A stretch of DNA of 64,000 bases. Origin: Microtetraspora malaysiensis. GTDB lineage: Bacteria > Actinomycetota > Actinomycetes > Streptosporangiales > Streptosporangiaceae. The stretch spans positions 124,001 to 188,000 of the forward strand of contig NZ_BBYJ01000008.1 of NCBI RefSeq assembly GCF_001528665.1. Direction: 5' to 3'. The translations under genes were made by a program, and so were the position numbers. Each line of letters begins with the position of its first letter. The stretch's first letter is position 1. Positions 1 to 64,000 of the stretch are shown one piece after another. The notes beneath the pieces were generated by a model that ran no database searches, was not told the origin of the DNA, and saw only the letters and a program-made list of their open reading frames with translations.

Positions 1-126
1 GTTGCGGATGACCGCCACCTCGCCGCCTCCCGTGCGCTCGAAGCCGCCGAACGCGCCGATCACGGTTGGTACGGCGGCGACGATGGCCACGATGACTGCC
101 AGGATCGCCCACTTACGGACGCGCAT
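1..126 (-). CDS. N-terminus of a membrane-anchored protein, possibly SPFH/band-7 (partial)
   Basis: Only the first 42 codons are inside the window; the gene runs off the left edge. The ATG at 126 is preceded by a good ribosome binding site (GAGGAG). The product starts with a short basic stretch (MRVRK) and one hydrophobic segment (about residues 6-27), followed by a Gly-rich stretch and GGGEVAVIRN. That layout, an N-terminal anchor followed by a conserved E-V-A-V-x-R-N-G-like strand, resembles SPFH/band-7 (stomatin/prohibitin-like) proteins, which assemble on the inner face of the membrane. The family assignment rests on about ten residues and is tentative; the start and membrane anchor are clear. 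Confidence 0.45.
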   Translation of the reverse strand, partial: MRVRKWAILAVIVAIVAAVPTVIGAFGGFERTGGGEVAVIRN

Positions 127-276
127 GGGGGGACTCCTCACGAAACGACTGATCGCTCCGCGACGAACGTAGCAGAGCGAGGACGGTTCCGGCCCCTTCC
201 GTACGCACATGGACGGATCGCCGCACATCCGGACCGGACGGCCGGACCCCGCGACCGGCGGCGTCGCGGGGGCGGC

Positions 277-2427
277 TCAGACCGGCAGGGGGATGTGCAG
301 CGGCGGGAGATCGGGAGCGACCGGGTCGGCGAAGGCGTCGGTCAGCATCACCGAGACCGTGTACAGGTGCCAGAAGGCGTCCATCCGCGAGTCCGGCAGC
401 CGGGCCACGCCGCCCTCGTCGACGACGCGCGCCAGCCCGCCGGCCGTCAACGCGCCACCCGGGCCGACGATGCCCGCGTACATCCGGTCGGTCAGTTCCG
501 GTGAAGGCGTCGTCCGCCAGTTCCAGGGCTTGCTCGCCGGGTCGAACGTCCTCGGCGCGGCGGCTTTCGGCGCGGCGGTCTCGGCAGGGCGGGCGCGCCT
601 CGGCAGCCGCAGCCGGAGCCGGTCCATCAGCGTGCGGTCGGAGGACTCGGCGGTGAACCGCCATGGCGTGCCCTCCACCGGGATGTCACGCAACTGGGGC
701 GCGAAAGCGCCGATCACGTCGTGGATGACCGCCTCGGAACGCCGCCACAGCGGATCGATGCTCAGGGCGGTCCGGACGACCAGGTTGTCGAGGAACGGCG
801 GGATGGGGTTCTGGGCGCGCAGCAACGACGCGCGGGACGCCGCGTGCCAGCGGCCCACGCGATACGTCAGGTACAGATGGTCGAGCGCTCCCGCCCCGTC
901 CTCGCGGCAGCGCTCCTGCCACGGGGCCGCCAGGGCGCGGGCATGCTCCCCGGCCTCCTCGGTCAGCAGGTCGGCGTTCTTGCCGAACAGGCTGTTCACC
1001 CGGCGCCTGATCGCCTTCGGGTCCGGGTCGGCCTGGTTCTGCAGGAAGCCTCCCCGCAGGATCTCCCCGCCGTGGCCCGACATCCGGGGCGTGGGGTCGT
1101 ACGGCCCGCCGCCCGGGACGTTCTCGTACGCCGAGAGCATGCCCTCGCAGGCGAACAGCACGTTGTGGCCGCGGACGCGAGGATGGGGGACGACCAGCTC
1201 CGTCCCGCTCTTGGACCGTTTCGGCCGGACGACGCGGTGCTCGACGCGGAGCGCCTCCGCGACGCGCGCGGCGAGCACCACGTCGGGGTTGTCGTCGTGC
1301 CCCGAGGTCGCCGTCACGAACGGGATGCCCGCCTTGTACAGCAGCGCGGCGAGGAGGCGGCTGTCGCGGCCCCCGGTCAGCGACAGCCGTACCGGCTCCG
1401 GGGTGTTCCGCAGCGGTCGTACGGCGGCGAGCAGCGCGTCGGCGAGCTCGTCGATCTGGGCGCGCATCCCGCGCCTGGACGTCGGCACCTCGCGTGGGCC
1501 GGGAAGCGGGGACACGGTGATGGTGCGGCGGCCGCCGGTGACGCTGATCTCGGAGGCGGGTCGCAACGCGGCGACCCCGAGAAACGGTGTTTCGTCGGAG
1601 AGGAAGTACCCGGCCCGCAGCATGGACTCCATCGCGGGCAGGTCCCAGACGATCTCGGGTCGGCTCGATCCCGTCTCGGCCGCTCTGGCGGCGAGGTGGA
1701 CGAGCAGCGCGCGGCTGCCGGCGACGTGGACGTCCGGGGTCTCGGCGTAGAAGACGGGGCAGGCCCGGGTGAGCCCGGTGGCCGCGCTCACCTCCCCTTC
1801 ACCGGCCCGGAAGACCGAGAACACGCCGCCGGTGCGGGCGGCGGCCTCGCCGAGCCGGGGAGCGACCAGCAGCCGGTCCACCTCGCCCGGATCGGCCAGG
1901 TGTCCGGTGAGGCCCGCCACCCGGCCACCGCTGGAGCACACGATCGGCAGCCCGTGCCCCTCCGGCTCGTTGGACCAGGACAGCAGCGTGGTGTCACCGG
2001 CGGCCGACCGCCATTCGCGTGCGGTCACCGCCTCGGCCGGGACCGGGAAGGCGCGGGTGATGGCCTCGCGCGCCGCGTCGAGTACCGCGGGAGGCAGCGG
2101 GGCGCCCGCGCACTTGGCCGCGACCACTAGATGAACGCGCAACACGACCTCCCCGCCAGGTCGATCCGCCCCGTGACCCGCTTGGCGCGGCCGCCGACCG
2201 TCGTTCCTGGCGTCGTTCCGCGTGCCGTTCCCCGCGTCGTTCCGGCGGGAGGACGGGCTGCGTTCGGTGGCGCGGTCATGCGGTGGGTGTCCCTTCGATC
2301 GGTTACCCACTACTTCGCCGATGCCCCGATTCGTATTCACGGGTGGGACGCGGACGGCGGGAAGAGCGATCGGTTCCACGCCGGAGTACAGGGTGTGATC
2401 GAACTGAAGGGACTCGGCCGGCGGCAT
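277..2427 (-). CDS. asparagine-synthetase-like ATP-dependent amide ligase
   Basis: The C-terminal two thirds carry the adenylating PP-loop LSLTGGRDSRLLAALL and the rest of an asparagine synthetase B synthetase domain. An N-terminal glutaminase-like region (roughly 100-270 of the longest frame) is recognisable by its fold-like pattern but lacks the Met-Cys start of active glutamine amidotransferases. The protein may therefore use free ammonia, or cyclise a substrate as lasso-peptide C proteins do. The frame is open to 2427, but the first about 95 residues are low-complexity and Arg/Asn/Asp-rich. A GGGGAGG site sits just before a TTG at 2142 (and a GTG at 2145), so a product of about 621 residues is more likely. 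No RiPP precursor, B protein or transporter is visible next to it, so the substrate is unknown. Confidence 0.75.
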   Translation of the reverse strand: MPPAESLQFDHTLYSGVEPIALPAVRVPPVNTNRGIGEVVGNRSKGHPPHDRATERSPSSRRNDAGNGTRNDARNDGRRPRQAGHGADRPGGEVVLRVHLVVAAKCAGAPLPPAVLDAAREAITRAFPVPAEAVTAREWRSAAGDTTLLSWSNEPEGHGLPIVCSSGGRVAGLTGHLADPGEVDRLLVAPRLGEAAARTGGVFSVFRAGEGEVSAATGLTRACPVFYAETPDVHVAGSRALLVHLAARAAETGSSRPEIVWDLPAMESMLRAGYFLSDETPFLGVAALRPASEISVTGGRRTITVSPLPGPREVPTSRRGMRAQIDELADALLAAVRPLRNTPEPVRLSLTGGRDSRLLAALLYKAGIPFVTATSGHDDNPDVVLAARVAEALRVEHRVVRPKRSKSGTELVVPHPRVRGHNVLFACEGMLSAYENVPGGGPYDPTPRMSGHGGEILRGGFLQNQADPDPKAIRRRVNSLFGKNADLLTEEAGEHARALAAPWQERCREDGAGALDHLYLTYRVGRWHAASRASLLRAQNPIPPFLDNLVVRTALSIDPLWRRSEAVIHDVIGAFAPQLRDIPVEGTPWRFTAESSDRTLMDRLRLRLPRRARPAETAAPKAAAPRTFDPASKPWNWRTTPSPELTDRMYAGIVGPGGALTAGGLARVVDEGGVARLPDSRMDAFWHLYTVSVMLTDAFADPVAPDLPPLHIPLPV

Positions 2428-2484
2428 GAGAAGTCCGGGCCGCCGGTTACGGGATGCCCGCCTCGTCGTACGGGGTGACGACGA

Positions 2485-2523
2485 CGCGCCACGGCGCTCC
2501 CGGAGGGGGAGGGCCGTGGCGCG
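2485..2523. terminator. 11-bp perfect hairpin between parC and the amide-ligase gene
   Basis: Positions 2485-2495 and 2513-2523 are exact reverse complements (CGCGCCACGGC) with a 17-base loop. It lies downstream of the parC stop on the minus strand and upstream of the ligase gene. There is no T-run, as is usual in high-GC actinobacteria, so it is called as a terminator by position and stem strength. Confidence 0.5.
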
Positions 2524-2615
2524 GCGGGTCCGTCCTGAACGCAGGCGTGGCAGCGAGCCTGTCGAGGACGCGGGCGCGGGCGGTGCCGTTCAGGACACGG
2601 GTGTGACGGGCCTGG

Positions 2616-5153
2616 TCAGGAGGCGGGCGTGTGGCCGTCCTCCCCGTGCTGATCGGCCGGGGCCGAGCCGTCGCCCGGGGACGGCGTCAGGTCCGTGCTG
2701 CCCAGCGCGCCGCCGATCGCGGCGACCGTGTGCGTGAGCCGGACGCCGGATCCGTCACGGCGGCCCAGTTCCTCGGGCAGCGGGACCGGCTTGCCCACCG
2801 AGGACACCGCCTTCACCGGAGCCGGACCGGCCCAGGCGAGCAGCAGCACGTCCTCGCCCTTGAGGAAGCGCTGCGCCCGTACGCCGCCGGTCGCCCGGCC
2901 CTTGGGCGGGAACTCGGCGTAGTCGGAGACCTTGCCGCCCCCGACCTGGGTGCCGGGCAGGGCGGTCGAGGAGCCCGCGATCGTGACGACGCGGGCCTCC
3001 TGGGTGGGATCGACCACGCCGAACCAGATCACGCGGGCGCCCTCGTCCAGTCGGACGCCCGCCATGCCGCCCGCCGGACGGCCCTGCGGGCGCACCGAGG
3101 AGGCGGGGTAACGCAGCATCTGGGCGGTGGAGGTGATGAAGACCAGATCATGATCGGGGGAGGTCAGCTCGACCGCGCCGACGACCGTGTCGCCGTCGCG
3201 GAGGCCGATGACCTCGAACTCGTCGCGGTTGGCGGGGTATTCGGGGACGACCCGCTTGACCACGCCCTGGGCGGTGCCGAGCGCGAGACCGGGGCCGTCG
3301 GGGTCGAGCGAGCCCAGCCCGACGACGGTCTCGCCCGGGCTCAGCGTCACGAACTCGGAGACCGGATGCCCGCCCGCCAGCGACGGCGGGTTGGCCGAGG
3401 GCGGCAGCGTCGGCAGGTCCACCACGGGGACCCGGATCAGCCGTCCCAGCGAGGTGACCACACCCACCTCGGTCCTGACCGTGCAGCGCACCACGGAGAC
3501 CAGCACGTCGTGCGCGGCGCGCTCGCCCTCCGGGGCGAGCGGCACGGCGTCGGTCGTACGGGCCAGCAGCCCGGTCGAGGACATCAGGACCAGGCACGGG
3601 TCGTCGGCCACCTCCAACGGCACCGCCGCGGTGAGCGCGGCTCCCGATGACTCCAGCAGCACGGTGCGGCGCGGCGTGCCGTACGTCTTGGCGATCTCGG
3701 CGAGCTCCTTGGAGACGACCTGGCGGAGCCGGTCCTCCGAGGAGAGGATCTCGGTGAGCGCGGCGATCTCCGCGGACAGCGTCTCCTTCTCGCGGTCGAG
3801 CTCCAGCTTGTCGAACCGGGTGAGGCGGCGCAGCGGGGTGTCCAGGATGTAGTTCGCCTGGACCTCGCTCAGCTCAAAGGTCTCCATCAGCCCGGCGCGC
3901 GCCTGGGCGGTGTCGTCGGAGGAGCGGACGATGCGGATGACCTCGTCGATGTTGAGCAGCGCGATGAGGAGGCCGTCCACCAGGTGGAGCCGCTCCTCGC
4001 GCTTGCGGCGGCGGTGAGCCGAGCGGCGGCGCACGACGTCGAGGCGGTGGTCGACGTAGACCTGGAGCAGCTCGCGCAGGCCGAGGGTGCGAGGCTGACC
4101 GTCCACCAGTGCCACGTTGTTGATGCCGAAGGTCTCCTCCATCGGCGTCAGCCGGTAGAGCTCCTCCAGCACGGCCTCCGGGTGGAAGCCGTTCTTGACC
4201 TCGATGACCATCCGCAGGCCCTTGTGGCGGTCGGTGAGGTCCTTCAGGTCGGCGATGCCATTGAGCTTCTTGGCGGTCACCAGCTCCTTGATCTTGGTGA
4301 TGACGCGTTCGGGGCCGACGTTGAACGGCAGCTCCGTGATCACGATGCCCTTGCGGCGCGGCGTGACCTGCTCGATCGTGGCCTTGGCCCGCATCTTGAA
4401 GGTGCCGCGGCCCTTCTCGTACGCGTCCCTGACGCCGGAGAGGCCGGTGATCGTGCCGCCGGTCGGCAGGTCGGGCCCGGGGACGAAGCGCATCAGCTCT
4501 TCGAGTGTGGCGTCCGGCCGCTTGATCAGGTGCCGGGCCGCCGCGATGACCTCGCCCAGGTTGTGCGGCGCCATGTTGGTCGCCATGCCGACCGCGATGC
4601 CGGAGGCGCCGTTGACCAGCAGGTTGGGGAACGCCGCGGGCAGGACGGTCGGCTCGGTCTCCTGGCCGTCGTAGTTGGGCTTGAAGTCGACGGTGTCCTC
4701 GTCGATCGACTGCACCATGAGCAGTGCCGAGGCGGCGAGCCGGGCCTCGGTGTACCGCATGGCGGCGGGCAGGTCGTCGAGGGAGCCGAAGTTGCCGTGC
4801 CCGTCCACCAGGGGCAGCCGCATCGAGAACGGCTGCGCCAAGCGCACCAGCGCGTCGTAGATGGCGGTGTCGCCGTGCGGGTGGAGCTTGCCCATCACGT
4901 CGCCGACGACGCGCGAGGACTTGACGTGGCCGCGATCGGGACGCAACCCCATCTCGCTCATCGAGTAGAGGATGCGGCGCTGCACCGGCTTCAACCCGTC
5001 GCGGGCGTCCGGGAGCGCGCGCTGGTAGATCACCGAATACGCGTATTCCAGGTAGCTGGCGCGCATCTCCTCGGACACGTCGATGTCGACGATCCGCTCT
5101 TCGAAGTCCTCGTCCGGCGGGGGTGTGGTCGTGCGTCGGGCCATATCGAACAT
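2616..5153 (-). CDS. parC: DNA topoisomerase IV subunit A (type IIA topoisomerase)
   Basis: Breakage-reunion subunit of a type IIA topoisomerase that decatenates or relaxes DNA with a GyrB/ParE partner. The N-terminal domain has the conserved [18 protein letters not shown], the helix with the quinolone region [17 protein letters not shown], and the catalytic tyrosine in [11 protein letters not shown] tower/coiled-coil region follows, and a beta-pinwheel C-terminal domain (about 490-820). I see no GyrA box (QRGGKG-like) in the pinwheel, which favours topoisomerase IV over gyrase; gyrA would be expected near oriC. Length (845 residues) is normal. The ATG at 5153 (MFDMARR) or the one at 5144 (MARR) could be the start. 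No parE neighbour is present in this window. Confidence 0.88.
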
Positions 5154-5360
5154 TGTGCCGATGACAGGGAGTGGTCGCGACTCAGCGGCGATTCCCGCCC
5201 CGCCTAATCCGGTTTAAGTGACTTTTGACGCATTTGGCAGAGATACGTGTTGTTCCTGCCGGTACGACGGGGCAAGGAGGTGAACCTGGTGTTTTGCTCC
5301 ACTCGCGCGGTGGGGGCCGGTCGGGTGCCCCTGTCACCGTCAGTGGTCACCGCCGTGGCG

Positions 5361-5398
5361 GACGGTCCCCCGCCGACGTTTCGCGGCGGCGGACCGTC
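5361..5398. terminator. strong hairpin in the 5154-5493 intergenic gap
   Basis: GACGGTCC (5361-5368) pairs with GGACCGTC (5391-5398); after one mismatch six further pairs continue the stem (5370-5375 with 5384-5389) around an 8-base loop. It lies downstream of the minus-strand GNAT gene that stops at 5494 and upstream of parC, so it probably ends the GNAT transcript. The rest of the 340-base gap contains the parC upstream region; I see no gene in it. Confidence 0.6.
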
Positions 5399-5493
5399 TC
5401 AGTGAGCGCCGGGCTCAGCCGGGCTCAGTGAACGCCGGGCCGCCGCCGGGAAAAACGCCGCGTCGCTTCTCGGGCGACCGGGCCTGAGTCGTC

Positions 5494-6093
5494 TCAGCGG
5501 GTGCCGGGCAGCGGGCGCATCGCGCCCGGCCAGGGGCCGGGTGTGCTGCCCTCGTCCTCGTCGCCCGGCACGTTCAGCCGGCTGTCGTAGATCCGGAAGC
5601 CGCGGGCCTGGTAGTTCGCCAGCGCCGCCGGGCCGTCGAGGGAGCAGGTGTGGAGCCAGACGCGCCGGGTGGGAGGGAGTCCGGGCCAGCGGTCGGCCAT
5701 GTCCCAGGCCCGTGCCGTACCGGTCGTGAGGAGGTGACCGCCCAGTCCCTGCCCGATCGCGTACGGCAGCAGCCCGAAGCTGGAGATCTCCACCACGCCG
5801 TCGTCCTGGGAGACCAGCTCCACGTAGCCGGCCGGCGTTCCGTCGCGCCAGGCGACCCAGGTCTCGCTGCCCGGCCGGTCCAGCAGGGACATCCACTGCT
5901 GCCAGGTCCACGGCAGGCGCTCGGTCCACTGCCAGTCGCCGCCGACGGCGGTGTACAGGAAGCGGTTGAATTCGGGGGAGGGGATCGCCGCGCGCACGAT
6001 GTCCACGGGCGGTCGCGGCTCCCGCGCCGGCCGCAGATCTCCGGGGTCGGTCTGCTCCAGGTACCAGGTGGTCACGTCCATAGCGGGATTCAT
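5494..6093 (-). CDS. GNAT-family N-acetyltransferase
   Basis: A 199-residue protein with a single GNAT fold. The acetyl-CoA pyrophosphate loop is visible as the R/QxxGxG-type motif IGQGLGGHLL, followed by a helix and the C-terminal part ALANYQARGFRIYD, which is the usual beta6-beta7 region of GNATs. Aromatic residues before the core (WTERLPWTWQQW) suggest a family with a capped substrate pocket. The substrate cannot be told. I place the start at ATG 6093 (MNPAMDV) because the upstream extension would enter the helicase promoter; ATG 6081 or 6129 are alternatives. The gene is divergent from the RecQ-like helicase with a short shared upstream region of about 118 bases. Confidence 0.8.
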   Translation of the reverse strand: MNPAMDVTTWYLEQTDPGDLRPAREPRPPVDIVRAAIPSPEFNRFLYTAVGGDWQWTERLPWTWQQWMSLLDRPGSETWVAWRDGTPAGYVELVSQDDGVVEISSFGLLPYAIGQGLGGHLLTTGTARAWDMADRWPGLPPTRRVWLHTCSLDGPAALANYQARGFRIYDSRLNVPGDEDEGSTPGPWPGAMRPLPGTR

Positions 6094-6211
6094 CCAACCA
6101 TGTCCGCCGAACCGAGTCGGCGGGGGCATACCCGGCCGCTCTATCGTCGCGTTGTCCACAAGTGCCGAAGACGGGGCGCGAACAGTCGGAGGGAACTGGT
6201 AGCAAAGACCC

Positions 6212-8326
6212 GTGACAGCAGAAGTGGCAGGGGAAGAGCGGGCGTTGCGCGACGAGGCCGAGGCGCGCCTGCGGGCGCTGGCCGGAGAGGGCGCGCGGCT
6301 GCGCGACGACCAGTGGGCGGCGATCAAGGCGCTGGTGATGGACCGGAGGCGCGCCCTGGTCGTGCAGCGCACCGGCTGGGGCAAGTCAGCGGTCTACTTC
6401 GTGGCGACCGCACTGCTCCGCGAGCTGGGCGAGGGGCCGACGGTGATCGTCTCCCCGTTGCTGGCCCTCATGCGCAACCAGATCGCGGCCGCCGAGCGCG
6501 CCGGCATCCACGCCGCCACGATCAACTCGGCCAACCCCGAGGAGTGGGAGAAGATCTACGCCCAGGTCGCCGAGGGCGTGATCGACGTGCTTCTCGTCAG
6601 CCCCGAGCGGCTGAACAACCCCGACTTCCGCGACCAGGTGCTGCCCGAGCTGGCCGAGAGCGCCGGGCTGGTGGTGATCGACGAGGCCCACTGCATCTCC
6701 GACTGGGGGCACGATTTCCGGCCCGACTACCGTCGCCTGCGCACGATGCTGACCGAGCTGCCGCCCGGCATCCCCGTCCTCGCCACCACCGCGACCGCCA
6801 ACGCGCGGGTGACCAGGGACGTCGCCGAGCAGCTCGCGGCGAGTCCCGAGTGGGACGATCCCGCCGCCCCGCTCGTCCTGCGCGGCTCCCTTGAGCGTGA
6901 GAGCCTGCACCTGTCCGTCGTGCGGCTGCGCGGGGCGGGGGAGCGTCTGGCGTGGCTGGCCAGGACGCTGAACGAGCTTCCGGGGTCGGGCATCGTCTAC
7001 ACGCTGACCGTGGCCGCCGCCCAGGAGATCGCCGCCTATCTGCGCGAGCAGGGGCACCCGGTGGCCGCGTACTCGGGGCAGACCGAGCCGGCCGAGCGCC
7101 TGGCCGCCGAGGAGGACCTGCTCGCCAACCGCATCAAGGCGCTGGTCGCCACCTCCGCCCTGGGCATGGGCTTCGACAAGCCGGACCTCGGTTTCGTCGT
7201 CCACGTCGGTGCCCCGTCCTCGCCCGTGGCGTACTACCAGCAGGTCGGCCGCGCGGGCCGCGGCGTGGAGCGGGCGGAGGTGATCCTGCTCCCGGGCGCG
7301 GAAGACCGGGAGATCTGGTCCTATTTCGCCTCGCTCGCGTTCCCGCCCGAGCAGGTGGTCCGCGCGACGCTCGCGGCGCTTTCGGAAGAGGGCATGCTCT
7401 CGACGGCCGCCCTCGAGACGCGGGTCGATCTCAGCCGGAGCCGGCTGGAGATGATGCTCAAGGTCCTCGACGTGGACGGCGCGGTCCGCCGGGTGAAGGG
7501 CGGCTGGGAGGCGACCGGGGAGCCCTGGACGTACGACGCCGAGCGTTATCGCCGGGTCGCCGCCGAGCGTGCGGCCGAGCAGGAGGCCATGCTCGGGTAC
7601 ATCGCGACCACCGAGTGCCGGGAGCAGTTCCTGCGCGGGCACCTCGACGACGAGGCGAGCCCGTGCGGCCGGTGCGACAACTGCACCGGCGCCCACCGCT
7701 CGGCGGAGGTCGCGGTCGAGGATGTCCAGGTCGCGCACGACCGCCTGGCCCGCCCCGGGGTGGACCTGGAGGCGCGCCGCCAGTGGCCGACCGGCCTCGC
7801 CGACCTGAAGGGCAGGATCAAGCCCGAGCTGGCGGCCGAGACGGGCCGCACGCTCGGCCGGCTCACCGACATCGGCTGGGGCACTCGGCTGCGTGAGCTG
7901 TTCGCCGGGCCGGACGGACCGATTCCCGACGACGTGTTCGGCGCGGTGGTGGGCGTGCTCAAGTCCTGGCACTGGCCGACGCGGCCGGTGGCGGTGGTCA
8001 GCGTCCCGTCCGTGTCCCACCCGCAGCTCGTGCGGAGCCTGGCCGAGCGGATCGCCGCCATCGGCCGCCTGGACTACCTGGGAGAGCTGGGCTATCGCGG
8101 CGGGCCGCCGGGACGGCAGTTCAACAGCGCCCAGCGCGTCGCCGCGGTCCGCGGCACCCTCGCGATGCCGCGCGATCTCGCGGAGCGGATCGCCGCCGCG
8201 GGCGGCCCCGTCCTGCTCGTGGACGACCGGGTGGACACCGGGTGGACCATGACGCTCGCCACGGCCCAGATCCGGCACGCGGGCGCCCCCGCCGTCCTTC
8301 CGCTCGCCCTCGCCGTGACGTCCTGA
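6212..8326 (+). CDS. RecQ-family DNA helicase with C-terminal phosphoribosyltransferase-like domain
   Basis: ATP-dependent 3'-5' helicase for repair and recombination intermediates. Residues about 25-350 form the two RecA-like lobes: Walker A in RTGWGKSAV (53-61), DEAH at 157-160 in VVIDEAHCISDWGHDFRP, motif III ATTATAN, and motif VI QQVGRAGR. A RecQ zinc-binding region follows with ECREQF and CGRCDNCTG supplying four cysteines. The last 190 residues are not an HRDC domain; they end in PVLLVDDRVDTGWTMTLA, the PRPP loop of type I phosphoribosyltransferases with the Asp-Asp pair at about 671-672. Start is GTG at 6212; an in-frame GTG at 6224 is possible because the Shine-Dalgarno-like GGAGGG is rather far upstream. 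Confidence 0.88.
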   Translation: MTAEVAGEERALRDEAEARLRALAGEGARLRDDQWAAIKALVMDRRRALVVQRTGWGKSAVYFVATALLRELGEGPTVIVSPLLALMRNQIAAAERAGIHAATINSANPEEWEKIYAQVAEGVIDVLLVSPERLNNPDFRDQVLPELAESAGLVVIDEAHCISDWGHDFRPDYRRLRTMLTELPPGIPVLATTATANARVTRDVAEQLAASPEWDDPAAPLVLRGSLERESLHLSVVRLRGAGERLAWLARTLNELPGSGIVYTLTVAAAQEIAAYLREQGHPVAAYSGQTEPAERLAAEEDLLANRIKALVATSALGMGFDKPDLGFVVHVGAPSSPVAYYQQVGRAGRGVERAEVILLPGAEDREIWSYFASLAFPPEQVVRATLAALSEEGMLSTAALETRVDLSRSRLEMMLKVLDVDGAVRRVKGGWEATGEPWTYDAERYRRVAAERAAEQEAMLGYIATTECREQFLRGHLDDEASPCGRCDNCTGAHRSAEVAVEDVQVAHDRLARPGVDLEARRQWPTGLADLKGRIKPELAAETGRTLGRLTDIGWGTRLRELFAGPDGPIPDDVFGAVVGVLKSWHWPTRPVAVVSVPSVSHPQLVRSLAERIAAIGRLDYLGELGYRGGPPGRQFNSAQRVAAVRGTLAMPRDLAERIAAAGGPVLLVDDRVDTGWTMTLATAQIRHAGAPAVLPLALAVTS

Positions 8327-8399
8327 CGCCGCGCGGGGGCCGGGCGGCACCGGGCCGTGAACGTGGAGCCGCGCGCGGGGAGGCTGGAGGGCGGTGAGG

Positions 8400-9293
8400 C
8401 TAGAGGCGGGGGCGGGCGCCGAGGTAGGAGATGCACTTGGCGGCCAGGGCGTTGCCCGCCGCCAGGGCCTCGGCGGGCGGCTTGCCGGCCAGCCACGGGG
8501 GCATGAAGCCGGCGGCGAACGCGTCGCCGGCGCCGGTGCCGTCCACGATCCGGTCGACCGACTCGGCGGGCGCCCGCACCGGCTCGGACCGGTTGTTGGT
8601 GTACCAGAGGGCGCCGTCCTTGTTGAGCTTTATCACGACCTGGGGGAACCAGGCGGTGAGCACCTTCGCCGCGGCCGCGGGCTCGTCCCGGCCGGTCAGC
8701 ACCTTGGCCTGGTCGATGTTGGCGAGCAGCAGCTTGGCGCCGTGGGTCCACTCCAGGAACGGCTCGGCGCCGGTGCGCTCCACCGGCGCGGACGAGGCGC
8801 AGTCCACGGAGATGGACATCCCGGCCCGGCGGGCCAGGTCGAGCGCGGCCAGCCCGGCGTCGCGCGAGCCCTCGTTGATGAGCGTGTAGCCGGACACGTG
8901 CAGGTGGGCGCCGCCGCTGAACAGGTCGCGTGGCAGGTCCTCGGGGGCGAGGGCGGCGTTGGCCCCGGGGTCGGACAGCATGGTCCGCTCGCCCTTGTGC
9001 GTGACGAGCACCACGCAGGTGCCGGTCGGGCGCTCGGGGTCCATCACGAGCCGGGCGTCCACGCCGTAGCCCATCAGCTCCATGTCCCGGTTGCGGCCGG
9101 TGATGTCGGCGCCGCGGCGGCCGATGAAGGCCACCTCGTGGCCCTCGACCGCGAGCCAGGACGCGATGTTCGCGCCGGATCCGCCGCCGTGCATCGTCAC
9201 GACCGCCGGAGTATCGCTCGCCCTCGCGAGGGGGAAGCGGGCGCGCGCGAGTGCGTCGGTCATGAGATCGCCCACCACAACGACCCGCGTCAT
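8400..9293 (-). CDS. PfkB-family carbohydrate kinase
   Basis: A 297-residue ribokinase-fold sugar or nucleoside kinase. The N-terminal PfkB signature region is MHGGGSGANIASWLA (the Gly-Gly substrate loop), and the C-terminal signature DGTGAGDAFAAGF contains the catalytic Asp and the anion-hole glycines. Specificity (ribose, fructose, adenosine and so on) is not evident from sequence. It converges with the RecQ-like gene, 73 bases apart, and is divergent from the GNAT/acyl-CoA synthetase gene. Length is typical for the family. Confidence 0.85.
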   Translation of the reverse strand: MTRVVVVGDLMTDALARARFPLARASDTPAVVTMHGGGSGANIASWLAVEGHEVAFIGRRGADITGRNRDMELMGYGVDARLVMDPERPTGTCVVLVTHKGERTMLSDPGANAALAPEDLPRDLFSGGAHLHVSGYTLINEGSRDAGLAALDLARRAGMSISVDCASSAPVERTGAEPFLEWTHGAKLLLANIDQAKVLTGRDEPAAAAKVLTAWFPQVVIKLNKDGALWYTNNRSEPVRAPAESVDRIVDGTGAGDAFAAGFMPPWLAGKPPAEALAAGNALAAKCISYLGARPRL

Positions 9294-9435
9294 GATGTCA
9301 CCACCTTGCCAGCTGCTCGTTGAGGTGAGTCCGCCGGAGGGGGTCGGCGTCCTCGCCGGGCTTTAGGGCTATGCCGAGAAACTTAACAGCTTCTGGCCAC
9401 GTCGTGGGGGGCGGGTCGCCACTCGCAGGGAGTCG

Positions 9436-12129
9436 ATGCACAAGCGTTGCCCTGCAGAGAGGTGGAGCGCCGGGGCTACTCTCGAATCTGTGGAATCCCG
9501 CTACCCCGCCCATTGGGAGGCGGACGTCGTGCTCTCGGACGGCGGAACGGCGCATCTGCGCCCGATCCGGCCGGACGACGCGGATTTGATGCGCGCGTTC
9601 TATTCGCGTCTCTCCGCGGAGTCGATCTACTTCCGCTACTTCGGTCCCCGGCCGACACTGAGCGACCGCGAGATCGCCTGGTTCACCAACGTCGACTACG
9701 ACAACCGGGTCGCGCTCATCGCCACGATCGGCACCGAAATGGTCGCGGTCGTGCGCTACGACCGGGTGCAGCCGGCCGACCACGCCGAGGTGGCGTTCCT
9801 CGTGGAGGACGCGCACCAGGGCAGGGGCATGGCGTCCGTGCTGCTCGAACACCTGCGTGCCGCCGCCAGGGAGCGGGGCATCCGCACGTTCATCGCCGAC
9901 GTGCTGCCCGCCAACCACCGCATGATGGCGATGTTCCGCCAGGCCGGATACACCGCGCAGAGCCACTTCGAGGACGGCGTCGTACGCATGACGCTGGACC
10001 TGGCCACCACCGACAGCGCCGTGCAGGTGACGGCGGCGCGCGAGCACCGGGCCGAGGCGCGCTCCATCGAGCGGCTGCTGAAGCCGGAGTCCGTCGCGGT
10101 GATCGGCGCCAGCCGCGAGCCGGGCGGCATCGGCCAGACCGTGCTGCGCAACCTGCTCGCCGCCGACTTCACCGGCCCCGTCTACCCCGTGCACCGCGAG
10201 GTGAGGGCGGTCGCCGGGGTACGCGCGTACCGGAGCGTGTCGGCGATCGACGGCGAGGTGGACCTCGCGGTTCTCGCGATCCCCGCCGAGGGCGTGCTCG
10301 ACGTGGTGAAGGAGTGCGCGGAGAAAGGGGTGAAGGGCCTGGTCGTGGTCTCCTCCGGGTTCGGGGAGACCGGGCCGGAGGGGCGTGCCCGCCAGGACGA
10401 GCTGGTCCGCATCGCCCGCGCGTACGGCTTGCGCGTGGTGGGCCCCAACTGTCTCGGCATCGCGAACACCGACCCCGCGATCCGCCTCAACGCCACCCTC
10501 GCCGCGACGCTGCCGGGACAGGGAAGGGTCGGGTTCTTCAGCCAGTCGGGTGCGCTCGGCACGGCCCTGCTGCAGCGGGTGGCCCAGCGCGGCATGGGCA
10601 TCTCGACGTTCGTCTCGGCGGGCAACCGCGCCGACGTGTCGGGCAACGACCTCCTGCAGTACTGGGAGGAGGACCCGGCGACCGACGTGATCCTGCTCTA
10701 CCTGGAATCCCTGGGCAACCCGCGCAAGTTCTTCCGGCTGGCCCGGCGGATCTCCCGCACCAGGCCGGTCGTCGTCGTCAAGAGCCAGGGGGTGCCGACC
10801 GGGCACGCGGCCAGGGTGCTCCGCCTGCCCGACACCGCGCTGAGCGCGCTGTTCCAGCAGGCCGGGGTGATCCGGGTGGACGACCTGGCCCAGCTCTTCG
10901 ACGTCGCGCAGCTGCTGGCCCACCAGCCGCTGCCCGCCGGCCCCCGGGTGGGTGTGGTGAGCAACTCCGACGCGCTCGCGCTGCTCGCCGTCGAGGCCTG
11001 CCGCGCCCGGGGTCTGGAACCGGTCCCGCCGGTCAACCTCGGGGCGCGCGCCGGGGGCGCCGAGTTCGCCGCCGCCCTCTCCGGCGTGCTCCCCGACGTG
11101 GACGCGGCGGTCGTGATCTACATGCCGCCGATCCCGGGCGGCCACGCCGAGGTCGCCGCCGAGCTGGTCCGGGTCGCCGGGGAGTCCGGCAAGCCGGTGC
11201 TGGCCACCTTCCAGGGCGAGCTGGGCATGCCCGTCGAGCTGCGCGTCCCCGGGGAGGGCCCGTCCAGGGGCTCCATCCCGTCCTATCCCGCGCCGGAGGA
11301 GGCCGTACGCGCGCTCGCGCACGCCGTCGGCTACGCCCGCTGGCGCGAGCAGCCGGTCGGCACGCCGCCGATGGTCGAGGGCGTGGACACCGCGCGGGCC
11401 AGGCGGCTGATCGCCGACGCGCTGGTCCCCGGCACCGAGCAGGTCGAGATCGACGCGACAGAGTTGCTCGCCTGCTACGGCGTCGAGGTGTGGCCCGCCG
11501 AGCCGGTCGCCTCGGCCGACGAGGCGGTGGCCGCGGCCACCCGGCTCGGCTGGCCCGTGGCGTTGCGGCCGGTGGCACGGCCCGTGACGGCGGCCGCCGA
11601 CCCCCATGCGCCCCGCCGGTCCGGCACCGTACGGCTCGGCCTGGGCGAGCCGGGCAGCCTCCGCCAGGCGTACGCCGACCTCGCCGCGACGCTCAGCCCG
11701 GGTGCGACGATCGCGGTGCAGCACATGGCGCCGCAGCCGTCGGCCGCCACGGTCGTCGGCGTGCTGCAGGACCGGGACGCCGGGGCGGTGGTGTCCTTCG
11801 GGCTGGGTGACGTGGCGGCCCGGCTGCTCGGCGACCGCGCCTACCGGCTGGCCCCGCTCACCACGGAGGACGCCGCCGCGCTCGTGCGCTCGGTGCGGGC
11901 CGCGCCGCTGCTCCTCGGCGAGTACGGCTACCCGCCGGTAGCAGTGGACGCGCTGGAGCATCTACTGGTCAGGGTGGGACTCCTCGCCGACGCGCTGCCC
12001 GAGGTCCGCCGGATGGACCTGGACGAGGTGCTGGTGGGGGAGACGGCGGTCGTCGTGCTGGGGGCCAGGGCCGTGCTGCGGCCCGAGGTCGGCCCCCGGC
12101 TCGACGTCGGACCGCGCCGTCTGCGGTAA
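9436..12129 (+). CDS. bifunctional GNAT acetyltransferase / NDP-forming acyl-CoA synthetase
   Basis: Large fusion of 897 residues. Residues about 20-190 are a GNAT domain (acetyl-CoA loop EDAHQGRGMASVLLEHL). From about 210 a Rossmann CoA-binding domain begins (PESVAVIGASREPGGIG), followed by succinyl-CoA-ligase-like domains (GVVVSSGFGETGPEG-like loop, FFSQSGALGTALLQR) and a C-terminal ATP-grasp region (about 650-890). The same domains in another order make up the Pat/Pka protein lysine acetyltransferases that modify acyl-CoA synthetases; in actinobacteria such fusions regulate acetate and propionate metabolism. The ATG at 9436 has AGGGAG three bases upstream; a GTG at 9490 starting the conserved core is an alternative. 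Confidence 0.85.
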   Translation: MHKRCPAERWSAGATLESVESRYPAHWEADVVLSDGGTAHLRPIRPDDADLMRAFYSRLSAESIYFRYFGPRPTLSDREIAWFTNVDYDNRVALIATIGTEMVAVVRYDRVQPADHAEVAFLVEDAHQGRGMASVLLEHLRAAARERGIRTFIADVLPANHRMMAMFRQAGYTAQSHFEDGVVRMTLDLATTDSAVQVTAAREHRAEARSIERLLKPESVAVIGASREPGGIGQTVLRNLLAADFTGPVYPVHREVRAVAGVRAYRSVSAIDGEVDLAVLAIPAEGVLDVVKECAEKGVKGLVVVSSGFGETGPEGRARQDELVRIARAYGLRVVGPNCLGIANTDPAIRLNATLAATLPGQGRVGFFSQSGALGTALLQRVAQRGMGISTFVSAGNRADVSGNDLLQYWEEDPATDVILLYLESLGNPRKFFRLARRISRTRPVVVVKSQGVPTGHAARVLRLPDTALSALFQQAGVIRVDDLAQLFDVAQLLAHQPLPAGPRVGVVSNSDALALLAVEACRARGLEPVPPVNLGARAGGAEFAAALSGVLPDVDAAVVIYMPPIPGGHAEVAAELVRVAGESGKPVLATFQGELGMPVELRVPGEGPSRGSIPSYPAPEEAVRALAHAVGYARWREQPVGTPPMVEGVDTARARRLIADALVPGTEQVEIDATELLACYGVEVWPAEPVASADEAVAAATRLGWPVALRPVARPVTAAADPHAPRRSGTVRLGLGEPGSLRQAYADLAATLSPGATIAVQHMAPQPSAATVVGVLQDRDAGAVVSFGLGDVAARLLGDRAYRLAPLTTEDAAALVRSVRAAPLLLGEYGYPPVAVDALEHLLVRVGLLADALPEVRRMDLDEVLVGETAVVVLGARAVLRPEVGPRLDVGPRRLR

Positions 12130-12133
12130 GGAG

Positions 12134-12159
12134 CCGGTTTCGCGTGAGTGTGAAACCGG
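12134..12159. terminator. small hairpin after the GNAT/acyl-CoA synthetase gene
   Basis: CCGGTTTC (12134-12141) and GAAACCGG (12152-12159) form an 8-bp perfect stem with a 10-base loop, five bases after the stop codon of the upstream gene and 19 bases before the next start. It could be a weak terminator or an RNA-processing hairpin, since the next gene is on the same strand. Confidence 0.45.
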
Positions 12160-12177
12160 TGTCCCTTACAGGGCAGG

Positions 12178-12777
12178 ATGGACCCCATGAGGGAAACCCG
12201 AGTCTCCGCCGCCGGAATGCGTGAGGCGATCGAGCGCAGCGGCTACTACCCCGACCTGGTCGCCGACGCGGTCGACTCCGCCCTTGGCAAGGAACAGGTC
12301 ACGGCATACGTCGTGCATCACGAGGCCACCTTCGACCCGGCGATGGAGGTGCGCAGGCACGTCACCGTCCTGGTGCTCACGGCGAGCCGGCTGCTCGTCT
12401 GCCACACCGACGAACACCCGCCCGCCGAGGGGATGCCCGCCTCGCACGCCTCCACCACCACTGAGGCCGTACGGCTCAACCGCATCCAGTCGGTCGCCGT
12501 CACACGCGTGGTGCCCGACCCGGCCTCGTACGTTCCCGGCGTTCCTCCCACCGAGGCCACGCTGACGATCGGCTGGGGGGCGATCTCGCACGTGGATCTG
12601 GAGCCGGCGACCTGTGGCGACGAGAACTGCGAGGCCGACCACGGCTACACGGGGGCCATCACCGCCGACGACCTGTCACTGCGGGTGAGCGACGCGGCCG
12701 ACGGCCCGGAGGCGGTCGCGCACGTGCTCGAGTTCGCCAAGGCCCTCTCCGAGGCCACCGCCCACGCCGCCGCCTGA
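12178..12777 (+). CDS. DUF5998 family protein
   Basis: A 199-residue soluble actinobacterial protein. It starts MDPMRETRVSAAGMREAIERSGYYPDLV and has alternating beta-rich segments (HHEATFDPAMEVRRHVTVLVLT) that look like a PH-like/phosphoprotein fold, plus a CGDENC pair of cysteines near 148-152. I recognise it as the DUF5998 protein that is regularly encoded directly before an alkaline-phosphatase-like protein in Streptomyces and relatives. Its function is unknown. The start could also be ATG 12187 (MRETRV). It is followed after 18 bases by the phosphatase-like gene and is probably cotranscribed with it. Confidence 0.75.
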   Translation: MDPMRETRVSAAGMREAIERSGYYPDLVADAVDSALGKEQVTAYVVHHEATFDPAMEVRRHVTVLVLTASRLLVCHTDEHPPAEGMPASHASTTTEAVRLNRIQSVAVTRVVPDPASYVPGVPPTEATLTIGWGAISHVDLEPATCGDENCEADHGYTGAITADDLSLRVSDAADGPEAVAHVLEFAKALSEATAHAAA

Positions 12778-12795
12778 CCCGTCCCTGGAGGTGAC

Positions 12796-13935
12796 GTGAC
12801 CGAGTCCCGCTCCGGGCGCTCCGCCGTGCCGTACGTCCCGGAGTACGGCGGGGCCTCGTTGTCCGACCTGCCGGGGTCCGTACTGGCCTCCCTGGGGGCC
12901 GGCGCGCAGAACACGCTGCGGCTCGACCCCGCCGAGCGGGTGTGCCTGTTCCTCGTGGACGGCCTGGGCGCCGACCTGTTGCGCGCCCATCCGGACGCCG
13001 CGCCGTTCCTGTCCGGGCAGCGGGGGCGGACGCTCACCGCCGGGTTCCCGTCCTCGACGCCGACGAGCCTCGCCACGCTCGGCACGGGCTCGACGCCCGG
13101 CGAGCACGGGATGGTCGGCATCCTCATGGCGGTCCCGGGGGAGGGGCGGCTGTTCAACTGCCTGCGCTGGACCGCGCCCGGCCACGCCGTCGACCCCGAG
13201 TGGTGGCAGCCGGCCGAGACGGTCTACCAGCGGCTCGCCGCGGCGGGTGTGGACCCCGTCTACGTCGCGCCCGGGGCGTTCCGGGGAACCGGACTCTCCC
13301 GCGCGGTCTACCGGGGCGTACGGCACGTCGCGGCGGAGAGCGTGGACGACCGCGTCGAGGGCGCGAGGGAGGCGCTGCGCGGCCGGTCGTTCGTCACCGT
13401 CTACTACGGCGGCGTGGACGCGGCCGGCCACGAGACCGGCTGGGGCAGCACCCAGTGGCTGGAGGAGCTGGCCGTCGTCGACCGGATGGCGCAGCGGATC
13501 GCCGAGTCGCTGCCGCGCGGCTCGGCCATGTACGTCACCGCCGACCACGGCATGGTCAACGCGGTCGAGAAGGTGGACGTGGACCTGCGGCCCGAACTGC
13601 GCGAAGGGGTCGCGCTCCTCGGCGGCGAGGCGCGGGTCCGCCACCTCTACACGGTGGAAGGGGCGGCCCCGGCGGTCCTGGAGACGTGGGCCGAGGCGCT
13701 GCGCGGCCGGGCCTGGGTGGTCTCCAGGGAGGAGGCCGTGGACTCCGGGTGGTTCGGCCCGGCCGTACGCCGCGAGTGGCTGGGCCGGATCGGCGACGTC
13801 GTGGCGGTGCCGTACGACGACTCCGCGATCGTCGCCTCCCAGGCCGAGCCGCTCGAAGCCGCCATGATCGGTTATCACGGCTCCCTTACGGCGGCCGAAC
13901 AGAACGTTCCGTTGTTGGAGGTAAGTGCCAGATGA
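12796..13935 (+). CDS. alkaline phosphatase / nucleotide pyrophosphatase superfamily protein
   Basis: A 379-residue member of the type I phosphodiesterase/nucleotide pyrophosphatase fold. Metal-binding and catalytic elements are visible: FLVDGLGADLL (first Asp), FPSSTPTSLATLGTG (the catalytic Thr region), YYGGVDAAGHETGWG (Asp and His), and TADHGMVN (Asp-His). No signal peptide is seen, so it probably acts in the cytoplasm on a nucleotide or phosphodiester substrate. Start is GTG 12796 behind GGAGGTGAC. Its TGA overlaps the ATG of the rhodanese gene (ATGA), indicating translational coupling. Confidence 0.85.
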   Translation: MTESRSGRSAVPYVPEYGGASLSDLPGSVLASLGAGAQNTLRLDPAERVCLFLVDGLGADLLRAHPDAAPFLSGQRGRTLTAGFPSSTPTSLATLGTGSTPGEHGMVGILMAVPGEGRLFNCLRWTAPGHAVDPEWWQPAETVYQRLAAAGVDPVYVAPGAFRGTGLSRAVYRGVRHVAAESVDDRVEGAREALRGRSFVTVYYGGVDAAGHETGWGSTQWLEELAVVDRMAQRIAESLPRGSAMYVTADHGMVNAVEKVDVDLRPELREGVALLGGEARVRHLYTVEGAAPAVLETWAEALRGRAWVVSREEAVDSGWFGPAVRREWLGRIGDVVAVPYDDSAIVASQAEPLEAAMIGYHGSLTAAEQNVPLLEVSAR

Positions 13936-14753
13936 GCATCCTTGTCACGCCCGAAGAGCTCGCCGGCCTCGGCGAAGTCACGATCCTGGACGTCCGCTGG
14001 CGGCTCGGCGGTGGACCGTCCGACCACAAGTCCTATGTGGAGGGCCACATCCCGGGCGCGGTCTTCTGCGCTCTCGACGTCGACCTCGCCGCCGCGCCCG
14101 GCGCGGGGGGACGCCACCCGCTGCCCGAGGCGGCGGACTTCCAGGCCGCGATGCGCCACCTCGGCGTGGACGGCTCCCGCCCGGTCGTCGTCTACGACGA
14201 GGCCGACTCGTCGGCGGCGGCGCGGGCGTGGTGGACGTTGCGCTACTTCGGCCATCCCGACGTGCGCGTTCTGGACGGCGGCATCCGGGCCTGGCGGCAC
14301 GCCGGGCTCCCGGTCGAGGAGGGCGAGGGGGACGCCACCGGGCGCGGCGGCGATTTCACCGCCGTCCCCGGAGGGATGCCGACGCTGGACGCGGACCAGG
14401 CGGCCGACCTCGCCGCCAACGGCGTCCTGCTCGACGCCCGCGCCGCCGAGCGCTACCGCGGTGAGGTCGAGCCGATCGACCCGGTGGCCGGGCACGTCCC
14501 CGGCGCGGTCAGCGCGCCCACGGCGGAGAACGTCGAGCCCGGCGGCCGGTTCCACAACCGCGAGTTCCTGCGCGAACGGTTCAACACGCTCGGCGCGGTG
14601 GACGGGGTGCCCGTCGGGGCCTACTGCGGATCGGGCGTGACCGCCGCGCACGAGGTGCTCGCGCTGGAACTGGCCGGCATCCACGCCGCGCTCTACGTCG
14701 GCTCCTGGTCCCACTGGGTGACCGACTCCTCCCGCCCGGTGGCCACCGGCTGA
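13932..14753 (+). CDS. sulfurtransferase (two rhodanese domains, thiosulfate/3-mercaptopyruvate type)
   Basis: 273 residues with two tandem rhodanese domains. The first (about 1-125) is structural, the second ends in the active-site loop AYCGSGVTAAHEV, with Cys as the sulfur-carrying residue. The CGSGVTA loop is typical of the 3-mercaptopyruvate sulfurtransferase-type proteins of actinobacteria. The ATG overlaps the stop of the preceding phosphatase-like gene by four bases, so the two are coupled. It is convergent with the CHAT protease gene, 45 bases apart. Confidence 0.88.
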   Translation: MSILVTPEELAGLGEVTILDVRWRLGGGPSDHKSYVEGHIPGAVFCALDVDLAAAPGAGGRHPLPEAADFQAAMRHLGVDGSRPVVVYDEADSSAAARAWWTLRYFGHPDVRVLDGGIRAWRHAGLPVEEGEGDATGRGGDFTAVPGGMPTLDADQAADLAANGVLLDARAAERYRGEVEPIDPVAGHVPGAVSAPTAENVEPGGRFHNREFLRERFNTLGAVDGVPVGAYCGSGVTAAHEVLALELAGIHAALYVGSWSHWVTDSSRPVATG

Positions 14754-14762
14754 TCGGAGGAG

Positions 14763-14811
14763 GGCGGCCCGCCTTCCGCAGCGAAGCGGCGGCCGGCGTC
14801 AGCGGGCCGCC
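14763..14811. terminator. hairpin between convergent rhodanese and CHAT genes
   Basis: GGCGGCCCGC (14763-14772) is exactly complementary to GCGGGCCGCC (14802-14811), with a smaller CCGC/GCGG hairpin inside the loop. It spans the gap between two converging genes and the last codons of the CHAT gene, so it can act on both strands. Confidence 0.45.
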
Positions 14812-17258
14812 AGCCGGAGATCTCCCGCGCCGAAGCACACGAAACCCGGCACATCGGTCGCATCAGCCGCCCGGGCGAGCGCCTCGGCCGGCGTGCGCCC
14901 CTCCCTGAGGAGCGGGTGGAACACCCCCATCAGCGCCGGCGCCTCCTCGTCGCGTACCGGCACCACGCCGGCGATCACGCACCGGACGCCCCGGTCGAGG
15001 AACGCGCCGGCCAGCCCGAGGACGGCTCCGTCCGCCGGGGCGTGCGCCATGCCCGCCTCGCACGCCGAGAGGATCACCAGCCTCGGCATCCGGTCCAGCC
15101 GGGCCAGGTCGTAGGCCATCAGCGGCCCGTCGTCGAGCGTGATCCGGGACAGCAGTGGGCCGCGCGGCGAGAAGGTCCCGTGCGCGGCGACGTGCAGCAC
15201 GTCGGCGCGGCCGAGGGCGGCGAGCACCGCCGCCCTCGTCGGGTCCACCCGGACCGCGCCCGGATGCGCCCGGACGACGGCGTCCGCCTCGACCGCCGCG
15301 TGCTCCAGCCCCGGCCCGGCCACCGCCACGACCGCGGGTTCCCGTACCGGAGGCGCCTCCGGCCCGGCGAGCCAGGAGGACGCGCTCGCGGCCACGGACA
15401 CGGCGCGGCCCCGCAGGGACGGGAGCAGCGGCCAGGGCAGGGTGTGCAGGGCGCCGGTCGGCACGATCGTCACCGGCCCGGCGGGCACGCCGAGCGGTCC
15501 GAGCAGGGCGTCGTCGAGCGCCGCGAGATCGCGGTCGAGGCCGCTCTCGGCCGCCACGTCGCGCAGGTTGCGCCGGCGCAGCGCGTAGCGGACCCGGACC
15601 GTGGCCTCGGCCGCCGCCGGGTAGGAGCCGAGCCGCCGCAGGACGCTCCGGCCGGACGTCACCAGCACGCCCGTGAGGTCGGCGTCACTGCGCACCAACT
15701 CGATCAGCGCCCCCTCGGAGGCGGGTCCCGCCTCGGCCGGGAGACACGGCTCCGGAGTCACCCGTACGAGCGCCCGCCGGCGTTCGGAGCAGGCGAGCAC
15801 GGTCCACGGGTCGCCGCCTTCCAGCGCGAGCCCTACGCAGAAGCGGCCGAGATCCTCGGCGGACCGGGCGGCGTACGCGCGCGCCTCGACGGGAGCGGCG
15901 GCCTCGCCGTTCGCGGAGGCGGCCGGGTGCGGCGCGAGCGCCGCCGCCACGCCCGCGCGGGCCGCGTTCAGCGCCCCGGCAAGGTCCCCGTCGAGGCGCC
16001 GCAGCACGGCCAGCGCGTGCTGCCGGACCACGGCCGGGGCGGCGGAGCGGGCCAGGAGCGTCAGCCGGTCGCGCGCCGTGGGCAGGTCACCCATCGCCAT
16101 GGCCGCCTCCGCGGCGGTCAGGCGGAGCGCGGCCGCGTCGGACGCCGCGCCGCCGCCGTCGAGGTCGCGCGCGCAGGCCAGCATCTCGGCGAGCAGCCCG
16201 GGGGTCGGCCCGTCCAGCGCGAGCCGGGCGCGCAGCGCCACCTCGGTCGCGAGCGGCGCCCGGGCGGTCCGCCCCTGCCGTACCAGTTCCGACCGCGCAG
16301 CCTCGGCCGAGGCGCGGGCGTCCGCGGCCGCCCCGGTGAGCAGCTCGACCTGGGACAGCAGCAGCCGGGCGTCCGCGAGCCCGGCCTGCGCCCCGGACCC
16401 GGCGAGATCCGGGACGGCCCGCTCCAGCAGCGTGCGGGCCTCCCCGAGCAGCCGCGCCTCGACCAGCGCGTGCGCGAAGTCGGCGCGCATCGCGGCCAGC
16501 CGCTCGGGATAGCCGAACAGCGTGGCCTCCGCGGCCCGATAACTCTCGAACGCTCCCGAGATGTCGCCACGCCGCGCGGCCACGAACGGCAGGTTGCCCT
16601 CGGCGAGCATGGCGAGGTGGCCGAGCCCCGCCTCCCTGGCGATCCGCGCGCACGCCGACAGGTCCGCCTCGGCCCGCGCGTACTCCTCCAGATAGGTACG
16701 GGCGACGCCCCGGTTCAGCAGCCCGCCCGCGTGGAACCGGGGGTCGCCGCCCAGCCCGCCGAGCGCCTTGTCGCAGTGCCGTACGGCGTCGCGGAAGCGG
16801 CCGAGCAGGATGAGCGCGCCGGAGCGCTGGACACCGAGCCGGGCCAGATCGACGCCGGTGAGGTCACGCTCGGCGAGGTCGGCCAGCCGCAGCCCGCGCT
16901 CGGGGTCGCCGAGCTCGGCCACGATGGTCACCAGCGACAGTCGCGCCTGCGCCACCCGGTTCGGGAAGTCCGCGCCGACGGTCACGGCCCGTTCGAGCCG
17001 TTCGACGGCGAGGTCGATGTCGCCCAGCTCGCGGGCCGCGAGGGCCGCCGCCCGCAGGGCCACCGGGACCGCCTCGGCGCACCGCCGGGCGCCAGGCGGT
17101 TCCGCCTCCGCTTCGGCCAGGACGGCGCGGGCCGCCACCTCGGCGAGCTCGGGATCGGTGGCCGACAGCCAGACCGCGCGCTCGGCCCGGGCCAGCGGGG
17201 CCGCCTCATCGCCACCCGGACCGACGTCGGCCGGAGCGCCGGGGTTCACGGCGGTCAA
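14799..17258 (-). CDS. CHAT-domain (caspase-like) protease with TPR-like N-terminus
   Basis: 819 residues. About 1-500 is an Ala/Leu-rich helical array (repeats such as ARTYLEEYARAEADLSACAR and AALRAAALAARELGDIDLA) of TPR type. The C-terminal CHAT domain has the full cysteine-protease dyad: His693 in HVAAHGTF and Cys733 in LVILSACEAG. A Gly-rich GLAGAFLDRGVRCVIAGVVPV strand follows, as in separase-related CHAT proteins. No signal peptide or membrane segment, so it is cytosolic. The start is TTG 17258, overlapping the preceding TGA (TTGA); GTG 17249 is an alternative. It is the last gene of an operon with a sigma factor and a subtilase, implying a proteolytic signalling role; the substrate is unknown. 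Confidence 0.85.
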   Translation of the reverse strand: MTAVNPGAPADVGPGGDEAAPLARAERAVWLSATDPELAEVAARAVLAEAEAEPPGARRCAEAVPVALRAAALAARELGDIDLAVERLERAVTVGADFPNRVAQARLSLVTIVAELGDPERGLRLADLAERDLTGVDLARLGVQRSGALILLGRFRDAVRHCDKALGGLGGDPRFHAGGLLNRGVARTYLEEYARAEADLSACARIAREAGLGHLAMLAEGNLPFVAARRGDISGAFESYRAAEATLFGYPERLAAMRADFAHALVEARLLGEARTLLERAVPDLAGSGAQAGLADARLLLSQVELLTGAAADARASAEAARSELVRQGRTARAPLATEVALRARLALDGPTPGLLAEMLACARDLDGGGAASDAAALRLTAAEAAMAMGDLPTARDRLTLLARSAAPAVVRQHALAVLRRLDGDLAGALNAARAGVAAALAPHPAASANGEAAAPVEARAYAARSAEDLGRFCVGLALEGGDPWTVLACSERRRALVRVTPEPCLPAEAGPASEGALIELVRSDADLTGVLVTSGRSVLRRLGSYPAAAEATVRVRYALRRRNLRDVAAESGLDRDLAALDDALLGPLGVPAGPVTIVPTGALHTLPWPLLPSLRGRAVSVAASASSWLAGPEAPPVREPAVVAVAGPGLEHAAVEADAVVRAHPGAVRVDPTRAAVLAALGRADVLHVAAHGTFSPRGPLLSRITLDDGPLMAYDLARLDRMPRLVILSACEAGMAHAPADGAVLGLAGAFLDRGVRCVIAGVVPVRDEEAPALMGVFHPLLREGRTPAEALARAADATDVPGFVCFGAGDLRLAAR

Positions 17259-17713
17259 TCGCGGACGTGGAGCCAGCGCGTGGCCACCGGAGCACGACCG
17301 GGCCGGTGGCAGACCACGCTGACCCAGCCGGGAGGCAGGCCGGTCACCGCGAAGTGCCCCGTCTCGGACGGGACGCGGCTGCTGCCGGCGCCCGGGGTGC
17401 GGACCTCGATCCTCGTTCCCGGGCCGGGAGCGGGGGACACCTGGCCGGCCACGTCGAGGCGGCCGTCGGCGACGGTCACCTCGACGTCGAGGGTGAGGCC
17501 GTCCGCGTCGAACCGGTGCATCGCGGGCCGTCCCTCTGAGCGGGCGCCCACGCCCGGCCCGACCTCGGCAGGGCTCGCCACCACGGCGCCGGGCAGCCGC
17601 AGCGCGAAGGCGGCGCGCGCGGAGGCGGACACACGGCCCGGCACCGGATCGGCCCCGGCGGCGATCCGCAGCGCCGCCAGCAGATACGTGGGCAGGTGGT
17701 CGTCGTCGGTCAC
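17255..17713 (-). CDS. small beta-rich protein coupled to sigma factor and CHAT protease
   Basis: A 152-residue protein starting at GTG 17713, which overlaps the sigma-factor stop (GTGA); its own stop overlaps the CHAT start. I do not recognise a named family. The N-terminal 60 residues are Ala-rich and probably helical (LPTYLLAALRIAAGADPVPG). The rest alternates beta strands and turns, with TGHFAVTGLPPGWVSVVC giving the look of a carboxypeptidase-regulatory or CNA-B-like beta sandwich. The frame stays open far upstream but that part is antisense-like shadow over the sigma gene. The strict double overlap shows it is made in fixed ratio with its neighbours; it could be the CHAT protease substrate, an adaptor, or an anti-sigma-like partner. 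Confidence 0.75.
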   Translation of the reverse strand: MTDDDHLPTYLLAALRIAAGADPVPGRVSASARAAFALRLPGAVVASPAEVGPGVGARSEGRPAMHRFDADGLTLDVEVTVADGRLDVAGQVSPAPGPGTRIEVRTPGAGSSRVPSETGHFAVTGLPPGWVSVVCHRPGRAPVATRWLHVRD

Positions 17714-18240
17714 CGTTCCTCCTCGATCAGCGCCCTCAGCCGGGACATGCACCGGGAGCGGGTCGGCCCGATGCTCCCCATCGGGAGGCCGAGCCGCATG
17801 GAGATCTGGGCGTACTTCGCGTCGGGGTTCAGCGCGTACAGGCGGAGCAGTGAACGGCACGGCTCGGCCAGCCCGTCCAGCCGCAGCCAGAGCCGCCGGC
17901 CGAACTCGGCGTCCACCACGGACGCGGCGGGATCGGGGACGAGCACTTCCGGGAGCGCGTCCGCCGCCGGGCGCTCTCCCCGGGACCGCCGGGCCAGCCG
18001 GACCGCCTCGTGCCGGGTCGTCGTGATCAGCCAGGCGCCGATCCGCTCGGGATCGCGGATGCCGTCCAGGCTCTCGACCATCCGCAGCCACGCGCCCTGG
18101 ACGGCGTCGGCCGCGTCGGCCGGGCCGAGCCCGCACGCGCGGGCCACCGCCCACATCCGGCCGTCGAAGCGGGTGACGAGCTCCTCCCAGGCCGCCTGGT
18201 CCAGGCCCGGGAGCGTCTTCTCAGAGGGCATGTCCGTCAC
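17710..18240 (-). CDS. RNA polymerase sigma factor of ECF type
   Basis: 176 residues with region 2 (VTRFDGRMWAVARACGLGPADAADAVQGAWLRM, where the ADAVQGAW core is the -10 recognition helix region) and region 4 (LRLYALNPDAKYAQISMRLG, then MGSIGPTRSRCMSRLRAL, the -35 recognition helix). No membrane anti-sigma gene is next to it. Instead it is coupled by GTGA overlap to a small beta-rich protein and then the CHAT protease, so its control may be proteolytic. Start is GTG 18240 (or ATG 18231). It lies 67 bases downstream of the subtilase on the same strand. Confidence 0.85.
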   Translation of the reverse strand: MTDMPSEKTLPGLDQAAWEELVTRFDGRMWAVARACGLGPADAADAVQGAWLRMVESLDGIRDPERIGAWLITTTRHEAVRLARRSRGERPAADALPEVLVPDPAASVVDAEFGRRLWLRLDGLAEPCRSLLRLYALNPDAKYAQISMRLGLPMGSIGPTRSRCMSRLRALIEEER

Positions 18241-18307
18241 CCCACGCGTCGGAAAGGATGCGAAGCGCGATCACCCTATCGGCCCCGGCCGCGCCCGGCG
18301 GGGCCTT

Positions 18308-19375
18308 TCACCCGACCGGTCCGACCGCCCGCTCCTCGTCGTGGTCCCGCCGCCGCGGCACCGCCACGCCGAGGCCGGGCATGCGCCGGCCGTCCAGGAG
18401 CGCGTGCCGTACGGCGCGGGCGGGTGGCATCTCCCGGCAGAGCCGCGCCACCGCTCCCGTGACGACCGCGGCCGCGAACGACGTGCCGCTCCACGTCGCG
18501 TAGCCGTGGAAGGCCCCGTGCTCCAGGAAGCTGCTCGTCATCCCCACACCCTCGGCGCAGGCGCCGACCCACGGCCCGTGCGCCGAGAAGGAGGCCCGTG
18601 CCGCGCCGTCGAGCGCGCCGGCCGCGACCACGTCCGGCAGCGCCGCGGGCCAGAACGGGCGGGAGGAAGCGGTGTTCCCCGCGCACGCGACCACCGCCGG
18701 GAAGGGGCGCAACGCCTCGGCAACCCCGAGCGGCGGCTCGTCGTCCACGGTGTAACCGCCCAGGGAGAGGTTGAGGACGTCGATCCGCTCACCGCCCAGT
18801 CGCGCCAGCGCGCGCAGCAGCGTCGCCTGGTCGCTCACCCCGTGGCTGTCGAGGACCCGTACGGCACGCAACCGGACGCCCGGGGCCTCCCGCAGGATCA
18901 GCCCGGCCACGAACGTGCCGTGCCCGGCCTGCTCGTCGAGCACCCCGTCGTGGTCGGCGTCGGCGATCTCCGCGACATCGTCGGAGTACCACTCGGCGAG
19001 CCACGGGTGCGGGGCCAGCCCGGTGTCCAGTACACCGACCGTGACGTCCCACGGCTCCTCCCGCGCGTACGACACGGGCCGCGCCGGGACCGGCCGGCCG
19101 CCGGGGCCGCCGAACAGCAGCGGCTGACCGAGGAGGACGTGGTTGGGCGAGGCGTGGTGTCCCCGGTCGCGCAGTCCGGCCGCGAGGTCGAGGACGTCGG
19201 GGTCGGGCGAGAGCCGCAAGTGGTGGACCGGCCCGGCCGGGACGGCGGCGACCGTCCATCGGGAGATCGCGCTCAGTGACGAGGTGATCAGCTCTCCGGG
19301 GCGGATGAGGGCGGGGCGTCCGGGCTTGGGCTCGACGACCCGGACCGCGGGGAGATCGCCTGCGGGTGGGCACAT
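18308..19375 (-). CDS. S8-family (subtilisin-like) serine protease, apparently cytoplasmic
   Basis: 355 residues with the complete subtilase triad: Asp117 (VGVLDTGL), His152 (GHGTFVAG), oxyanion Asn233 (ACAGN) and Ser299 (WSGTSFAAA). There is no signal peptide and no transmembrane helix, unlike most subtilases. The N-terminal about 105 residues (MCPPAGDLPA to VSYAREEPW) precede the catalytic domain and may be a regulatory prodomain. First gene of the operon subtilase / sigma factor / small protein / CHAT protease. Two cytosolic proteases of different classes flank a transcription factor. Start at ATG 19375; the ribosome binding site is not obvious. Confidence 0.85.
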   Translation of the reverse strand: MCPPAGDLPAVRVVEPKPGRPALIRPGELITSSLSAISRWTVAAVPAGPVHHLRLSPDPDVLDLAAGLRDRGHHASPNHVLLGQPLLFGGPGGRPVPARPVSYAREEPWDVTVGVLDTGLAPHPWLAEWYSDDVAEIADADHDGVLDEQAGHGTFVAGLILREAPGVRLRAVRVLDSHGVSDQATLLRALARLGGERIDVLNLSLGGYTVDDEPPLGVAEALRPFPAVVACAGNTASSRPFWPAALPDVVAAGALDGAARASFSAHGPWVGACAEGVGMTSSFLEHGAFHGYATWSGTSFAAAVVTGAVARLCREMPPARAVRHALLDGRRMPGLGVAVPRRRDHDEERAVGPVG

Positions 19376-19567
19376 GGGGGTGGCCCTTCGCGTCGGGAAT
19401 CTTACTGAGCGAAGTCTTTCATATACAGATCGCTGTCAAGTCTTAATCCGTATGACCCCCCTCTGGTGCCTGGCTGCGACGGACGGTAGTCTCTCCTTCA
19501 GTCACTTGTGATCATCCCAGTGTGAGGCCGTTGGGGAAGGCGCACCTCATGCGATTTGGGAGGTCCG
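19376..19567. promoter_or_regulatory. divergent promoter region between subtilase operon and DUF3145 gene
   Basis: The segment 19405-19450 is clearly AT-richer than its surroundings. On the minus strand a TTGACA-like -35 box lies at 19434-19439, but no good -10 is found at 16-18 bases. It is the only place where transcripts for the four-gene protease operon can begin, so it should hold their promoter and any operator. The exact boxes are a guess. Confidence 0.35.
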
Positions 19568-20065
19568 GTGGCAGCTGCTCGTGGCGTGCTGTACGTCCAC
19601 TCGGCTCAGCCTGCGTTGTGCCCGCATATCGAGTGGGCTGTCGCAGGCGTTCTTGGCGTACCCGTCGATCTGACGTGGACCGCTCAGCCAGCCGCGCCCG
19701 GGGCGGTACGTGCCCAGGCCGAGTGGGAGGGGCGTCCGGGGACGGCGGCGGCGATCTCGTCATCGCTCATGGCCTGGCAGCGCATCCGATTCGAGATCAC
19801 CGAGGATGCCTCGCCCGGCGTGGACGGCTCCCGATACGCGTACACACCGACGCTCGGCGCCTTCACGGCCGTCGTCGGCGCGAACGGCGACATCCTGATC
19901 ACCGAGGACCGGTTGCGCACCGCCATGCTCATGGCCGCGCTGGGCCGGGTCGTCCTGGAGGACGAGCTGGACCGCCTGCTCGGCAAGCAGTGGGACGAGG
20001 AACTGGAGTCTTTTCGGTACGCCGGTGAGGGCGCACCCGTCCGCTGGCTGCACGCGGCCGTCTGA
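19568..20065 (+). CDS. DUF3145 family protein
   Basis: 165 residues, starting at GTG 19568 with GGGAGG five bases upstream. The N-terminus ARGVLYVHSAQPALCPHIEWAV and the later ADAFTAVVGANGDIL-like and LGKQWDEELESFRYAG segments are the hallmarks of the actinobacterial DUF3145 family. It is encoded next to the fatty acid synthase and acyl-CoA carboxylase genes in Streptomyces too. Function is unknown; the constant neighbourhood suggests a link to lipid synthesis. It is convergent with the carboxylase gene and both end at a strong shared hairpin. Confidence 0.85.
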   Translation: MAAARGVLYVHSAQPALCPHIEWAVAGVLGVPVDLTWTAQPAAPGAVRAQAEWEGRPGTAAAISSSLMAWQRIRFEITEDASPGVDGSRYAYTPTLGAFTAVVGANGDILITEDRLRTAMLMAALGRVVLEDELDRLLGKQWDEELESFRYAGEGAPVRWLHAAV

Positions 20066-20172
20066 CGGCGCCGCGCCTGCCCCGCTCGGTGTGCCGCACA
20101 CCCGGCGGGCGCGGCGGAGCGCGGGCCGAGCGCCACCGGCCCGTGCCGCACGAGGGGTCCCCCGACATGAGA

Positions 20173-20207
20173 ACAGGCGCCGGTCCAGTTGCTGGACCGG
20201 CGCCTGT
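20173..20207. terminator. 16-bp perfect hairpin, bidirectional terminator
   Basis: Positions 20173-20188 are exactly complementary to 20192-20207 (core GGCGCCGGTCCAG), closing a 3-base loop TTG. It lies between the convergent DUF3145 and carboxylase genes and is the strongest inverted repeat seen in the window. Confidence 0.8.
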
Positions 20208-20254
20208 GTCGTCGCCGTCGACCCGGCCGCCGTGCCGCGGCGGCCAGGGCGGGG

Positions 20255-21673
20255 TCAGAGCGGGATGTTGCCGTGCGCGCCGCGCGCCGGGGTGGCCTGG
20301 GCCAGGACCTTGGCGATCGAGCCCCGGGTCTTCGCCGGCTCGATCACTTCGTCGACGACGCCGAGCTCGATGGCGCGGGCGACACCGCCCGACATCTTCT
20401 CGTGCTCCTCGGCCAGCTTCGCCTCCAGCGCCGGGCGCTCCTCCTCCGGCACGGCGGCGAGCTCGCGCCGCTTGAGGATCCGGACCGCGGCCACCGCGCC
20501 GGTCACGCCCACGTCCATGGTCGGCCACGCGAAGACGCGGGTCGCGCCGAGCGCGCGCGAGTTCATCGCGATGTACGCGCCGCCGTACGACTTGCGGGTG
20601 ACCAGTGTCACCCGGGGCACCGACGCCTCAGCGAAGGCGTGCAGCAGCTTGGCGCCGCGGCGTACGACGCCGTCGTGCTCCTGACCCACACCCGGGAGGT
20701 AGCCGGGCGTGTCGACCAGGACCACCAGCGGGACCCCGAAGGCATCACACATCCGGACGAACCGGGCGGCCTTCTCGGCCGAGGTGGAGTCGAGGCAGCC
20801 ACCGAGCCGCATCGGGTTGTTGGCGACGACGCCGACCGTGCGCCCGCCGAGACGGCCCAGCATGGTCACCATGTTGGGCGCCCACTTGGGGTGCAGCTCG
20901 ACACCGGGCTCGTCGAGGAGGCCGTTCACGAGCGGGTGCACGTCGTAGGCGCGGCGCGGGTTGTCCGGCAGCAGGTCGCCGAAGTCGGCCTCGTCGACGT
21001 CGCGCACCCGGCCCTGGTGGCCGAGCAGCGACGCGATCTGGCGGGCCCTGAGCAGCGCCTCGGCCTCGGTCTTGGTCACCACGTGGGCGACGCCGCTGCG
21101 CTTGCTGTGCGGGTCGGGGCCGCCCAGCGAGGCCATGTCGATCTCTTCGCCGGTGACGCTGCGTACGACGTCCGGCCCGGTCACGAAGATCCGGCCGTTG
21201 TCGGAGAGGATCACGATGTCGGTGAGGGCCGGGCCGTAGGCCGCGCCGCCCGCCGCCGCCCCGACGACGACCGAGATCTGCGGGACGATGCCCGACGCCT
21301 TGGTCATGGCGGCGAACACCCGGCCCACCGCGTGCAGCGACTCGACGCCCTCGGCCAGGCGGGCGCCGCCGGAGTGCCAGACGCCGATCACCGGGACGCG
21401 CTCGCGGACCGCCACGTCGTACGCGTGGACGATGTGCTCGCAGCCGTCGCCGCCCATCGCGCCGCCCTGGACCCGGGCGTCGCTGCAGAACGCGACGACG
21501 GGGACGCCCTCGACACGGCCGGTGACGGCCAGGACGCCGCTCTTGTCCTCGGGGCTGATCAGCCGGATCGAGCCCTCGTCCAGGAGGTGGCTGAGCCGTA
21601 CCCGGGGATCGCGGGGATCGGCGGCCTCCTCGCCCGAAGCCGCGGTCACCACCCTGTTGTCAAGCACAGTCAT
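20255..21673 (-). CDS. acyl-CoA carboxylase beta subunit (carboxyltransferase)
   Basis: 472 residues. Transfers carboxyl from biotin to acetyl- or propionyl-CoA, giving malonyl- or methylmalonyl-CoA, with a separate biotinylated alpha subunit. Both carboxyltransferase halves are present: the N-terminal one with WHSGGARLAEGVESL and the oxyanion GAAAGGAAYGPALTD, the C-terminal one with NNPMRLGGCLDSTSAEKAARF, DTPGYLPGVGQEHDGVV and RKSYGGAYIAMNSRALGA. Length is slightly shorter than PccB/AccB (about 530), mainly at the N-terminus. It is the last gene of the fab cluster, 13 bases after fabF, so it provides malonyl-CoA for the same pathway. Acetyl versus propionyl preference cannot be settled here. 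Confidence 0.88.
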   Translation of the reverse strand: MTVLDNRVVTAASGEEAADPRDPRVRLSHLLDEGSIRLISPEDKSGVLAVTGRVEGVPVVAFCSDARVQGGAMGGDGCEHIVHAYDVAVRERVPVIGVWHSGGARLAEGVESLHAVGRVFAAMTKASGIVPQISVVVGAAAGGAAYGPALTDIVILSDNGRIFVTGPDVVRSVTGEEIDMASLGGPDPHSKRSGVAHVVTKTEAEALLRARQIASLLGHQGRVRDVDEADFGDLLPDNPRRAYDVHPLVNGLLDEPGVELHPKWAPNMVTMLGRLGGRTVGVVANNPMRLGGCLDSTSAEKAARFVRMCDAFGVPLVVLVDTPGYLPGVGQEHDGVVRRGAKLLHAFAEASVPRVTLVTRKSYGGAYIAMNSRALGATRVFAWPTMDVGVTGAVAAVRILKRRELAAVPEEERPALEAKLAEEHEKMSGGVARAIELGVVDEVIEPAKTRGSIAKVLAQATPARGAHGNIPL

Positions 21674-21686
21674 CTAGGGCTCCTAG

Positions 21687-22919
21687 TCACACCGTGGTGA
21701 AGGCCACGGCGACGTTGTGTCCGCCGAACCCGAACGAGTTGTTGATGGCGGCGATCTGGCCACCGTCGAGCTTCCGGGGCTCGCCGCGCACGAGGTCCAC
21801 CTCGATGCCGTCGGCGGGGTTGTCGAGGTTGGCGATGGCCGGCACGATCCGCTCGTGCAGAGCCAGGATGGTGAAGATCGACTCGACGCCGCCCGCGCCG
21901 CCGAGGAGGTGGCCGGTCATCGACTTGGTGGCGGTGACAGCCGCGTGGCCGCCGATGGCGTCCTTGATCGCACGGGCCTCGATCTCGTCACCGAGCGGCG
22001 TGGACGTGGCGTGCGCGTTCACGTGGTGGACGTCGGACGCGGCGATGCCCGCGTCCTTGAGCGCGCTCAGCATGGCCTGGCGGCCGCCCTTGCCCTCGGG
22101 GTCGATGCCGGTGATGTGGTAGGCGTCGCTGGTGTAGCCGACGCCGGCCGCCTCAGCGTAGATCCGCGCGCCGCGCGCCCGGGCGTGCTCCTCGGACTCC
22201 AGCACCACGATGCCGGCGCCCTCACCGAGCACGAAGCCGTCGCGGCCCTTGTCGAACGGGCGGGAGGCCCGCTCGGGCTCGTCGTTGCGGGTGGACATGG
22301 CGCGCGCCGCGGCGAACGACGCCACGTTCAGGCCGTGGATCGCGGCCTCGGTGCCGCCCGCGACCACGATGTCGGCGCGGCCGGAGCGGATCATGTCGAT
22401 GCCGTAGCCGATGGACTCGGCGCCGGTGGCGCAGGCGCTGACCGTGGAGTGCGCCCCCGCCTTGGCGCCCAGCTCGATGCTGATCCAACCGGCGGAGCCG
22501 TTCGGCATCAGCATGGGGACTGTGAACGGCGAGAGCCGGTTCCAGCCCTTCTCCCGGTACAGGTCGTACGCGGAGAGGATCGTGCCGATGCCGCCGATGC
22601 CGCTACCGACCACCACGCCGAGACGCTCGCCGTCGACCTCGGGCGCGCCCGCGTCCTGCCAGGCCTGCCTGGCGGCGATCAGGGCGAACTGCTCCGCGCG
22701 GTCCAGCCGCCGGGCCTCCGGCCTGGGCAGCACCTCGCTCGGGTCGACCGCGGCCACGCCGGCGAACTTCACCGGAACCGTGTCGACCCAGTCCTCGGTG
22801 ATGGGGCGGATTCCCGACTTTCCGTCGAGGAGCGCCGACCAGGTCGAGGCGACGTCCCCACCGAGGGGCGTCGTCGCGCCGAGCCCGGTGACAACGACAC
22901 GCACCCGGTTCGTACTCAC
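21687..22919 (-). CDS. fabF: 3-oxoacyl-ACP synthase II (KAS II)
   Basis: 410 residues. Elongating ketosynthase of type II fatty acid synthesis. The Cys-His-His triad is present: Cys in [13 protein letters not shown], His in [12 protein letters not shown], and His in [15 protein letters not shown]. Asp/Phe gate residues are seen in [10 protein letters not shown]. Start is GTG 22919 ([10 protein letters not shown]) with AGGAG nine bases upstream; the longer open frame to 22967 has no support. It lies between acpP and the carboxylase. Confidence 0.93.
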
Positions 22920-23030
22920 TTGTGTGCACTCCTCTTGTTGGTCGTGGACGTGAATGTGCCGCGGCACGGCACATTCACGAGGCCATCTGGCGGGGGTGGG
23001 ACCGCCGGGCTCGCGCTCGGCGGTCTCCGC

Positions 23031-23270
23031 TCAGGCCTGGATGAAGTTGATGACGTCCTTGACGGTCTTCAGGTGCTTGAGCTGGTCGTCCGGGATCTCG
23101 ACGCCGAACTCGTCCTGCGCGGCGACGGCGATCTCGACCATGGAGAGCGAGTCGATGTCGAGGTCGTCCACGAAGCTCTTCTCCGGGGTGACCTCGGTCG
23201 CCGGGATGCCGGTGATCTCGTTGACGATCTTGCCAAGGCCGGCGAGGATCTCCTGCTCGGTGACTGCCAT
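23031..23270 (-). CDS. acpP: acyl carrier protein
   Basis: 79 residues, four-helix carrier protein. The phosphopantetheine attachment serine is in DDLDIDSLSMVEI. It carries growing acyl chains between FabD, FabH and FabF, whose genes flank it. Strong RBS (AAGGAG) before ATG 23270. Spacing is 61 bases to fabH and 111 bases to fabF, so the cluster is probably transcribed together, with the wider gaps allowing higher acpP expression. Confidence 0.96.
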   Translation of the reverse strand: MAVTEQEILAGLGKIVNEITGIPATEVTPEKSFVDDLDIDSLSMVEIAVAAQDEFGVEIPDDQLKHLKTVKDVINFIQA

Positions 23271-23331
23271 GTCGCGATTTCTCCTTGAATTTCGGATTTT
23301 TCAGGGTTTGTACGGCAGGCCGCACAAAGCG

Positions 23332-24288
23332 TTAGGGGATTTCGATGACCTGTCCGGCGTAGGTGAGGCCGGCGCCGAAGCCGAGCAACAGGGCCAGGCC
23401 GCCCGGCTGCACCTCGCCGCGCTCGACCATGCGGGAGAGCGCGAGCGGGATCGAGGCCGCCGAGGTGTTGCCGGCGAGCACGATGTCCCTCGCGATCACG
23501 GCGTTGTCGGCGCCCAGCTTGCGGGCGATCGCCTCGATGATCCGCAGGTTGGCCTGATGCGGGACGAAGGCGCTGAGCTCGGCGGGGTCCACGCCCGCAC
23601 GCTCGCACGCCAGCTTCGCCACCGGGTGAAGCGTGGTCGTGGCCCAGCGGAACACGGTCTGTCCTTCCTGGTGCAGGAAGGACTGGCGGTTCGCGACGGA
23701 GATCACTTCCGACTTGTCACCGGAGCTGCCCCAGACGACCGGGCCGATCCTCGGGGTGTCGGACGGGCCCACCACGGCGGCGCCCGCGCCGTCCGCGAAG
23801 ATCACCGCGGTGGCGCGGTCGTCCCAGTCGACCCACTGGCTGAGCTTCTCGGTGCCGACGACCAGCACGTGCTTCGCCGAACCGGCGCGTACGGCGTCCG
23901 CGGCGGCGGAGAGGGCGTAGCAGAACCCGGCGCACGCGGCGTTCACGTCGAACGCGCCCGGCGCGTCGATGCCGAGCCGGTGGGCGACCCGGGCCGAGGC
24001 GTTCGGGATCTGCGCCTCCAGCGTGCAGGTGGCCACGATCACCAGGTCGATGTCGGCGTGGGACAGGCCGCTCGCGGCGAGGGCCTTGCCGCCCGCCTGG
24101 ACCGCGAGGTCGATCTCCGACTCGCCCGGTCCGGCGACGCGCCGCTCCTTGATGCCGACCCTGGTCTGGATCCACTCGTCGTTGGTGTCGATCCGCTTGG
24201 CCAGGTCGTCGTTGGTCACGATGTCGGCGGGCTGGTAACCGCCGAACGCCAGAATCTTGGCCCCCGGAGCCCCCTGGGACAGTCTCAC
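23332..24288 (-). CDS. fabH: 3-oxoacyl-ACP synthase III (KAS III)
   Basis: 318 residues. Catalyses the first condensation, acyl-CoA with malonyl-ACP; the substrate decides between straight and branched chains. Catalytic residues: Cys in VNAACAGFCYAL, His in FVPHQANLRIIEA, Asn in LAGNTSAASIP. Start is GTG 24288, which overlaps the fabD stop (GTGA), so it is coupled to fabD. In actinomycetes this enzyme usually prefers branched-chain starters; that is inference from the group, not visible here. Confidence 0.95.
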   Translation of the reverse strand: MRLSQGAPGAKILAFGGYQPADIVTNDDLAKRIDTNDEWIQTRVGIKERRVAGPGESEIDLAVQAGGKALAASGLSHADIDLVIVATCTLEAQIPNASARVAHRLGIDAPGAFDVNAACAGFCYALSAAADAVRAGSAKHVLVVGTEKLSQWVDWDDRATAVIFADGAGAAVVGPSDTPRIGPVVWGSSGDKSEVISVANRQSFLHQEGQTVFRWATTTLHPVAKLACERAGVDPAELSAFVPHQANLRIIEAIARKLGADNAVIARDIVLAGNTSAASIPLALSRMVERGEVQPGGLALLLGFGAGLTYAGQVIEIP

Positions 24289-25187
24289 TGCTCGTTCAAC
24301 CCCTCTCGGACGGCTTCGAGGTCCTCCGGCGTCTTGAGGGCGAAGGTGCGTACGCCCTTCAGCCCGCGCTTGGCCAGGCCGGTCAGCGTACCGCCCGGCA
24401 GGAGCTCGATCATTGTGGTGACCCCGAGCTCCGCCATGGTGCCCATGCAGGCGTCCCAGCGGACCGGGTTGCTGACCTGGTCGATCAGGCGGCGCAGGTA
24501 TTCCGCGCCGGTGGCGACCGTCGCGCCGTCCGCGTTGGACAGCAGTGTGACGCGGGGATCGGCCGGGGCGAGGTCCGCGGCGGCCGCGCGCAGGTCGGCG
24601 GCGGCAGGGGCCATGTGCTCCGTGTGGAACGCGCCCGCCACGGAGAGCGGGATCAGCCGCGCCCGCTGGGGCGGCTCCTCCTTGAACGCGGCCAGCTGCT
24701 CCAGCGTGCCGCCCGCGACGATCTGTCCCGCGCCGTTGATGTTGGCCGGGGTGAGGCCGTGCTTCTCGATGGCGGCGAGCACGTCCTCCTCGACGCCGCC
24801 GAGCACCGCGGTCATGCCGGTCTCGGTGACGGCGGCGGCCTTGGCCATCGCCTCACCGCGCACCCGGACGAGGCCGAGCGCCTGCTCAGGGGTCAGCACC
24901 CCGGCGATGGCGGCGGCGGCGAGCTCACCCACGCTGTGCCCGGCGACCAGGTCCGGTGCGACCCCGAGCGCCTCGTACGACGCGAGCGCGGCCGCCACGA
25001 GCAGCGGCTGCGCGACGGCGGTGTCGCGGATCTCGTCCGCGTCCGCCGTGGTGCCGTAGGCGATCAGGTCGAGGCCCACGATCTCGGACCAGGCGGAGAG
25101 CCGGTCGCGGAAACCGGGGATCTCAAGCCACGGGCTCAGGAATCCTGGGGTCTGGGCGCCTTGGCCCGGAGAGACGATGACGAGCAC
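24285..25187 (-). CDS. fabD: malonyl-CoA:ACP transacylase
   Basis: 300 residues. Loads malonate on ACP. The nucleophile elbow is GHSVGELAAA, the N-terminal VSPGQGAQTPGFL holds the oxyanion Gln, and AGAFHTEHM supplies the catalytic His. Start is GTG 25187 after an AGGGCAGG site. It is the first gene of the fabD-fabH-acpP-fabF-carboxylase series and sits 117 bases downstream of the regulator gene, with a perfect inverted repeat in the gap. Confidence 0.94.
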   Translation of the reverse strand: MLVIVSPGQGAQTPGFLSPWLEIPGFRDRLSAWSEIVGLDLIAYGTTADADEIRDTAVAQPLLVAAALASYEALGVAPDLVAGHSVGELAAAAIAGVLTPEQALGLVRVRGEAMAKAAAVTETGMTAVLGGVEEDVLAAIEKHGLTPANINGAGQIVAGGTLEQLAAFKEEPPQRARLIPLSVAGAFHTEHMAPAAADLRAAAADLAPADPRVTLLSNADGATVATGAEYLRRLIDQVSNPVRWDACMGTMAELGVTTMIELLPGGTLTGLAKRGLKGVRTFALKTPEDLEAVREGLNEQ

Positions 25188-25256
25188 ATCACAACCCTGC
25201 CCTGTAGGGGTTGACCACAGAGATGGAGATCCGGACGAAGTTTGCGGTGATCGGGT

Positions 25257-25271
25257 TGTAGGGAACCTACA
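25257..25271. promoter_or_regulatory. inverted repeat TGTAGG-GAA-CCTACA upstream of fabD, candidate FasR operator
   Basis: Perfect 6-3-6 inverted repeat in the 117-base gap between the regulator and fabD. A second, looser repeat CAACCC/GGGTTG spans 25192-25213 next to the fabD start. In Streptomyces coelicolor the homologous PucR-type regulator FasR binds the fabD promoter, so this is the natural candidate site. Binding itself is inference. Confidence 0.55.
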
Positions 25272-25304
25272 GTCCTTGTTTCCGCGTGATTAAGGTACGG
25301 CTGG

Positions 25305-26525
25305 TTAGGTGAGGCTGAGCCGGCCGAGAATCAGCCCGACTTGCAGCGTGAAGGCCGAGCGGCCCTCGGTGGGCTGGTATCCGGTGAGCTCAGTGATCTT
25401 CCGCAGGCGGTACCGCACCGTGTTCGGGTGGACGAACAGCAGCCGCGCGGTCGCCTCGAGGGAGGTTCCCTGCTCCAGGTACGTCGCGAGGGTGTCCAGG
25501 AGCGGCGTCCCCACCAGCGGCGTGTAGACGTTCTCCACGAGCTGGACCCGGGCCGCCGGGTCGCCGTCGATGGCACGTTCCGCGAGCAGATCTTCGGCCA
25601 TCACGGGGCGCGGCGCGTCCGGCCAGCCCGCGGCGGCGCGGAGCCCGGCGATGGCCGCGCGGGCCGAGCCGGCCGCCGCGTGCAGGTCGGCCACCTCCGG
25701 CCCGATCACGATCGGTCCCGGACCGAAACGGGGCGCCACGCTGCGCGCGGCGTCCTTGACGCTGTCCGCGCCGCCGACGATGACGATCAGCCGGTCGCCC
25801 TGCACGCCCGCGAGCAGGTCGTAGCCGACCCGGCGCCCCCGGTCGCGCAGGCCGTCGATGATGCTCTGCGGGTCGTCGCCCGGGGCGTAGCCGGCGAAGA
25901 CGACCACGGGGGAGGACGTCCAGCCGAGCGCCGCGGCCCACGAGTGCAGCCCGTCGTCCACCTTGCCGCGGACCAGCGCGTCCACGATGAGCGCCTCCAG
26001 CCGGGCGTCCCAGGAGCCGCGCGCCTCCGCCTCCCGGGCGTACACCTGGGCGGCGGCGAAGGCGACGTCCCGGGTGTAGCGCAGCATGGCCTGGCGCAGC
26101 AGGTCTTCGCCGCCGGGGGCGGCCAGCTGCTCGACCTGCGCCTCCACGACCTCGACGACGATGCGCACCAAGTCGACCGTCTGCTGGAGCGAGACGCTGC
26201 GCTTGAGCTCACGGGGCGCGGTGCCGAAGAACTCTATGTTGGGCGTCGGACGCCCCTCGCCCGCGTGGCCGAACCACTCGACGAACGCGGCGATCCCGGC
26301 CTGGGCCACCAGGCCGACCCACGACCGGTCCTCGGCCGACAGCGCGCGGTACCAGAGGAGCTGCTCCTCCATCCGCGCCATCGCCGCCGTGCCCAGGCTG
26401 CCCATCGCCCGGTCGAGCCGTCGCGCGGTGTCTCTGCGTACCTTCTCATCCGGCCGGCCGCTCTCGGCGGCGCCCCTGCCGGCAGGGACGCCGTTCTTGC
26501 TCGCTGGCTCGCTCCGCTCCGTCAC
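25305..26525 (-). CDS. fasR: PucR/CdaR-family transcriptional regulator of fatty acid synthesis
   Basis: 406 residues starting at GTG 26525. The C-terminal helix-turn-helix (LEATARLLFVHPNTVRYRLRKI) is the PucR/CdaR-type domain; the central GGDEF-like region (VGYDLLAGVQGDRLIVIVGG) and the N-terminal helical domain match the regulator found directly upstream of fabD in Streptomyces, which activates the fab genes. Identity is by domain layout plus location. The open frame to 26636 is not supported as coding. Confidence 0.85.
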   Translation of the reverse strand: MTERSEPASKNGVPAGRGAAESGRPDEKVRRDTARRLDRAMGSLGTAAMARMEEQLLWYRALSAEDRSWVGLVAQAGIAAFVEWFGHAGEGRPTPNIEFFGTAPRELKRSVSLQQTVDLVRIVVEVVEAQVEQLAAPGGEDLLRQAMLRYTRDVAFAAAQVYAREAEARGSWDARLEALIVDALVRGKVDDGLHSWAAALGWTSSPVVVFAGYAPGDDPQSIIDGLRDRGRRVGYDLLAGVQGDRLIVIVGGADSVKDAARSVAPRFGPGPIVIGPEVADLHAAAGSARAAIAGLRAAAGWPDAPRPVMAEDLLAERAIDGDPAARVQLVENVYTPLVGTPLLDTLATYLEQGTSLEATARLLFVHPNTVRYRLRKITELTGYQPTEGRSAFTLQVGLILGRLSLT

Positions 26526-26614
26526 GGTTCTAGCGTGCCAGGTCACGGGCGATGCTGGAGCCAGGGAGCCGCCGCCCGGCCGAGCGGCCGGCACGGGATG
26601 GAATGCTGGGGAGC

Positions 26615-27304
26615 ATGTACCGGGAGAGGGCCTCACGGGTGCCCGGGGCGGTGGTGTGGCGACGGCCGGGGGCGAGCCCCGGGGCGACCCTGCGGATCCT
26701 CCCCGACGGCTGCATGGACCTGCTGTGGGTGGGAGGCGAGCTGCTGGTGGCCGGGCCGGACCCGGTCGCCCACCTCGGCACCGGCACGGGGGACGCGGCC
26801 GGTTACACGGGCATCCGGTTCGCGCCCGGCACCGCCCCCGCCGTCCTCGGCGTGCCCGCGGACGAGCTGCGCGGGCTGCGGGTGTCGCTGGCCTCCCTGT
26901 GGCCGGAGGCCGAGGTCGGACGGCTCGCCGAGCGCGTCCACGCGGCGCCCCGTCCGGGCGTCGCGCTGGAGGAGCTGGCCGTCCGGCGGCTCGCGTCCGC
27001 CCCGCCCCCGGACCCGGCCGTTCCCGGCGTCGTCGCCATGCTCCGCCGGGGCGCGGCGGTCGCCGAGGTGGCGGACGCGGCGGGCCTGAGCGAGCGGCAG
27101 CTCCACCGGCGCAGCCTCCCCGCCTTCGGGTACGGCCCGAAGACCCTCATGCGGATCCTGCGGATGGACCGCGCCCTCACCCTGGCCAGGACCGGCGTGC
27201 CGTATGCCGCAGTCGCGGCCCGCACCGGGTACGCCGACCAGGCGCACCTCTCGCGCGAGGTGAAAGCGCTGGCCGGCGTCCCGCTCGGCGTCCTGATCGC
27301 CTGA
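26615..27304 (+). CDS. AraC-family transcriptional regulator (DUF6597-like sensor)
   Basis: 229 residues. The C-terminal part has the two AraC helix-turn-helix motifs: AVAEVADAAGLSERQLHRRS and the more conserved AAVAARTGYADQAHLSREVKALAG. The N-terminal domain (LRILPDGCMDLLWVGGELLVAGPD) is the sensor type common in short actinobacterial AraC regulators. ATG at 26603 or 26552 could also be the start; no choice is backed by a clear ribosome binding site. Convergent with a VOC-family gene. Target genes are not evident. Confidence 0.8.
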   Translation: MYRERASRVPGAVVWRRPGASPGATLRILPDGCMDLLWVGGELLVAGPDPVAHLGTGTGDAAGYTGIRFAPGTAPAVLGVPADELRGLRVSLASLWPEAEVGRLAERVHAAPRPGVALEELAVRRLASAPPPDPAVPGVVAMLRRGAAVAEVADAAGLSERQLHRRSLPAFGYGPKTLMRILRMDRALTLARTGVPYAAVAARTGYADQAHLSREVKALAGVPLGVLIA

Positions 27305-27309
27305 CGGCG

Positions 27310-27334
27310 GCCCCGCTCAGGAGGGGAGCGGGGC
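27310..27334. terminator. hairpin between convergent AraC and VOC genes
   Basis: GCCCCGCTC (27310-27318) and GAGCGGGGC (27326-27334) form a 9-bp perfect stem with a 7-base loop directly after the AraC stop codon and over the last codons of the VOC gene. Confidence 0.55.
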
Positions 27335-27712
27335 GAAGAGGTCCACGCCGTTGCCGTCGGGGTCGCGGACCAGGGCGTAGCGCTGGCCCCAGAAGGCGTC
27401 CCAGGGCTTCCTGTGGCCCTCGTACCCGGCCGCGACGAGGTCGTCGTAGACGCGGTCCACCTCCTCGGGGCCGGCGCAGGCGAACGCGAGCGAGACGCGG
27501 GAGCCGCCCGACGGCGCCGTCCAGCCGGGGTCGAAGGAGCGGATCGTGTCGACGGTGTCCCAGGCGAGCCGCAGCCCGCCGGGGAGCGTCGTCTCGACGT
27601 GCGGGGCCGAGTCCGCCTCGGCCGGGATGTCGAGGCCGAGCCGCCGGTAGAAGGCCAGCGACGCGCCCATGTCCGCGACGACGAGACCGATGAGGTTGAA
27701 GGTCGGTGCCAT
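27317..27712 (-). CDS. VOC (glyoxalase/bleomycin-resistance fold) family protein
   Basis: 131 residues with the two beta-alpha-beta-beta-beta halves of the VOC fold: FNLIGLVVADMGASLAFYRRLGLDIP at the start and WGQRYALVRDPDGNGVDLFAP at the end, the latter being the common substrate-metal region of glyoxalase-like proteins. Single-domain, so probably a dimer. The substrate is not determinable. Convergent with the AraC-type regulator, which may or may not control it. Confidence 0.82.
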   Translation of the reverse strand: MAPTFNLIGLVVADMGASLAFYRRLGLDIPAEADSAPHVETTLPGGLRLAWDTVDTIRSFDPGWTAPSGGSRVSLAFACAGPEEVDRVYDDLVAAGYEGHRKPWDAFWGQRYALVRDPDGNGVDLFAPLPS

Positions 27713-27816
27713 GTCTCCGACCCTAGGGGCGGAAACGGGCGGCGGTCTTGAAGGAATCGGACACGCGGGCGGGTCGGGCGGTTGCTCGGACGCGCGTGTC
27801 GGCGGCGGGACGGCGG

Positions 27817-28266
27817 TCAGACGACGGCGACGGCGGTGATCAGGCCGATCACGACGTGGGTGGCCGACAGCATGATCGTGGCCGGCTGGAGCGTCGTCTC
27901 GCCGAGCAGCGTCCGCACCGGAATGCCGACGACGCGGTCGAAGGCGATCATGGCGATCGTCTGGACGGCGATGCCGACCAGGCCGAAGACCAGGGTGGCG
28001 ATCAGCCCCTCGCGCAGCGCGCCGCCCGACGACCAGATCGACGCGGCGACGATCAGCCCGACCGCCACCAGGCCGGCGGCGGCCAGGGCGGCGGCGTTGG
28101 GGTTGCGCTCCTCGCGGATGAGCCGGCTGAGCCGTCCGGGCGTGGCGAGGTCGATCGCGTAGAAGCCGGCGACGAGCAGCAGCACGCCGAGCACGGCGTA
28201 CGCGCCGATCGCCAGCGCTCCGTTGCCGAGCACCTCGGTGAAGGGGGTGGACTGGGTGGTCACCAT
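27817..28266 (-). CDS. DUF350 family membrane protein
   Basis: 149 residues with four predicted membrane helices: about 13-38, 55-80, 83-108 and 125-149. The internal repetition (LLLVAGFYAIDLATPG and later IAVQTIAMIAFDRVVG) is the mark of DUF350, whose Escherichia coli member is YjfL. It follows the glutathionylspermidine synthase-like gene and the small anchored protein, the same set as yjfL, yjfM and yjfC. Role unknown; probably a channel-like or scaffold protein of a membrane-stress pathway. Confidence 0.8.
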   Translation of the reverse strand: MVTTQSTPFTEVLGNGALAIGAYAVLGVLLLVAGFYAIDLATPGRLSRLIREERNPNAAALAAAGLVAVGLIVAASIWSSGGALREGLIATLVFGLVGIAVQTIAMIAFDRVVGIPVRTLLGETTLQPATIMLSATHVVIGLITAVAVV

Positions 28267-28378
28267 GGCTCCTTGATGGGCGGCCCTGGGCGGGCGGTTC
28301 GGGGGATCGGGTCGCTACGCGACCGCTCGGCGGCGCCGCGTCGGCGCGTCCGGGAGGCCACGCGGCGCTGTGGGGCGG

Positions 28379-29542
28379 TCAGGACGGCGCGATGCGGTGC
28401 GGCACGAACGAGGAGGTGTCGTCGGTGATCAGGCCGGAGGTCTCCCGGATGCCGAGGCCGACGGACTCGTCCTCGACCATCCAGGCGCCCAGCACCGGGC
28501 GGCGGCCGTCGAAGTCCGGCAGCGGCAGGAACTCCTGGTGGACGAACCCCTCAGTGCCGTAGTCGCCGGGCGTGTCGAGGGTGAGGCCGGGCGACACGAC
28601 CCGCATCGAGGCGCCCTCGCGTCCGAGCAGCGGCTTCCGGATGTAGGACGACATGCCGCGCGGTCCGTCCAGGTAGGCAGGGAGCAGGTTGGGATGGCCC
28701 GGATACAGCTCCCAGAGGATCGCCAGCAGCGCCTTGTTGGACAGCAGCATCTTCCACAGGGGCTCGATCCAGGTCATGGTCGGCTGCAGGGCGAGGGCGT
28801 GCGCCCCGAAGGGCTCGGCCACCATCCACTCCCAGGGATAGAGCTTGAACATCGACCGGATCACGCGGTACTCGGTGTCGACGAAACGCCGGTTCGGCGG
28901 GTCCCAGCCGATGTCCTCCATCGCGATGGCGACAGTCTTCAGCCCGGCCTGGTCGGCGGTCTCCTGCAGGTAGCCGAGCGTCATCGCCTCCTCGCCGGTC
29001 TCGTCCGCGCCGGTCCACGCGAAGTGCGTCGGGCCGGTCGGGAAGCCCGGGGCGAGCGCGCGCCACCGGTCGACGAGCCGCTCGTGGATCGAGTTCCACT
29101 GGTCGTCGTCCGGATGGACGTCCTTCAGCCAGAACCACTGGATCACCGAGCTCTCGACCAGGCTCGTCGGGGTGTCGGCGTTGTACTCCAGCAGCTTGGC
29201 CGGTCCCGAGCCGTCGTAGCGCAGGTCGAACCGGCCGTACAGGTGCGGGTCCCGGCGCCGCCACGACTCCGCGACCGCGGCCCGGCAGTGGGCGGGTACG
29301 GCGAAGTCGGCCATGCGGTCGTGCGTGACGACGTGCTCCACCGCGGCCAGGCACATCCGGTGCAGCTCCTCGACCTGCTCCTCCAGGGCGAGGACCTCGT
29401 CCATGGTGAGGACGTAGTGAACGCTCTCGTCCCAGTACGGCCGGTCGAGGTTCTCCGGGTGGGACGAGCGGTGGAAGGCGAGGCCCTGGGACTCGATCAG
29501 CTCGGCCCAGCCGTCGCGCGGGGTCGATGGTTGACGTCTCAT
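28379..29542 (-). CDS. glutathionylspermidine-synthase-like ATP-grasp ligase
   Basis: 387 residues. Sequence DLRYDGSGPAKLLEYNADTPTSLVES is the hallmark of the synthase domain of glutathionylspermidine synthase-like proteins (YgiC/YjfC type), with further ATP-grasp residues in LSNKALLAILWELYPGHPNLLPA and SYIRKPLLGREGA. There is no amidase domain. Since actinobacteria have no glutathione, the ligase must use another amine/carboxylate pair, perhaps a peptide. It lies between the small anchored protein (10 bases away) and DUF350, same strand. Confidence 0.85.
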   Translation of the reverse strand: MRRQPSTPRDGWAELIESQGLAFHRSSHPENLDRPYWDESVHYVLTMDEVLALEEQVEELHRMCLAAVEHVVTHDRMADFAVPAHCRAAVAESWRRRDPHLYGRFDLRYDGSGPAKLLEYNADTPTSLVESSVIQWFWLKDVHPDDDQWNSIHERLVDRWRALAPGFPTGPTHFAWTGADETGEEAMTLGYLQETADQAGLKTVAIAMEDIGWDPPNRRFVDTEYRVIRSMFKLYPWEWMVAEPFGAHALALQPTMTWIEPLWKMLLSNKALLAILWELYPGHPNLLPAYLDGPRGMSSYIRKPLLGREGASMRVVSPGLTLDTPGDYGTEGFVHQEFLPLPDFDGRRPVLGAWMVEDESVGLGIRETSGLITDDTSSFVPHRIAPS

Positions 29543-29552
29543 CGGCGCGCGG

Positions 29553-29993
29553 TCAGCTCCCGCCGCCGCCGGAGTGGAACCCGAAGCCGCCGCGCTGGAT
29601 CACCCGGCCGGACCTCGTGCTGATCTGCGCGTCCGCGGGCTTCAGCGTCGTGCCCTGCCACACGCGGCCGCCCATCCGGTTGCCGCCGTAGTACCAGCCG
29701 TACGCGCCGCGCGAGCCGTAGTAGCGGTAGGTGCCGCCCTCGTCGCAGTGTCTGTCGTCCACGACAGTGTAGGAGCCGTCGGGGTTGCGGCTGTTGAGGT
29801 CCACGCAGTCGGCGCCGACCTCCTCGTAGCGCTTCTGTGCCGCGCAGAACCCGACGACGAGCGTGGACAGCACGCCGAGGGCGCCGAGCTTGACGGCGGT
29901 CGACGACATGCCGCGCCACTTCGGCGGGGTGTCGCCGGCTCCCATCGCCATCGGATGACGCGGCGGGCCGGGGCTCTCCCCTGGGGCGGTCAT
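29553..29993 (-). CDS. small membrane-anchored Gly/Tyr-rich protein (YjfM/DUF1190-like by context)
   Basis: 146 residues from ATG 29993, chosen for its AGGAG site four bases upstream. A hydrophobic segment (AVKLGALGVLSTLVVGFC, about 30-48) ends in a Cys, then a soluble part has CVDLNSRNPDGSYTVVDDRHC and a Tyr/Gly-rich stretch RYYGSRGAYGWYYGGNRMGG, ending FGFHSGGGGS. The Cys residues, the YYGG repeats and the Gly-rich tail resemble DUF1190 proteins, which accompany YjfC/YgiC ligases. The match is by pattern and context, not clear homology. The exposed C-terminus is a possible substrate of the adjacent ligase. Confidence 0.65.
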   Translation of the reverse strand: MTAPGESPGPPRHPMAMGAGDTPPKWRGMSSTAVKLGALGVLSTLVVGFCAAQKRYEEVGADCVDLNSRNPDGSYTVVDDRHCDEGGTYRYYGSRGAYGWYYGGNRMGGRVWQGTTLKPADAQISTRSGRVIQRGGFGFHSGGGGS

Positions 29994-30283
29994 CGGGCTC
30001 CTGTCGGTCGGGGTCGGCACAGCGTACCGTTCGGGGAGATCAACGGGGGTACACCCCTCTGGGGTTCCTTTTCCTCGTTTTCCGTAACGATCCGATATTT
30101 CCGGGTATCAGACCCTACTGCGGCCCCGGTCGAGGCGCTGAAGCGGACCGCCTTCCTGCTGGAACGCGTGGGCGAGCCGAGCTGTCGCGTCCGACCGGCC
30201 GGACCGGCAGTGGTACGGGTGCGCGCGGGCCGTGCCACTGAAGATCCGCCGGGATTGTCGGTCGGCTCGTCTACCCTCGCGCT

Positions 30284-31168
30284 GTGAATCGCACCGACCG
30301 GCTCTACGCGCTCGTGGAGGACCTGCGGGCGATCGCGCCCCGATGCAGGTCCGCCCGTGAACTGGCGCGCCGATTCGAGGTGAGCCCGCGCACGATCGAG
30401 CGGGACCTCAGCGCGCTGCAGCAGGCCGGGGTGCCGATCTACGCCGAGCCCGGCCGCCGGGGCGGCTACGCGCTGGAGAAGAGCATGTCCCTGCCGCCGC
30501 TCAACTTCACCCCGGCCGAGGCGGTGGCCGTGGCGATCGCGCTGAGCCGCGCCGAAGGTCAGCCCTTCGCCGCGCAGGCGCGCAGCGCGTTGGGCAAGCT
30601 GATGGCCGCGATGCCGGGCGCCGAGGGAGAGCGTGCGCGGGAGCTGGCGAGGCAGGTCCAGATCCTCCGGCCGGAGCGGTGTGAGCCGCACGCGGACGGG
30701 GCCGTCGCGGCGCCGCTCGCCGCGCCCGAGGGCGACCCGGCCCCGGCCTCTGAGGGCCACCCCACGGAGGCCGCTCGGGACGGCGTCCCGCCGGTTCACC
30801 GGGCAGACAGCGCGCCGGTCACCCGGGACATCACCGAGCAGGATGCCGCGTCCTCGGCCGGGGCGGCCGGCCCGCTCGTCGAGGTGATCGAGACGGCCCT
30901 GCTCAGCCGGGTGGTCGTGCGGATCCGATACGCGGACCGGTCGGGGACGGTCACGTCCCGAGAGGTCGAGCCCGGCGCTTTCGTCGGCGTACGGAACGGG
31001 GTGTGGTACCTCGCGGGATGGTGCCGGCTGCGGAACGAGGCGCGGGTCTTCCGCCTCGACCGGATCGCGTCCGCGGTCCTGACGGACGAGCCGGCCCCGC
31101 GGCGGCCGATTGATGACTTCACGTCGCATGCGCCCGAGTCGGTCATCCTGCGCCCGGCGCTCGACTGA
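30284..31168 (+). CDS. HTH-WYL transcriptional regulator with long acidic/proline linker
   Basis: 294 residues, GTG start at 30284. N-terminal winged helix (RSARELARRFEVSPRTIERDLS, about 20-42) of the DeoR/YafY type, then GGYALEKSMSLPPLNFTPAEAVAVAI. A WYL-type C-terminal segment (RVVVRIRYADRSGTVTSREVEPGAFVGVRNGVWYLAGWCR) binds ligand or nucleic acid. Between them lie about 60 residues of Ala/Pro/Glu/Asp-rich sequence (about 130-190), longer than usual. It lies immediately before a VOC-family gene on the same strand, which it may regulate. Confidence 0.82.
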   Translation: MNRTDRLYALVEDLRAIAPRCRSARELARRFEVSPRTIERDLSALQQAGVPIYAEPGRRGGYALEKSMSLPPLNFTPAEAVAVAIALSRAEGQPFAAQARSALGKLMAAMPGAEGERARELARQVQILRPERCEPHADGAVAAPLAAPEGDPAPASEGHPTEAARDGVPPVHRADSAPVTRDITEQDAASSAGAAGPLVEVIETALLSRVVVRIRYADRSGTVTSREVEPGAFVGVRNGVWYLAGWCRLRNEARVFRLDRIASAVLTDEPAPRRPIDDFTSHAPESVILRPALD

Positions 31169-31297
31169 CCGTCCGCGAACCCGGCCGGAATTCCGGAAAA
31201 CACCGACAGGGGGTTGTCGCTCAGGCGGGTGAGAGTGGGTCCGTCCGGTCCGATCCGACCGGACCCCGATTCCCACTGATCTCTCAAGGAGACCCTG

Positions 31298-31684
31298 ATG
31301 AGCGCTCCCGCTTTTGACACGATCGCCTGGTTCGAGGTGGCCGGTGACGACGCCGACGCCCTGCAGCGGTTCTACGGCGAGCTGTTCGGCTGGCGGTTCG
31401 CGGTCGACCAGGAGCAGGCGGCGGACGGCACGGACTACCGGATCGTCAGCTACGCCGGCGACGACCGGCCCCGCGGCGGCGTGCGGGGCGTCGACGACGG
31501 CGCCTCCGGTTACGCCGTCTTCACCGTCGCCGTCCGGGATGTGGAGCAGGCGTGCGCCACGATCGAGGACCTCGGCGGCAAGGTGGAGTACAAGGTGGTC
31601 GGAAGCGACGCCTCGCCCGACTGCGCCTACGCGCGCGACAGCGCGGGCAACCTCTTCGGCCTCTTCACCCCCAAGGCCAAATGA
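31298..31684 (+). CDS. VOC family protein
   Basis: 128 residues. N-terminus FDTIAWFEVAGDDADALQRFYGELFGWRF and C-terminus ASPDCAYARDSAGNLFGLFTPKAK are characteristic of the glyoxalase-like VOC proteins that include antibiotic-binding and PhnB-like members. Good AAGGAG site before ATG 31298. It sits 129 bases after the WYL regulator and could be its target. Confidence 0.85.
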   Translation: MSAPAFDTIAWFEVAGDDADALQRFYGELFGWRFAVDQEQAADGTDYRIVSYAGDDRPRGGVRGVDDGASGYAVFTVAVRDVEQACATIEDLGGKVEYKVVGSDASPDCAYARDSAGNLFGLFTPKAK

Positions 31685-31688
31685 CCGT

Positions 31689-31713
31689 GGTCCTCGGCTC
31701 AGCCGGGAGGACC
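31689..31713. terminator. hairpin after the VOC gene
   Basis: GGTCCTC (31689-31695) pairs with GAGGACC (31707-31713); inside, GGC-TCA-GCC adds three more pairs. It starts five bases after the VOC stop codon. A 14-base direct repeat GGCACGCCGGCGGA follows at 31800 and 31815. Confidence 0.5.
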
Positions 31714-31847
31714 GGTACGCCGCGGTCGGCCCCGGGAGGGGTGACCGCGGCGGCCCGCTGAAGTCGCGGCGGGCCCGCGCGGCTCCCGGGGAGTGAGAGG
31801 GCACGCCGGCGGAAAGGCACGCCGGCGGATCCCCCGGCCGTCCCCGC

Positions 31848-33707
31848 TCAGGCATCGGGCGGCTGCCGCTGACCGAGGCGGCGGCGCAGCTCGGCGACCT
31901 CGCGCTCCAGCTCCGCGACGTCGCGCTCCGCGCCCCGCTCGTACGCCGGGGGAGCGGGGCGGACGTACCGCGTGGCCCCGTCCGGCGCCTGGGTCGGCTG
32001 CTCGCGCTGGTCGTAGCGCGGGTGGCCGTTGTGCCGGTCGTCGTGGCCGGAGTAGCCCGGTCCGTCGTACTGCGGCTGTGGCGGGTACTGGCCCTGGGCC
32101 GGCCCTCCCCGCGCGTACGCGTCGGGCGACGGGGCGCTGGAGGACTCGCCCTGGGGCAGCGCGTACCGCGGCGGCGCCGCCTGCCGCCAGTCCTGGCGCT
32201 CGTCCGGTCCGCCGATCGCCGTCGCGTGGACGCCGCCGTACGCCTGGCCGTACGAGGGAGGGGCGGCGGCGGCGCGCCTGCGGCGGCGCAGCAGCACCAT
32301 GAGCAGCGCGAGACCGCCGCCGACGGCGATCAGGACGCCGAGGCCGATGACGATCCAGAGCCAGACGGGCTGGGGTGTCTCGTCCCGGCCGGCCGAGATC
32401 GCCTGCTGCGAGTCGGTGATGTATTTGGCGACGTACGGGTGGTTCGGGTGGAGGGCCTGGACCTCACGGAACAGGGGCAGCGCGTCCTTGTAGTGCTTGG
32501 CGAAGAAGGCGTCGAGGGCCTCGTTGTACTTCGTCGTGGTCAGCGAGGCCGACGGCTTGACGTTCTTCTCGTTGAGCTTCTCCTTGATGATGGAGACCGG
32601 CAGCACGAAGCTCTCGTTCTCCGACGCCTCGCCGCCCTCGCTGACGGTTCCGGCGATCAGCATGCCGACGACCTTGCCGTCGCGGCTGAAGACGGGGCCG
32701 CCGGAGTTCCCGTGGTAGGACGGCGCCTGGGTCTGGATGTACGGGACGCCCTCGGTCGTGGTGCGCCGGGCGTTGTACGGCCCCTCGGTCATCGCGGGGT
32801 CGAGCTTGGACTCGATGCTGAAGAACGGGGTGTTGGTGACCAGGCCGGGGAAGCCGCTGATGTACAGCGTGTCGCCGGTCTGCACGTCGGAGTCGTCGCC
32901 CAGCGGGACCGTCGGCAGGTTCTGCTGGTTGTTGACCTTCAGCAGGGCGAAGTCCTTGCCGGGGTAGCTCTCGCCCACGGAGACGAGCTCGGCCGGAACC
33001 TCCTTGGCGGTCTTGTCCACGCCGCCGCCGGGGAGCGACTGCAGCACGGACAGGCTCTTCTGCAACTTCTGCAGCTTCATGTGCGCCGAGTTGAAGTTGA
33101 TGTAGACCATCTGCGCGGCCTCGATCAACGCCTCGTCGGCGACGACGTTCTCCAGACCCTTGATCACCTCCTGCGCGTCCTCCTCGTTGAACTTCTGCAG
33201 CGCCTGCTGGGCGAAGGTCTGCGACAGTTCGTCGTCGCTCATGTCGACGCAGTGCGCGCCGGTGACCATGTAGCCGTCCGGGGTGACCCACCAGCCGGTG
33301 CACATGCCGCCGACCCGCGCCTTGACCGTACGGTTCGGCTTGGCCGGGATCAGGTACTTGTCCACGTCGGCGGCCATCCGCTTGAACATGTACTTGTACA
33401 TGCTGGGCTCGTCCGAGGGGATCTTGCCCGCCGCCACCAGGACCTGGATCTGCGAGGCGAGTTCCTGCAGCGCGCCCTGCCGGACCTCCGCCGTGGGCAC
33501 GACCACCTCGGCGCTGAAGGTGAGGCTGGTGAGCTGGACGGCCGGGTGGGTGCGGGCGGCCAGCAGCGTGCCCACGGAGAGGTTCTCACCGCCGTCGGCC
33601 CAGGCCGGGGGCGCCGCCGCGACCCCCACAGCGGCTGTCACGGTGAGCAGGGCGATCGACGCCGTCGCGGCCAATCTCCTGATCAAAGTCGTCAAATATC
33701 CATTCAC
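31848..33707 (-). CDS. membrane-anchored trypsin-like serine protease with cytoplasmic coiled coil
   Basis: 619 residues. A signal peptide (about 1-37, RRLAATASIALLTVTAAVGVAAAPPAWA) leads to an extracellular trypsin-like domain with His152 (TGAHC), Asp252 (KDFALLKV) and Ser335 (HGNSGGPVF). The His-Asp spacing is unusually large because of a helical insert with LQKLQKSLSVLQ. A TPR-like stretch follows (about 394-430, YNEALDAFFAKHYKDALPLF), then one membrane helix (about 447-473) and an RRRRR stop-transfer. The cytoplasmic tail is Pro/Tyr/Gln-rich and ends in a short coiled coil (AERDVAELEREVAELRRRLG). Probably senses or cleaves envelope proteins; its partner is not known. Confidence 0.85.
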   Translation of the reverse strand: MNGYLTTLIRRLAATASIALLTVTAAVGVAAAPPAWADGGENLSVGTLLAARTHPAVQLTSLTFSAEVVVPTAEVRQGALQELASQIQVLVAAGKIPSDEPSMYKYMFKRMAADVDKYLIPAKPNRTVKARVGGMCTGWWVTPDGYMVTGAHCVDMSDDELSQTFAQQALQKFNEEDAQEVIKGLENVVADEALIEAAQMVYINFNSAHMKLQKLQKSLSVLQSLPGGGVDKTAKEVPAELVSVGESYPGKDFALLKVNNQQNLPTVPLGDDSDVQTGDTLYISGFPGLVTNTPFFSIESKLDPAMTEGPYNARRTTTEGVPYIQTQAPSYHGNSGGPVFSRDGKVVGMLIAGTVSEGGEASENESFVLPVSIIKEKLNEKNVKPSASLTTTKYNEALDAFFAKHYKDALPLFREVQALHPNHPYVAKYITDSQQAISAGRDETPQPVWLWIVIGLGVLIAVGGGLALLMVLLRRRRRAAAAPPSYGQAYGGVHATAIGGPDERQDWRQAAPPRYALPQGESSSAPSPDAYARGGPAQGQYPPQPQYDGPGYSGHDDRHNGHPRYDQREQPTQAPDGATRYVRPAPPAYERGAERDVAELEREVAELRRRLGQRQPPDA

Positions 33708-33943
33708 GCGGGCAATCGTCGGTTAACCGGCTTGTCCGGCGCTTGTGACTGACTTGGCGCGACGACAAGTGAGCCGGGGCCACGCGGGTGAGCGGCCGAA
33801 ACGAGCGCTCGACCCCGAAACGCCCAGCTCCGGAACGTTCGGCTGCGGAACGCGGGCTCTGAAATGCTCCCCGGCGAGCGGGACACGTGGAGGGTGTCAG
33901 ACCGAGATCCGACGCTACGGCGTCCCCGGAAAGGAGAGGGCCG

Positions 33944-34495
33944 TTGGGACCTCCCGACACGAGAAGGCACCGCTTCGAGGAGATCTACGGGAAATATCAC
34001 GACGCGGTGCTCGCCTATGTCGTCCGCCGTACGGACAACGGCCATGACGCGGCCGACGTGCTCGCCGAGACGTTCCTCGTCGCCTGGAGGCGGCTCGACG
34101 AGGTGCCCGCCGGCGAACGGGCCCGGCCCTGGCTGTTCGGCGTCGCCCGGCGCACGCTCGCGAACCTGCATCGCGGCGCGCGGCGGCGCACCGCGCTGAG
34201 CGAGAGGCTGCGCGCCGAGCTCGCCCACGCGCACCCCCACGCGGCCCCTGCGACCGAGCCGTCCGCCGTCGCCGCGGCCTTCCGGCGCCTGCCCGAGCAG
34301 GACAGGGAACTGCTCGCGCTCGCCGGATGGGAGGGCCTGGACTTCGGGGAGATCGCCGTCGTCCTCGGCTGCTCCCGCAACGCCGTACGGATCCGGATGT
34401 TTCGGGCGCGGCGCCGCTTCGCCCGAGAGCTGAACACCCACGAAGACCTGATCGAGGAGCGAGTGGCACCCGCGTCAGAAGGAGGCGTCGCATGA
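33944..34495 (+). CDS. ECF-type RNA polymerase sigma factor
   Basis: 183 residues from TTG 33944, chosen because AAGGAGAGG lies seven bases upstream; the frame is open further up but that part is not conserved-looking. Region 2: FEEIYGKYHDAVLAYVVRRT and DAADVLAETFLVAWRRLDEV. Region 4: AFRRLPEQDRELLALAGWEGL then GEIAVVLGCSRNAVRIRMFRARRRF. Its stop overlaps the ATG of the next gene (ATGA), a membrane protein likely to act as regulator. Divergent from the anchored protease gene. Confidence 0.88.
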   Translation: MGPPDTRRHRFEEIYGKYHDAVLAYVVRRTDNGHDAADVLAETFLVAWRRLDEVPAGERARPWLFGVARRTLANLHRGARRRTALSERLRAELAHAHPHAAPATEPSAVAAAFRRLPEQDRELLALAGWEGLDFGEIAVVLGCSRNAVRIRMFRARRRFARELNTHEDLIEERVAPASEGGVA

Positions 34496-35334
34496 ACGTC
34501 GAACGACTCAACCCGATCAGCGAGGAGGAGGCCGCCACGATGGTGAGCCGCCAGACCAGGGACGACCTCGCCGAGCGCATCATGACGACCTCGCCCGACG
34601 AGGCCCCGGCGCCCGTACGGCACGGCCGGTGGGGGCGGCGGCTGCTCGTCGGCGTCCCCCTGGCCGCCGCGGTCGCCGCCGCGGGGGTGGTCGTGCTGTC
34701 GGCCGCCGGCCCCGACCAGAAGGTCGGCTCGGTGTCCGTCGGCCCGCACCGGGCCGACGCCGCCGTGCTGTCCTTCCGCAAGGAGGACGGCTACCTCGTC
34801 GTCACGGTCAAGGACCCGGTCGCCGACCCGGCGCGCTACCGGAAGGAGTTCGCGGCCCACGGGCTGGACATCAAGCTCGACCTCAGGCCCGTCTCGCCGA
34901 GGAACGCCGGCACCGTCATCTTCCTGGAGGATCAGGAGGGCAGCAGGATCGAGGTGATCCAGGCCAAGGGGGAGTGCGGGGTCGAGATCTGCAGCGTCGG
35001 CGTCAAGGTCCCCGTGGACTACAAGGGATACGCCCACATCGTGTTCGGCCGCGCCGCCCGCCCCGGCGAGATGTACGACACCTCCGAGGGCGACCGACCC
35101 GGCGAGGGCGTCGGTCTGCCGGAGGTTCCCGGCCGCACGGTGGCCGAGGCGTGGGACGTCCTGACACAACGGAAGATCACCGGTGTTGAGTACCGCTACG
35201 AGTTCCGCGGCTCCGACCGGCCCTATCCGAACGGGCTCAGCCGCGACCAGGTGAAGCCGGAGTGGTACGTCCACGACGCGGTGGCCGGATCGGAGGGGCA
35301 GGTCATCCTGTTCGTCGGCCCCGAGAAGGAATGA
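34492..35334 (+). CDS. membrane protein coupled to the sigma factor, putative anti-sigma factor with PASTA-like tail
   Basis: 280 residues. Cytoplasmic N-terminus (about 1-44) with the acidic helix PISEEEAATMVSRQTRDDLAERIM, one membrane helix (about 50-70, LLVGVPLAAAVAAAGVVVLS), then an extracellular part with a Cys pair (GECGVEIC) and a C-terminal LPEVPGRTVAEAWDVLTQ that looks like a PASTA domain core. Coupled by ATGA overlap to the upstream sigma factor, as anti-sigma factors usually are. No zinc-type HxxxCxxC anti-sigma motif is seen, so the role is by context only. Confidence 0.7.
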   Translation: MNVERLNPISEEEAATMVSRQTRDDLAERIMTTSPDEAPAPVRHGRWGRRLLVGVPLAAAVAAAGVVVLSAAGPDQKVGSVSVGPHRADAAVLSFRKEDGYLVVTVKDPVADPARYRKEFAAHGLDIKLDLRPVSPRNAGTVIFLEDQEGSRIEVIQAKGECGVEICSVGVKVPVDYKGYAHIVFGRAARPGEMYDTSEGDRPGEGVGLPEVPGRTVAEAWDVLTQRKITGVEYRYEFRGSDRPYPNGLSRDQVKPEWYVHDAVAGSEGQVILFVGPEKE

Positions 35335-35339
35335 AAGCG

Positions 35340-35370
35340 TCGGGCCCCGGACACGGAGTCCGGGGCCCGA
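35340..35370. terminator. 12-bp perfect hairpin after the anti-sigma-like gene
   Basis: TCGGGCCCCGGA (35340-35351) pairs exactly with TCCGGGGCCCGA (35359-35370), 7-base loop. First of two back-to-back hairpins between the converging sigma/anti-sigma operon and aceE. Confidence 0.75.
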
Positions 35371-35374
35371 AGGC

Positions 35375-35398
35375 CCGGGCCCGCCGAGGCGGGCCCGG
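35375..35398. terminator. second hairpin, aceE side
   Basis: CCGGGCCCGC (35375-35384) pairs exactly with GCGGGCCCGG (35389-35398), loop CGAG. It lies 12 bases past the aceE stop on the minus strand and is likely its terminator. Confidence 0.7.
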
Positions 35399-35410
35399 AA
35401 AGGTCGGAAG

Positions 35411-38161
35411 CTACACGCCCATCGACTGGGTGTCGTTGGTCTCCGCCGGAGCGCCGACCTCGGTCACGCCGTCCTTCAGGTGGTAGCGGGCGACCGCCTC
35501 GCGCAGCACCTCGGGCTTGACCTCGCCGCGCCGCGCGAGCTGGGTCAGCACCGCCAGCGTGATCGAGGCGGCGTCCACGTGGAAGTGGCGGCGCAGCGCC
35601 GAACGGGTGTCCGACAGGCCGAAGCCGTCGGTGCCGAGCGAGCTCCAGTCACCGGGCACCCACTGGGCGATCTGGTCCTGGACGGCCCGCATGAAGTCGC
35701 TGACGCCCACGAACGGCCCCGGCGCCCCGGACAGCTTCCGCGTGACGTACGGCACGCGCTGCTCGGCGTCGGGGTTGAGCAGGTTGTGCTCTTCGACGGC
35801 GAGGGCCTCGCGGCGCAGCTCCGACCACGAGGTGGCCGACCAGACGGCGGCGTCCACGCCCCAGTCCTCGGCGAGGAGACGCTGCGCCTCCAGCGCCCAC
35901 GGGCCGGCGACGCCGGAGGCCAGGATGTTGGCCTTCGGCCCCCCGGTCGAGGAGGCGGGGGCGAACAGATACAGGCCCTTGAGAATGCCCTCGGTGTCCA
36001 CGTCCGCCGGCTGTGCGGGCTGCGGGTACGGCTCGTTGTAGACGGTCAGGTAGTAGAAGACGTTCTCCGGCGACTCGCCGTACATCCTGCGCAGGCCGTC
36101 CTTGACGATGTGCGCGATCTCGAACGCCCAGGCCGGGTCGTAGGCGACGACGGCCGGGTTCGTCGAGGCGATGAGCGGCGTGTGGCCGTCCTCGTGCTGG
36201 AGGCCCTCGCCGTTCAGCGTGGTGCGGCCGGCGGTGGCGCCGAGCAGGAAGCCGCGGCCCATCTGGTCGGCGAGCTGCCACATCTGGTCGGCGGTGCGCT
36301 GGAACCCGAACATCGAGTAGAAGATGTAGATCGGGATCATGTGCTCGCCGTGCGTGGCGTAGGAGGTGCCGGCGGCGAGCACCGAGCCCATCGAGCCGGC
36401 CTCGCTGATGCCCTCGTGCAGGATCTGGCCCTCGGTGGCCTCCTTGTAGGAGAGCAGCAGCTCCCGGTCGACCGCCTCGTACGTCTGCCCGTGCGGCGAG
36501 TAGATCTTGGCGGTCGGGAACATCGCGTCGACGCCGAAGGTGCGCGCCTCGTCGGGGATGACCGGCACGAATCGGTGACCGATCTCCTTGTCCCGCATGA
36601 GGTCCTTCAGCAGCCGGACGAACGCCATGGTGGTGGCGACGTTCTGCTTGCCTGAGCCCTTGGCGAGCTGCTTGTAGACGTCGTCGCCGGGCAGTTTGAG
36701 GGCCTTGGCCCGGGTGAGTCGTTTGGGCAGGAAACCGCCGAGCGCGGCCCGGCGCTCCTTCATGTAGGCGATCTCCTCGTTGTCCTCACCGGGGTGGAAG
36801 TACGGCGGGAGGTCGCCTTCGAGGTCCTTGTCCGGGATCGGCAGGTAGAGCCGGTCGCGGAACTCCTTGAGCTCGGCCTTCGACATCTTCTTCATCTGGT
36901 GCGTCGCGTTGCGCGCCTCGAAGTCCTTGCCGAGGGTCCAGCCCTTGATGGTCTGGGCGAGGATGACGGTCGGCTGGCCGACGTGCTCGCTGGCCGCCTT
37001 GAACGCCGCGTAGACCTTGCGGTAGTCGTGGCCGCCTCGCGACAGCTTGCGGATGTCGTCGTCGGTCAGGTGCTCGACCATCTTGCGCAGCCGAGGGTCG
37101 CTGCCGAAGAAGTGATCACGGATGTACCCGCCGGACTCGACCGAGTAGGTCTGGAACTGGCCGTCGGGCGTGGTGTTCATCTGGTTGACCAGGACGCCGT
37201 CCACGTCGGCCGCGAGCAGCGGGTCCCAGTCGCGGCCCCAGACGACCTTGATGACGTTCCAGCCGGCGCCCCGGAAGTAGGACTCCAGCTCCTGGATGAT
37301 CTTGCCGTTGCCGCGTACCGGACCGTCGAGCCGCTGCAGGTTGCAGTTGATGACGAAGGTGAGGTTGTCCAGTTCCTCGCGCGCGGCCAGGCCGATCGCG
37401 CCCAGCGACTCGGGCTCGTCCATCTCGCCGTCGCCCAGGAAGCACCACACGTGGCTGCGGCTGGTGTCCTTGATCTGGCGGTTCAGCAGGTAGCGGTTGA
37501 ACCGCGCCTGGTAGATCGCCGCGATCGGCCCCAGACCCATGGAGACTGTGGGGAACTCCCAGAAGTCGGGCATGAGCCGCGGGTGCGGGTAGGACGGCAG
37601 ACCCTTGATCCCGTGGGACAGCTCCTGCCGGAACGCGTCGAGCTCCGGAGCGGAGAGGCGGCCCTCAAGGAAGGCGCGGGCATAGATGCCGGGCGCCGCG
37701 TGACCTTGGATGAACACCTGGTCGCCGGACTCGCCGTGGTCCTTGCCGCGGAAGAAGTGGTTGAAGCCCACCTCGTACAGCGAGGCCGCGGACGCGTACG
37801 TCGCGATGTGGCCGCCGACGTTGGTGCGGGCGTTGGCCCGGGTGACCATCACGGCCGCGTTCCAGCGGATGTAGGCCCGGATGCGGCGTTCGACGTATTC
37901 GTCGCCGGGGAACCAGGGCTCTCGCTCCGGTGGAATGGTGTTGATGTAGTCGGTGCTGCGCAGGCCGGGCACGCCGACCTGGTGCTCTCGGGCCCGCTCC
38001 AGGAGTCGGAGCATCAGATAGCGGGCACGGGTGCGGCCCTCCGTCTTGATGACGTTGTCGAGCGATTCGAGCCATTCCCTGGTCTCGCTCGGGTCGACAT
38101 CAGGCAACTGGCTGGGTAGGCCGTCACTGATGATCGAGAAGCGCTGGCGTCCGGAAGCCAC
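35411..38161 (-). CDS. aceE: pyruvate dehydrogenase E1 component, homodimeric type
   Basis: 916 residues, normal for homodimeric E1. Decarboxylates pyruvate with thiamine diphosphate and passes the acetyl group to the E2 lipoyl domain. The thiamine diphosphate motif is [15 protein letters not shown] followed by the Mg-binding [14 protein letters not shown]. Transketolase-type C-terminal half is present ([21 protein letters not shown] and [20 protein letters not shown]). Start is GTG 38161 with GGAAGGCGAG upstream. In Streptomyces aceE also stands beside the DUF3052 and peroxiredoxin genes, so this is conserved core synteny. Confidence 0.95.
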
Positions 38162-38642
38162 TGGGTCTCGCCTTCCGAGGATGGACTATGTCTTGTCTAG
38201 GCACTTCCATCCTGGCCGCTTGCCCCGGAAAGTGCATCTCTACTGCCGGGTAACCAGGATGTCCCTGCTGGCAGGCAGGGGTACATGGCCTAGACCACCG
38301 ATGGTGGGACGATTCTTACAGACCGCCCAGTGTGTCCCGGTCCTCGGGGCGGATCAAGGGCTGCCGCCCTCCCGATTTCCCCGTGTGGATCGGCGGATCC
38401 GCGCCGTTCGATCAGGTGGCTCCCGCGCGCGGGTCGCCGCCCGATTTTTCCTGGTCTTGCGTGGTTCGCCGCGGTCGTTCGGTGTCCGTGGCGTAACCCG
38501 CCCGCCATCCGCGCCGTCCGTCGTGATGGGACAGAGTAACGTTTCGGTATGCGTTGTTCCTCCCTCTTGCGGAGGATGGGTTACTCCCCTTCCCTGCGGG
38601 CGAAAGCCGTATCAGGCTCTGGAGTGAGAGGGAGGAAACGAG
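38162..38642. other. aceE / DUF1918 divergent intergenic region
   Basis: About 480 bases with no convincing gene. It must contain the divergent promoters of aceE (minus) and of the DUF1918 gene (plus). I see AT-richer patches near 38180-38215 and 38535-38560 but no clear consensus boxes. Frames through this segment have codon use unlike real genes. Confidence 0.5.
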
Positions 38643-38837
38643 ATGCATGCAACCGTGGGTGACCGGCTCCTGGTGCATGGGACCGTCGTGGGAGAGCACG
38701 ACAAGCGCGGCGAGATCATCGAGGTGCGCGGGCCCGGTGGTGAGCCGCCATACGTCGTCAGATTCGACGACGGACACACCGGCCTGGTGTTCCCCGGCCC
38801 GGACGCTGTCGTCGTCCCAGCTCAGCGGGGATCGTAA
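38643..38837 (+). CDS. DUF1918 family small protein
   Basis: 64 residues, one beta-barrel-like domain: VGDRLLVHGTVVGEHDKRGEIIEVRGPGGEPPYVVRF, then DGHTGLVFPGPDAVVV. This is the common actinobacterial DUF1918 protein, often induced by stress; function unknown. GGGAGGAAA site before ATG 38643. Followed after nine bases by the YjbQ-like gene on the same strand. Confidence 0.85.
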   Translation: MHATVGDRLLVHGTVVGEHDKRGEIIEVRGPGGEPPYVVRFDDGHTGLVFPGPDAVVVPAQRGS

Positions 38838-38846
38838 TATCGCGCT

Positions 38847-39260
38847 GTGAGATCCAGAGAGATCGCGGTGCGGACCGGCGCGCGCGACCGGGTGTACGAC
38901 ATCACCCGTGAATGTGAGGAGTTCGCGCGCGAGTGCGGGGGAGACGGGTTGTTGCATGTCTTCGTGCCGCACGCGACGGCGGGGATCGCCCTCATCGAGC
39001 TCGGGTCGGGCAGCGATGAGGACCTTCTCGCCGCGCTCGGCGACCTGCTTCCCGCGGATGACCGGTGGAGGCATGCGCACGGCTCCCGGGGGCATGGAAG
39101 ATCCCATGTCATGCCCGCGATCATTCCGCCGTATGCGACCATCCCGGTGCTGGACGGGAGGCTCGCGTTGGGCACCTGGCAGTCGGTGTCCCTTGTTGAT
39201 CTCAACGTGGACAACCCCGACCGGCGTGTTCGTTTATCGTTTTTGTCGGATTTTAGATAA
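38847..39260 (+). CDS. YjbQ/UPF0047 family protein (thiamine-phosphate-synthase-like)
   Basis: 137 residues. Conserved YjbQ elements: LLHVFVPHATAGIALIELG, DDRWRHAHGSRGHGRSHVMPAI and GTWQSVSLVDLN, in which the histidines form the proposed metal/phosphate site. Family members have weak thiamine-phosphate synthase activity; the real role is uncertain. GTG start at 38847, nine bases after the DUF1918 gene. A small hairpin (CGGTCG-TGG-CGACCG, 39274-39288) after the stop may end this pair. Confidence 0.85.
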   Translation: MRSREIAVRTGARDRVYDITRECEEFARECGGDGLLHVFVPHATAGIALIELGSGSDEDLLAALGDLLPADDRWRHAHGSRGHGRSHVMPAIIPPYATIPVLDGRLALGTWQSVSLVDLNVDNPDRRVRLSFLSDFR

Positions 39261-39392
39261 CGGTGCGGGTCATCGGTCGTGGCGACCGTTGACGACGGTG
39301 GGTCACAGCGTGTGGACTGTGCCGAAGCATGGCTCCCAGAGGAGCCGGACAACCGCATTCAAGGCGGGGTCACCCAAGCAGGAGGGATAAAC

Positions 39393-39821
39393 GTGAGCGC
39401 GACCGCGGGTCAGGCGCAGGGCGAGCGCGGCCTGGCCGAACGACTCGGCCTCAAATCCGGTCAGGTGGTGCAGGAGATCGGCTGGGACGAGGACTGCGAC
39501 GAAGCACTTCGCGAGTCCATCGAAGAGCTGACCGGCAACGAGTTGGTGGACGAGGAGTACGAGGACGTCGTCGATGTGGTGCTGCTGTGGTGGCGCGACG
39601 ACGACGGTGACCTGTTCGACGCTCTCAGCGACGCCATGACGGCACTCGCCGACGGAGGCCAGATCTGGTTGCTGACGCCGAAGGCGGGCCGGGAGGGCCA
39701 CGTCGAGCCCAGCGACATCGGTGAGGACGCGACGACCGCCGGCCTCTCCCAGACGAGCAGCATCAGCGCCGCCCGGGACTGGTCCGGAACGCGGCTGGTC
39801 ACGCCCAAGGCCCGCCGCTGA
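39393..39821 (+). CDS. DUF3052 family protein
   Basis: 142 residues starting at GTG 39393, with GGAGG eight bases upstream. LAERLGLKSGQVVQEIGWDEDCDEALRESIE and VVDVVLLWWRDDDGDLFDAL are typical of DUF3052. The C-terminal part is Ser/Thr-rich with TAGLSQTSSISAARDWSGTRLV. Acidic, soluble, function unknown. It lies next to the peroxiredoxin gene and aceE in related genomes too. Confidence 0.85.
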   Translation: MSATAGQAQGERGLAERLGLKSGQVVQEIGWDEDCDEALRESIEELTGNELVDEEYEDVVDVVLLWWRDDDGDLFDALSDAMTALADGGQIWLLTPKAGREGHVEPSDIGEDATTAGLSQTSSISAARDWSGTRLVTPKARR

Positions 39822-39900
39822 ACTGACGCCGACGCCCTGCCGTACGGCCCGGCGATGCCGTGCGGCAGGATGATGCGCGACCAAGCCAGGGGAGGCACGC

Positions 39901-40356
39901 ATGTCGGTGGAAGTCGGGGAACAGGCTCCGGATTTCGAACTCCAGGACCAGCACGGTGCCCCCGTCCGCCTCGCGAACCTGCGAGGGCGCAACGTGGTGC
40001 TCGTCTTCTATCCTCTGGCGTTCACCGGTGTGTGCCACGGTGAGCTGAACGCGATCCGTGACGACCTTCTCCCCGCGGTCGCCGACGACGCCGAGGTGCT
40101 GACCGTCTCGGTCGACTCCGTCTTCGCCCACCGCGCCTGGGCCGACCGGGAGGGCTACGCCTTCCCCATGCTCTCGGACTTCTGGCCGCACGGTGAGGTG
40201 GCCCGGGCGTACGGTGTGTTCGACGAGGAGAAGGGGGTCGCGAACCGCGGCACCTTCATCATCGACCGTGAGGGCGTCATCCGCTGGAAGGTCGTGAACC
40301 CGATCGGGTCGGCGCGTGACGTCACCGAGTACCAGAAGGTGCTCACACATCTGTGA
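39901..40356 (+). CDS. peroxiredoxin, AhpE-like
   Basis: 151 residues with a thioredoxin fold. The peroxidatic Cys is in YPLAFTGVCHGELNA, where the conserved pre-Cys Thr and Val are visible. I see no second, resolving Cys in the usual place, so it is probably 1-Cys (AhpE type) and reduced by mycothiol/mycoredoxin. GGAGG site before ATG 39901. Adjacent to DUF3052 and a zinc-ribbon gene. Confidence 0.9.
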   Translation: MSVEVGEQAPDFELQDQHGAPVRLANLRGRNVVLVFYPLAFTGVCHGELNAIRDDLLPAVADDAEVLTVSVDSVFAHRAWADREGYAFPMLSDFWPHGEVARAYGVFDEEKGVANRGTFIIDREGVIRWKVVNPIGSARDVTEYQKVLTHL

Positions 40357-40378
40357 CCCTGCCTTACGGGAGGCGAAG

Positions 40379-40690
40379 ATGCCCTGCTTCCGTTGCGGGG
40401 CCCGGCAGACCGACCCGGTCCGCGGCGTGAGTCCCTGGAAACGCGGGGTGCGCCACGAGGCGCAGGTCCTGATCTGCCCGGACTGCCAGCGTGCGCACGA
40501 TCTCGATCTCGACGCGTGCGTCTCGTGTGGTTCCACCGTGTTGATCTGCCGGCTCGGCGAGGTCGAGTGCCGCTCCTGCGGCGCCGTGCGGGTCGCGCGC
40601 TCCTGCGAGTCCCTGGTCGTCACGCCCGAATCGCCCGATTTGTCGGCCGAGGTCGAGGCGGCGCTCAACCGGGTTCTCGGCCGATCCTGA
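40379..40690 (+). CDS. small multi-zinc-ribbon protein
   Basis: 103 residues with several CxxC pairs: CFRC near the start, CPDC at about 34-37, CVSC at about 47-50 and CRSC at about 62-65, which could hold two zinc ions in rubredoxin-like knuckles. The rest is Arg-rich. Starts at ATG 40379, GGGAGGCGAAG upstream, 23 bases after the peroxiredoxin stop, so probably cotranscribed. I do not recognise the family. Confidence 0.75.
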   Translation: MPCFRCGARQTDPVRGVSPWKRGVRHEAQVLICPDCQRAHDLDLDACVSCGSTVLICRLGEVECRSCGAVRVARSCESLVVTPESPDLSAEVEAALNRVLGRS

Positions 40691-40744
40691 TCGTCCTCGG
40701 GCGTGGATTTGGCGAAAACGTCCTTTGATGACGACGATGTCCGG

Positions 40745-41695
40745 GTGAGTTACGTGGTTGCCCTCGATGTGGGCGGTACGTCGATGAAGGGCGGGCTCGT
40801 CACGCGCTCCGGCGAGGTGACCCCTTTCGCCGGGCACCCGACGGAACGCGAACGTGGGCCGGCCGCCGTGGTCGCCGCCATCCGCGCCTACGTGGGCGAG
40901 CTGGCCGGGCACGGGCGCGCCCGCTACGGCGCGGAGCCGTCCGGCGTCGGCCTCGCCGTACCGGGGATCGTGACCTCGTCCACCGCCGTCTACTCCGCCA
41001 ACATCGGATGGCGGGACGTGCCCGCCGGGGAGTTCGTGCCGGGCGACCTCCCCGCGTGTCTCGGGCACGACGTACGCACCGGAGGGCTGGCCGAGAGCGT
41101 CTTCGGTGCCGGCCGCGACACCGCCGACTTCCTCTTCCTCCCCATCGGCACGGGCATCGCGGGCGCCGTCGTCGTACGCGGCGAGCCGTACGGCGGGGTG
41201 CACGGATGGGGCGGCGAGATCGGCCACACCACCGTCTGGCCGTCAGGCGAGCTGTGCGCGTGCGGCCAGATCGGCTGCCTGGAGACGTACGCGTCCGCGT
41301 CGGCCGTGTCCCGGCGCTACGAGCGGCGCTCCGGCCGCGCGGCCACCGCGAAGCAGGTCGTGACGCTGGCGGCGTCGGGCGACCCCGTCGCGCGCGAGGT
41401 GTTCGGCGAGGCGATCGAGGCGCTGGCGATCTCGCTCGCCTCGTACACGCTGCTGCTGGACCCGTCGCTGATCGTCATCGGCGGTGGCCTCGGGGAGGCG
41501 GGGGCCGTCCTGTTCGATCCGCTGCGTGAACGGCTCGCCGCGCGGCTCGCCTTCTGCGATCCCCCCGAACTCCGCCCGGCGGCCCTCGGCGTACACGCGG
41601 GGATGCTGGGCGCCGCGCTGCTCGGCTGGCAGGCCGCCGGCGAGCCCGGCGTGGGCGCCGACTGGACGCCGGAGACGTTGCTCGGAGCACATTAG
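40745..41695 (+). CDS. ROK-family sugar kinase (glucokinase-like)
   Basis: 316 residues from GTG 40745 (an upstream GTG at 40703 adds 14 residues). ATP-binding phosphate loop VVALDVGGTSMKGG and second motif LPIGTGIAGAVVVRGE, then the ROK zinc signature CACGQIGCLETYASA with its three cysteines. Phosphorylates glucose or a related sugar, or N-acetylglucosamine; specificity is unclear. No DNA-binding domain, so it is a kinase rather than a ROK repressor. Followed by a strong terminator and tRNA-Val. Confidence 0.85.
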   Translation: MSYVVALDVGGTSMKGGLVTRSGEVTPFAGHPTERERGPAAVVAAIRAYVGELAGHGRARYGAEPSGVGLAVPGIVTSSTAVYSANIGWRDVPAGEFVPGDLPACLGHDVRTGGLAESVFGAGRDTADFLFLPIGTGIAGAVVVRGEPYGGVHGWGGEIGHTTVWPSGELCACGQIGCLETYASASAVSRRYERRSGRAATAKQVVTLAASGDPVAREVFGEAIEALAISLASYTLLLDPSLIVIGGGLGEAGAVLFDPLRERLAARLAFCDPPELRPAALGVHAGMLGAALLGWQAAGEPGVGADWTPETLLGAH

Positions 41696-41710
41696 CCCTA
41701 CCGTGGCGCG

Positions 41711-41753
41711 ACGGCCCGGCGACGGCGCAGGCGCTCCGGCGTCGCCGGGCCGT
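41711..41753. terminator. 14-bp hairpin after the ROK kinase
   Basis: ACGGCCCGGCGACG (41711-41724) pairs exactly with CGTCGCCGGGCCGT (41740-41753), 15-base loop. It separates the kinase gene from the tRNA gene. Confidence 0.7.
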
Positions 41754-41826
41754 ACGCGAAGGGGAACGGACCGATCTCCCGATGTGCTGAAAGGCGCCCT
41801 GGTGTCGTAAGGTGTAGTCCAGTCTG

Positions 41827-41901
41827 GGGCGGTTAGCTCAGCGGTAGAGCACTCGCCTTACAAGCGAGGGGTCACTGGTTCGAACCCAGTACCGCCCACC
41901 A
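41827..41901 (+). tRNA. tRNA-Val (anticodon TAC), CCA encoded
   Basis: Full cloverleaf: acceptor stem GGGCGGT/ACCGCCC (41827-41833 with 41891-41897), discriminator A 41898 and encoded CCA at 41899-41901. Anticodon stem CTCGC/GCGAG encloses loop CTTACAA, anticodon TAC at 41859-41861, reading GUA. T arm GGTTCGAACC is intact. Its 3' 40 bases are repeated exactly at 49087-49126, making it the integration site of the adjacent element. Confidence 0.95.
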
Positions 41902-41902
41902 G
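41863..41902. repeat. att site, left copy (inside tRNA-Val)
   Basis: 40-base exact direct repeat with 49087-49126. It covers the last base of the anticodon loop, the 3' half of the anticodon stem, T arm, acceptor stem and CCA of tRNA-Val. This is where tyrosine integrases usually recombine. Confidence 0.88.
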
Positions 41903-41907
41903 TGAAA

Positions 41908-41939
41908 ACGCCCCGTCTCCGATCAAGGAAACGGGGCGT
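41908..41939 (+). terminator. hairpin directly after tRNA-Val
   Basis: ACGCCCCGT (41908-41916) and ACGGGGCGT (41931-41939) form a 9-bp perfect stem with a 14-base loop six bases past the tRNA 3' end. It came with the element, since the far repeat is followed by a different sequence. Confidence 0.6.
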
Positions 41940-41945
41940 GAGTGA

Positions 41946-42165
41946 CTAAGCCATGAAGATGTCATCCATGGCCTCAGCGCCCTGCATGAGCACAGGGCGG
42001 ATCTGCTTGCGGTAGACGGTCTCCGTGACGACCGTGTTGCGGTGGCCGACGAGAGGATCGGCCGATCTCGGCCAGATGAATCGACGGCTCAGGATGCCGT
42101 GCACGGGCCAGCAGGTAGTGACCGCTGATCCGCTTGGCCGCCATCTGCGGCGCGCATCCGCATCA
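41946..42165 (-). pseudogene. tyrosine integrase, C-terminal remnant
   Basis: The minus strand from about 42054 to 41946 reads GHRNTVVTETVYRKQIRPVL and on to MDDIFMA and a stop, the C-terminal end of an actinophage/ICE tyrosine integrase with the catalytic Tyr in TETVYR. Just upstream the frame is broken: HLAEI (near 42080) is in another frame than the following LVGH. Further up only scraps remain and the His-x-x-Arg box is missing. It sits next to the tRNA as integrases of such elements do. Confidence 0.75.
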
Positions 42166-42192
42166 CCCTCTCAGAGATCGGGTTCGTGATGT

Positions 42193-42445
42193 ACCCGGGA
42201 TCGAGGCACAGTTCGGGGACGAACACATCGCCATGAGGGTCTTCCGGCTCGACTCCGAGATGCTCGTGACGCCGCACCTGGCCAAGCTGGTCGGGCATGA
42301 CTCGCCGATGCCGCACCTGCGCCACTACCAGGACGACGGGCTCTTCGACCGGTTCGATTACCACGCCTCCGAGTTGTGGAGCAACGGCCGCGACGGATGG
42401 GCCGAGGAGCCGAAGGGCCGCGCGGAGAGTGCGAGTTCTGGGTGA
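42193..42445 (+). pseudogene. C-terminal fragment of a regulator-like protein
   Basis: Reading GDEHIAMRVFRLDSEMLVTP and then HLAKLVGHDSPMPHLRHYQDDG, FDRFDYHASELWSNGRD, a clearly coding-like stretch. I have the impression of the C-terminal part of an actinobacterial helix-turn-helix regulator family, but no N-terminal half is present, so it is a remnant. Codon use is native. The name is uncertain. Confidence 0.4.
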
Positions 42446-42694
42446 CCGACGGAGCGGCGACAACCACGGACGAGGCCGGACACCCGTGGACGCTCCGGCC
42501 GACTGTATGGGCGCTGGAAAACCAGCCACCGGTCACGTTTCCGCGTCCGTCGAATGTCCCGTTCGTTGTAGGGGCTCAGAGGGGTCCGGAAGGATTCGCT
42601 GGCACACGTATGGCGGAGTTGAAGGTGGCAAGGACGTGGCCGTGCACTCGTACCCCAACGTGAACGGTTGAAGACCCGGCAGAAGTGGAGTGTG

Positions 42695-43741
42695 ATGAAC
42701 CGCGTGATGCTCAGCAGGGGGACCATCGTCAAGACGTTGGCCGGGTTGGTCATGGGCGTGAGCGCCGGGCTGGCCGCGAGTGCCCTCTACCAGGCTCGCG
42801 GGGCACGGCGTGATCGCCACCGCTTTCCTCCGCCTGGACGAATGGTTGACATCGGCGGACGTCGGATTCACCTGTGGACCGCGGGCACCGGCTCGCCCAC
42901 CGTGGTGATAGTGCCCGGGTTGGGTGAGCCAGGGTTGAACTGGTCCGCGCTCCTGCCAGAGCTGGCGGCGGAGTCGTCCGTTGTGCTGTATGACCGCGCT
43001 GGGCTCGGGTGGAGCGACCCGTCCCCGTGGGCTGGTTCCGCGTTGAGTGCGGCTCGCGATCTGCGGCGAGCCCTGGACGGCGCTGGGATCGCCCCGCCGT
43101 ACGTTTTGGTCGGTCATTCGGCCGGGGGATACATCGTCAGGCTGTTCGCAGCCGAGCAGCCTGACGCCGTGGCGGCGGTCGTCCTCGTCGATTCCAGCCA
43201 CCCCGAGCAGGTCCAGCGGCTACCTCGGTCAAGAGTCAGCATGGCCCTGAGCATCCTGCGCTCGCGCCTGACGCCGCTCGCGCTTCGGCGCCTGGCCTTC
43301 GACACCGGGTGGAGCGAGCAGGCTCGCCGCGAAGCCGACGCCCGGCGCCTACCGTCAGAGTTCGTCTCCACCAGGATCGCGTTCGACCTCAGTGATCGGC
43401 AACGCCGCACGGCACTTCGCGAGATGGCGGCTGCGGTCACCATCAGCCCCGTACAGGTCCGCCGCCGAGCAGCCAGCCTGTGGGCGATACCCCTCACGGT
43501 GGTGTCCTCCAGCCGCGACGATCCCCTGTGCACGGACGCGACGGCCATAGCCGAACGGCGGCGTTTCTACTCCGTCTGGCATCCGCTGCAGGTCGATCTG
43601 TTGCGGCTGTCCTCGAACGCCGTGCACGTCGTCGCCGAGCGTGCGGGGCACCAGGTCCACAGACACCGGCCGGACCTCGTCGTTGGACTCATCGTCGATC
43701 ACATCCGTCGCGTCCAGGCCAAGGCCCGGATGACCTCATGA
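42695..43741 (+). CDS. alpha/beta hydrolase with N-terminal membrane anchor
   Basis: 348 residues from ATG 42695 (GGAG four bases upstream; a TTG at 42668 is in frame). An N-terminal hydrophobic helix (TLAGLVMGVSAGLAASALY) anchors it or forms a signal. The hydrolase core has the oxyanion region IVPGLGEPGLNWS, nucleophile Ser in VGHSAGGYIVRL and C-terminal His in ERAGHQVHRHRPD. Substrate unknown. Its end overlaps by six bases the convergent gene ending at 43736. Confidence 0.82.
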   Translation: MNRVMLSRGTIVKTLAGLVMGVSAGLAASALYQARGARRDRHRFPPPGRMVDIGGRRIHLWTAGTGSPTVVIVPGLGEPGLNWSALLPELAAESSVVLYDRAGLGWSDPSPWAGSALSAARDLRRALDGAGIAPPYVLVGHSAGGYIVRLFAAEQPDAVAAVVLVDSSHPEQVQRLPRSRVSMALSILRSRLTPLALRRLAFDTGWSEQARREADARRLPSEFVSTRIAFDLSDRQRRTALREMAAAVTISPVQVRRRAASLWAIPLTVVSSSRDDPLCTDATAIAERRRFYSVWHPLQVDLLRLSSNAVHVVAERAGHQVHRHRPDLVVGLIVDHIRRVQAKARMTS

Positions 43742-44101
43742 CTGGTGCGTCGCTCTGGGCGTGCGGCCAGAGCGAAAGCGATGACCGTGGCGCCGCCACC
43801 AGGCGCGCAGCCAGAGCAGTTGAACCGTGGCCAGAAGAGCCAGGACCGCCGTCGCGTCGAGGCTGTGCGAGGAGGTCAAAGCCCGAGCCGAACGGAGTAC
43901 CAAGGTTGCTGCCACCGGAAGGGTGATCGTCACGAAAACGGTCAGGCAGGCGATCGTGCCGCCGCCGAGCACCACCCCGTAGACGATCAGCCAGCGGCGC
44001 TCACGACGGCTCACCTCCGCGATGGGGTCAGGGGCGCACCGTCCTATCAGCCACGCGAGCGGGCGCCGAGCGTAGGCGGTGGTGTCGAGACCGCGAGGCA
44101 T
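43736..44101 (-). CDS. small membrane protein, possibly a 3' fragment
   Basis: 121 residues from ATG 44101. Two membrane helices (about 44-70, WLIVYGVVLGGGTIACLTVFVTITL, and about 82-100, LDATAVLALLATVQLLWLRAW) preceded by RRPLAWLIGRCAPDPIAEVSRRERR. The layout, a basic loop with SRRERR followed by helices, resembles the C-terminal part of M50-like peptidases and RiPP-associated membrane proteins of actinobacteria, so it may be a remnant. The longer frame upstream to 44635 runs over the histidine kinase promoter and start and is not believed. A coding-like plus-strand scrap, VKQYRLNGYRSILGFVTLLL, lies at 44169-44243. Confidence 0.5.
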   Translation of the reverse strand: MPRGLDTTAYARRPLAWLIGRCAPDPIAEVSRRERRWLIVYGVVLGGGTIACLTVFVTITLPVAATLVLRSARALTSSHSLDATAVLALLATVQLLWLRAWWRRHGHRFRSGRTPRATHQS

Positions 44102-44345
44102 AAGAACCGATCCTGCCTGAGCCGCCGCCTCAGGTCGATCCGCAGGTAAAGCCCCCTGCGGCGACTTGTGAAGCAGTACAGGCTGAACGGCTACCGCAGC
44201 ATCCTGGGCTTCGTCACCCTCCTCCTCCAGCAAACGGGTTAATCCACTTTTGGGACGCCGTCCGCGACGACTACCGATCCGGTGAGCGAAATGTCTCGTA
44301 CTTTGGGCTGATTGCGGGTGGTGGGGACTCTCGTACCATGACTTC

Positions 44346-45479
44346 GTGCACGGCCTTATTCGCTCCGTGTGGTGTGAGCCCCGTTCCCCCAACGCACCGC
44401 GTCGGGTGTGGCGAGACTGGGTGCTCGTGGGGGTGTTGCTGCCGGTCGCGCTGCTCGAAGGAGTGGTGCGGCCGGACATGCCCGCACGGGTCATTTCGGT
44501 GAGCCTCGCGGTCGGGCTGGTGCCCACCTTGTTGTGGCGCCGCACCCAGCCGCTGTTGATGGTCGTGACCGCGTTCGGCGTGTCGGGTGTGGCCCAGGTG
44601 CTGACGGGTGGTGACTCGCCCGAGTCCAACACCATGATTTATCTGCTTCTCCTGCCCTATGCGCTGTTCCGGTGGGGGTCCGGGCGAGAGGCGATCATCG
44701 GGTTGACGATCATTCTCGCCAAAGCCACGTTCTCCATGGTTGTGGACTATCCCGGTCCCGCCGACACCGCCGCCGCCTTCGCCGTCGTATTCTCGGTGGT
44801 CGCCGTGGGAGCGGCGTTCCGGTACCGGACGAGGGCGCGGACGCGGGAGCTTGACCAGGTCAAACTACTCGAACGTGAGCAACTGGCCCGAGATCTGCAT
44901 GACACCGTCGCCCATCACGTCTCGGCGATGGCGATCCGGGCGCAGGCGGGGTTGGCGACGGCCGCGTTGCGGCCGGACGCCGCCACCGAGGCGTTGCAGG
45001 TGATCGAGGCCGAGGCGGCCCAGGCGCTTGCCGAGATGCGTGCCATGGTTCACGTCCTCCGCCGGAACGTGCCCGCGGACCTGGCGCCTGGGCGGAGCAT
45101 CGCCGATCTCTCCCAGCTCGAAAGCCCGGGACAATCCGGCCCGTCCGTCCAGGTGGAGATCGAGGGCGACACCGCCGGCCTCTCCCCTTCCGTCGAGGCC
45201 GCGATCTACCGCCTCGCCCAGGAGTCGGTCACCAACGCGCGGCGCCACGCGCGGCACGCCACGCGCGTCCTGGTTCGGGTCAGCGCCGACGCCAGGTCGG
45301 TCCGTCTGTACGTGAGCGATGACGGCGATCCCGTTCGCCCCGCGGGGACACCCGGTTACGGGATCACCGGCATGATCGAACGGGCTGATCTCCTCGGGGG
45401 CACCTGTGCGGCGGGCCCCAATCCCGACCGGGGATGGAGCGTCACCGCCGTGCTGCCGCGTACCGGGGTGGCCAGGTGA
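44346..45479 (+). CDS. sensor histidine kinase (HisKA_3 / NarL type)
   Basis: 377 residues. N-terminal membrane domain with about five helices (about 20-165). The phosphoacceptor is His in ARDLHDTVAHHVSAMAIRAQ (about 183), followed by the HATPase region (AIYRLAQESVTNARRHARHA and YVSDDGDPVRPAGTPGYGITGM). Start GTG 44346. Its stop overlaps the response regulator start (GTGA). Such pairs in actinobacteria control membrane or resistance genes; the stimulus is unknown. Confidence 0.9.
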   Translation: MHGLIRSVWCEPRSPNAPRRVWRDWVLVGVLLPVALLEGVVRPDMPARVISVSLAVGLVPTLLWRRTQPLLMVVTAFGVSGVAQVLTGGDSPESNTMIYLLLLPYALFRWGSGREAIIGLTIILAKATFSMVVDYPGPADTAAAFAVVFSVVAVGAAFRYRTRARTRELDQVKLLEREQLARDLHDTVAHHVSAMAIRAQAGLATAALRPDAATEALQVIEAEAAQALAEMRAMVHVLRRNVPADLAPGRSIADLSQLESPGQSGPSVQVEIEGDTAGLSPSVEAAIYRLAQESVTNARRHARHATRVLVRVSADARSVRLYVSDDGDPVRPAGTPGYGITGMIERADLLGGTCAAGPNPDRGWSVTAVLPRTGVAR

Positions 45480-46132
45480 GCATCCGGGTGCTGGTCGCCG
45501 ATGACCAGGAGATCGTCCGTACCGGACTGGTGATGATCCTCAACGCTCAACCGGGGATCGAGGTGGTCGGCGACGCCGCCGACGGGCGGCGAGCGGTCGA
45601 ACTCGCCCGACGGCTTCGACCGGATGTGTGCCTTTTCGACATCCGGATGCCCGTGCTCAACGGCATCGAGGCCACCCGGATGCTCGCCGGGCCCACCGTC
45701 GACGACCCACTCGCCGTCGTGGTCATCACCACCTTCGACCTCGACGAGTACGTCTACGCGGCGTTGCGCGCGGGAGCCCGGGGGTTCCTGCTGAAGAACG
45801 CCGGCGCCGAGCTGCTCTCCCAGGCCGTTCACGCCGCGGCGGCCGGTGACGCCCTCATCGCTCCGAGCGTCACCGGCCGCCTGCTCACCGCCTTCGCCCA
45901 CGCCGGGCCTGCCGCGCCGCCGGTCCGTCCCATCGAGGCGCTCACCGAGCGTGAGGAGCAGATTCTCGTCACGGTGGCCCGGGGGCGTACCAACAGTGAG
46001 ATCGCTGACGAACTTCACATCTCACTCAGCACCGTCAAGACCCATATCGCCAGCCTGATGGCCAAGCTTGGCGCCCGGAACCGGGTGGAAATCGCCATGT
46101 GGGCGTATGAGACCCGTCGGGTCAGGAACTAG
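45476..46132 (+). CDS. LuxR/NarL-family response regulator
   Basis: 218 residues. Receiver domain with acidic pair in LVADDQEIVRTGLVM, phosphorylated Asp in CLFDIRMPVLNGIE (about 54), and Lys in GFLLKNAGAE. The LuxR-type DNA-binding domain is at the C-terminus: LTEREEQILVTVARGRTN then SEIADELHISLSTVKTHIAS. Partner of the preceding kinase (GTGA overlap). Its last four bases overlap the end of the convergent DUF2306 gene. Confidence 0.92.
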   Translation: MSIRVLVADDQEIVRTGLVMILNAQPGIEVVGDAADGRRAVELARRLRPDVCLFDIRMPVLNGIEATRMLAGPTVDDPLAVVVITTFDLDEYVYAALRAGARGFLLKNAGAELLSQAVHAAAAGDALIAPSVTGRLLTAFAHAGPAAPPVRPIEALTEREEQILVTVARGRTNSEIADELHISLSTVKTHIASLMAKLGARNRVEIAMWAYETRRVRN

Positions 46133-46800
46133 GGTCTGCGGATGATCCACTCGGCCACGGCGAGGTTGATGATCCATCCGGCGGCCACGAGCAGGGCCCT
46201 GGGGATCTCGCCGAGGGGGCCGACGAGGAGCATCCAGGGGAGCTGGGTGAACGCCTGGGTGCCTGCGGCCATGCCGATCGCGTAGGCGCGGATCATCCAG
46301 GCGTGGTGGCGGCGGAAATCTCTCCGCCGGATCGCGGCGAAGCCGAGCACGAGGGAGGCCGCCATCGCCGTGCCGAACACGAGCCGGAACACCGTGAGGA
46401 GATCGCCGTCGCCTTCCGGGCGGGGATAGAACACGGTCATCCACAGGCCGGAGAGTGCGGCGACAAGTCCGCATACAACGAGAGTCCGTCCTGCCATGCG
46501 GTGCCAGCCCGGCCTCCGACGACGGAACCTCTTCGCGAACTGGAAGGCGCCCACAATGCCGTAGAGCGACGCTCCGATGATGTGTAACACCACGGGTAGC
46601 GGTGTCGCGAAGAATCGCGCGTTGGCGGGGGTGATCGCCGCGCCACCTGCCAATTCCCCCACACGCAGCGCACCGGCGACCACCGGAATCACGCTGAGCA
46701 TGATCAGGCCGGTGGGCCCCATCCATCCGGGGACTTTGGCGCCCCGTCCGCCCGGCTGTACCTTCTGGAGCTTGGTGCCCCTCACACTGCTTTCGGTCAT
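46129..46800 (-). CDS. DUF2306 family membrane protein
   Basis: 223 residues from ATG 46800 (MTESSVRG). Six or seven membrane segments, e.g. TGLIMLSVIPVVAGALRVG, VVLHIIGASLYGIVGAFQF, LVVCGLVAALSGLWMTVF and ALLVAAGWIINLAVAEWII; His/Arg residues at the membrane faces (HHAWMIRAYAIGMAAGTQA) are typical of DUF2306. Function unknown. It converges with the two-component system, end overlapping by four bases, and is a plausible target of that system. Confidence 0.82.
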   Translation of the reverse strand: MTESSVRGTKLQKVQPGGRGAKVPGWMGPTGLIMLSVIPVVAGALRVGELAGGAAITPANARFFATPLPVVLHIIGASLYGIVGAFQFAKRFRRRRPGWHRMAGRTLVVCGLVAALSGLWMTVFYPRPEGDGDLLTVFRLVFGTAMAASLVLGFAAIRRRDFRRHHAWMIRAYAIGMAAGTQAFTQLPWMLLVGPLGEIPRALLVAAGWIINLAVAEWIIRRP

Positions 46801-46971
46801 GAGGGGATCGTGGCTTCTTCGCCCATGTCTGCTCATCACACGAACGGTCCGATTCAGGTCAGCCGATCATCCAGCGATCAGGCGTACTTTCGGCTGATCC
46901 GGCGGCCTGGCCGCGTTTCTTAGCCTTTTGGCTGCCTCCGCACTCGCATTGACTCGCATAAGGAGATGGCG

Positions 46972-47958
46972 ATGAAGGCGTTCGTCTCACGCTCGTACGG
47001 GCCACCCGATGTCCTGACGCTTATCGAAATCCCCGTCCCCGTTCCTCGCGACGACGAGGTCCTGGTCCGGGTACGTGCCAGCTCCGTCAATCCGTACGAC
47101 TGGCATAACATGCGCGGCGAACCGTACCTGGCCCGCCTGATGCCCGGCGGCCTCGCGCTCCGAACCCCCCAGGTCACCATCCTGGGCGCAGACATCTCCG
47201 GCCAGGTCGAATCCGTCGGCAGAAACGTCACGGAATTCCGCCCCGGCGACGAGGTCTTCGCCGTCATCAGCGGTGGCGGCTTCGCCGAATATGTCTGCGT
47301 CCGCGAATCCGACCTGGCCCCGAAGCCGGAGAGCCTCTCGTACGAGGAGGCCGCCGCGGTTCCCATGGCCGCCAACACCGCTCTCCTCGCCCTGCGCGAC
47401 GAGGGTCATATCCTGCCGGGCCAGCGTGTTCTCATCAACGGCGCGTCCGGTGGGGTCGGCACGTTCGCCGTACAACTGGCCCGCGCCCTCGGCACCGAGG
47501 TCACCGGCGTCTGCAGCGCTCGGAACGTGGACCTGGTCCATTCCCTCGGCGCGACCAAGGTCATCGACTACACCACCCAGGATTTCACTCGCGAGACCCA
47601 GCGCTACGACCTGTTCCTGGACATCGCCGGAAGCCGACCGGTCTCCGTCTCCCGACGCACCCTGCGCCCCGAGGGGGCCTACGTGGTGGTCGGCGGCCCG
47701 CCCGGTCGCTGGATACAACCCATGGGCCATGTGCTCTCCGCCCTGTCGGTATCCCGCTTCGTCGGCCAGCGGATATCGGTGGCAGACGCCCTCAAGTGCC
47801 CCAGCCCCAAACAGAACCTGCAGACGTTGAGCGCATTCCTGAACGACAAACGAGTGATCCCGATCATCGACCGCCACTACCCCTTCGAAGAAGTCCCCAG
47901 GGCAATCGGCTACCTGGAGGAGGGCCATGCCCCCGGCAAGGTCGTCATCTCCTTCTGA
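46972..47958 (+). CDS. NAD(P)-dependent medium-chain oxidoreductase (quinone-reductase-like)
   Basis: 328 residues. Zinc-free MDR protein: MKAFVSRSYGPPDVLTLIEI, RPGDEVFAVISGGGFAEYV, Rossmann loop VLINGASGGVGTFAVQLARAL and C-terminal EGHAPGKVVISF. Start set at ATG 46972 because AAGGAG lies six bases before it and directly abuts the ATG at 46966. NADPH-linked reduction of a quinone or enone is likely. Part of the integrated element. Confidence 0.88.
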   Translation: MKAFVSRSYGPPDVLTLIEIPVPVPRDDEVLVRVRASSVNPYDWHNMRGEPYLARLMPGGLALRTPQVTILGADISGQVESVGRNVTEFRPGDEVFAVISGGGFAEYVCVRESDLAPKPESLSYEEAAAVPMAANTALLALRDEGHILPGQRVLINGASGGVGTFAVQLARALGTEVTGVCSARNVDLVHSLGATKVIDYTTQDFTRETQRYDLFLDIAGSRPVSVSRRTLRPEGAYVVVGGPPGRWIQPMGHVLSALSVSRFVGQRISVADALKCPSPKQNLQTLSAFLNDKRVIPIIDRHYPFEEVPRAIGYLEEGHAPGKVVISF

Positions 47959-48338
47959 GCGGCGCCCCTCACCGGAGGCGTCCCACACGTGACGCACCAT
48001 GGCCTACAGCAGGTACGGAGCCGACGAGGGCCCGGTCAAGGCGATACAAGGTGTCAGGTGCCGCTCCCCTTCCGATACCGGTTCTGCTTGCTACCGGTGA
48101 TCGAGTCGGCCGAGATCCGGGCCTCTGAGGGCTTGATCACCGTGCCGTCAGCATGCCATTAGGCCAGGCCGAGTAGCGGGCGAAGGTAAGAGCTGTATGA
48201 GGTTGGCCCGCAGGTCAGACGCCCACAGTGCGATCAGCGGTTTCCATCGAACTGGAGCAACCCCGCCCAGGCCAAACCACGTTTGGGAGTCATGCGATCG
48301 GCTGGGCCGCATCGAGTGCCTGTACGTACACTGACGGC
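47959..48338. other. 380-base gap with remnant-like sequence
   Basis: No complete gene. On the minus strand 48158-48054 a coding-like tail can be read: WHADGTVIKPSEARISADSI, then TGSKQNRYRKGSGT and a stop, which looks like the end of a protein from a mobile element, but I cannot name it. The rest shows nothing. Confidence 0.4.
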
Positions 48339-48683
48339 ATGAGTGCGCAACCGCAGGAGTCCACTCCTGAAGGGCACCTGCCGGAGAAGAACCTGCGCGC
48401 CATCCGCAGAGCGTTGGTCGTTCCGCAGGACCGAGACGGGTTCGACGCTGGTCTTGACGTCGTCCTGGCGCAGGTCCGCGCCAGTTTGGACCTCGGTCGG
48501 CTGAGCGAGTTCATCCACTCCTGGTGGCTGATCGCGTGCGACTCCGTCAAAGATCCGCAGGGCCGCAGAGACCTCTACGAGCGGGCCGCCCGTGTCCAGG
48601 AACTGGCCGACGTTGGCGAGCCGATCCCTCGGGGCGACAAGACGTGGCGCGAACTGCTCGCTGAGCGCGGGGTCGAGCGGTAG
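48339..48683 (+). CDS. DUF6247-like antitoxin
   Basis: 114 residues. Begins MSAQPQESTPEGHLPEKNLRAIRRALV, like the DUF6247 proteins that precede RelE-type toxins in actinobacteria; a longer helical middle (FDAGLDVVLAQVRASLDLGRLSEF) and C-terminal PIPRGDKTWRELLAERGVER follow. Its TAG is directly followed by the GTG of the next gene, so the two are coupled. Antitoxin role is inferred from the order and partner. Confidence 0.65.
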   Translation: MSAQPQESTPEGHLPEKNLRAIRRALVVPQDRDGFDAGLDVVLAQVRASLDLGRLSEFIHSWWLIACDSVKDPQGRRDLYERAARVQELADVGEPIPRGDKTWRELLAERGVER

Positions 48684-48932
48684 GTGTACTCGATCGTTGA
48701 GCCCGATCCTGTCGCTCAAGAACAGATCGCTGCCCTCCCCGACGATGCCTTGCGATATCTAGCCGGAGCGCTGGATCTGATTGAGCTGGAGCCTTGGGCC
48801 GGCGGACCACAGTCGCCAAGCAAGCTCGACGGGAACATGCGGGTCATGCCGTTCGGAGAGTGTGGGCTCGTGACCTATCTCGTATTGGATCCTCAGCGCG
48901 AGGTGTATGTCGTCCGCGTGCAGTGGATCTAA
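48684..48932 (+). CDS. RelE/ParE-like toxin
   Basis: 82 residues. Sequence VEPDPVAQEQIAALPDDALRYLAGALDLIELEPW and MRVMPFGECGLVTYLVLDPQREVYVVRVQWI fits the compact RelE/ParE beta-sheet with two N-terminal helices. Probably a ribosome-dependent RNase or gyrase inhibitor kept silent by the upstream antitoxin. Starts with GTG 48684 immediately after the antitoxin stop. Confidence 0.7.
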   Translation: MYSIVEPDPVAQEQIAALPDDALRYLAGALDLIELEPWAGGPQSPSKLDGNMRVMPFGECGLVTYLVLDPQREVYVVRVQWI

Positions 48933-49086
48933 CCTTCCGTCTGCTCGCAGGCGTGGCTGTACTGGGTGACTATCTGGGAGACAAGCGCCATGGACGAGCC
49001 TGGACGGTGGTGGACCGTCGTGGACTGCATGGCCAGGTCAGGGCGGGTGCCGGTGCTGGTTCCGCCCCTTCCTGGGTTGACCTACG

Positions 49087-49126
49087 AGCGAGGGGTCACT
49101 GGTTCGAACCCAGTACCGCCCACCAG
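49087..49126. repeat. att site, right copy (tRNA-Val 3' end)
   Basis: Exact 40-base duplicate of 41863-41902, containing T arm, acceptor strand and CCA but no 5' half, so it is not a tRNA gene. Marks the far boundary of the element. Confidence 0.88.
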
Positions 49127-49206
49127 CGAGAAGAGCCCTGTCTTCCACCTGTCGAAACGGGGCTCGTGCCATTAGCCGTGCCATTGGCCGATGCGGGCGA
49201 TCTCGC

Positions 49207-49495
49207 TCAGAGATCACTCGCCTTGGTCGGCAGGACTTCTGTGACCTTTCCGTTCATAGCGTTCGCGATCTTGCGGTCAGCCTCCGCCGTGCGTAGATCA
49301 TCGCGGTGCGGACGGAGTCGTGCCCCATCCGCTCCATGAGATCCCGAAGCGTCGCGCCCGGACCGGCGGCGATCCTGTTGCCGGTGCGCCGGAGATCATG
49401 GAAGTGCGGGCCGGCGAAACCGATCTTCTTCGTGTTCTTCGCCCAGCCGGCGGCTTTCAGAGTGGCCTCCGGCCATCACGCGAATTTGATCGCCG
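49207..49495 (-). pseudogene. second tyrosine integrase remnant outside the right att site
   Basis: The minus strand reads FAGPHFHDLRRTGNRIAAGP, LRDLMERMGHDSVRTAMIY, which includes the H-x-x-R box and the MGH box and the Tyr of an integrase C-terminal domain. Around 49290-49300 bases are missing and the frame shifts; the other frame continues with EADRKIANAMNGKVTEVLPT and a stop at 49207. An in-frame TGA near 49480 breaks the upstream part. Its sequence differs from the first remnant, so it belonged to another element. Confidence 0.8.
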
Positions 49496-49506
49496 GACGC
49501 CAGGGA

Positions 49507-50106
49507 CTAGCGGACGCGGTCGTAGACCATGGCGATCTCGCCCAGCTCGCCGGTCTCCTGGTGTGTGAGCGTCCACTTCGAAGCCGGCAGGCCGTCGTCG
49601 AACAGTCGCTGCCCACCTCCGGCGATCTCTGGGGTGATCATGAGATACAGCCGGTCGAGCAGGTCCGCCGAGAGGAGCGCCTTGATGATGCTGGCGCTGC
49701 TGTTGACGAGAATGTCGCCCTCACCGGTGGTCTTGAGGTCGGTGACGACGTCCGCAGCGGGGCCGTTCACGAGGCGGGTGCGTTCCCACGGCGCCTCGGT
49801 CAAGGTGGTCGAGAGGACCACCTTTTCCGTGTCGACCAGCCACTTCGCGTATCCGCGATCACGTGGATCGGCGTTCTCGTCTTCGGCGACCGTCGGCCAG
49901 AACCCCAGGAACCCCTCGGCATTGAGCCGGCCGAGCAGCGCCGTCGTCGCGCCCTCCCAGATCCGGGTGAGGTGATCTCGCGCGACCTCGGTGGTCGCGT
50001 ACGGGACGATCGCGCCCAGATCGCCGGGCCCGCCGGGGCCGTTGTAGCGCCCGTCGAGGGTGAGGCTGATGTTCGCGGTCACCCTGCGTCCGGTCGGGTT
50101 GGTCAT
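49507..50106 (-). CDS. dihydrofolate-reductase-like (RibD C-terminal) family protein
   Basis: 199 residues. N-terminal VTANISLTLDGRYNGPGG is the usual start of the RibD_C/DfrA-like reductase family; GEGDILVNSSASIIKALLSADLLDRLYLMITPEIAGGG is the NADPH-binding half. Two bases after the ArsR-SRPBCC gene on the same strand, as in many such actinobacterial pairs. Reaction and substrate are unknown. Confidence 0.87.
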   Translation of the reverse strand: MTNPTGRRVTANISLTLDGRYNGPGGPGDLGAIVPYATTEVARDHLTRIWEGATTALLGRLNAEGFLGFWPTVAEDENADPRDRGYAKWLVDTEKVVLSTTLTEAPWERTRLVNGPAADVVTDLKTTGEGDILVNSSASIIKALLSADLLDRLYLMITPEIAGGGQRLFDDGLPASKWTLTHQETGELGEIAMVYDRVR

Positions 50107-50108
50107 GG

Positions 50109-50945
50109 CTATGCTTCCTTTTCCTTGGTTCGCGCTGCCTTGGTAGTGCGCTGAGATGTGCCGATGGCGTCGGCGAGGTTGTCGAGCACCTGGCCCCAGC
50201 CGGTTACGATCCCGGCGATGTAGGGAACGGCCTCGATGGTCGTTTCGGTGATACGCAGGCCAAGCCGCAGCTGGGTGCCGTCCGGGACCACGGCGAGGGC
50301 CAGGTCGTAGCGGCCGGTGAACGAGACCGCCCCCGCCGCGTTCAGCACCGAAAGGTCGAACACGAGGTGCTCAGGTTCCTTCGCGGCGTGGACCCGCCCC
50401 TCGGAGCGGTATCGCCCCTCGGCATCGCGATACTCCAGGACAGCGCGACCACCCGGCTTCGGCTCAAGGGCGCAGTCGGTGACCGTCATCGACTGCGGGG
50501 CCCACCAGGACGCAAGAAGGTCCGGGGCGACCCAATACCGCCAGACGACGTCCGGGGGCACGGCCAGCACGCGCTCGAACGAGAAGGTGCGCCCGTCGGC
50601 CCACCGTTCCCGGTCCGCGACCGCGGACTCCGCTTCGATGGCGGCGCGGTAACGCGCGATGACGTCTCGCTCGTTCTCATGCGCCTCGATGGTCTCGACC
50701 AGTTCCCGCAGGCGGCGCTCGAGGGCCTTCAGCGGCGCCGCCTCGACCGCGTAGACGCGACGTTGCCCGAGCGGGAAGACCGTGACGAGACCGGCACGGG
50801 CGAGGGTCTGGAGGTGCTTGGTGGTCTGCGGCTGCCGTAAGCCGGTCAGCTCAGCCAGTTCGCCGACAGACCGGGGCCGCTCGGCAAGAACTTCGACGAT
50901 GCGCCACCGCGCGCCGTCTCCAAGTGCTGATGCGAACTGATCCAC
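50109..50945 (-). CDS. fusion of ArsR-type regulator and SRPBCC (AHSA1-like) domain
   Basis: 278 residues. N-terminal winged helix: FASALGDGARWRIVEVLAER, SVGELAELTGLRQPQTTKHLQTLARAGLV. From about 120 an SRPBCC/START-like ligand-binding domain (FSFERVLAVPPDVVWRYWVAPDLLASWWAP and GQVLDNLADAIG). So one polypeptide joins repressor and possible ligand sensor. Palindrome AAGAATATTCTT lies directly upstream at 50966-50977. Operon with the reductase gene. Confidence 0.87.
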   Translation of the reverse strand: MDQFASALGDGARWRIVEVLAERPRSVGELAELTGLRQPQTTKHLQTLARAGLVTVFPLGQRRVYAVEAAPLKALERRLRELVETIEAHENERDVIARYRAAIEAESAVADRERWADGRTFSFERVLAVPPDVVWRYWVAPDLLASWWAPQSMTVTDCALEPKPGGRAVLEYRDAEGRYRSEGRVHAAKEPEHLVFDLSVLNAAGAVSFTGRYDLALAVVPDGTQLRLGLRITETTIEAVPYIAGIVTGWGQVLDNLADAIGTSQRTTKAARTKEKEA

Positions 50946-50965
50946 GAGCCGAAGTATTCGGTACG

Positions 50966-50977
50966 AAGAATATTCTT
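50966..50977. promoter_or_regulatory. palindrome AAGAATATTCTT, likely ArsR-type operator
   Basis: Perfect 12-base palindrome 21 bases upstream of the ArsR-SRPBCC start, in an AT-rich patch. ArsR proteins bind such repeats and repress their own operon. Inference from position and symmetry. Confidence 0.5.
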
Positions 50978-51474
50978 GTCAAGGAATGCTTCGCGGGGTT
51001 GGATCTGCTGTGGATGGCTACGCCACACCGCGACAGCGTGCACTTCGCCGCAGGGATCGCTCTGCACTGCAGCAGCCTGCTCGTCCCCGACATCGCCGCC
51101 GCTGTCTACCGGCCACGTGCTCGACACCGGCGACGGACGCCTCGCCCAACTGTGCGTGTGCATCCAACTCCGCCCCCACCTCGGCATCGGCGCCCTCGAC
51201 CCTGCACCACACGGACGCGCCGTAGCGGGCCGAGGTTCCTTCCTTGCCTCGGGTGGGGATCTCCGCCAAGTGATCGCCGAAAGTCGAGGATGGATGGACG
51301 GCTGTTGGCTCGACCGCTCCGATCAGCGGATGCCGGGAATGCCGGGAATGCCCACCTTGGCCGCGAACTCGGCGGTGAAGACCACCATGACATCGTCGGT
51401 GCCCAGGTGAAAGGCCTCGCCTGGTGGATAGGCCAGTAGGCCGAGGCGGCGGGGCGGCGCTCTGCGGCTCCGCA
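50978..51474. other. 497-base gap, no intact gene
   Basis: No reading frame here looks real from start to stop. On the minus strand, about 51440-51330, a coding-like tail LAYPPGEAFHLGTDDVMVVF, TAEFAAKVGIPGIPGIR ends at a stop, which may be a 3' fragment of a lost gene. I cannot name it. Confidence 0.4.
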
Positions 51475-51891
51475 TCAATGGGAAGAGGCGGTCGATTCAG
51501 TTCGGGCGTTCCACACGGCTCGCTTGAAGTCGGGACATTCCGTCAGCGGCTCGTGGTCACAGGTCGCGGCGTGGTCGAGAGCGTCGCGCAACCGGATCAA
51601 CTGGGCGATGCGCTGGTTCAACTCCCCGGCTTTGACCGCCATCTTTTCGCGTACCTCCTGGTCGCCGGGGCCGGCTCCCAGAAATGAGCCGATTTCGGCG
51701 ATTCCGAAGCCGGCACTGCGAGCGCACATGATCAGCCCGAGGCGTTCCAGTACCTCGGGTCGGTAGGCGCGGCGCAGACCGTTGCGGCCGGTGCTGGAGA
51801 TGAGGCCCTTGCGCTCGTAGAACCGCAGCGCCGAAGGGGCCAGCCCGGTGCGCTCGGCTATCTCGCCGATATCCAGCAGTGTCTCGTCCAC
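51475..51891 (-). CDS. MerR-family transcriptional regulator
   Basis: 138 residues from GTG 51891. N-terminal winged helix LLDIGEIAERTGLAPSALRF and YERKGLISSTGRNGLRRAYR, then effector-side helices with LNQRIAQLIRLRDALDHAATCDHEPLTECPDF. Two Cys near the C-terminus (ATCDHEPLTEC) could bind metal or sense redox. Divergent from the metallo-hydrolase gene with a perfect inverted repeat in the 59-base gap. Confidence 0.88.
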   Translation of the reverse strand: MDETLLDIGEIAERTGLAPSALRFYERKGLISSTGRNGLRRAYRPEVLERLGLIMCARSAGFGIAEIGSFLGAGPGDQEVREKMAVKAGELNQRIAQLIRLRDALDHAATCDHEPLTECPDFKRAVWNARTESTASSH

Positions 51892-51915
51892 CCCGGTGGC
51901 TTCCTTGTCTCCTTG

Positions 51916-51935
51916 ACTTGAATCGCGGTTCAAGT
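51916..51935. promoter_or_regulatory. inverted repeat ACTTGAA-N6-TTCAAGT, MerR operator
   Basis: Perfect 7-6-7 inverted repeat between the divergent merR-like and metallo-hydrolase genes. MerR regulators bind such sites inside promoters with long spacers and twist them. Its sequence lies between the two starts (51891 and 51951). Confidence 0.65.
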
Positions 51936-51950
51936 TGCAGTCTAGGGCGC

Positions 51951-52757
51951 ATGAAGATCCATCACCTGAACGTCGGGTCACTGAGGGAGATCGAGGCGAC
52001 CTACAGCGCCCTCACTCCGATGCCGATCGTGTGCCACGCTCTGCTGCTCGAAACCGATGACGCCGGCCTCGTGCTGGTGGAGACCGGCCTCGGACTGGAC
52101 GATGTCCGACGGCCCGAGGAGTCGCTGGCCGCCGACTGGGTCGCGCTGACCGAACCGCTTCTGGACCCAGATGAGACCGCCGTCCGTCAGATCATCCGTC
52201 TAGGGCATGACCCCGCGGATGTTCGCGACATCGTGGTCACGCATCTGGATGTGGACCACTCCGGCGGGCTGCCCGACTTCCCGCAGGCGAGGGTTCATGT
52301 GGTGGAAGCCGAATACAGGTCCGCGCTGGCCGAGGCCCCGAGCCGCCGCTACCGCCCCGCCCACTGGGCGCACGATCCGCACTGGATCACCTACGGCAGC
52401 GACGGCGGTCAGGACTGGTTCGGGTTCCCCGGGGCGCGTCCGCTGGAGGGGCTGCCGCCGGAGATCCTCTTGGTGCCGCTCGGCGGTCACAGCGCCGGTC
52501 ATGCCGGAGTGGCCGTACGGCATGATGACCAATGGCTGCTGCACGCGGGCGACGCCTACTTCTACCACCGGGAACTGGACGGTGACACCCCGCACGGGCA
52601 TCCGCTCATGGACATCGTGCAGCATGAATCGCAGGTCGACCGAGCGGGCCGCCTCGACACCCAAGCCCGGCTGCGCGCGCTCGTGCGCGAACACGGGGAT
52701 GAGGTGACCGTCGTGTCCGCACATGATCCCTGGGAGTTCGACCGCGTCCGACCATGA
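51951..52757 (+). CDS. metallo-beta-lactamase-fold hydrolase
   Basis: 268 residues. Metal-binding motif is VVTHLDVDHSGGL, an HxDxDH version in which the second His of HxHxDH is Asp; later His/Asp ligands are in LGGHSAGHAGVAV and LHAGDAYFY. Family contains lactonases and other thioester or phosphodiester hydrolases; substrate unknown. Transcribed away from the merR-like gene, which likely controls it. Confidence 0.88.
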   Translation: MKIHHLNVGSLREIEATYSALTPMPIVCHALLLETDDAGLVLVETGLGLDDVRRPEESLAADWVALTEPLLDPDETAVRQIIRLGHDPADVRDIVVTHLDVDHSGGLPDFPQARVHVVEAEYRSALAEAPSRRYRPAHWAHDPHWITYGSDGGQDWFGFPGARPLEGLPPEILLVPLGGHSAGHAGVAVRHDDQWLLHAGDAYFYHRELDGDTPHGHPLMDIVQHESQVDRAGRLDTQARLRALVREHGDEVTVVSAHDPWEFDRVRP

Positions 52758-52820
52758 GCTTCGGGCGCATCCGGATGGTGGCCGCGCGATGAGACCGCGA
52801 TCGAGGTGTGGACGCGCCTG

Positions 52821-53060
52821 TCATACGCCGCGCTCTGCGGCCCCGATACGAGGGAACGGGGCGGTGGAGAAGACGACCTCCACCGGGACCTCGAAGTACG
52901 CGGCGATTCTCAGGGCCAGGTGCAGGCTGGGGCTGTACTCCCCGCGCTCCAGGTAGCCCACCGTCTGGTAGTGGACCCCGAGGGCTTCGGCGAGTTGCCT
53001 GCGGGAGATCCCGCGTTCCGCGCGCAGCATGGCGATGCGGTTGTAGATCACCTCGCTCAT
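52821..53060 (-). CDS. small XRE-family regulator
   Basis: 79 residues, single helix-turn-helix: MLRAERGISRRQLAEALGVHYQTVGYLERGEYSPSL, followed by LALRIAAYFEVPVEVVFS. It is 51 bases after the ABC permease on the same strand, so it belongs to that operon. Such short XRE proteins are commonly linked to ABC-2 transporters and may repress them. Confidence 0.85.
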   Translation of the reverse strand: MSEVIYNRIAMLRAERGISRRQLAEALGVHYQTVGYLERGEYSPSLHLALRIAAYFEVPVEVVFSTAPFPRIGAAERGV

Positions 53061-53111
53061 GGCGTTCGTCTTTCTCGTGCGGTTCAGCGGGTTCCGGTAT
53101 GTGCGGCGGCG

Positions 53112-53963
53112 TCACGACAGGCGTTGCATGGCCTTCTCGCGACGGGCCGCCACTTTCGACCCGGACTCGCGACGCGCCATCCGGCGCAGCACCATCGGCG
53201 CCACCACCAGTCCGGCGACGGCCCAGGCCCCGAGGACTCCGACGGTCTCCAGGTGACGCCAGGAGCCGCCGATCTCCACGGCCGCCATTGTGTCGGGGAG
53301 CAGTGCCGAGCGCATCCCGAGCCCCAGCCAGTAGATCGGGAAAGCCTGTCCGATCCACTGCAACCACTCCGGGAACTGGGTTATCGGATAGAAGATGCCT
53401 GAGGTGGCGGTGAGGCCCATGATGGGCAGCATGAGCAGCCCTGAGCTGCGGGGGTTGGAGAACAGGGATCCTGTGATCGCGCCGATCGGCATGGTCGCCA
53501 CCAGGCCCAACAGCAGCACCCACGCCAGGGTCACCCACGAGCCGAGACTGCCTGTCGCCAGGCCGTCGAAGATGAACAGGCCGGGGATCAGTACGATGGC
53601 CTGCGCGATCAGGGTCATCCCGGACACCCGGACGATCTTGCCGATGAGGTAGCCCAGCATCCCGTTGGGGATCGCCTTGACACGCAGCAGGGTGCCATCA
53701 TCGCGGTCGATGGCGAGCAACTGTGTCACAGTCATCAGCCCGCCGGAGGCGACGCCCATGCCGAGTACGCTCGGCAAGGTCATGGACCCCAGGGAGAAGT
53801 TCGTGCCCGCGACCGTCGAGCCCCGCATGAACAGCATGGCGACCAGCAGGATCGCTGAGAAGAACAGGTTGGACCCGATGTCCTGAGGGCTGGTGAGGCT
53901 CTGCTTGAGCTCGAGCAGACCGCGCTTCAGCCCTGCTCGTACGGCGATCGATGTCGCGTTCAT
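53112..53963 (-). CDS. ABC-2 type transporter permease
   Basis: 283 residues with about six membrane helices, e.g. NLFFSAILLVAMLFMRG, VSGMTLIAQAIVLIPGLFIF, WVLLLGLVATMPIGAITGSL, LLMLPIMGLTATSGIFYP and VGVLGAWAVAGLVVAPMVL. The phrase FYPITQFPEWLQWIGQAFPIYW is typical of daunorubicin-type export permeases. ATG overlaps the ATP-binding gene stop (ATGA). Likely exports a drug or lipid-like compound. Confidence 0.88.
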   Translation of the reverse strand: MNATSIAVRAGLKRGLLELKQSLTSPQDIGSNLFFSAILLVAMLFMRGSTVAGTNFSLGSMTLPSVLGMGVASGGLMTVTQLLAIDRDDGTLLRVKAIPNGMLGYLIGKIVRVSGMTLIAQAIVLIPGLFIFDGLATGSLGSWVTLAWVLLLGLVATMPIGAITGSLFSNPRSSGLLMLPIMGLTATSGIFYPITQFPEWLQWIGQAFPIYWLGLGMRSALLPDTMAAVEIGGSWRHLETVGVLGAWAVAGLVVAPMVLRRMARRESGSKVAARREKAMQRLS

Positions 53964-54955
53964 CGGGCCACCACCTCGTCGCTCCCGGAGCGCTCCTGGA
54001 CTCCGAAAGGATGCGCGGCCACATTCCGGCCGGCTTCGTGCTCACGCACCAGGGCCATGTAGGTGTCCTCCAGGCTGGCCCGGCGCACCTCCAGGTCGGA
54101 GATGGCATCGCCATGCTGCTTGAACAGCTCGTGAACGAACCGCGTGGCCTCGACCGTCGTATGCACGAAACGCCCGCCGTCGTGGCTCCACCGTACCTCC
54201 GCCTCCGTCGGCATCTGCCGTGACAGTTCGTCGGCCGAACCGTCGGCGATGATCGACCCTCCGGCCAGGATCAGGATGCGGTCGGCCAGTTTCTCGGCCT
54301 CGTCCAGATCGTGCGTGGTGAGCAGGATCGTGGTGTCGCCGCTGTCGGAGAGACGATGCACAAGGTCGTGGAACTCCCGCCGCGCCTCCGGGTCGAACCC
54401 GACGGTGGGCTCGTCGAGGAAAAGCAGCTCCGGGCGGCCCACGATGCCGATCGCCACATCGAGCCGGCGCCGCTGACCGCCGGACAGCTGCCCGACCTTC
54501 TTTTTCACGTGCTCGGTCAGCCCGACCGCGCTGACAAGCTCGTCGACGTCCCATGGACGGCGGATCCGCTCCGTGGAGTAGGGCACGTAGTAGGAGGCGA
54601 GGTGCGCGAGCAGCTCGCCCACCCTCCATCTGGCGTGATCGCGCCAGGACTGCAGCACCACGCCGAGCCGCGCCCGCCATCGCTCGTCACCGTGGGCCGG
54701 GTCCACACCGAGCACCTCGACGTGTCCGGCTGACCGCATCCGGAAACCTTCCAGGATCTCGATCGTCGTCGTCTTGCCCGCCCCGTTCGGCCCGAGCAGG
54801 GCGAGCACCTCACCGCGGCGCGCCCCGAAGGTGACCCCACTGAGCACGTCAGCTGTGCCGTATCGCATCCGCAGGTCGCGGACATCGAGCACGGTGTTCT
54901 CGTCGGGCGGCCTGGCGTTCAGTACCGATGCGGCTGATTCGCTCACGACTGTCAC
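53960..54955 (-). CDS. ABC transporter ATP-binding protein
   Basis: 331 residues. Walker A LLGPNGAGKTTTIEIL, Q-loop VVLQS, signature VGQLSGGQRRRLDVAIG, Walker B LLFLDEPTVGFDP and H-loop LLTTHDLDEAE. C-terminal extension (about 240-331) with ASLEDTYMALVREH, as in drug-resistance exporters (DrrA-like). First gene of the ABC operon; upstream lies a perfect inverted repeat (54990-55005). Confidence 0.92.
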   Translation of the reverse strand: MTVVSESAASVLNARPPDENTVLDVRDLRMRYGTADVLSGVTFGARRGEVLALLGPNGAGKTTTIEILEGFRMRSAGHVEVLGVDPAHGDERWRARLGVVLQSWRDHARWRVGELLAHLASYYVPYSTERIRRPWDVDELVSAVGLTEHVKKKVGQLSGGQRRRLDVAIGIVGRPELLFLDEPTVGFDPEARREFHDLVHRLSDSGDTTILLTTHDLDEAEKLADRILILAGGSIIADGSADELSRQMPTEAEVRWSHDGGRFVHTTVEATRFVHELFKQHGDAISDLEVRRASLEDTYMALVREHEAGRNVAAHPFGVQERSGSDEVVAR

Positions 54956-54989
54956 AGCCCACCTTCCTGTCTAAGTCTTCATAAGAAAT

Positions 54990-55005
54990 GTAGCAGGAGT
55001 GCTAC
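54990..55005. promoter_or_regulatory. inverted repeat GTAGCA-GGAG-TGCTAC upstream of the ABC operon
   Basis: Perfect 6-4-6 inverted repeat 35 bases upstream of the ATP-binding gene start, in a locally AT-rich stretch (54971-55020). The operon encodes a small XRE regulator, the likely ligand of this site, though a TetR/GntR protein elsewhere cannot be excluded. Confidence 0.55.
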
Positions 55006-55090
55006 GAATGGCAATACTTGTACTGACTGTGGAGGTCGCCTGGCGCGACGGCCCCTCAGGTGGATAGCCGCGTCGGCGTGTTCGCCGAGC

Positions 55091-55300
55091 GTGCGGGGGT
55101 CGATCGCGCTCGGCGACTACCGGCCGGGCGGGAACGACATCGATTTCGTCGCGGTGGCCGGCGGGCGGCCAGGCGTGGAGGTCCTCCGCAGGGTGCGCGG
55201 CGAGTTGGAGGCGCGCCACGCGAAGCCGTTCTTTAGCGGGCTGTACGTCACGTGGGACGACCTGCAGCACGGCAAAAGGCCATGGTGCTGGAGAGGAGGT
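55091..55300 (+). pseudogene. nucleotidyltransferase (aminoglycoside-adenylyltransferase-like) fragment
   Basis: Reads GSIALGDYRPGGNDIDFVAV, the nucleotidyltransferase core with the two Asp ligands, and later FFSGLYVTWDDLQHG. Both are typical of ANT(3'')-like or related proteins, but the parts before and after are lost: upstream no start codon context fits and downstream the frame goes into nonsense. So it is a decayed fragment of about 70 codons. Confidence 0.65.
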
Positions 55301-55560
55301 GACGTCAAGCAAGCCGTCGCGGCCGGCGTGGGCCCGTCGGTGCGGCCATGGCGGGACGACCGGTGGTGCGCCTTGAGCGCGGAGAATGGGGCCGGCCCGG
55401 CACGGCGGCTGAGCGGTTCGCCGATGTCCCGCCAAGCCTCGTCAACCTTGTCCGACGGTAACGGATCCAGGCCCTTGCATACTTTCGTCTATACGGAGAG
55501 TAATTATTCGATGACATACTGTGCAGGTCCTTGGAGGTTCTCCCCGGAGGAAGACATCCC

Positions 55561-55824
55561 ATGATCAAGCCGGTACTGAAGGCCCTGCCCGCGGCGCTCG
55601 CGGCGGTTGCCCTGTTCGCCACCCCCGCCGTTCTCTCCGCCCCCGCGCACGCCGCCACCGCGTCGACCGGCCGGCTGCCCGCCGGGGACGACGTCTACCG
55701 CGACTGGTTCACCAGCCACTCCAACTGCGTCTCCGCCGGTCAGGGCGGGATCGACCGAGGCCACTGGGGGCACTACACCTGCTCGGAAGGCGACTGGTTC
55801 TGGCACCTGTGGACCGACCGCTGA
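55561..55824 (+). CDS. small secreted Trp-rich protein
   Basis: 87 residues with a clear signal peptide (MIKPVLKALPAALAAVALFA, cleaved after about AHA, residue 31). The mature part of about 56 residues has two Cys (SNCVSAGQ and YTCSEG), which could form one disulfide, and ends in GDWFWHLWTDR. RBS AGGAAG eight bases upstream of ATG 55561. No family recognised. It stands alone between gene fragments; the aromatic tail and exported form suggest a surface or bioactive peptide. Confidence 0.65.
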   Translation: MIKPVLKALPAALAAVALFATPAVLSAPAHAATASTGRLPAGDDVYRDWFTSHSNCVSAGQGGIDRGHWGHYTCSEGDWFWHLWTDR

Positions 55825-56005
55825 CTCCTTGCGTGCGGCCATGTCGTGTGAGGCGCTGACCGGCCCCCGGCCGGTCGCCGCCGCGGCGTGACCCGTCGGC
55901 GGGGGCCCGGGCCGTACGGCCCCGCCGACGATCGCACCTCGTCGAGCGCTGCACGGCCATGGCAGGATGAGCGGCTTCAGCCGAGCGCCCAGAGAGGCAT
56001 CTGCC

Positions 56006-56659
56006 GTGTCCGACTTTGACAGCCAGGTTTCCTACTGGGATGCCGTCGCGGCCACGAAGACGTTCACTCATCCGCTCCATCTGCCTTGGCTCGACGGGGT
56101 CAGCGCAAACGCTGCGATCCTCGACTACGGATGCGGATACGGCCGCACCATGGAGGAGCTCGAACAGCGCGGCTTTCACAATCTCACGGGCGCGGACACC
56201 TCGCCAGAAATGATCAAACGGGCCCGCGGTCTGCACCCTGCCATGCGCTTCGCGATCTTGGATGCACCACCCGTTTCGCCCTACCCGGACGCGAGCTTTG
56301 ACGCGGTCCTGCTTTTCGCCGTGCTGACCTGCGTCCCCAGCGGTGAAGCCCAGCACCGGTTGATCTCCGAGCTGAACCGCATCCTCAAGCCCGGCGGGAT
56401 CCTCTACGTCAGCGATCTTCTGCTGCAGGACGACGAACGCAACCGCAGCCGGTACGACCGGTATGTGCAGGAGTACGGCTGCTATGGCGTGTTCGAAACA
56501 GGCGACGGCGCCGTCTGCCGCCATCACTCTCGCGAGTGGCTCTCCGACCTGCTCGCCGAATTCGAACCCATCGATGCCCGAACCATCACGGTGTCCACCA
56601 TGAATGGGCACGAGTCAACCGGGATCCAGATCCTCACGCGTAAGCCGATGGCGGCGTAA
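56006..56659 (+). CDS. SAM-dependent methyltransferase, class I
   Basis: 217 residues from GTG 56006, chosen for AGAGAGGC upstream. SAM motif ILDYGCGYGRTMEELEQRG, then TGADTSPEMIKRAR (acidic loop), SPYPDASFDAVLLFAVL and NRILKPGGILYVSDL. A class I methyltransferase of the UbiE/type 11 sort; substrate not known. An ATG at 55967 is in frame but less likely. Confidence 0.88.
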   Translation: MSDFDSQVSYWDAVAATKTFTHPLHLPWLDGVSANAAILDYGCGYGRTMEELEQRGFHNLTGADTSPEMIKRARGLHPAMRFAILDAPPVSPYPDASFDAVLLFAVLTCVPSGEAQHRLISELNRILKPGGILYVSDLLLQDDERNRSRYDRYVQEYGCYGVFETGDGAVCRHHSREWLSDLLAEFEPIDARTITVSTMNGHESTGIQILTRKPMAA

Positions 56660-56750
56660 ACACGGCTCAGATCCGCAGGTGTTGACAATTACTCGTCCTC
56701 CTGAACGGAGAGCGGTCGGCGACCCGGTTTGACGGCAATAGCCTCCAAGC

Positions 56751-56914
56751 GTGGACATACCGTTTGATCTCGATCGCGCGCTGGGGTCCCTGTACGCGGC
56801 CTTCTCTCCGTATCCGCTTCCGGAGAAAGTGGAAGTCTGTTACCACTGCGTGTCACCTGAAGATGTCCGGGCGGCGCGCTCCGCGCCCATTCGGATGCTT
56901 AGCGCGTCACGTCG
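56751..56914 (+). pseudogene. N-terminal fragment of an actinobacterial hypothetical protein
   Basis: FDLDRALGSLYAAFSPYPLP, CYHCVSPEDVRAARSAPIRM matches the beginning of a protein family I know from actinobacteria only as conserved hypothetical, with a CxxC near residue 30. After about 55 codons the frame becomes non-coding, so the gene is cut off. The rest of the 56660-57000 gap shows nothing. Confidence 0.5.
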
Positions 56915-57000
56915 GATCCATCGGGTGGATGCGGCGGGTCGGCGGCCGGGTGCGGTGACGGGGGGCGGAAACTGTCGGCCGGCTTCGCTAGGTTTCCGCC

Positions 57001-57693
57001 ATGGCGGAATTCGTATTGGTTGCCGGGGCGTGGCTGGGAGCGTGGGCCTGGGACGAGGTGGTGCCGGAGCTGCGTGCGGCGGGCCACGGCGCTCACCCGT
57101 TGACGCTCTCCGGCCTCGCCGAGAAGCGGGGCGTGCCGGCCGGCCAGCAGACCCACGTCCAGGACATCGTCGATCTGGTCGAACGGCTCGACCTGCGTGA
57201 GGTCGTCGTGGCCGGGCACAGCTACTCGGGCATCCCGGTGGGGCAGGCCGCGGAGCGGATCGGGGACCGGCTGACCCGCGTGGTTTTCGTGGACTCGAAC
57301 GTTCCGAGGCCCGGGGCGGCGTTCGTCACCCACCCGTACGGCCGGGTGGTGGTGGAGTCGATCGCCGAAAATCAGGGGTTCTGGCCGCCGCTGGCCGCGG
57401 CGGACTACGACGGCCAGGGGCTCACCGGCGAACAGATCGCCCGGATCGTGGCCAGGTCGACGCCGCACCCGGGGGCGTCGTTGACCGAGGCGGCCGTGCT
57501 GGAACGGCCGCTTGGTGAGCTGCCGGCGACCTACATCAAGTGCCTGCTCGACGGCGACAAGCCGACCGAGGACGTGGTCGAGTTGCTGACCAGTGAGAAC
57601 TGGCGGCTCGTCGAGATGGACACCGGCCACTGGCCGATGTTCTCCCAGCCGCGCGAGCTCGCGCGGATCCTGCTCGACGCCGCCGCCACGTGA
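57001..57693 (+). CDS. alpha/beta hydrolase (esterase-like)
   Basis: 230 residues. FVLVAGAWLGAWAWDEVVPEL at the start, nucleophile Ser in VVAGHSYSGIPVGQ, Asp region VVFVDSNVPRPG and catalytic His in MDTGHWPMFSQP. Similar to plant-type esterases of the MenH/MES family. No partner visible; upstream and downstream are remnants. Confidence 0.85.
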   Translation: MAEFVLVAGAWLGAWAWDEVVPELRAAGHGAHPLTLSGLAEKRGVPAGQQTHVQDIVDLVERLDLREVVVAGHSYSGIPVGQAAERIGDRLTRVVFVDSNVPRPGAAFVTHPYGRVVVESIAENQGFWPPLAAADYDGQGLTGEQIARIVARSTPHPGASLTEAAVLERPLGELPATYIKCLLDGDKPTEDVVELLTSENWRLVEMDTGHWPMFSQPRELARILLDAAAT

Positions 57694-58058
57694 GTACGCG
57701 CTCGTAACGACCTGCCGACAGCGGCCGGACGGACTCTCACTCCGCTGGGAACTCTCGCCGGTGCGCTGCGGCTCGGTCAGAGTGCGCTGTCCGGATCGTG
57801 ACTCCTCATCACGCCGAAGTAGGCTTCGGGCCCCCCTTCCATGTGCTCGGGCAGTTCGTCCAGTGACGGCACCGAACTCCAGGCATGCGTTCTCGACCAC
57901 ATCAGAACCCAGCGAGTTGGACTCCCGCATAGCCGACCTCACCCGGGCCCGTTCGGCTCTGGGCGACCTCCTTGACGCCTCCACCCGAGCACTCGCCCAC
58001 GTCTGAACCGGCTGTGTCGTCTCGCTGGTAGATGTCCGCCCGGGGCGGTGGTGGAAGA
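57694..58058. other. 365-base gap with MerR C-terminal scrap
   Basis: On the plus strand, about 57873-58006, SELDSRIADLTRARSALGDLLDASTRALAHV then a stop reads like the C-terminal helix of a MerR-family regulator. No N-terminal DNA-binding part is present, so it is a remnant. The rest shows no gene. Confidence 0.45.
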
Positions 58059-58547
58059 TCAGCGGTTGTGAGTCGCGTTCGATCGTTGAGTGGGGCGCCG
58101 ATCGAGCGGAGTCCTCTCGATGATCTCTTCGCGGGGCAGTCGGTAGAGCGTCTGCAGGGCGCGGAGGAAGCCGTGACGGTCTGCCTCGGGCAGGCGCGCG
58201 AGCAGGCGCTCCTCGTTGGCCTGGATCTCGGCCCGCACCGATCCGCGCACCTCGCGGCCTTCATCGGTGATCGTGAGGATCCGCGCGCGGCGGTCCCGAG
58301 GGTCCGGTTCGCGGGTGATCAGCCCGGTTGCCTGCAGTCTGTCGAGGGTGCTGATGATGCGGGTCTTGTCGGCGCCGATCGCTTCGGCGAGAGCGGCCTG
58401 GGTGCGTACCGAACCGTCATCCAGGGCGCCCAGTACGGCGTAGCCCCACATGGAGACGCCATGCGCCGCCAGCACCGGTAGTTCCGCCGCGATGAGCGAC
58501 TGCAGAAGAGGATACAGCATCTCAGCGATGTCGCGGCGGCCCGTCAC
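58059..58547 (-). CDS. MarR-family transcriptional regulator
   Basis: 162 residues from GTG 58547 (ATG 58577 is in frame). Winged helix TQAALAEAIGADKTRIISTL and DRLQATGLITREPDPRDRRARILTITDEGRE, the MarR signature. N-terminal dimer helices around MLYPLLQSLIAAELP. Divergent from the DinB-like gene, with the inverted repeat GCATATG-N5-CATATGC at 58580-58598 in between, a likely operator. Confidence 0.88.
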   Translation of the reverse strand: MTGRRDIAEMLYPLLQSLIAAELPVLAAHGVSMWGYAVLGALDDGSVRTQAALAEAIGADKTRIISTLDRLQATGLITREPDPRDRRARILTITDEGREVRGSVRAEIQANEERLLARLPEADRHGFLRALQTLYRLPREEIIERTPLDRRPTQRSNATHNR

Positions 58548-58579
58548 GGGTCCAAGATACCCACTTGACGAGATCATAA

Positions 58580-58598
58580 GCATATGCAGATCATATGC
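58580..58598. promoter_or_regulatory. inverted repeat GCATATG-CAGAT-CATATGC, MarR operator
   Basis: Perfect 7-5-7 inverted repeat in an AT-rich patch between the divergent MarR and DinB-like genes. It overlaps the ATG at 58595 and so favours the ATG at 58607 as the real start of the DinB-like gene. Confidence 0.6.
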
Positions 58599-59233
58599 GA
58601 ATGCACATGAATGAGTTGATGGAAAAAGCCGATCTTGTCGCCCTCGACGCGCAGGCCGTCCGTGCCAGCGTCGAGGTGGCGGCGCAAGTGCGGCCCGCAG
58701 ACCTGTCCCGTCCGACGCCCTGCCTCGGATGGACCGTGTACGGCCTGCTCGCGCACATGGCCGCACAGCACTACGGCTTCGCCGCGGCGTCCGGGGGAGA
58801 CGGCGATCTCGCCCGGTGGAAGCTGCGTTCTCTCGGCGACTACCCCGTGGCGAGCTATCGGATCGCAGCCGAGCACGTCATGGCGGCCTTCGCCGTCGAC
58901 GGCGTGCTGGAGCGCATGTTCCCGCTGCCCGAGGTGAGAAGCGGGAGCGTCTTCCCCGGGACACAGGCGATCAGCTTTCACTTCATCGACTACGTGGTGC
59001 ATTCCTGGGATCTCGCCAAGGCGCTGGGGACCGAGGTCGTGTTCCCGCCGGACCTGCTGGACGTGGCTCTCGCCGTGGCGGAAGCCGTACCCGGCGGCAC
59101 GGCGCGCGAACAGCCCGGGGCGGCCTTCGCGCCGCCGCTCACGTGCTCGGGCGGGTCACGTCTGGATGAGATCGTCGCAATCCTGGGCCGCTCACCGAGC
59201 TGGCCCGAATCTCCGAGAAGGAGCACGATATGA
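58595..59233 (+). CDS. DinB/mycothiol-dependent-maleylpyruvate-isomerase-fold protein (TIGR03086-like)
   Basis: 212 residues, probably starting at ATG 58607 (MNELMEKAD). LSRPTPCLGWTVYGLLAHMAAQHYGFAAA supplies the first His ligand and SFHFIDYVVHSWDLAKALG the second, as in metal-binding TIGR03086/DinB_2 proteins. Uses mycothiol or acts on a small thiol substrate. ATGA overlap with the RidA gene. Confidence 0.85.
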   Translation: MRMHMNELMEKADLVALDAQAVRASVEVAAQVRPADLSRPTPCLGWTVYGLLAHMAAQHYGFAAASGGDGDLARWKLRSLGDYPVASYRIAAEHVMAAFAVDGVLERMFPLPEVRSGSVFPGTQAISFHFIDYVVHSWDLAKALGTEVVFPPDLLDVALAVAEAVPGGTAREQPGAAFAPPLTCSGGSRLDEIVAILGRSPSWPESPRRSTI

Positions 59234-59646
59234 GCAGCAGCGTCAGATTGATCCGCAATCACCAGCTCACGCAGCAGGTGGACTACGCCTATGCCGCGGT
59301 CGCCGACGCGCCGGTGCGTTCCATCTGGGTGGCCGGCGCATGCCCCCTTGATCTCAACGGCGAGACCGTCGCGGTCGGCGACTACGCCGGCCAGGCGCAC
59401 CAGGTGATGCGCAACCTCGTAACCGCGCTGGAAGGGGCGGGCGCGTCACTGACCGATGTCGCCAAGACCACCGTCTACGTGGCCTCCTCCCGGCAGAGCG
59501 ACCTGGTCACGGCGTGGGAGGTGTACCGGGAGTACATGGGCGAGCATGACGTGCCCAGCACGTTGCTCGGCGTGACCGTGCTCGGCTACAAAGACCAGCT
59601 CGTCGAAGTGGAAGCCGTCGCCGTACTCCCAGGTGCGCGCGACTGA
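59230..59646 (+). CDS. RidA-family (enamine/imine deaminase-like) protein
   Basis: 138 residues. RSIWVAGACPLDLNGETVAVGDYAGQAHQVMRNLVTALEGAGASLTDVAKTTVYVA is the RidA core; the usual catalytic Arg near the end (RVEVEAV- and R in the 'IEIEAVA' strand) is replaced here by LVEVEAVAVLPG, so it may be a non-deaminase relative. Translationally coupled to the DinB-like gene. Confidence 0.85.
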   Translation: MSSSVRLIRNHQLTQQVDYAYAAVADAPVRSIWVAGACPLDLNGETVAVGDYAGQAHQVMRNLVTALEGAGASLTDVAKTTVYVASSRQSDLVTAWEVYREYMGEHDVPSTLLGVTVLGYKDQLVEVEAVAVLPGARD

Positions 59647-59705
59647 CTCCGAGGAGACAGAACCCCCGCCGAAGTCACCCGGAGCGGCTTCGCGCGCCCG
59701 GACCC

Positions 59706-60977
59706 TCACGTGTCGAGCTGCTCGCCTGGCGGGGACGCGGTCCGAGCGGTGAGCCGGGCGGCGCGGGTGGTCAGGTAGTCGCGCTCGGGGATGCTGGTCG
59801 TCCGGCCCGCCGCCGTACGGTAGTCCTCGATGGCCGCCCGGCGGTCGCCGGCCATCTCCAGCAGGTGGGCCCGGGCAGCGTGGAAGCGATGGTTCCCGGC
59901 GAGGCGGCCGTCGAGCGCCTTGAGCAGGTCCAGACCGGTGGCGGGGCCGTGGACCATGGCGGCGGCGACCGCGCGGTTGAGCGACACCACCGGGTTGTCG
60001 GACATCCGCTCCAGCAGGCCGTACAGCGCCAGGATCTGCGGCCAGTCGGTCTCCTCGGCCGTCGCCGCCTCGCTGTGCAGCGCGGCGATCGCCGCCTGCA
60101 ACTGGTACGGCCCGACCGAACCTCTGGCCAGGGTGCGGGTGATGAGCGCGACGCCTTCGGCGATGGCGCGGCCGTCCCAGAGACTCCGGTCCTGGTCGGC
60201 GAGCGGGACGGGCATCCCCGACCCGTCGGTGCGGGCGGGGCGGCGGGCGTCGGTGAGCAGCATCAGCGCGAGCAGCCCGGCCACCTCGCAGTCGTGGGGG
60301 AGCAGCCGATGGGTCAGCCGGGCCAGCCGGATGGCCTCCCGGGAGAGCTCCACGCGGTGCACGTCGGGGCCCGCGCTGCTGGCGTACCCCTCGTTGAAGA
60401 TGAGGTACAGCACATGCAGCACCGAACCGAGCCGGGTCGCCCGCTCTCCGGGCGGAGGCATCCGGAACGGCACGCCGGACGCCTTGATGCGCTGCTTGGC
60501 CCGGCTGATCCGCTGGGCCATGGTGGCCTCGGGCACCATGAACGCCCGGGCGATCTCGGCCGTGGTGAGGCCGCTCACGGAGCGCAGGGTGAGGGCGATC
60601 GCCGACGCCGGGGTCAGCGCGGGGTGGCAGCACAGGAACAGCATGATCAGCGTGTCGTCCCGCTCCGTTTCGAGCGCCTCCTCGGCGGAGGGCGCGGTGA
60701 GCCGTTCCGGGGGATCCTGGGCGGCCACCAGTTCCTCGCGGCGACGCCGCGCCTGCTCGTTGCGCACCTGGTCGACCATCCGGCGGTAGGCGACCTGGAC
60801 GAGCCAGCCCCGCGGGTTGTCCGGAACGCCCTGCGCGGGCCACTGGGCGACGGCGTCCAGCATCGACTCCTGCACCGCGTCCTCGGTGGCGTCGAAGTCT
60901 CCGAAGCGGCGGGTGAGGAGGCCGACGACCTGCGGAGCGAGTTCGCGGAGCAGGTCGTCGACGGCGGGCGTGCTCAC
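59706..60977 (-). CDS. ECF42-type sigma factor with C-terminal helical extension
   Basis: 423 residues. Region 2 FDATEDAVQESMLDAVAQWPAQGVPDNPRGWLVQVAYRRMVDQVR; region 4 LTLRSVSGLTTAEIARAFMVPEATMAQRISRAKQRI. A long DUF6596/TPR-like C-terminus (about 180-423) with LYLIFNEGYASSAGPDV and NRAVAAAMVHGPATGLDLL. This is the ECF42 class, whose extension replaces an anti-sigma factor. The usual YCII/DGPF partner is not next to it; instead a small secreted-type protein precedes it with overlap. Confidence 0.9.
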   Translation of the reverse strand: MSTPAVDDLLRELAPQVVGLLTRRFGDFDATEDAVQESMLDAVAQWPAQGVPDNPRGWLVQVAYRRMVDQVRNEQARRRREELVAAQDPPERLTAPSAEEALETERDDTLIMLFLCCHPALTPASAIALTLRSVSGLTTAEIARAFMVPEATMAQRISRAKQRIKASGVPFRMPPPGERATRLGSVLHVLYLIFNEGYASSAGPDVHRVELSREAIRLARLTHRLLPHDCEVAGLLALMLLTDARRPARTDGSGMPVPLADQDRSLWDGRAIAEGVALITRTLARGSVGPYQLQAAIAALHSEAATAEETDWPQILALYGLLERMSDNPVVSLNRAVAAAMVHGPATGLDLLKALDGRLAGNHRFHAARAHLLEMAGDRRAAIEDYRTAAGRTTSIPERDYLTTRAARLTARTASPPGEQLDT

Positions 60978-61207
60978 CGGCTCACCCCGGCTGTCCGGCC
61001 ACCGGCGCCGGGTACGACCGTCGTCCCCATCGGGAGGACGACCGAGGCCGTGGACAACGCACCGGTGGACGGCGTATCCACGGACGTCGCCCCTGTGGAC
61101 GTCGTGGTCGCCGGCGCCGCCTGGGAGGCCGGCGCTCCTGCCAGTGTCAGGAACGGCATCGCGGCCCCCGCCGCCGCTCGCCCGGCTCTCGCTCGCGCTG
61201 AGAACAT
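60974..61207 (-). CDS. small Ala/Thr-rich secreted-type protein
   Basis: 77 residues from ATG 61207, which has an excellent AAGGAGG site six bases upstream. Starts MFSARARAGRAAAGAAMPFL, TLAGAPASQA, a possible signal peptide, then a low-complexity Thr/Ser/Gly tail. Its TGA overlaps the ATG of the sigma factor (ATGA). The strong ribosome binding site and coupling argue that it is real, but no function can be seen. Confidence 0.55.
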   Translation of the reverse strand: MFSARARAGRAAAGAAMPFLTLAGAPASQAAPATTTSTGATSVDTPSTGALSTASVVLPMGTTVVPGAGGRTAGVSR

Positions 61208-61404
61208 TTCCACCTCCTTACGCCGCCGGATTCCCCGGCGGATGCCGGATTTTCGACGTGCCGGAAATCCACGGGCGGCGATTGCGGTTATCCGCCGCGC
61301 GTCCGTGTTTTCCGGACCATTGACATCGTCTGACGTGATCGCGAATTTGCTAACCTCGAAGATTCAAGGGTGTCGTCGTCATCCGTGCGGAGGACCCAGA
61401 GGAA

Positions 61405-62130
61405 ATGCGGACGATCCTCCTTCAGGCTGAAGCCCCCGGGCCCGAATCGTCCACTCTGGAGGTCCCTCCCGGTCGTGAGGTCAGCTTCGGTCGCGGTGAC
61501 CGATCCGCTCACGTCGACTTCCCGCTGCACCATCCCGGGGTCTCGCGGCGGGCAGGGGCGATCAGGGCGGTAGATGACTACTGGCTGCTGACCAACCTCA
61601 GCCGCACCGCCACCCTCGTGGTGGAGAACCCCGAAGGCGGCGGCGAGTTCCTCAAGGTGGCTCCCGGGCGGGCCGCGGCGCCCGTGCCGTTCGAGTTCGC
61701 CCGCGTGGTGCTGCCGGTCGCGGACCGGTCGTGCTCGTTCCTGGTGTTCGCCTCACAGCACAGCTACATCGACTTCGACGCGCCGAAGAGCACCGCGGGG
61801 GAGCCGACGCTGTCGGCGTTCGCCGTGGACGAGACGGCGAAGTACTTCCTGGTGCTGGTCGCGCTGTGCGAGCCGCGGCTGCGGGACTGCTCGTCTCCGG
61901 TCATCCCCACGGTGCCCGAGGTGCTGGACCGCCTGCGGCGCGCTCCCGGCGGCGTGGAGCTGACCCGGCCCGCCGTCAACTTCCACATCGACTATCTGGC
62001 CAGGACCAAACTGCGCGTCAAGGAGGCGTCGGGCGTGCGGAAGGCCGACTGGCAGCGGGCCGCCCTGGTGTCCGTCGCGCTCCGGTTCGACCTCGTCACC
62101 GAGGACCACCTGGCGCTGCTCGACGGCTGA
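61405..62130 (+). CDS. FHA-like domain protein
   Basis: 241 residues. The N-terminal about 100 look like a forkhead-associated fold: VSFGRGDRSAHVDFPLHHPGVSRRAGAIRA, with the Gly-Arg and SRR-like phosphothreonine-binding loop, then DYWLLTNLSRTATLVVEN. The C-terminal half (SAFAVDETAKYFLVLVALCEPRLRDC) is a helical winged-helix-like domain. Convergent with a Ser/Thr kinase 14 bases away, its likely partner: FHA reads phosphothreonine. Confidence 0.8.
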   Translation: MRTILLQAEAPGPESSTLEVPPGREVSFGRGDRSAHVDFPLHHPGVSRRAGAIRAVDDYWLLTNLSRTATLVVENPEGGGEFLKVAPGRAAAPVPFEFARVVLPVADRSCSFLVFASQHSYIDFDAPKSTAGEPTLSAFAVDETAKYFLVLVALCEPRLRDCSSPVIPTVPEVLDRLRRAPGGVELTRPAVNFHIDYLARTKLRVKEASGVRKADWQRAALVSVALRFDLVTEDHLALLDG

Positions 62131-62143
62131 GCGCGCGCACGGT

Positions 62144-63610
62144 TCACGGCTGATAGTCGGCGCGGAAGCGGCGCACCCGGTCCACATACGGCTGGAAGCG
62201 GGCCGGTACGCCGTTCCCCTGGCGGATCACGTCGTCGGAGGAGCGGAAGGCCGCCGCCCCCAGCAGACCCTGGTCCCCGGGCACCCCGGCCAGCAGCGGC
62301 AGCCGTACGCACAGGTAGCGGCCGACGGCGGGGATGGAGTCCTCGGGGGGCAGCGGAGGCGTCGGGATCTCATCCCGTCTGTCCACCGGAAGGTAGAAGC
62401 GCATCACGGACGGTGTCCACCGGGCGAGGCCGTACTCGTCCTTGGCCGGATCGGACAGGTCGGGGTTGAAGCCGCTCTCCGCCTTCAGGATCGCGGCGAC
62501 GAGCGCCGGGGTCAGGCCGGGCTCGCCGCACGAGGTGCCGGCCTGCACGATCAGCCCGCGATATTCGCGCGGGATGTCGGAGTCGGTGCGCAGCCAGCGC
62601 GCGTAGGGGTCGGGCCGGTGGTCCACGGCCGTCGAGCCCGAGCCGCACGCGAGCGTGAGGAGAGCGGCGGCGGCCATCCCCGAGACGGCGCGTGTCCGGG
62701 TCCGCCCCGGCGCGCGTACGGTGCCGGCGAGCACGCGGGCCCGCTGCAGTTGGCGCGCCGCCTCGGGCCGGGACCTCGGGCGGGGCGACAGACAGTCGCC
62801 GATCCAGCTCCGCCAGGCGTCCGGCAACGAGGAGGGAAGCGCCAGGGGCCGCTCGCCGGCCGCGTACTCGGCGGCGGCGACGTAACGCGCGCGGGCCGTG
62901 GGGGCGCTGAAGGGCAGATGGCCGGTGAGCAGCTGGCAGGCCGTCACGCCGAGCGCCCAGATGTCGGCCGAGGTCCGTACGGCGTAGCCGCGCTCGGTCA
63001 GCGGCTCACTCCAGCGCTCCGGGGGCACGTGGTCGATCGACCCCGCGGGAGGAAGGTAGCCGTGAGTCCCGTCGATCTCCGTGGCCAGACCGAAGTCGGC
63101 GAGCCGGATGGAGCCGTCCGCCATCATGAGCACGTTGCTCGGTTTGAGGTCGCCGTGCATCCAGCCTTCGGCGTGCAGGTGTGCCAGTCCCTCGCAGATC
63201 TCCGTGATCAGTCTCGGCGCGCCGGGAACGGGAGTCCCCGGCGCCCCCGCGCGGAGCAGGTCGGCCAGCGATCCTTCGGCGAGCTCCATGACCAGGACGC
63301 AGGCGCCGTCGAGTTCCGGATCGCCCGCGTCCTCCACGACGAGCGTTTCGCTGACCTGGACGATGCGCGGATGCCGGAGCGTGTGGTGGAGGCGGATCTC
63401 CCGCTGGGTCATGTCCCGCAGGTGCCGCAGCTGGCGGCGGGTGACGGTGCCGGTGGGGAGGAACTTCAGCGCCGCGGGCGCCGCGTCGCCGCTCACCGGC
63501 CGTGCCTCGTAGACGCTGGCCCAGCTGCCGGAGGCGATGGGCCGGGTCACCCGCCAGTCGCCGACCCGGTACCCCGTCGGCACACTGACCGCCCAGCCCT
63601 CGGTGTCCAT
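62144..63610 (-). CDS. Ser/Thr protein kinase fused to an extracellular lytic-transglycosylase-like domain
   Basis: 488 residues from ATG 63610. Kinase domain about 14-290: Gly loop IASGSWASVYEA, Lys49, catalytic loop MHGDLKPSNV (Asp154, HGD instead of HRD), DFG at 172-174. A single membrane helix follows (about 309-324). The extracellular part (about 330-488) has TPALVAAILKAESGFNP with Glu378 as catalytic residue and DEYGLARWTPSVM, the core of SLT-type lytic transglycosylases. So a cell-wall-binding or -cutting module is tied to a cytoplasmic kinase. The open frame to 63637 is an extension without support. Confidence 0.87.
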   Translation of the reverse strand: MDTEGWAVSVPTGYRVGDWRVTRPIASGSWASVYEARPVSGDAAPAALKFLPTGTVTRRQLRHLRDMTQREIRLHHTLRHPRIVQVSETLVVEDAGDPELDGACVLVMELAEGSLADLLRAGAPGTPVPGAPRLITEICEGLAHLHAEGWMHGDLKPSNVLMMADGSIRLADFGLATEIDGTHGYLPPAGSIDHVPPERWSEPLTERGYAVRTSADIWALGVTACQLLTGHLPFSAPTARARYVAAAEYAAGERPLALPSSLPDAWRSWIGDCLSPRPRSRPEAARQLQRARVLAGTVRAPGRTRTRAVSGMAAAALLTLACGSGSTAVDHRPDPYARWLRTDSDIPREYRGLIVQAGTSCGEPGLTPALVAAILKAESGFNPDLSDPAKDEYGLARWTPSVMRFYLPVDRRDEIPTPPLPPEDSIPAVGRYLCVRLPLLAGVPGDQGLLGAAAFRSSDDVIRQGNGVPARFQPYVDRVRRFRADYQP

Positions 63611-63916
63611 GTGGCGTCCCCATCTTCTCGACGTCACCCTGTCAGCACAGAGTCAGTGCGCACCGTCATGCTAACCGTTGAGGATCTTCGAATTCGAGGG
63701 CGATTCGGGAACGCTGCGGAATTCCGGGGAAATGCGAGGCGCCGCATCCCGCTCCTCGCGGCACGGCGTCACCGGCACTTGTCACCTAATGGCCGCCATA
63801 AGCCACTTACAGTATTTAGTCCTTTTTATGCATTTTTGGAGCTATTCATGTCGCTGAACCGCTCCGCACCTGCCGAAATCCGGCCTCCCCACGCCGACCG
63901 GTGCCCCCGGGGCGCA
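63611..63916. other. 306-base gap with an AT-rich block
   Basis: Upstream region of the kinase gene. Positions 63785-63850 are strikingly AT-rich for this genome (ATTTAGTCCTTTTTATGC) and probably hold promoters. A possible plus-strand start ATG 63848 with GGAG upstream opens a frame to the window end, but its codon use is weaker than the minus-strand tail below. Confidence 0.4.
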
Positions 63917-64000
63917 TCAGGCCCGGGAGCCGCCGCGCGAGCCGTAGGCCGGGCCGAACACGACCAGCAGTGCCAGATCCTCGGTGATGTCCACGAAGCG
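63917..64000 (-). CDS. C-terminus of an unidentified gene (partial)
   Basis: Minus-strand frame entering from the right edge: RFVDITEDLALLVVFGPAYG then SRGGSRA and a stop at 63919-63917. Third codon positions are G/C in nearly all codons, which marks it as coding. The family is not recognisable from 27 residues. Confidence 0.5.
   Translation of the reverse strand, partial: RFVDITEDLALLVVFGPAYGSRGGSRA

Follow-up and report, generated by a model that had tools for sequence, protein, structure and literature searches.

An ECF-type sigma factor encoded with a subtilase, a small protein and a TPR-CHAT protease raises the question of which of these neighbors controls it, and how. We addressed this for a locus in the window, by which we mean the whole 64,000-nucleotide stretch of DNA that was analyzed, and for related loci in other genomes. 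The answer that we prefer, at a little short of an even chance, is a cytosolic protease-operated sigma switch in which the CHAT protease would cut the sigma factor's small partner protein at Arg58.

Organization of the locus

The four genes were confirmed, all on the minus strand (Table 1), and the original prediction of two proteases of different class with complete active sites was borne out. The subtilase matched Pfam PF00082 (Peptidase_S8) at 2.4e-24 and the CHAT protein matched PF12770 at 9e-35, and the positions of Ser299, His693 and Cys733 were verified. As had also been predicted, no export signal or membrane segment was evident in any of the four proteins, in which the 19-residue Kyte-Doolittle mean reached at most 1.44. 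The set is flanked by DUF3145 and carboxyl-transferase genes on one side and by rhodanese and phosphodiesterase genes on the other. The last three genes had been described as overlapping by 4 bases each and as yielding their products in fixed proportion; two such overlaps are present, not three, and they suggest coupled translation instead. The start of the CHAT gene is ambiguous, being either a TTG or a GTG 5 bases 3' of the small gene's stop, and our nearest-start rule picked the GTG in the window. By this rule, which favors overlaps, exactly 4 bases were shared between the sigma and small genes at 23 of 40 loci (the window and 39 of its order), and between the small and CHAT genes at 16 of the 40.

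Table 1. Features of the four-gene locus in the window
Feature	Coordinates	Strand	Remarks
Subtilase (S8 peptidase) gene	18308..19375	minus	355 aa; catalytic D117, H152, S299; N234 (oxyanion)
ECF-type sigma factor gene	17710..18240	minus	176 aa
Small partner protein gene	17255..17713	minus	152 aa
Arg58 codon, small protein gene	17540..17542	minus	near-invariant Arg; proposed P1 residue of CHAT cleavage
TPR-CHAT (separase-like) cysteine peptidase gene	14799..17258	minus	819 aa counted from TTG

Of 61 stretches between CHAT and S8 genes, 12 contained the generic ECF-type promoter pattern GGAA(C/T)-N14-19-CG; 100 mononucleotide shuffles gave 4.7 on average and 10 at most. The matches had no common position, and autoregulation through such a promoter was not convincing. 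Upstream footprinting with the window and 21 relatives placed the conservation mostly on the DUF3145 side.

Neighborhood-based assignment of the sigma factor to ECF54

The sigma factor matched Sigma70_r2 (Pfam, 1.5e-09) and had no Pfam match in region 4, while the ECF model TIGR02937 covered residues 17-170. By neighborhood we assign it to group ECF54, since its gene lies beside those for CHAT, subtilase and CarboxypepD_reg-like small proteins. The treatment of ECF54 in a review (PMC8999054, for Huang 2015 and Casas-Pastor 2021) gives CHAT, subtilase and 'carboxypeptidase' proteins as conserved neighbors, states that the group is without an anti-sigma factor, and proposes proteolytic control with no experiment cited at that place. 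The reference protein of the group is given as SFT86700.1. The original prediction knew of no description of this exact order. The gene set itself is not new; gene order and small-protein architecture were not found described in those parts of the ECF54 literature that were available to us. What is new is the helix-linker-sandwich architecture of the small protein and the pattern of its Arg58. Equating this protein with the published 'carboxypeptidase' is our own step, and nothing about the protein points to an enzyme. Whereas the published proposal invokes proteolysis without an anti-sigma factor, here the small protein looks like both sigma partner and protease target. No classical anti-sigma gene was seen in the window operon, in which the small protein is a candidate for that role.

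Spread and linkage of the four genes

Our comparison set comprised 221 loci, the window and 220 further stretches. A search of genome contigs with the sigma factor alignment confirmed 579 loci, of which the best 80 were retained. The locus and Arg58 counts include seven pairs of loci whose small genes are identical, 210 of the 217 small genes being distinct. The four families occurred together at 136 of the 221 loci, arranged in one or other of ten simple orders, indicating that their co-location is not chance. The linkage that had been predicted was thus found to be common, and the catalytic residues were equally constant, with the CHAT dyad H693/C733 present in all 165 ORFs reaching the site and the subtilase triad in all 141 aligned ORFs. 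Of 200 genomes in the window's own order, 185 carried the small gene; we counted 24 subtilases in this order, and a neighboring cluster, taken as DUF3145 by its position and length, was present at 37 of 40 loci. Within this order, the locus is a stable part of the chromosome. The small gene was present in 134 of 394 genomes of the class (alignment A5) and was patchy in the wider phylum (28 of 296, alignment A1).

The two proteases

The model of the CHAT protein (pLDDT 89) consists of a helical solenoid (residues 21-498) and a CHAT region (517-819). Besides the dyad, D710 and D770 are near-invariant, the latter being kept in 157 of 165 ORFs; D770 may correspond to a separase residue and is a candidate S1-pocket position. 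In fold comparisons the model matched Craspase (Z 28.2); with the separase domain ctSPD it reached Z 26.7, with 302 residues superposed at an rmsd of 3.3 A and 20% identity. By sequence, separase was not among the matches listed in profile searches with the CHAT protein. The NCBIfam Csx29 model has a cut-off of 300 bits and gave the window CHAT a score of 21.5, so this protein is not a Csx29. Arg specificity cannot be read from the CHAT fold by itself. In the subtilase, the N-terminal ~100 residues look by eye like a subtilase prodomain.

The small protein as probable partner of the sigma factor

Against Pfam the small protein gave only a sub-threshold match to CarboxypepD_reg, and PF13620 matched 24 of 62 family members at E<=0.01. 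AlphaFold2 with alignment A5 predicted helices at residues 9-20 and 26-39, a disordered linker at about 40-63 (pLDDT below 50 at 47-59) and an Ig/FN3-like beta-sandwich at 64-150. A fold search returned only general Ig/FN3-like sandwiches, matched mainly over residues 61-152, and barely probed the helices. In 210 of 218 cases the small gene directly follows the sigma gene in the same orientation, and the pair also occurs at 32 loci with neither CHAT nor subtilase in range. It is retained at L151, L198, L257 and L280, in whose genomes no CHAT was found; since the pair outlasts CHAT there, the small protein appears to serve the sigma factor.

Arg58 and the presence of CHAT

The best-conserved residues of the small protein are Arg58 (128 of 130) and Gly119 (129 of 131), which form the sole invariant columns of alignment A5. 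Arg58 sits in the linker, which is variable in length as well as predicted to be disordered. It is preceded mostly by Gly/Ala and then Val/Leu/Thr/Ala, and followed by Gly, Ser or Ala in 193 of 211 cases and by Pro in one (L276). Counted over all ORF pieces, Arg58 was kept in 211 of 218 by alignment and in 214 after inspection.

At loci with a CHAT gene, Arg58 was found in 176 of 179 ORF pieces by alignment, the broken small gene of L163 counting as two, and in the other three by inspection. The apparently Arg-less pieces (L163, L278 and L279) proved to be alignment or frameshift artefacts, although in L278, whose linker is long, the Arg was picked by judgement. Seven CHAT-bearing copies (L083, L158, L195, L268, L273, L274 and L275) carry the Arg outside the consensus, and two further such cases were alignment artefacts. 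Where CHAT was present and the subtilase absent, Arg58 was kept in 39 of 39. Thirty genomes have Arg58 at a CHAT-less locus, and every one of them encodes a CHAT of the family elsewhere; the match extended over most of the profile in 28, was cut at a contig end in G830 and covered only positions 444-869 in G036. This search left out L149 (contig end) and L215 (a duplicate of L169), and in several of the thirty genomes the small gene is present more than once, so that the counted copy may not be the one partnered by the distant CHAT.

Among the five genomes without CHAT, the Arg was lost in L084, L198 and L280 and the consensus around it in L151 and L257, while two of the five retain an Arg if any Arg is counted. 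One of the CHAT-less genomes, G802, is 63% complete, and the stretch of L198 stops 2.7 kb downstream. The association of Arg58 with CHAT had a Fisher value of 1.6e-5 by the consensus, which was defined after the data were seen, and of 0.005 by any Arg. Since L151, L198, L257 and L280 form one clade in the sigma tree, these losses, together with that in one orphan copy of a further genome, represent about three independent events. Our observation that Arg58 tracks CHAT lends indirect support to the earlier suggestion that CHAT may cut the small protein.

Proposed mechanism

In our proposal, the sigma factor has a constant partner in the small protein. This protein would most probably be a soluble anti-sigma factor that holds the sigma factor with its two N-terminal helices and senses or docks with its C-terminal beta-sandwich. 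A signal would be read by the TPR solenoid of the CHAT protein, and its separase-like domain would then cut the disordered linker after Arg58. Such a cut would part the helices from the sandwich and change the activity of the sigma factor, and with it that of a putative regulon. The subtilase may have an accessory role in activation, trimming or shut-off, one that is dispensable in many lineages. This analysis names a probable substrate, protease and bond for the proteolytic control of ECF54. More tentatively, we suggest that a CRISPR-free switch of this kind exists across much of the actinobacterial phylum: CHAT would cut after the linker Arg of a misnamed small anti-sigma protein and so free or rewire an ECF sigma factor, with the cytosolic subtilase as a second step, making it a housekeeping relative of Csx29/Csx30 in logic and possibly in descent.

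Alternative readings

The proteases might act on the sigma factor directly, as published for ECF54, or CHAT might itself be the anti-sigma factor, with the small protein an adaptor or cofactor; we consider this unlikely, though it ranks first among the alternatives. The model for the latter would be Myxococcus xanthus, where the CHAT-fold protein DdvA is tied to an ECF sigma factor, DdvS, which is described as turning active once DdvA is inactivated (PMC4374960). DdvA was among the best fold matches of our CHAT protein and was the only CHAT-region match among 60 listed of 206 profile matches. However, the title of that report makes DdvA a transmembrane anti-sigma factor, whereas the window CHAT has no evident membrane segment (maximum 19-residue mean 1.44) and keeps a fully conserved active site, which is more than an inhibitor requires. 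The constant neighbor of the sigma factor is the small protein and not CHAT, and this reading leaves the CHAT-tracking linker Arg unexplained.

Somewhat less probable still is that the small protein inhibits CHAT in the manner of securin, with Arg58 an uncut pseudosubstrate in the S1 pocket and the sigma factor sensing or controlling the complex. The association of Arg58 with CHAT fits this too, and in yeast an Arg of securin is described as occupying the S1 pocket of separase, where it stays uncut (PMC4626109, PMC7863939). In those accounts a Pro beside the Arg is thought to block cutting, but Pro follows Arg58 only in L276, which is in G036, the genome with the partial CHAT match. The predicted disorder of the linker is what a cut site would show, yet unbound securin is likewise reported as unstructured (PMC4626109, PMC7863939).

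We regard it as improbable that Arg58 serves in docking or in contacting nucleic acid and was lost in a few members through general decay. The members that lost Arg58 or its context are indeed generally diverged (E 4e-9 to 1e-17 for the five) and four are of one clade, but L084 is an exception, being otherwise conserved (E 3e-35) and having lost Arg58 together with sigma and CHAT. In one genome with four small copies, moreover, the three CHAT-linked copies have the motif and only the CHAT-less orphan has lost it. CHAT and S8 proteases are found in defense systems, and the original prediction of a phage conflict or suicide module, in which the proteases would kill the infected cell and the sigma factor would add a transcriptional arm, could draw on the likeness of CHAT to Craspase, the patchiness of the small gene in the wider phylum and weak PADLOC matches that link S8 with IetS and, in 30 of 45 family members, CHAT with BovA. 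We rejected this reading, which seems just as improbable, since the small gene is near-constant in its order (185 of 200 genomes) at a conserved chromosomal site, unlike a mobile defense island, no mobile-element gene was among the six scanned neighbors, and PADLOC gave on the locus only partial, low-score matches (BovA, IetS and a generic subtilase model) and no full-length system.

Comparison with known systems

In the CalpL/CalpT/CalpS system of type III CRISPR, a protease reportedly cleaves the small protein by which a sigma factor is held; the protease is said to be a different one, with a cyclic nucleotide trigger and a CRISPR link. In favor of the preferred switch is the type III-E Craspase (Csx29/Csx30/CASP-sigma), in which the TPR-CHAT protease Csx29 is described as cutting Csx30, a protein that inhibits an ECF sigma factor, at a site given as residues 427-429 (PMC10028731). 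The two share a TPR-CHAT protein with a His/Cys dyad, an ECF sigma factor and the CHAT fold (Z 22-28), and the small protein would be the equivalent of Csx30, to which it showed no likeness by profile search or among the listed fold matches. The window locus differs in its extra subtilase and its stable chromosomal site. No direct-repeat family of at least 23 bases with spacing up to 120 was found in the whole window, nor was any Cas protein (Cas7-11/gRAMP) found among the six scanned neighbors.

Separase, which is reported to cut after Arg (PMC4626109, PMC7863939), shares with the CHAT protein a helical solenoid joined to a catalytic domain of the same type, and Arg recognition is what we propose here. 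In contrast to the separase/SCC1/securin system, the window CHAT is a bacterial protein of 819 aa and its proposed target is a sigma partner, not cohesin. If the proposed switch is true, separase-like cleavage after Arg as a signaling step gains a bacterial counterpart, and Craspase-type release of a sigma factor by protein cutting would be no CRISPR oddity but widespread, and vertically kept in this actinobacterial order.

Organization of the four-gene locus

We examined the four genes of the window (G000:C8:124001-188000, in a genome of 8.8 Mb) by family search and hydropathy. The sigma and small-protein genes overlap by 4 bases, as do the small-protein and CHAT genes if TTG is the CHAT start, and 67 bases separate the end of the subtilase gene from the sigma gene. 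Hydropathy showed none of the hydrophobic stretches expected of exported or membrane proteins in any of the four products, bearing out the absence of export signals claimed in the original prediction. A second, weaker CHAT-domain gene lies elsewhere in the genome (G000:C5:124055-124915). Window positions 19430-19575, between the subtilase gene and a divergent DUF3145 gene, showed striking conservation across 21 relatives, chiefly toward the DUF3145 gene, and matched no Rfam family above its threshold.

Coordinates of the four genes in the window and outcome of the family search
Gene	Position	Strand	Family search
Subtilase	19375-18308	minus	S8 class confirmed
Sigma factor	18240-17710	minus	class confirmed
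Small protein	17713-17255	minus	sub-threshold match to a carboxypeptidase-regulatory-like domain, nothing else
CHAT protein	17258-14799	minus	class confirmed

The original prediction knew of no description of this exact gene order; the neighborhood itself is already known for the sigma-factor group ECF54. According to a review, conservation of carboxypeptidase, subtilase and CHAT proteins around this group has led to the proposal that proteolysis, with no anti-sigma factor, controls it; the review lists a Geodermatophilus protein as the model (PMC8999054). No experimental study of the gene set was found in the literature searched, which excludes most subscription journals. The terms "CHAT" and "sigma factor" were absent from the main text of the conflict-systems paper of Kaur et al. 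Our additions to the known neighborhood are the small protein's architecture and link to the sigma factor, and the residue Arg58.

Distribution and gene order

One profile detected the small-protein family in 28 of 296 genomes from across the phylum, and a broader profile detected it in 134 of 394 from the class. A scan with the sigma factor alone confirmed 579 loci, and the best 80, judged by their titles, came from Streptosporangiales, Micromonosporales, Pseudonocardiales, Catenulisporales, Frankiales, Kribbella, Acidimicrobiia, Thermoleophilia, Nitriliruptoria and others, with orders assigned in this analysis. By our gene caller, 41 of these 80 held all four families, and the sigma gene was directly upstream on the same strand for 67 of the 70 small genes called; for the remaining three the sigma scan gave a match just upstream that the gene caller had overlooked.

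Among 221 loci, chosen by small protein or sigma factor and including seven duplicate pairs, 136 held all four families, which supports the predicted linkage of the genes. They occurred in ten simple orders and strand patterns, with four more that contain extra copies. The commonest order was S8-sigma-small-CHAT (49 loci), followed by CHAT divergent from S8-sigma-small (37 loci). The four genes have been repeatedly reshuffled yet retained, which is strong evidence that the families share a task. The catalytic residues proved as conserved as predicted: the CHAT His and Cys were invariant in all 165 ORFs reaching the site (169 tested), and the subtilase Asp, His, Asn and Ser in 141/141.

Locus L131 (6242-17681) carries a duplicated S8-CHAT-small set with a single sigma factor. 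At four loci where no small gene was found (L141, L179, L183 and L189), such sigma factors adjoin large AAA_16 (STAND-like) regulators, three of them with LuxR or BTAD domains, which are possibly an alternative controller of the sigma factor.

Arg58 of the small protein and its association with CHAT

The structure model of the small protein (62 sequences, mean pLDDT 82) has helices at residues 9-20 and 26-39, a linker, and an eight-strand sandwich mostly at pLDDT 90-96, whose fold matches were limited to general Ig/FN3-like folds. The pLDDT fell below 50 at residues 43-45 and 47-59. The most constant residues among 131 aligned small proteins were Gly119 of the sandwich (129/131) and Arg58 (128 of the 130 with a residue there), and these were the sole invariant columns of the 62-sequence alignment. 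Arg58 lies in the linker, which varies in length and is far less constant elsewhere. Gly or Ala stood two positions before it in 141 of 211 sequences, Val was commonest immediately before (129), and Gly, Ser or Ala followed in 193. We infer that this pattern within a disordered linker resembles a protease site.

A family CHAT was present at the locus for 179 of 218 small-protein ORF pieces, and Arg58 was found in 176 of these by alignment and in the other three on inspection. The 39 pieces without CHAT at the locus had Arg at the column in 35 and lacked it in four. We searched 36 genomes behind the CHAT-less loci (leaving out L149 and L215) for a distant CHAT. All 30 motif-bearing genomes had a family CHAT further off, 28 over most of the profile, one cut by a contig end (G830) and one covering positions 444-869 only (G036); several of the 30 hold more than one small gene. 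The search gave no family CHAT in five genomes; the small protein lacked the Arg in three of these (L084, L198 and L280) and carried it out of context in two (L151 and L257). In the L190 genome, three CHAT genes lie close to three small genes with the motif, and the lone L190 copy lacks the Arg.

Fisher's test of Arg58 against CHAT gave 1.6e-5 by a consensus that was defined after the data were seen and outside which seven CHAT-bearing copies carry their Arg, and 0.005 with any Arg at the column. The association is weakened by relatedness: L151, L198, L257 and L280 form one clade of the sigma tree (support 0.93), so there were about three independent losses; L084, having no sigma factor, is not on the tree. 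Arg58 showed no such dependence on the subtilase, being kept in 71/74 copies whose locus has no subtilase and in 39/39 where CHAT is present but the subtilase is not.

Proposed mechanism and alternatives

We propose that the sigma factor has a soluble partner in the small protein, most likely an inhibitor, whose linker CHAT would cut after Arg58, altering sigma activity. Even genomes yielding no CHAT keep the sigma-small pair, an argument for the small protein serving the sigma factor; what becomes of Arg58 points to CHAT acting on the small protein. The original prediction held it plausible that a protease cuts either the small protein or the sigma factor; the Arg58 pattern favors, as a proposal, the small protein with CHAT as the protease, over the rival in which the proteases act on the sigma factor itself. 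Two further rivals are that CHAT is itself the anti-sigma factor and that the small protein is a securin-like plug.

The chromosomal setting bears on a fourth rival, the conflict module that had been suggested. Within the order, the small gene was present in 185/200 genomes and 43/45 genera, and a subtilase resembling that of the window in 142/200, a count whose weak end includes unrelated subtilases. We fetched 40 stretches around the small gene; 39 had sigma factor and CHAT (L084 had neither) and 24 had a subtilase, one (L101) merely a fragment. One neighbor cluster lay upstream in 37 of the 40 loci, and on the other side four clusters each recurred in 25 to 34; from position and length alone, we equate these five with the window's DUF3145, rhodanese, phosphodiesterase, DUF5998 and CoA-ligase-type genes. 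This stable setting is core-gene behavior, unlike that of mobile defense genes, and speaks against a conflict module.

The L101 fragment (8509-9012) lies beside seemingly intact sigma, small and CHAT genes and is likely a recent subtilase loss. A subtilase-less lineage (L065, L066, L068, L069, L071, L073, L076, L079, L088 and L094) has a diverged sigma region 4 lacking GSIGPTR and a longer small-CHAT gap; it retains Arg58, and its complete CHAT genes retain the dyad. At L089 (8359-9534) the small-protein homologue, 392 aa by the chosen start, carries additional sequence separating the two parts that match.

Comparison with known CHAT proteases

The CHAT model (45 sequences, pLDDT 89, pTM 0.87) is a long helical solenoid followed by the CHAT domain. 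Its best Foldseek matches were human separase (E 6e-15), the Myxococcus CHAT-fold anti-sigma factor DdvA (7e-13) and the CRISPR-linked protease Csx29 (3e-12). VIA-align gave Z 28.2 and rmsd 8.1 over 485 residues against Craspase (7y84_C), and Z 26.7, rmsd 3.3 over 302 residues and 20% identity against the separase domain ctSPD. The likeness to separase is one of modeled fold without a sequence match: a search with the CHAT region alone returned nothing at all, hence no separase, and none was among the best 60 of 206 profile matches. Separases are described, in the relevant passages of two papers, as requiring Arg at P1 (PMC4626109, PMC7863939); Arg specificity does not follow from the CHAT fold alone. 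In the Craspase system, Csx30, the protein cut by Csx29, is reported to bind an ECF sigma factor and block it (PMC10028731).
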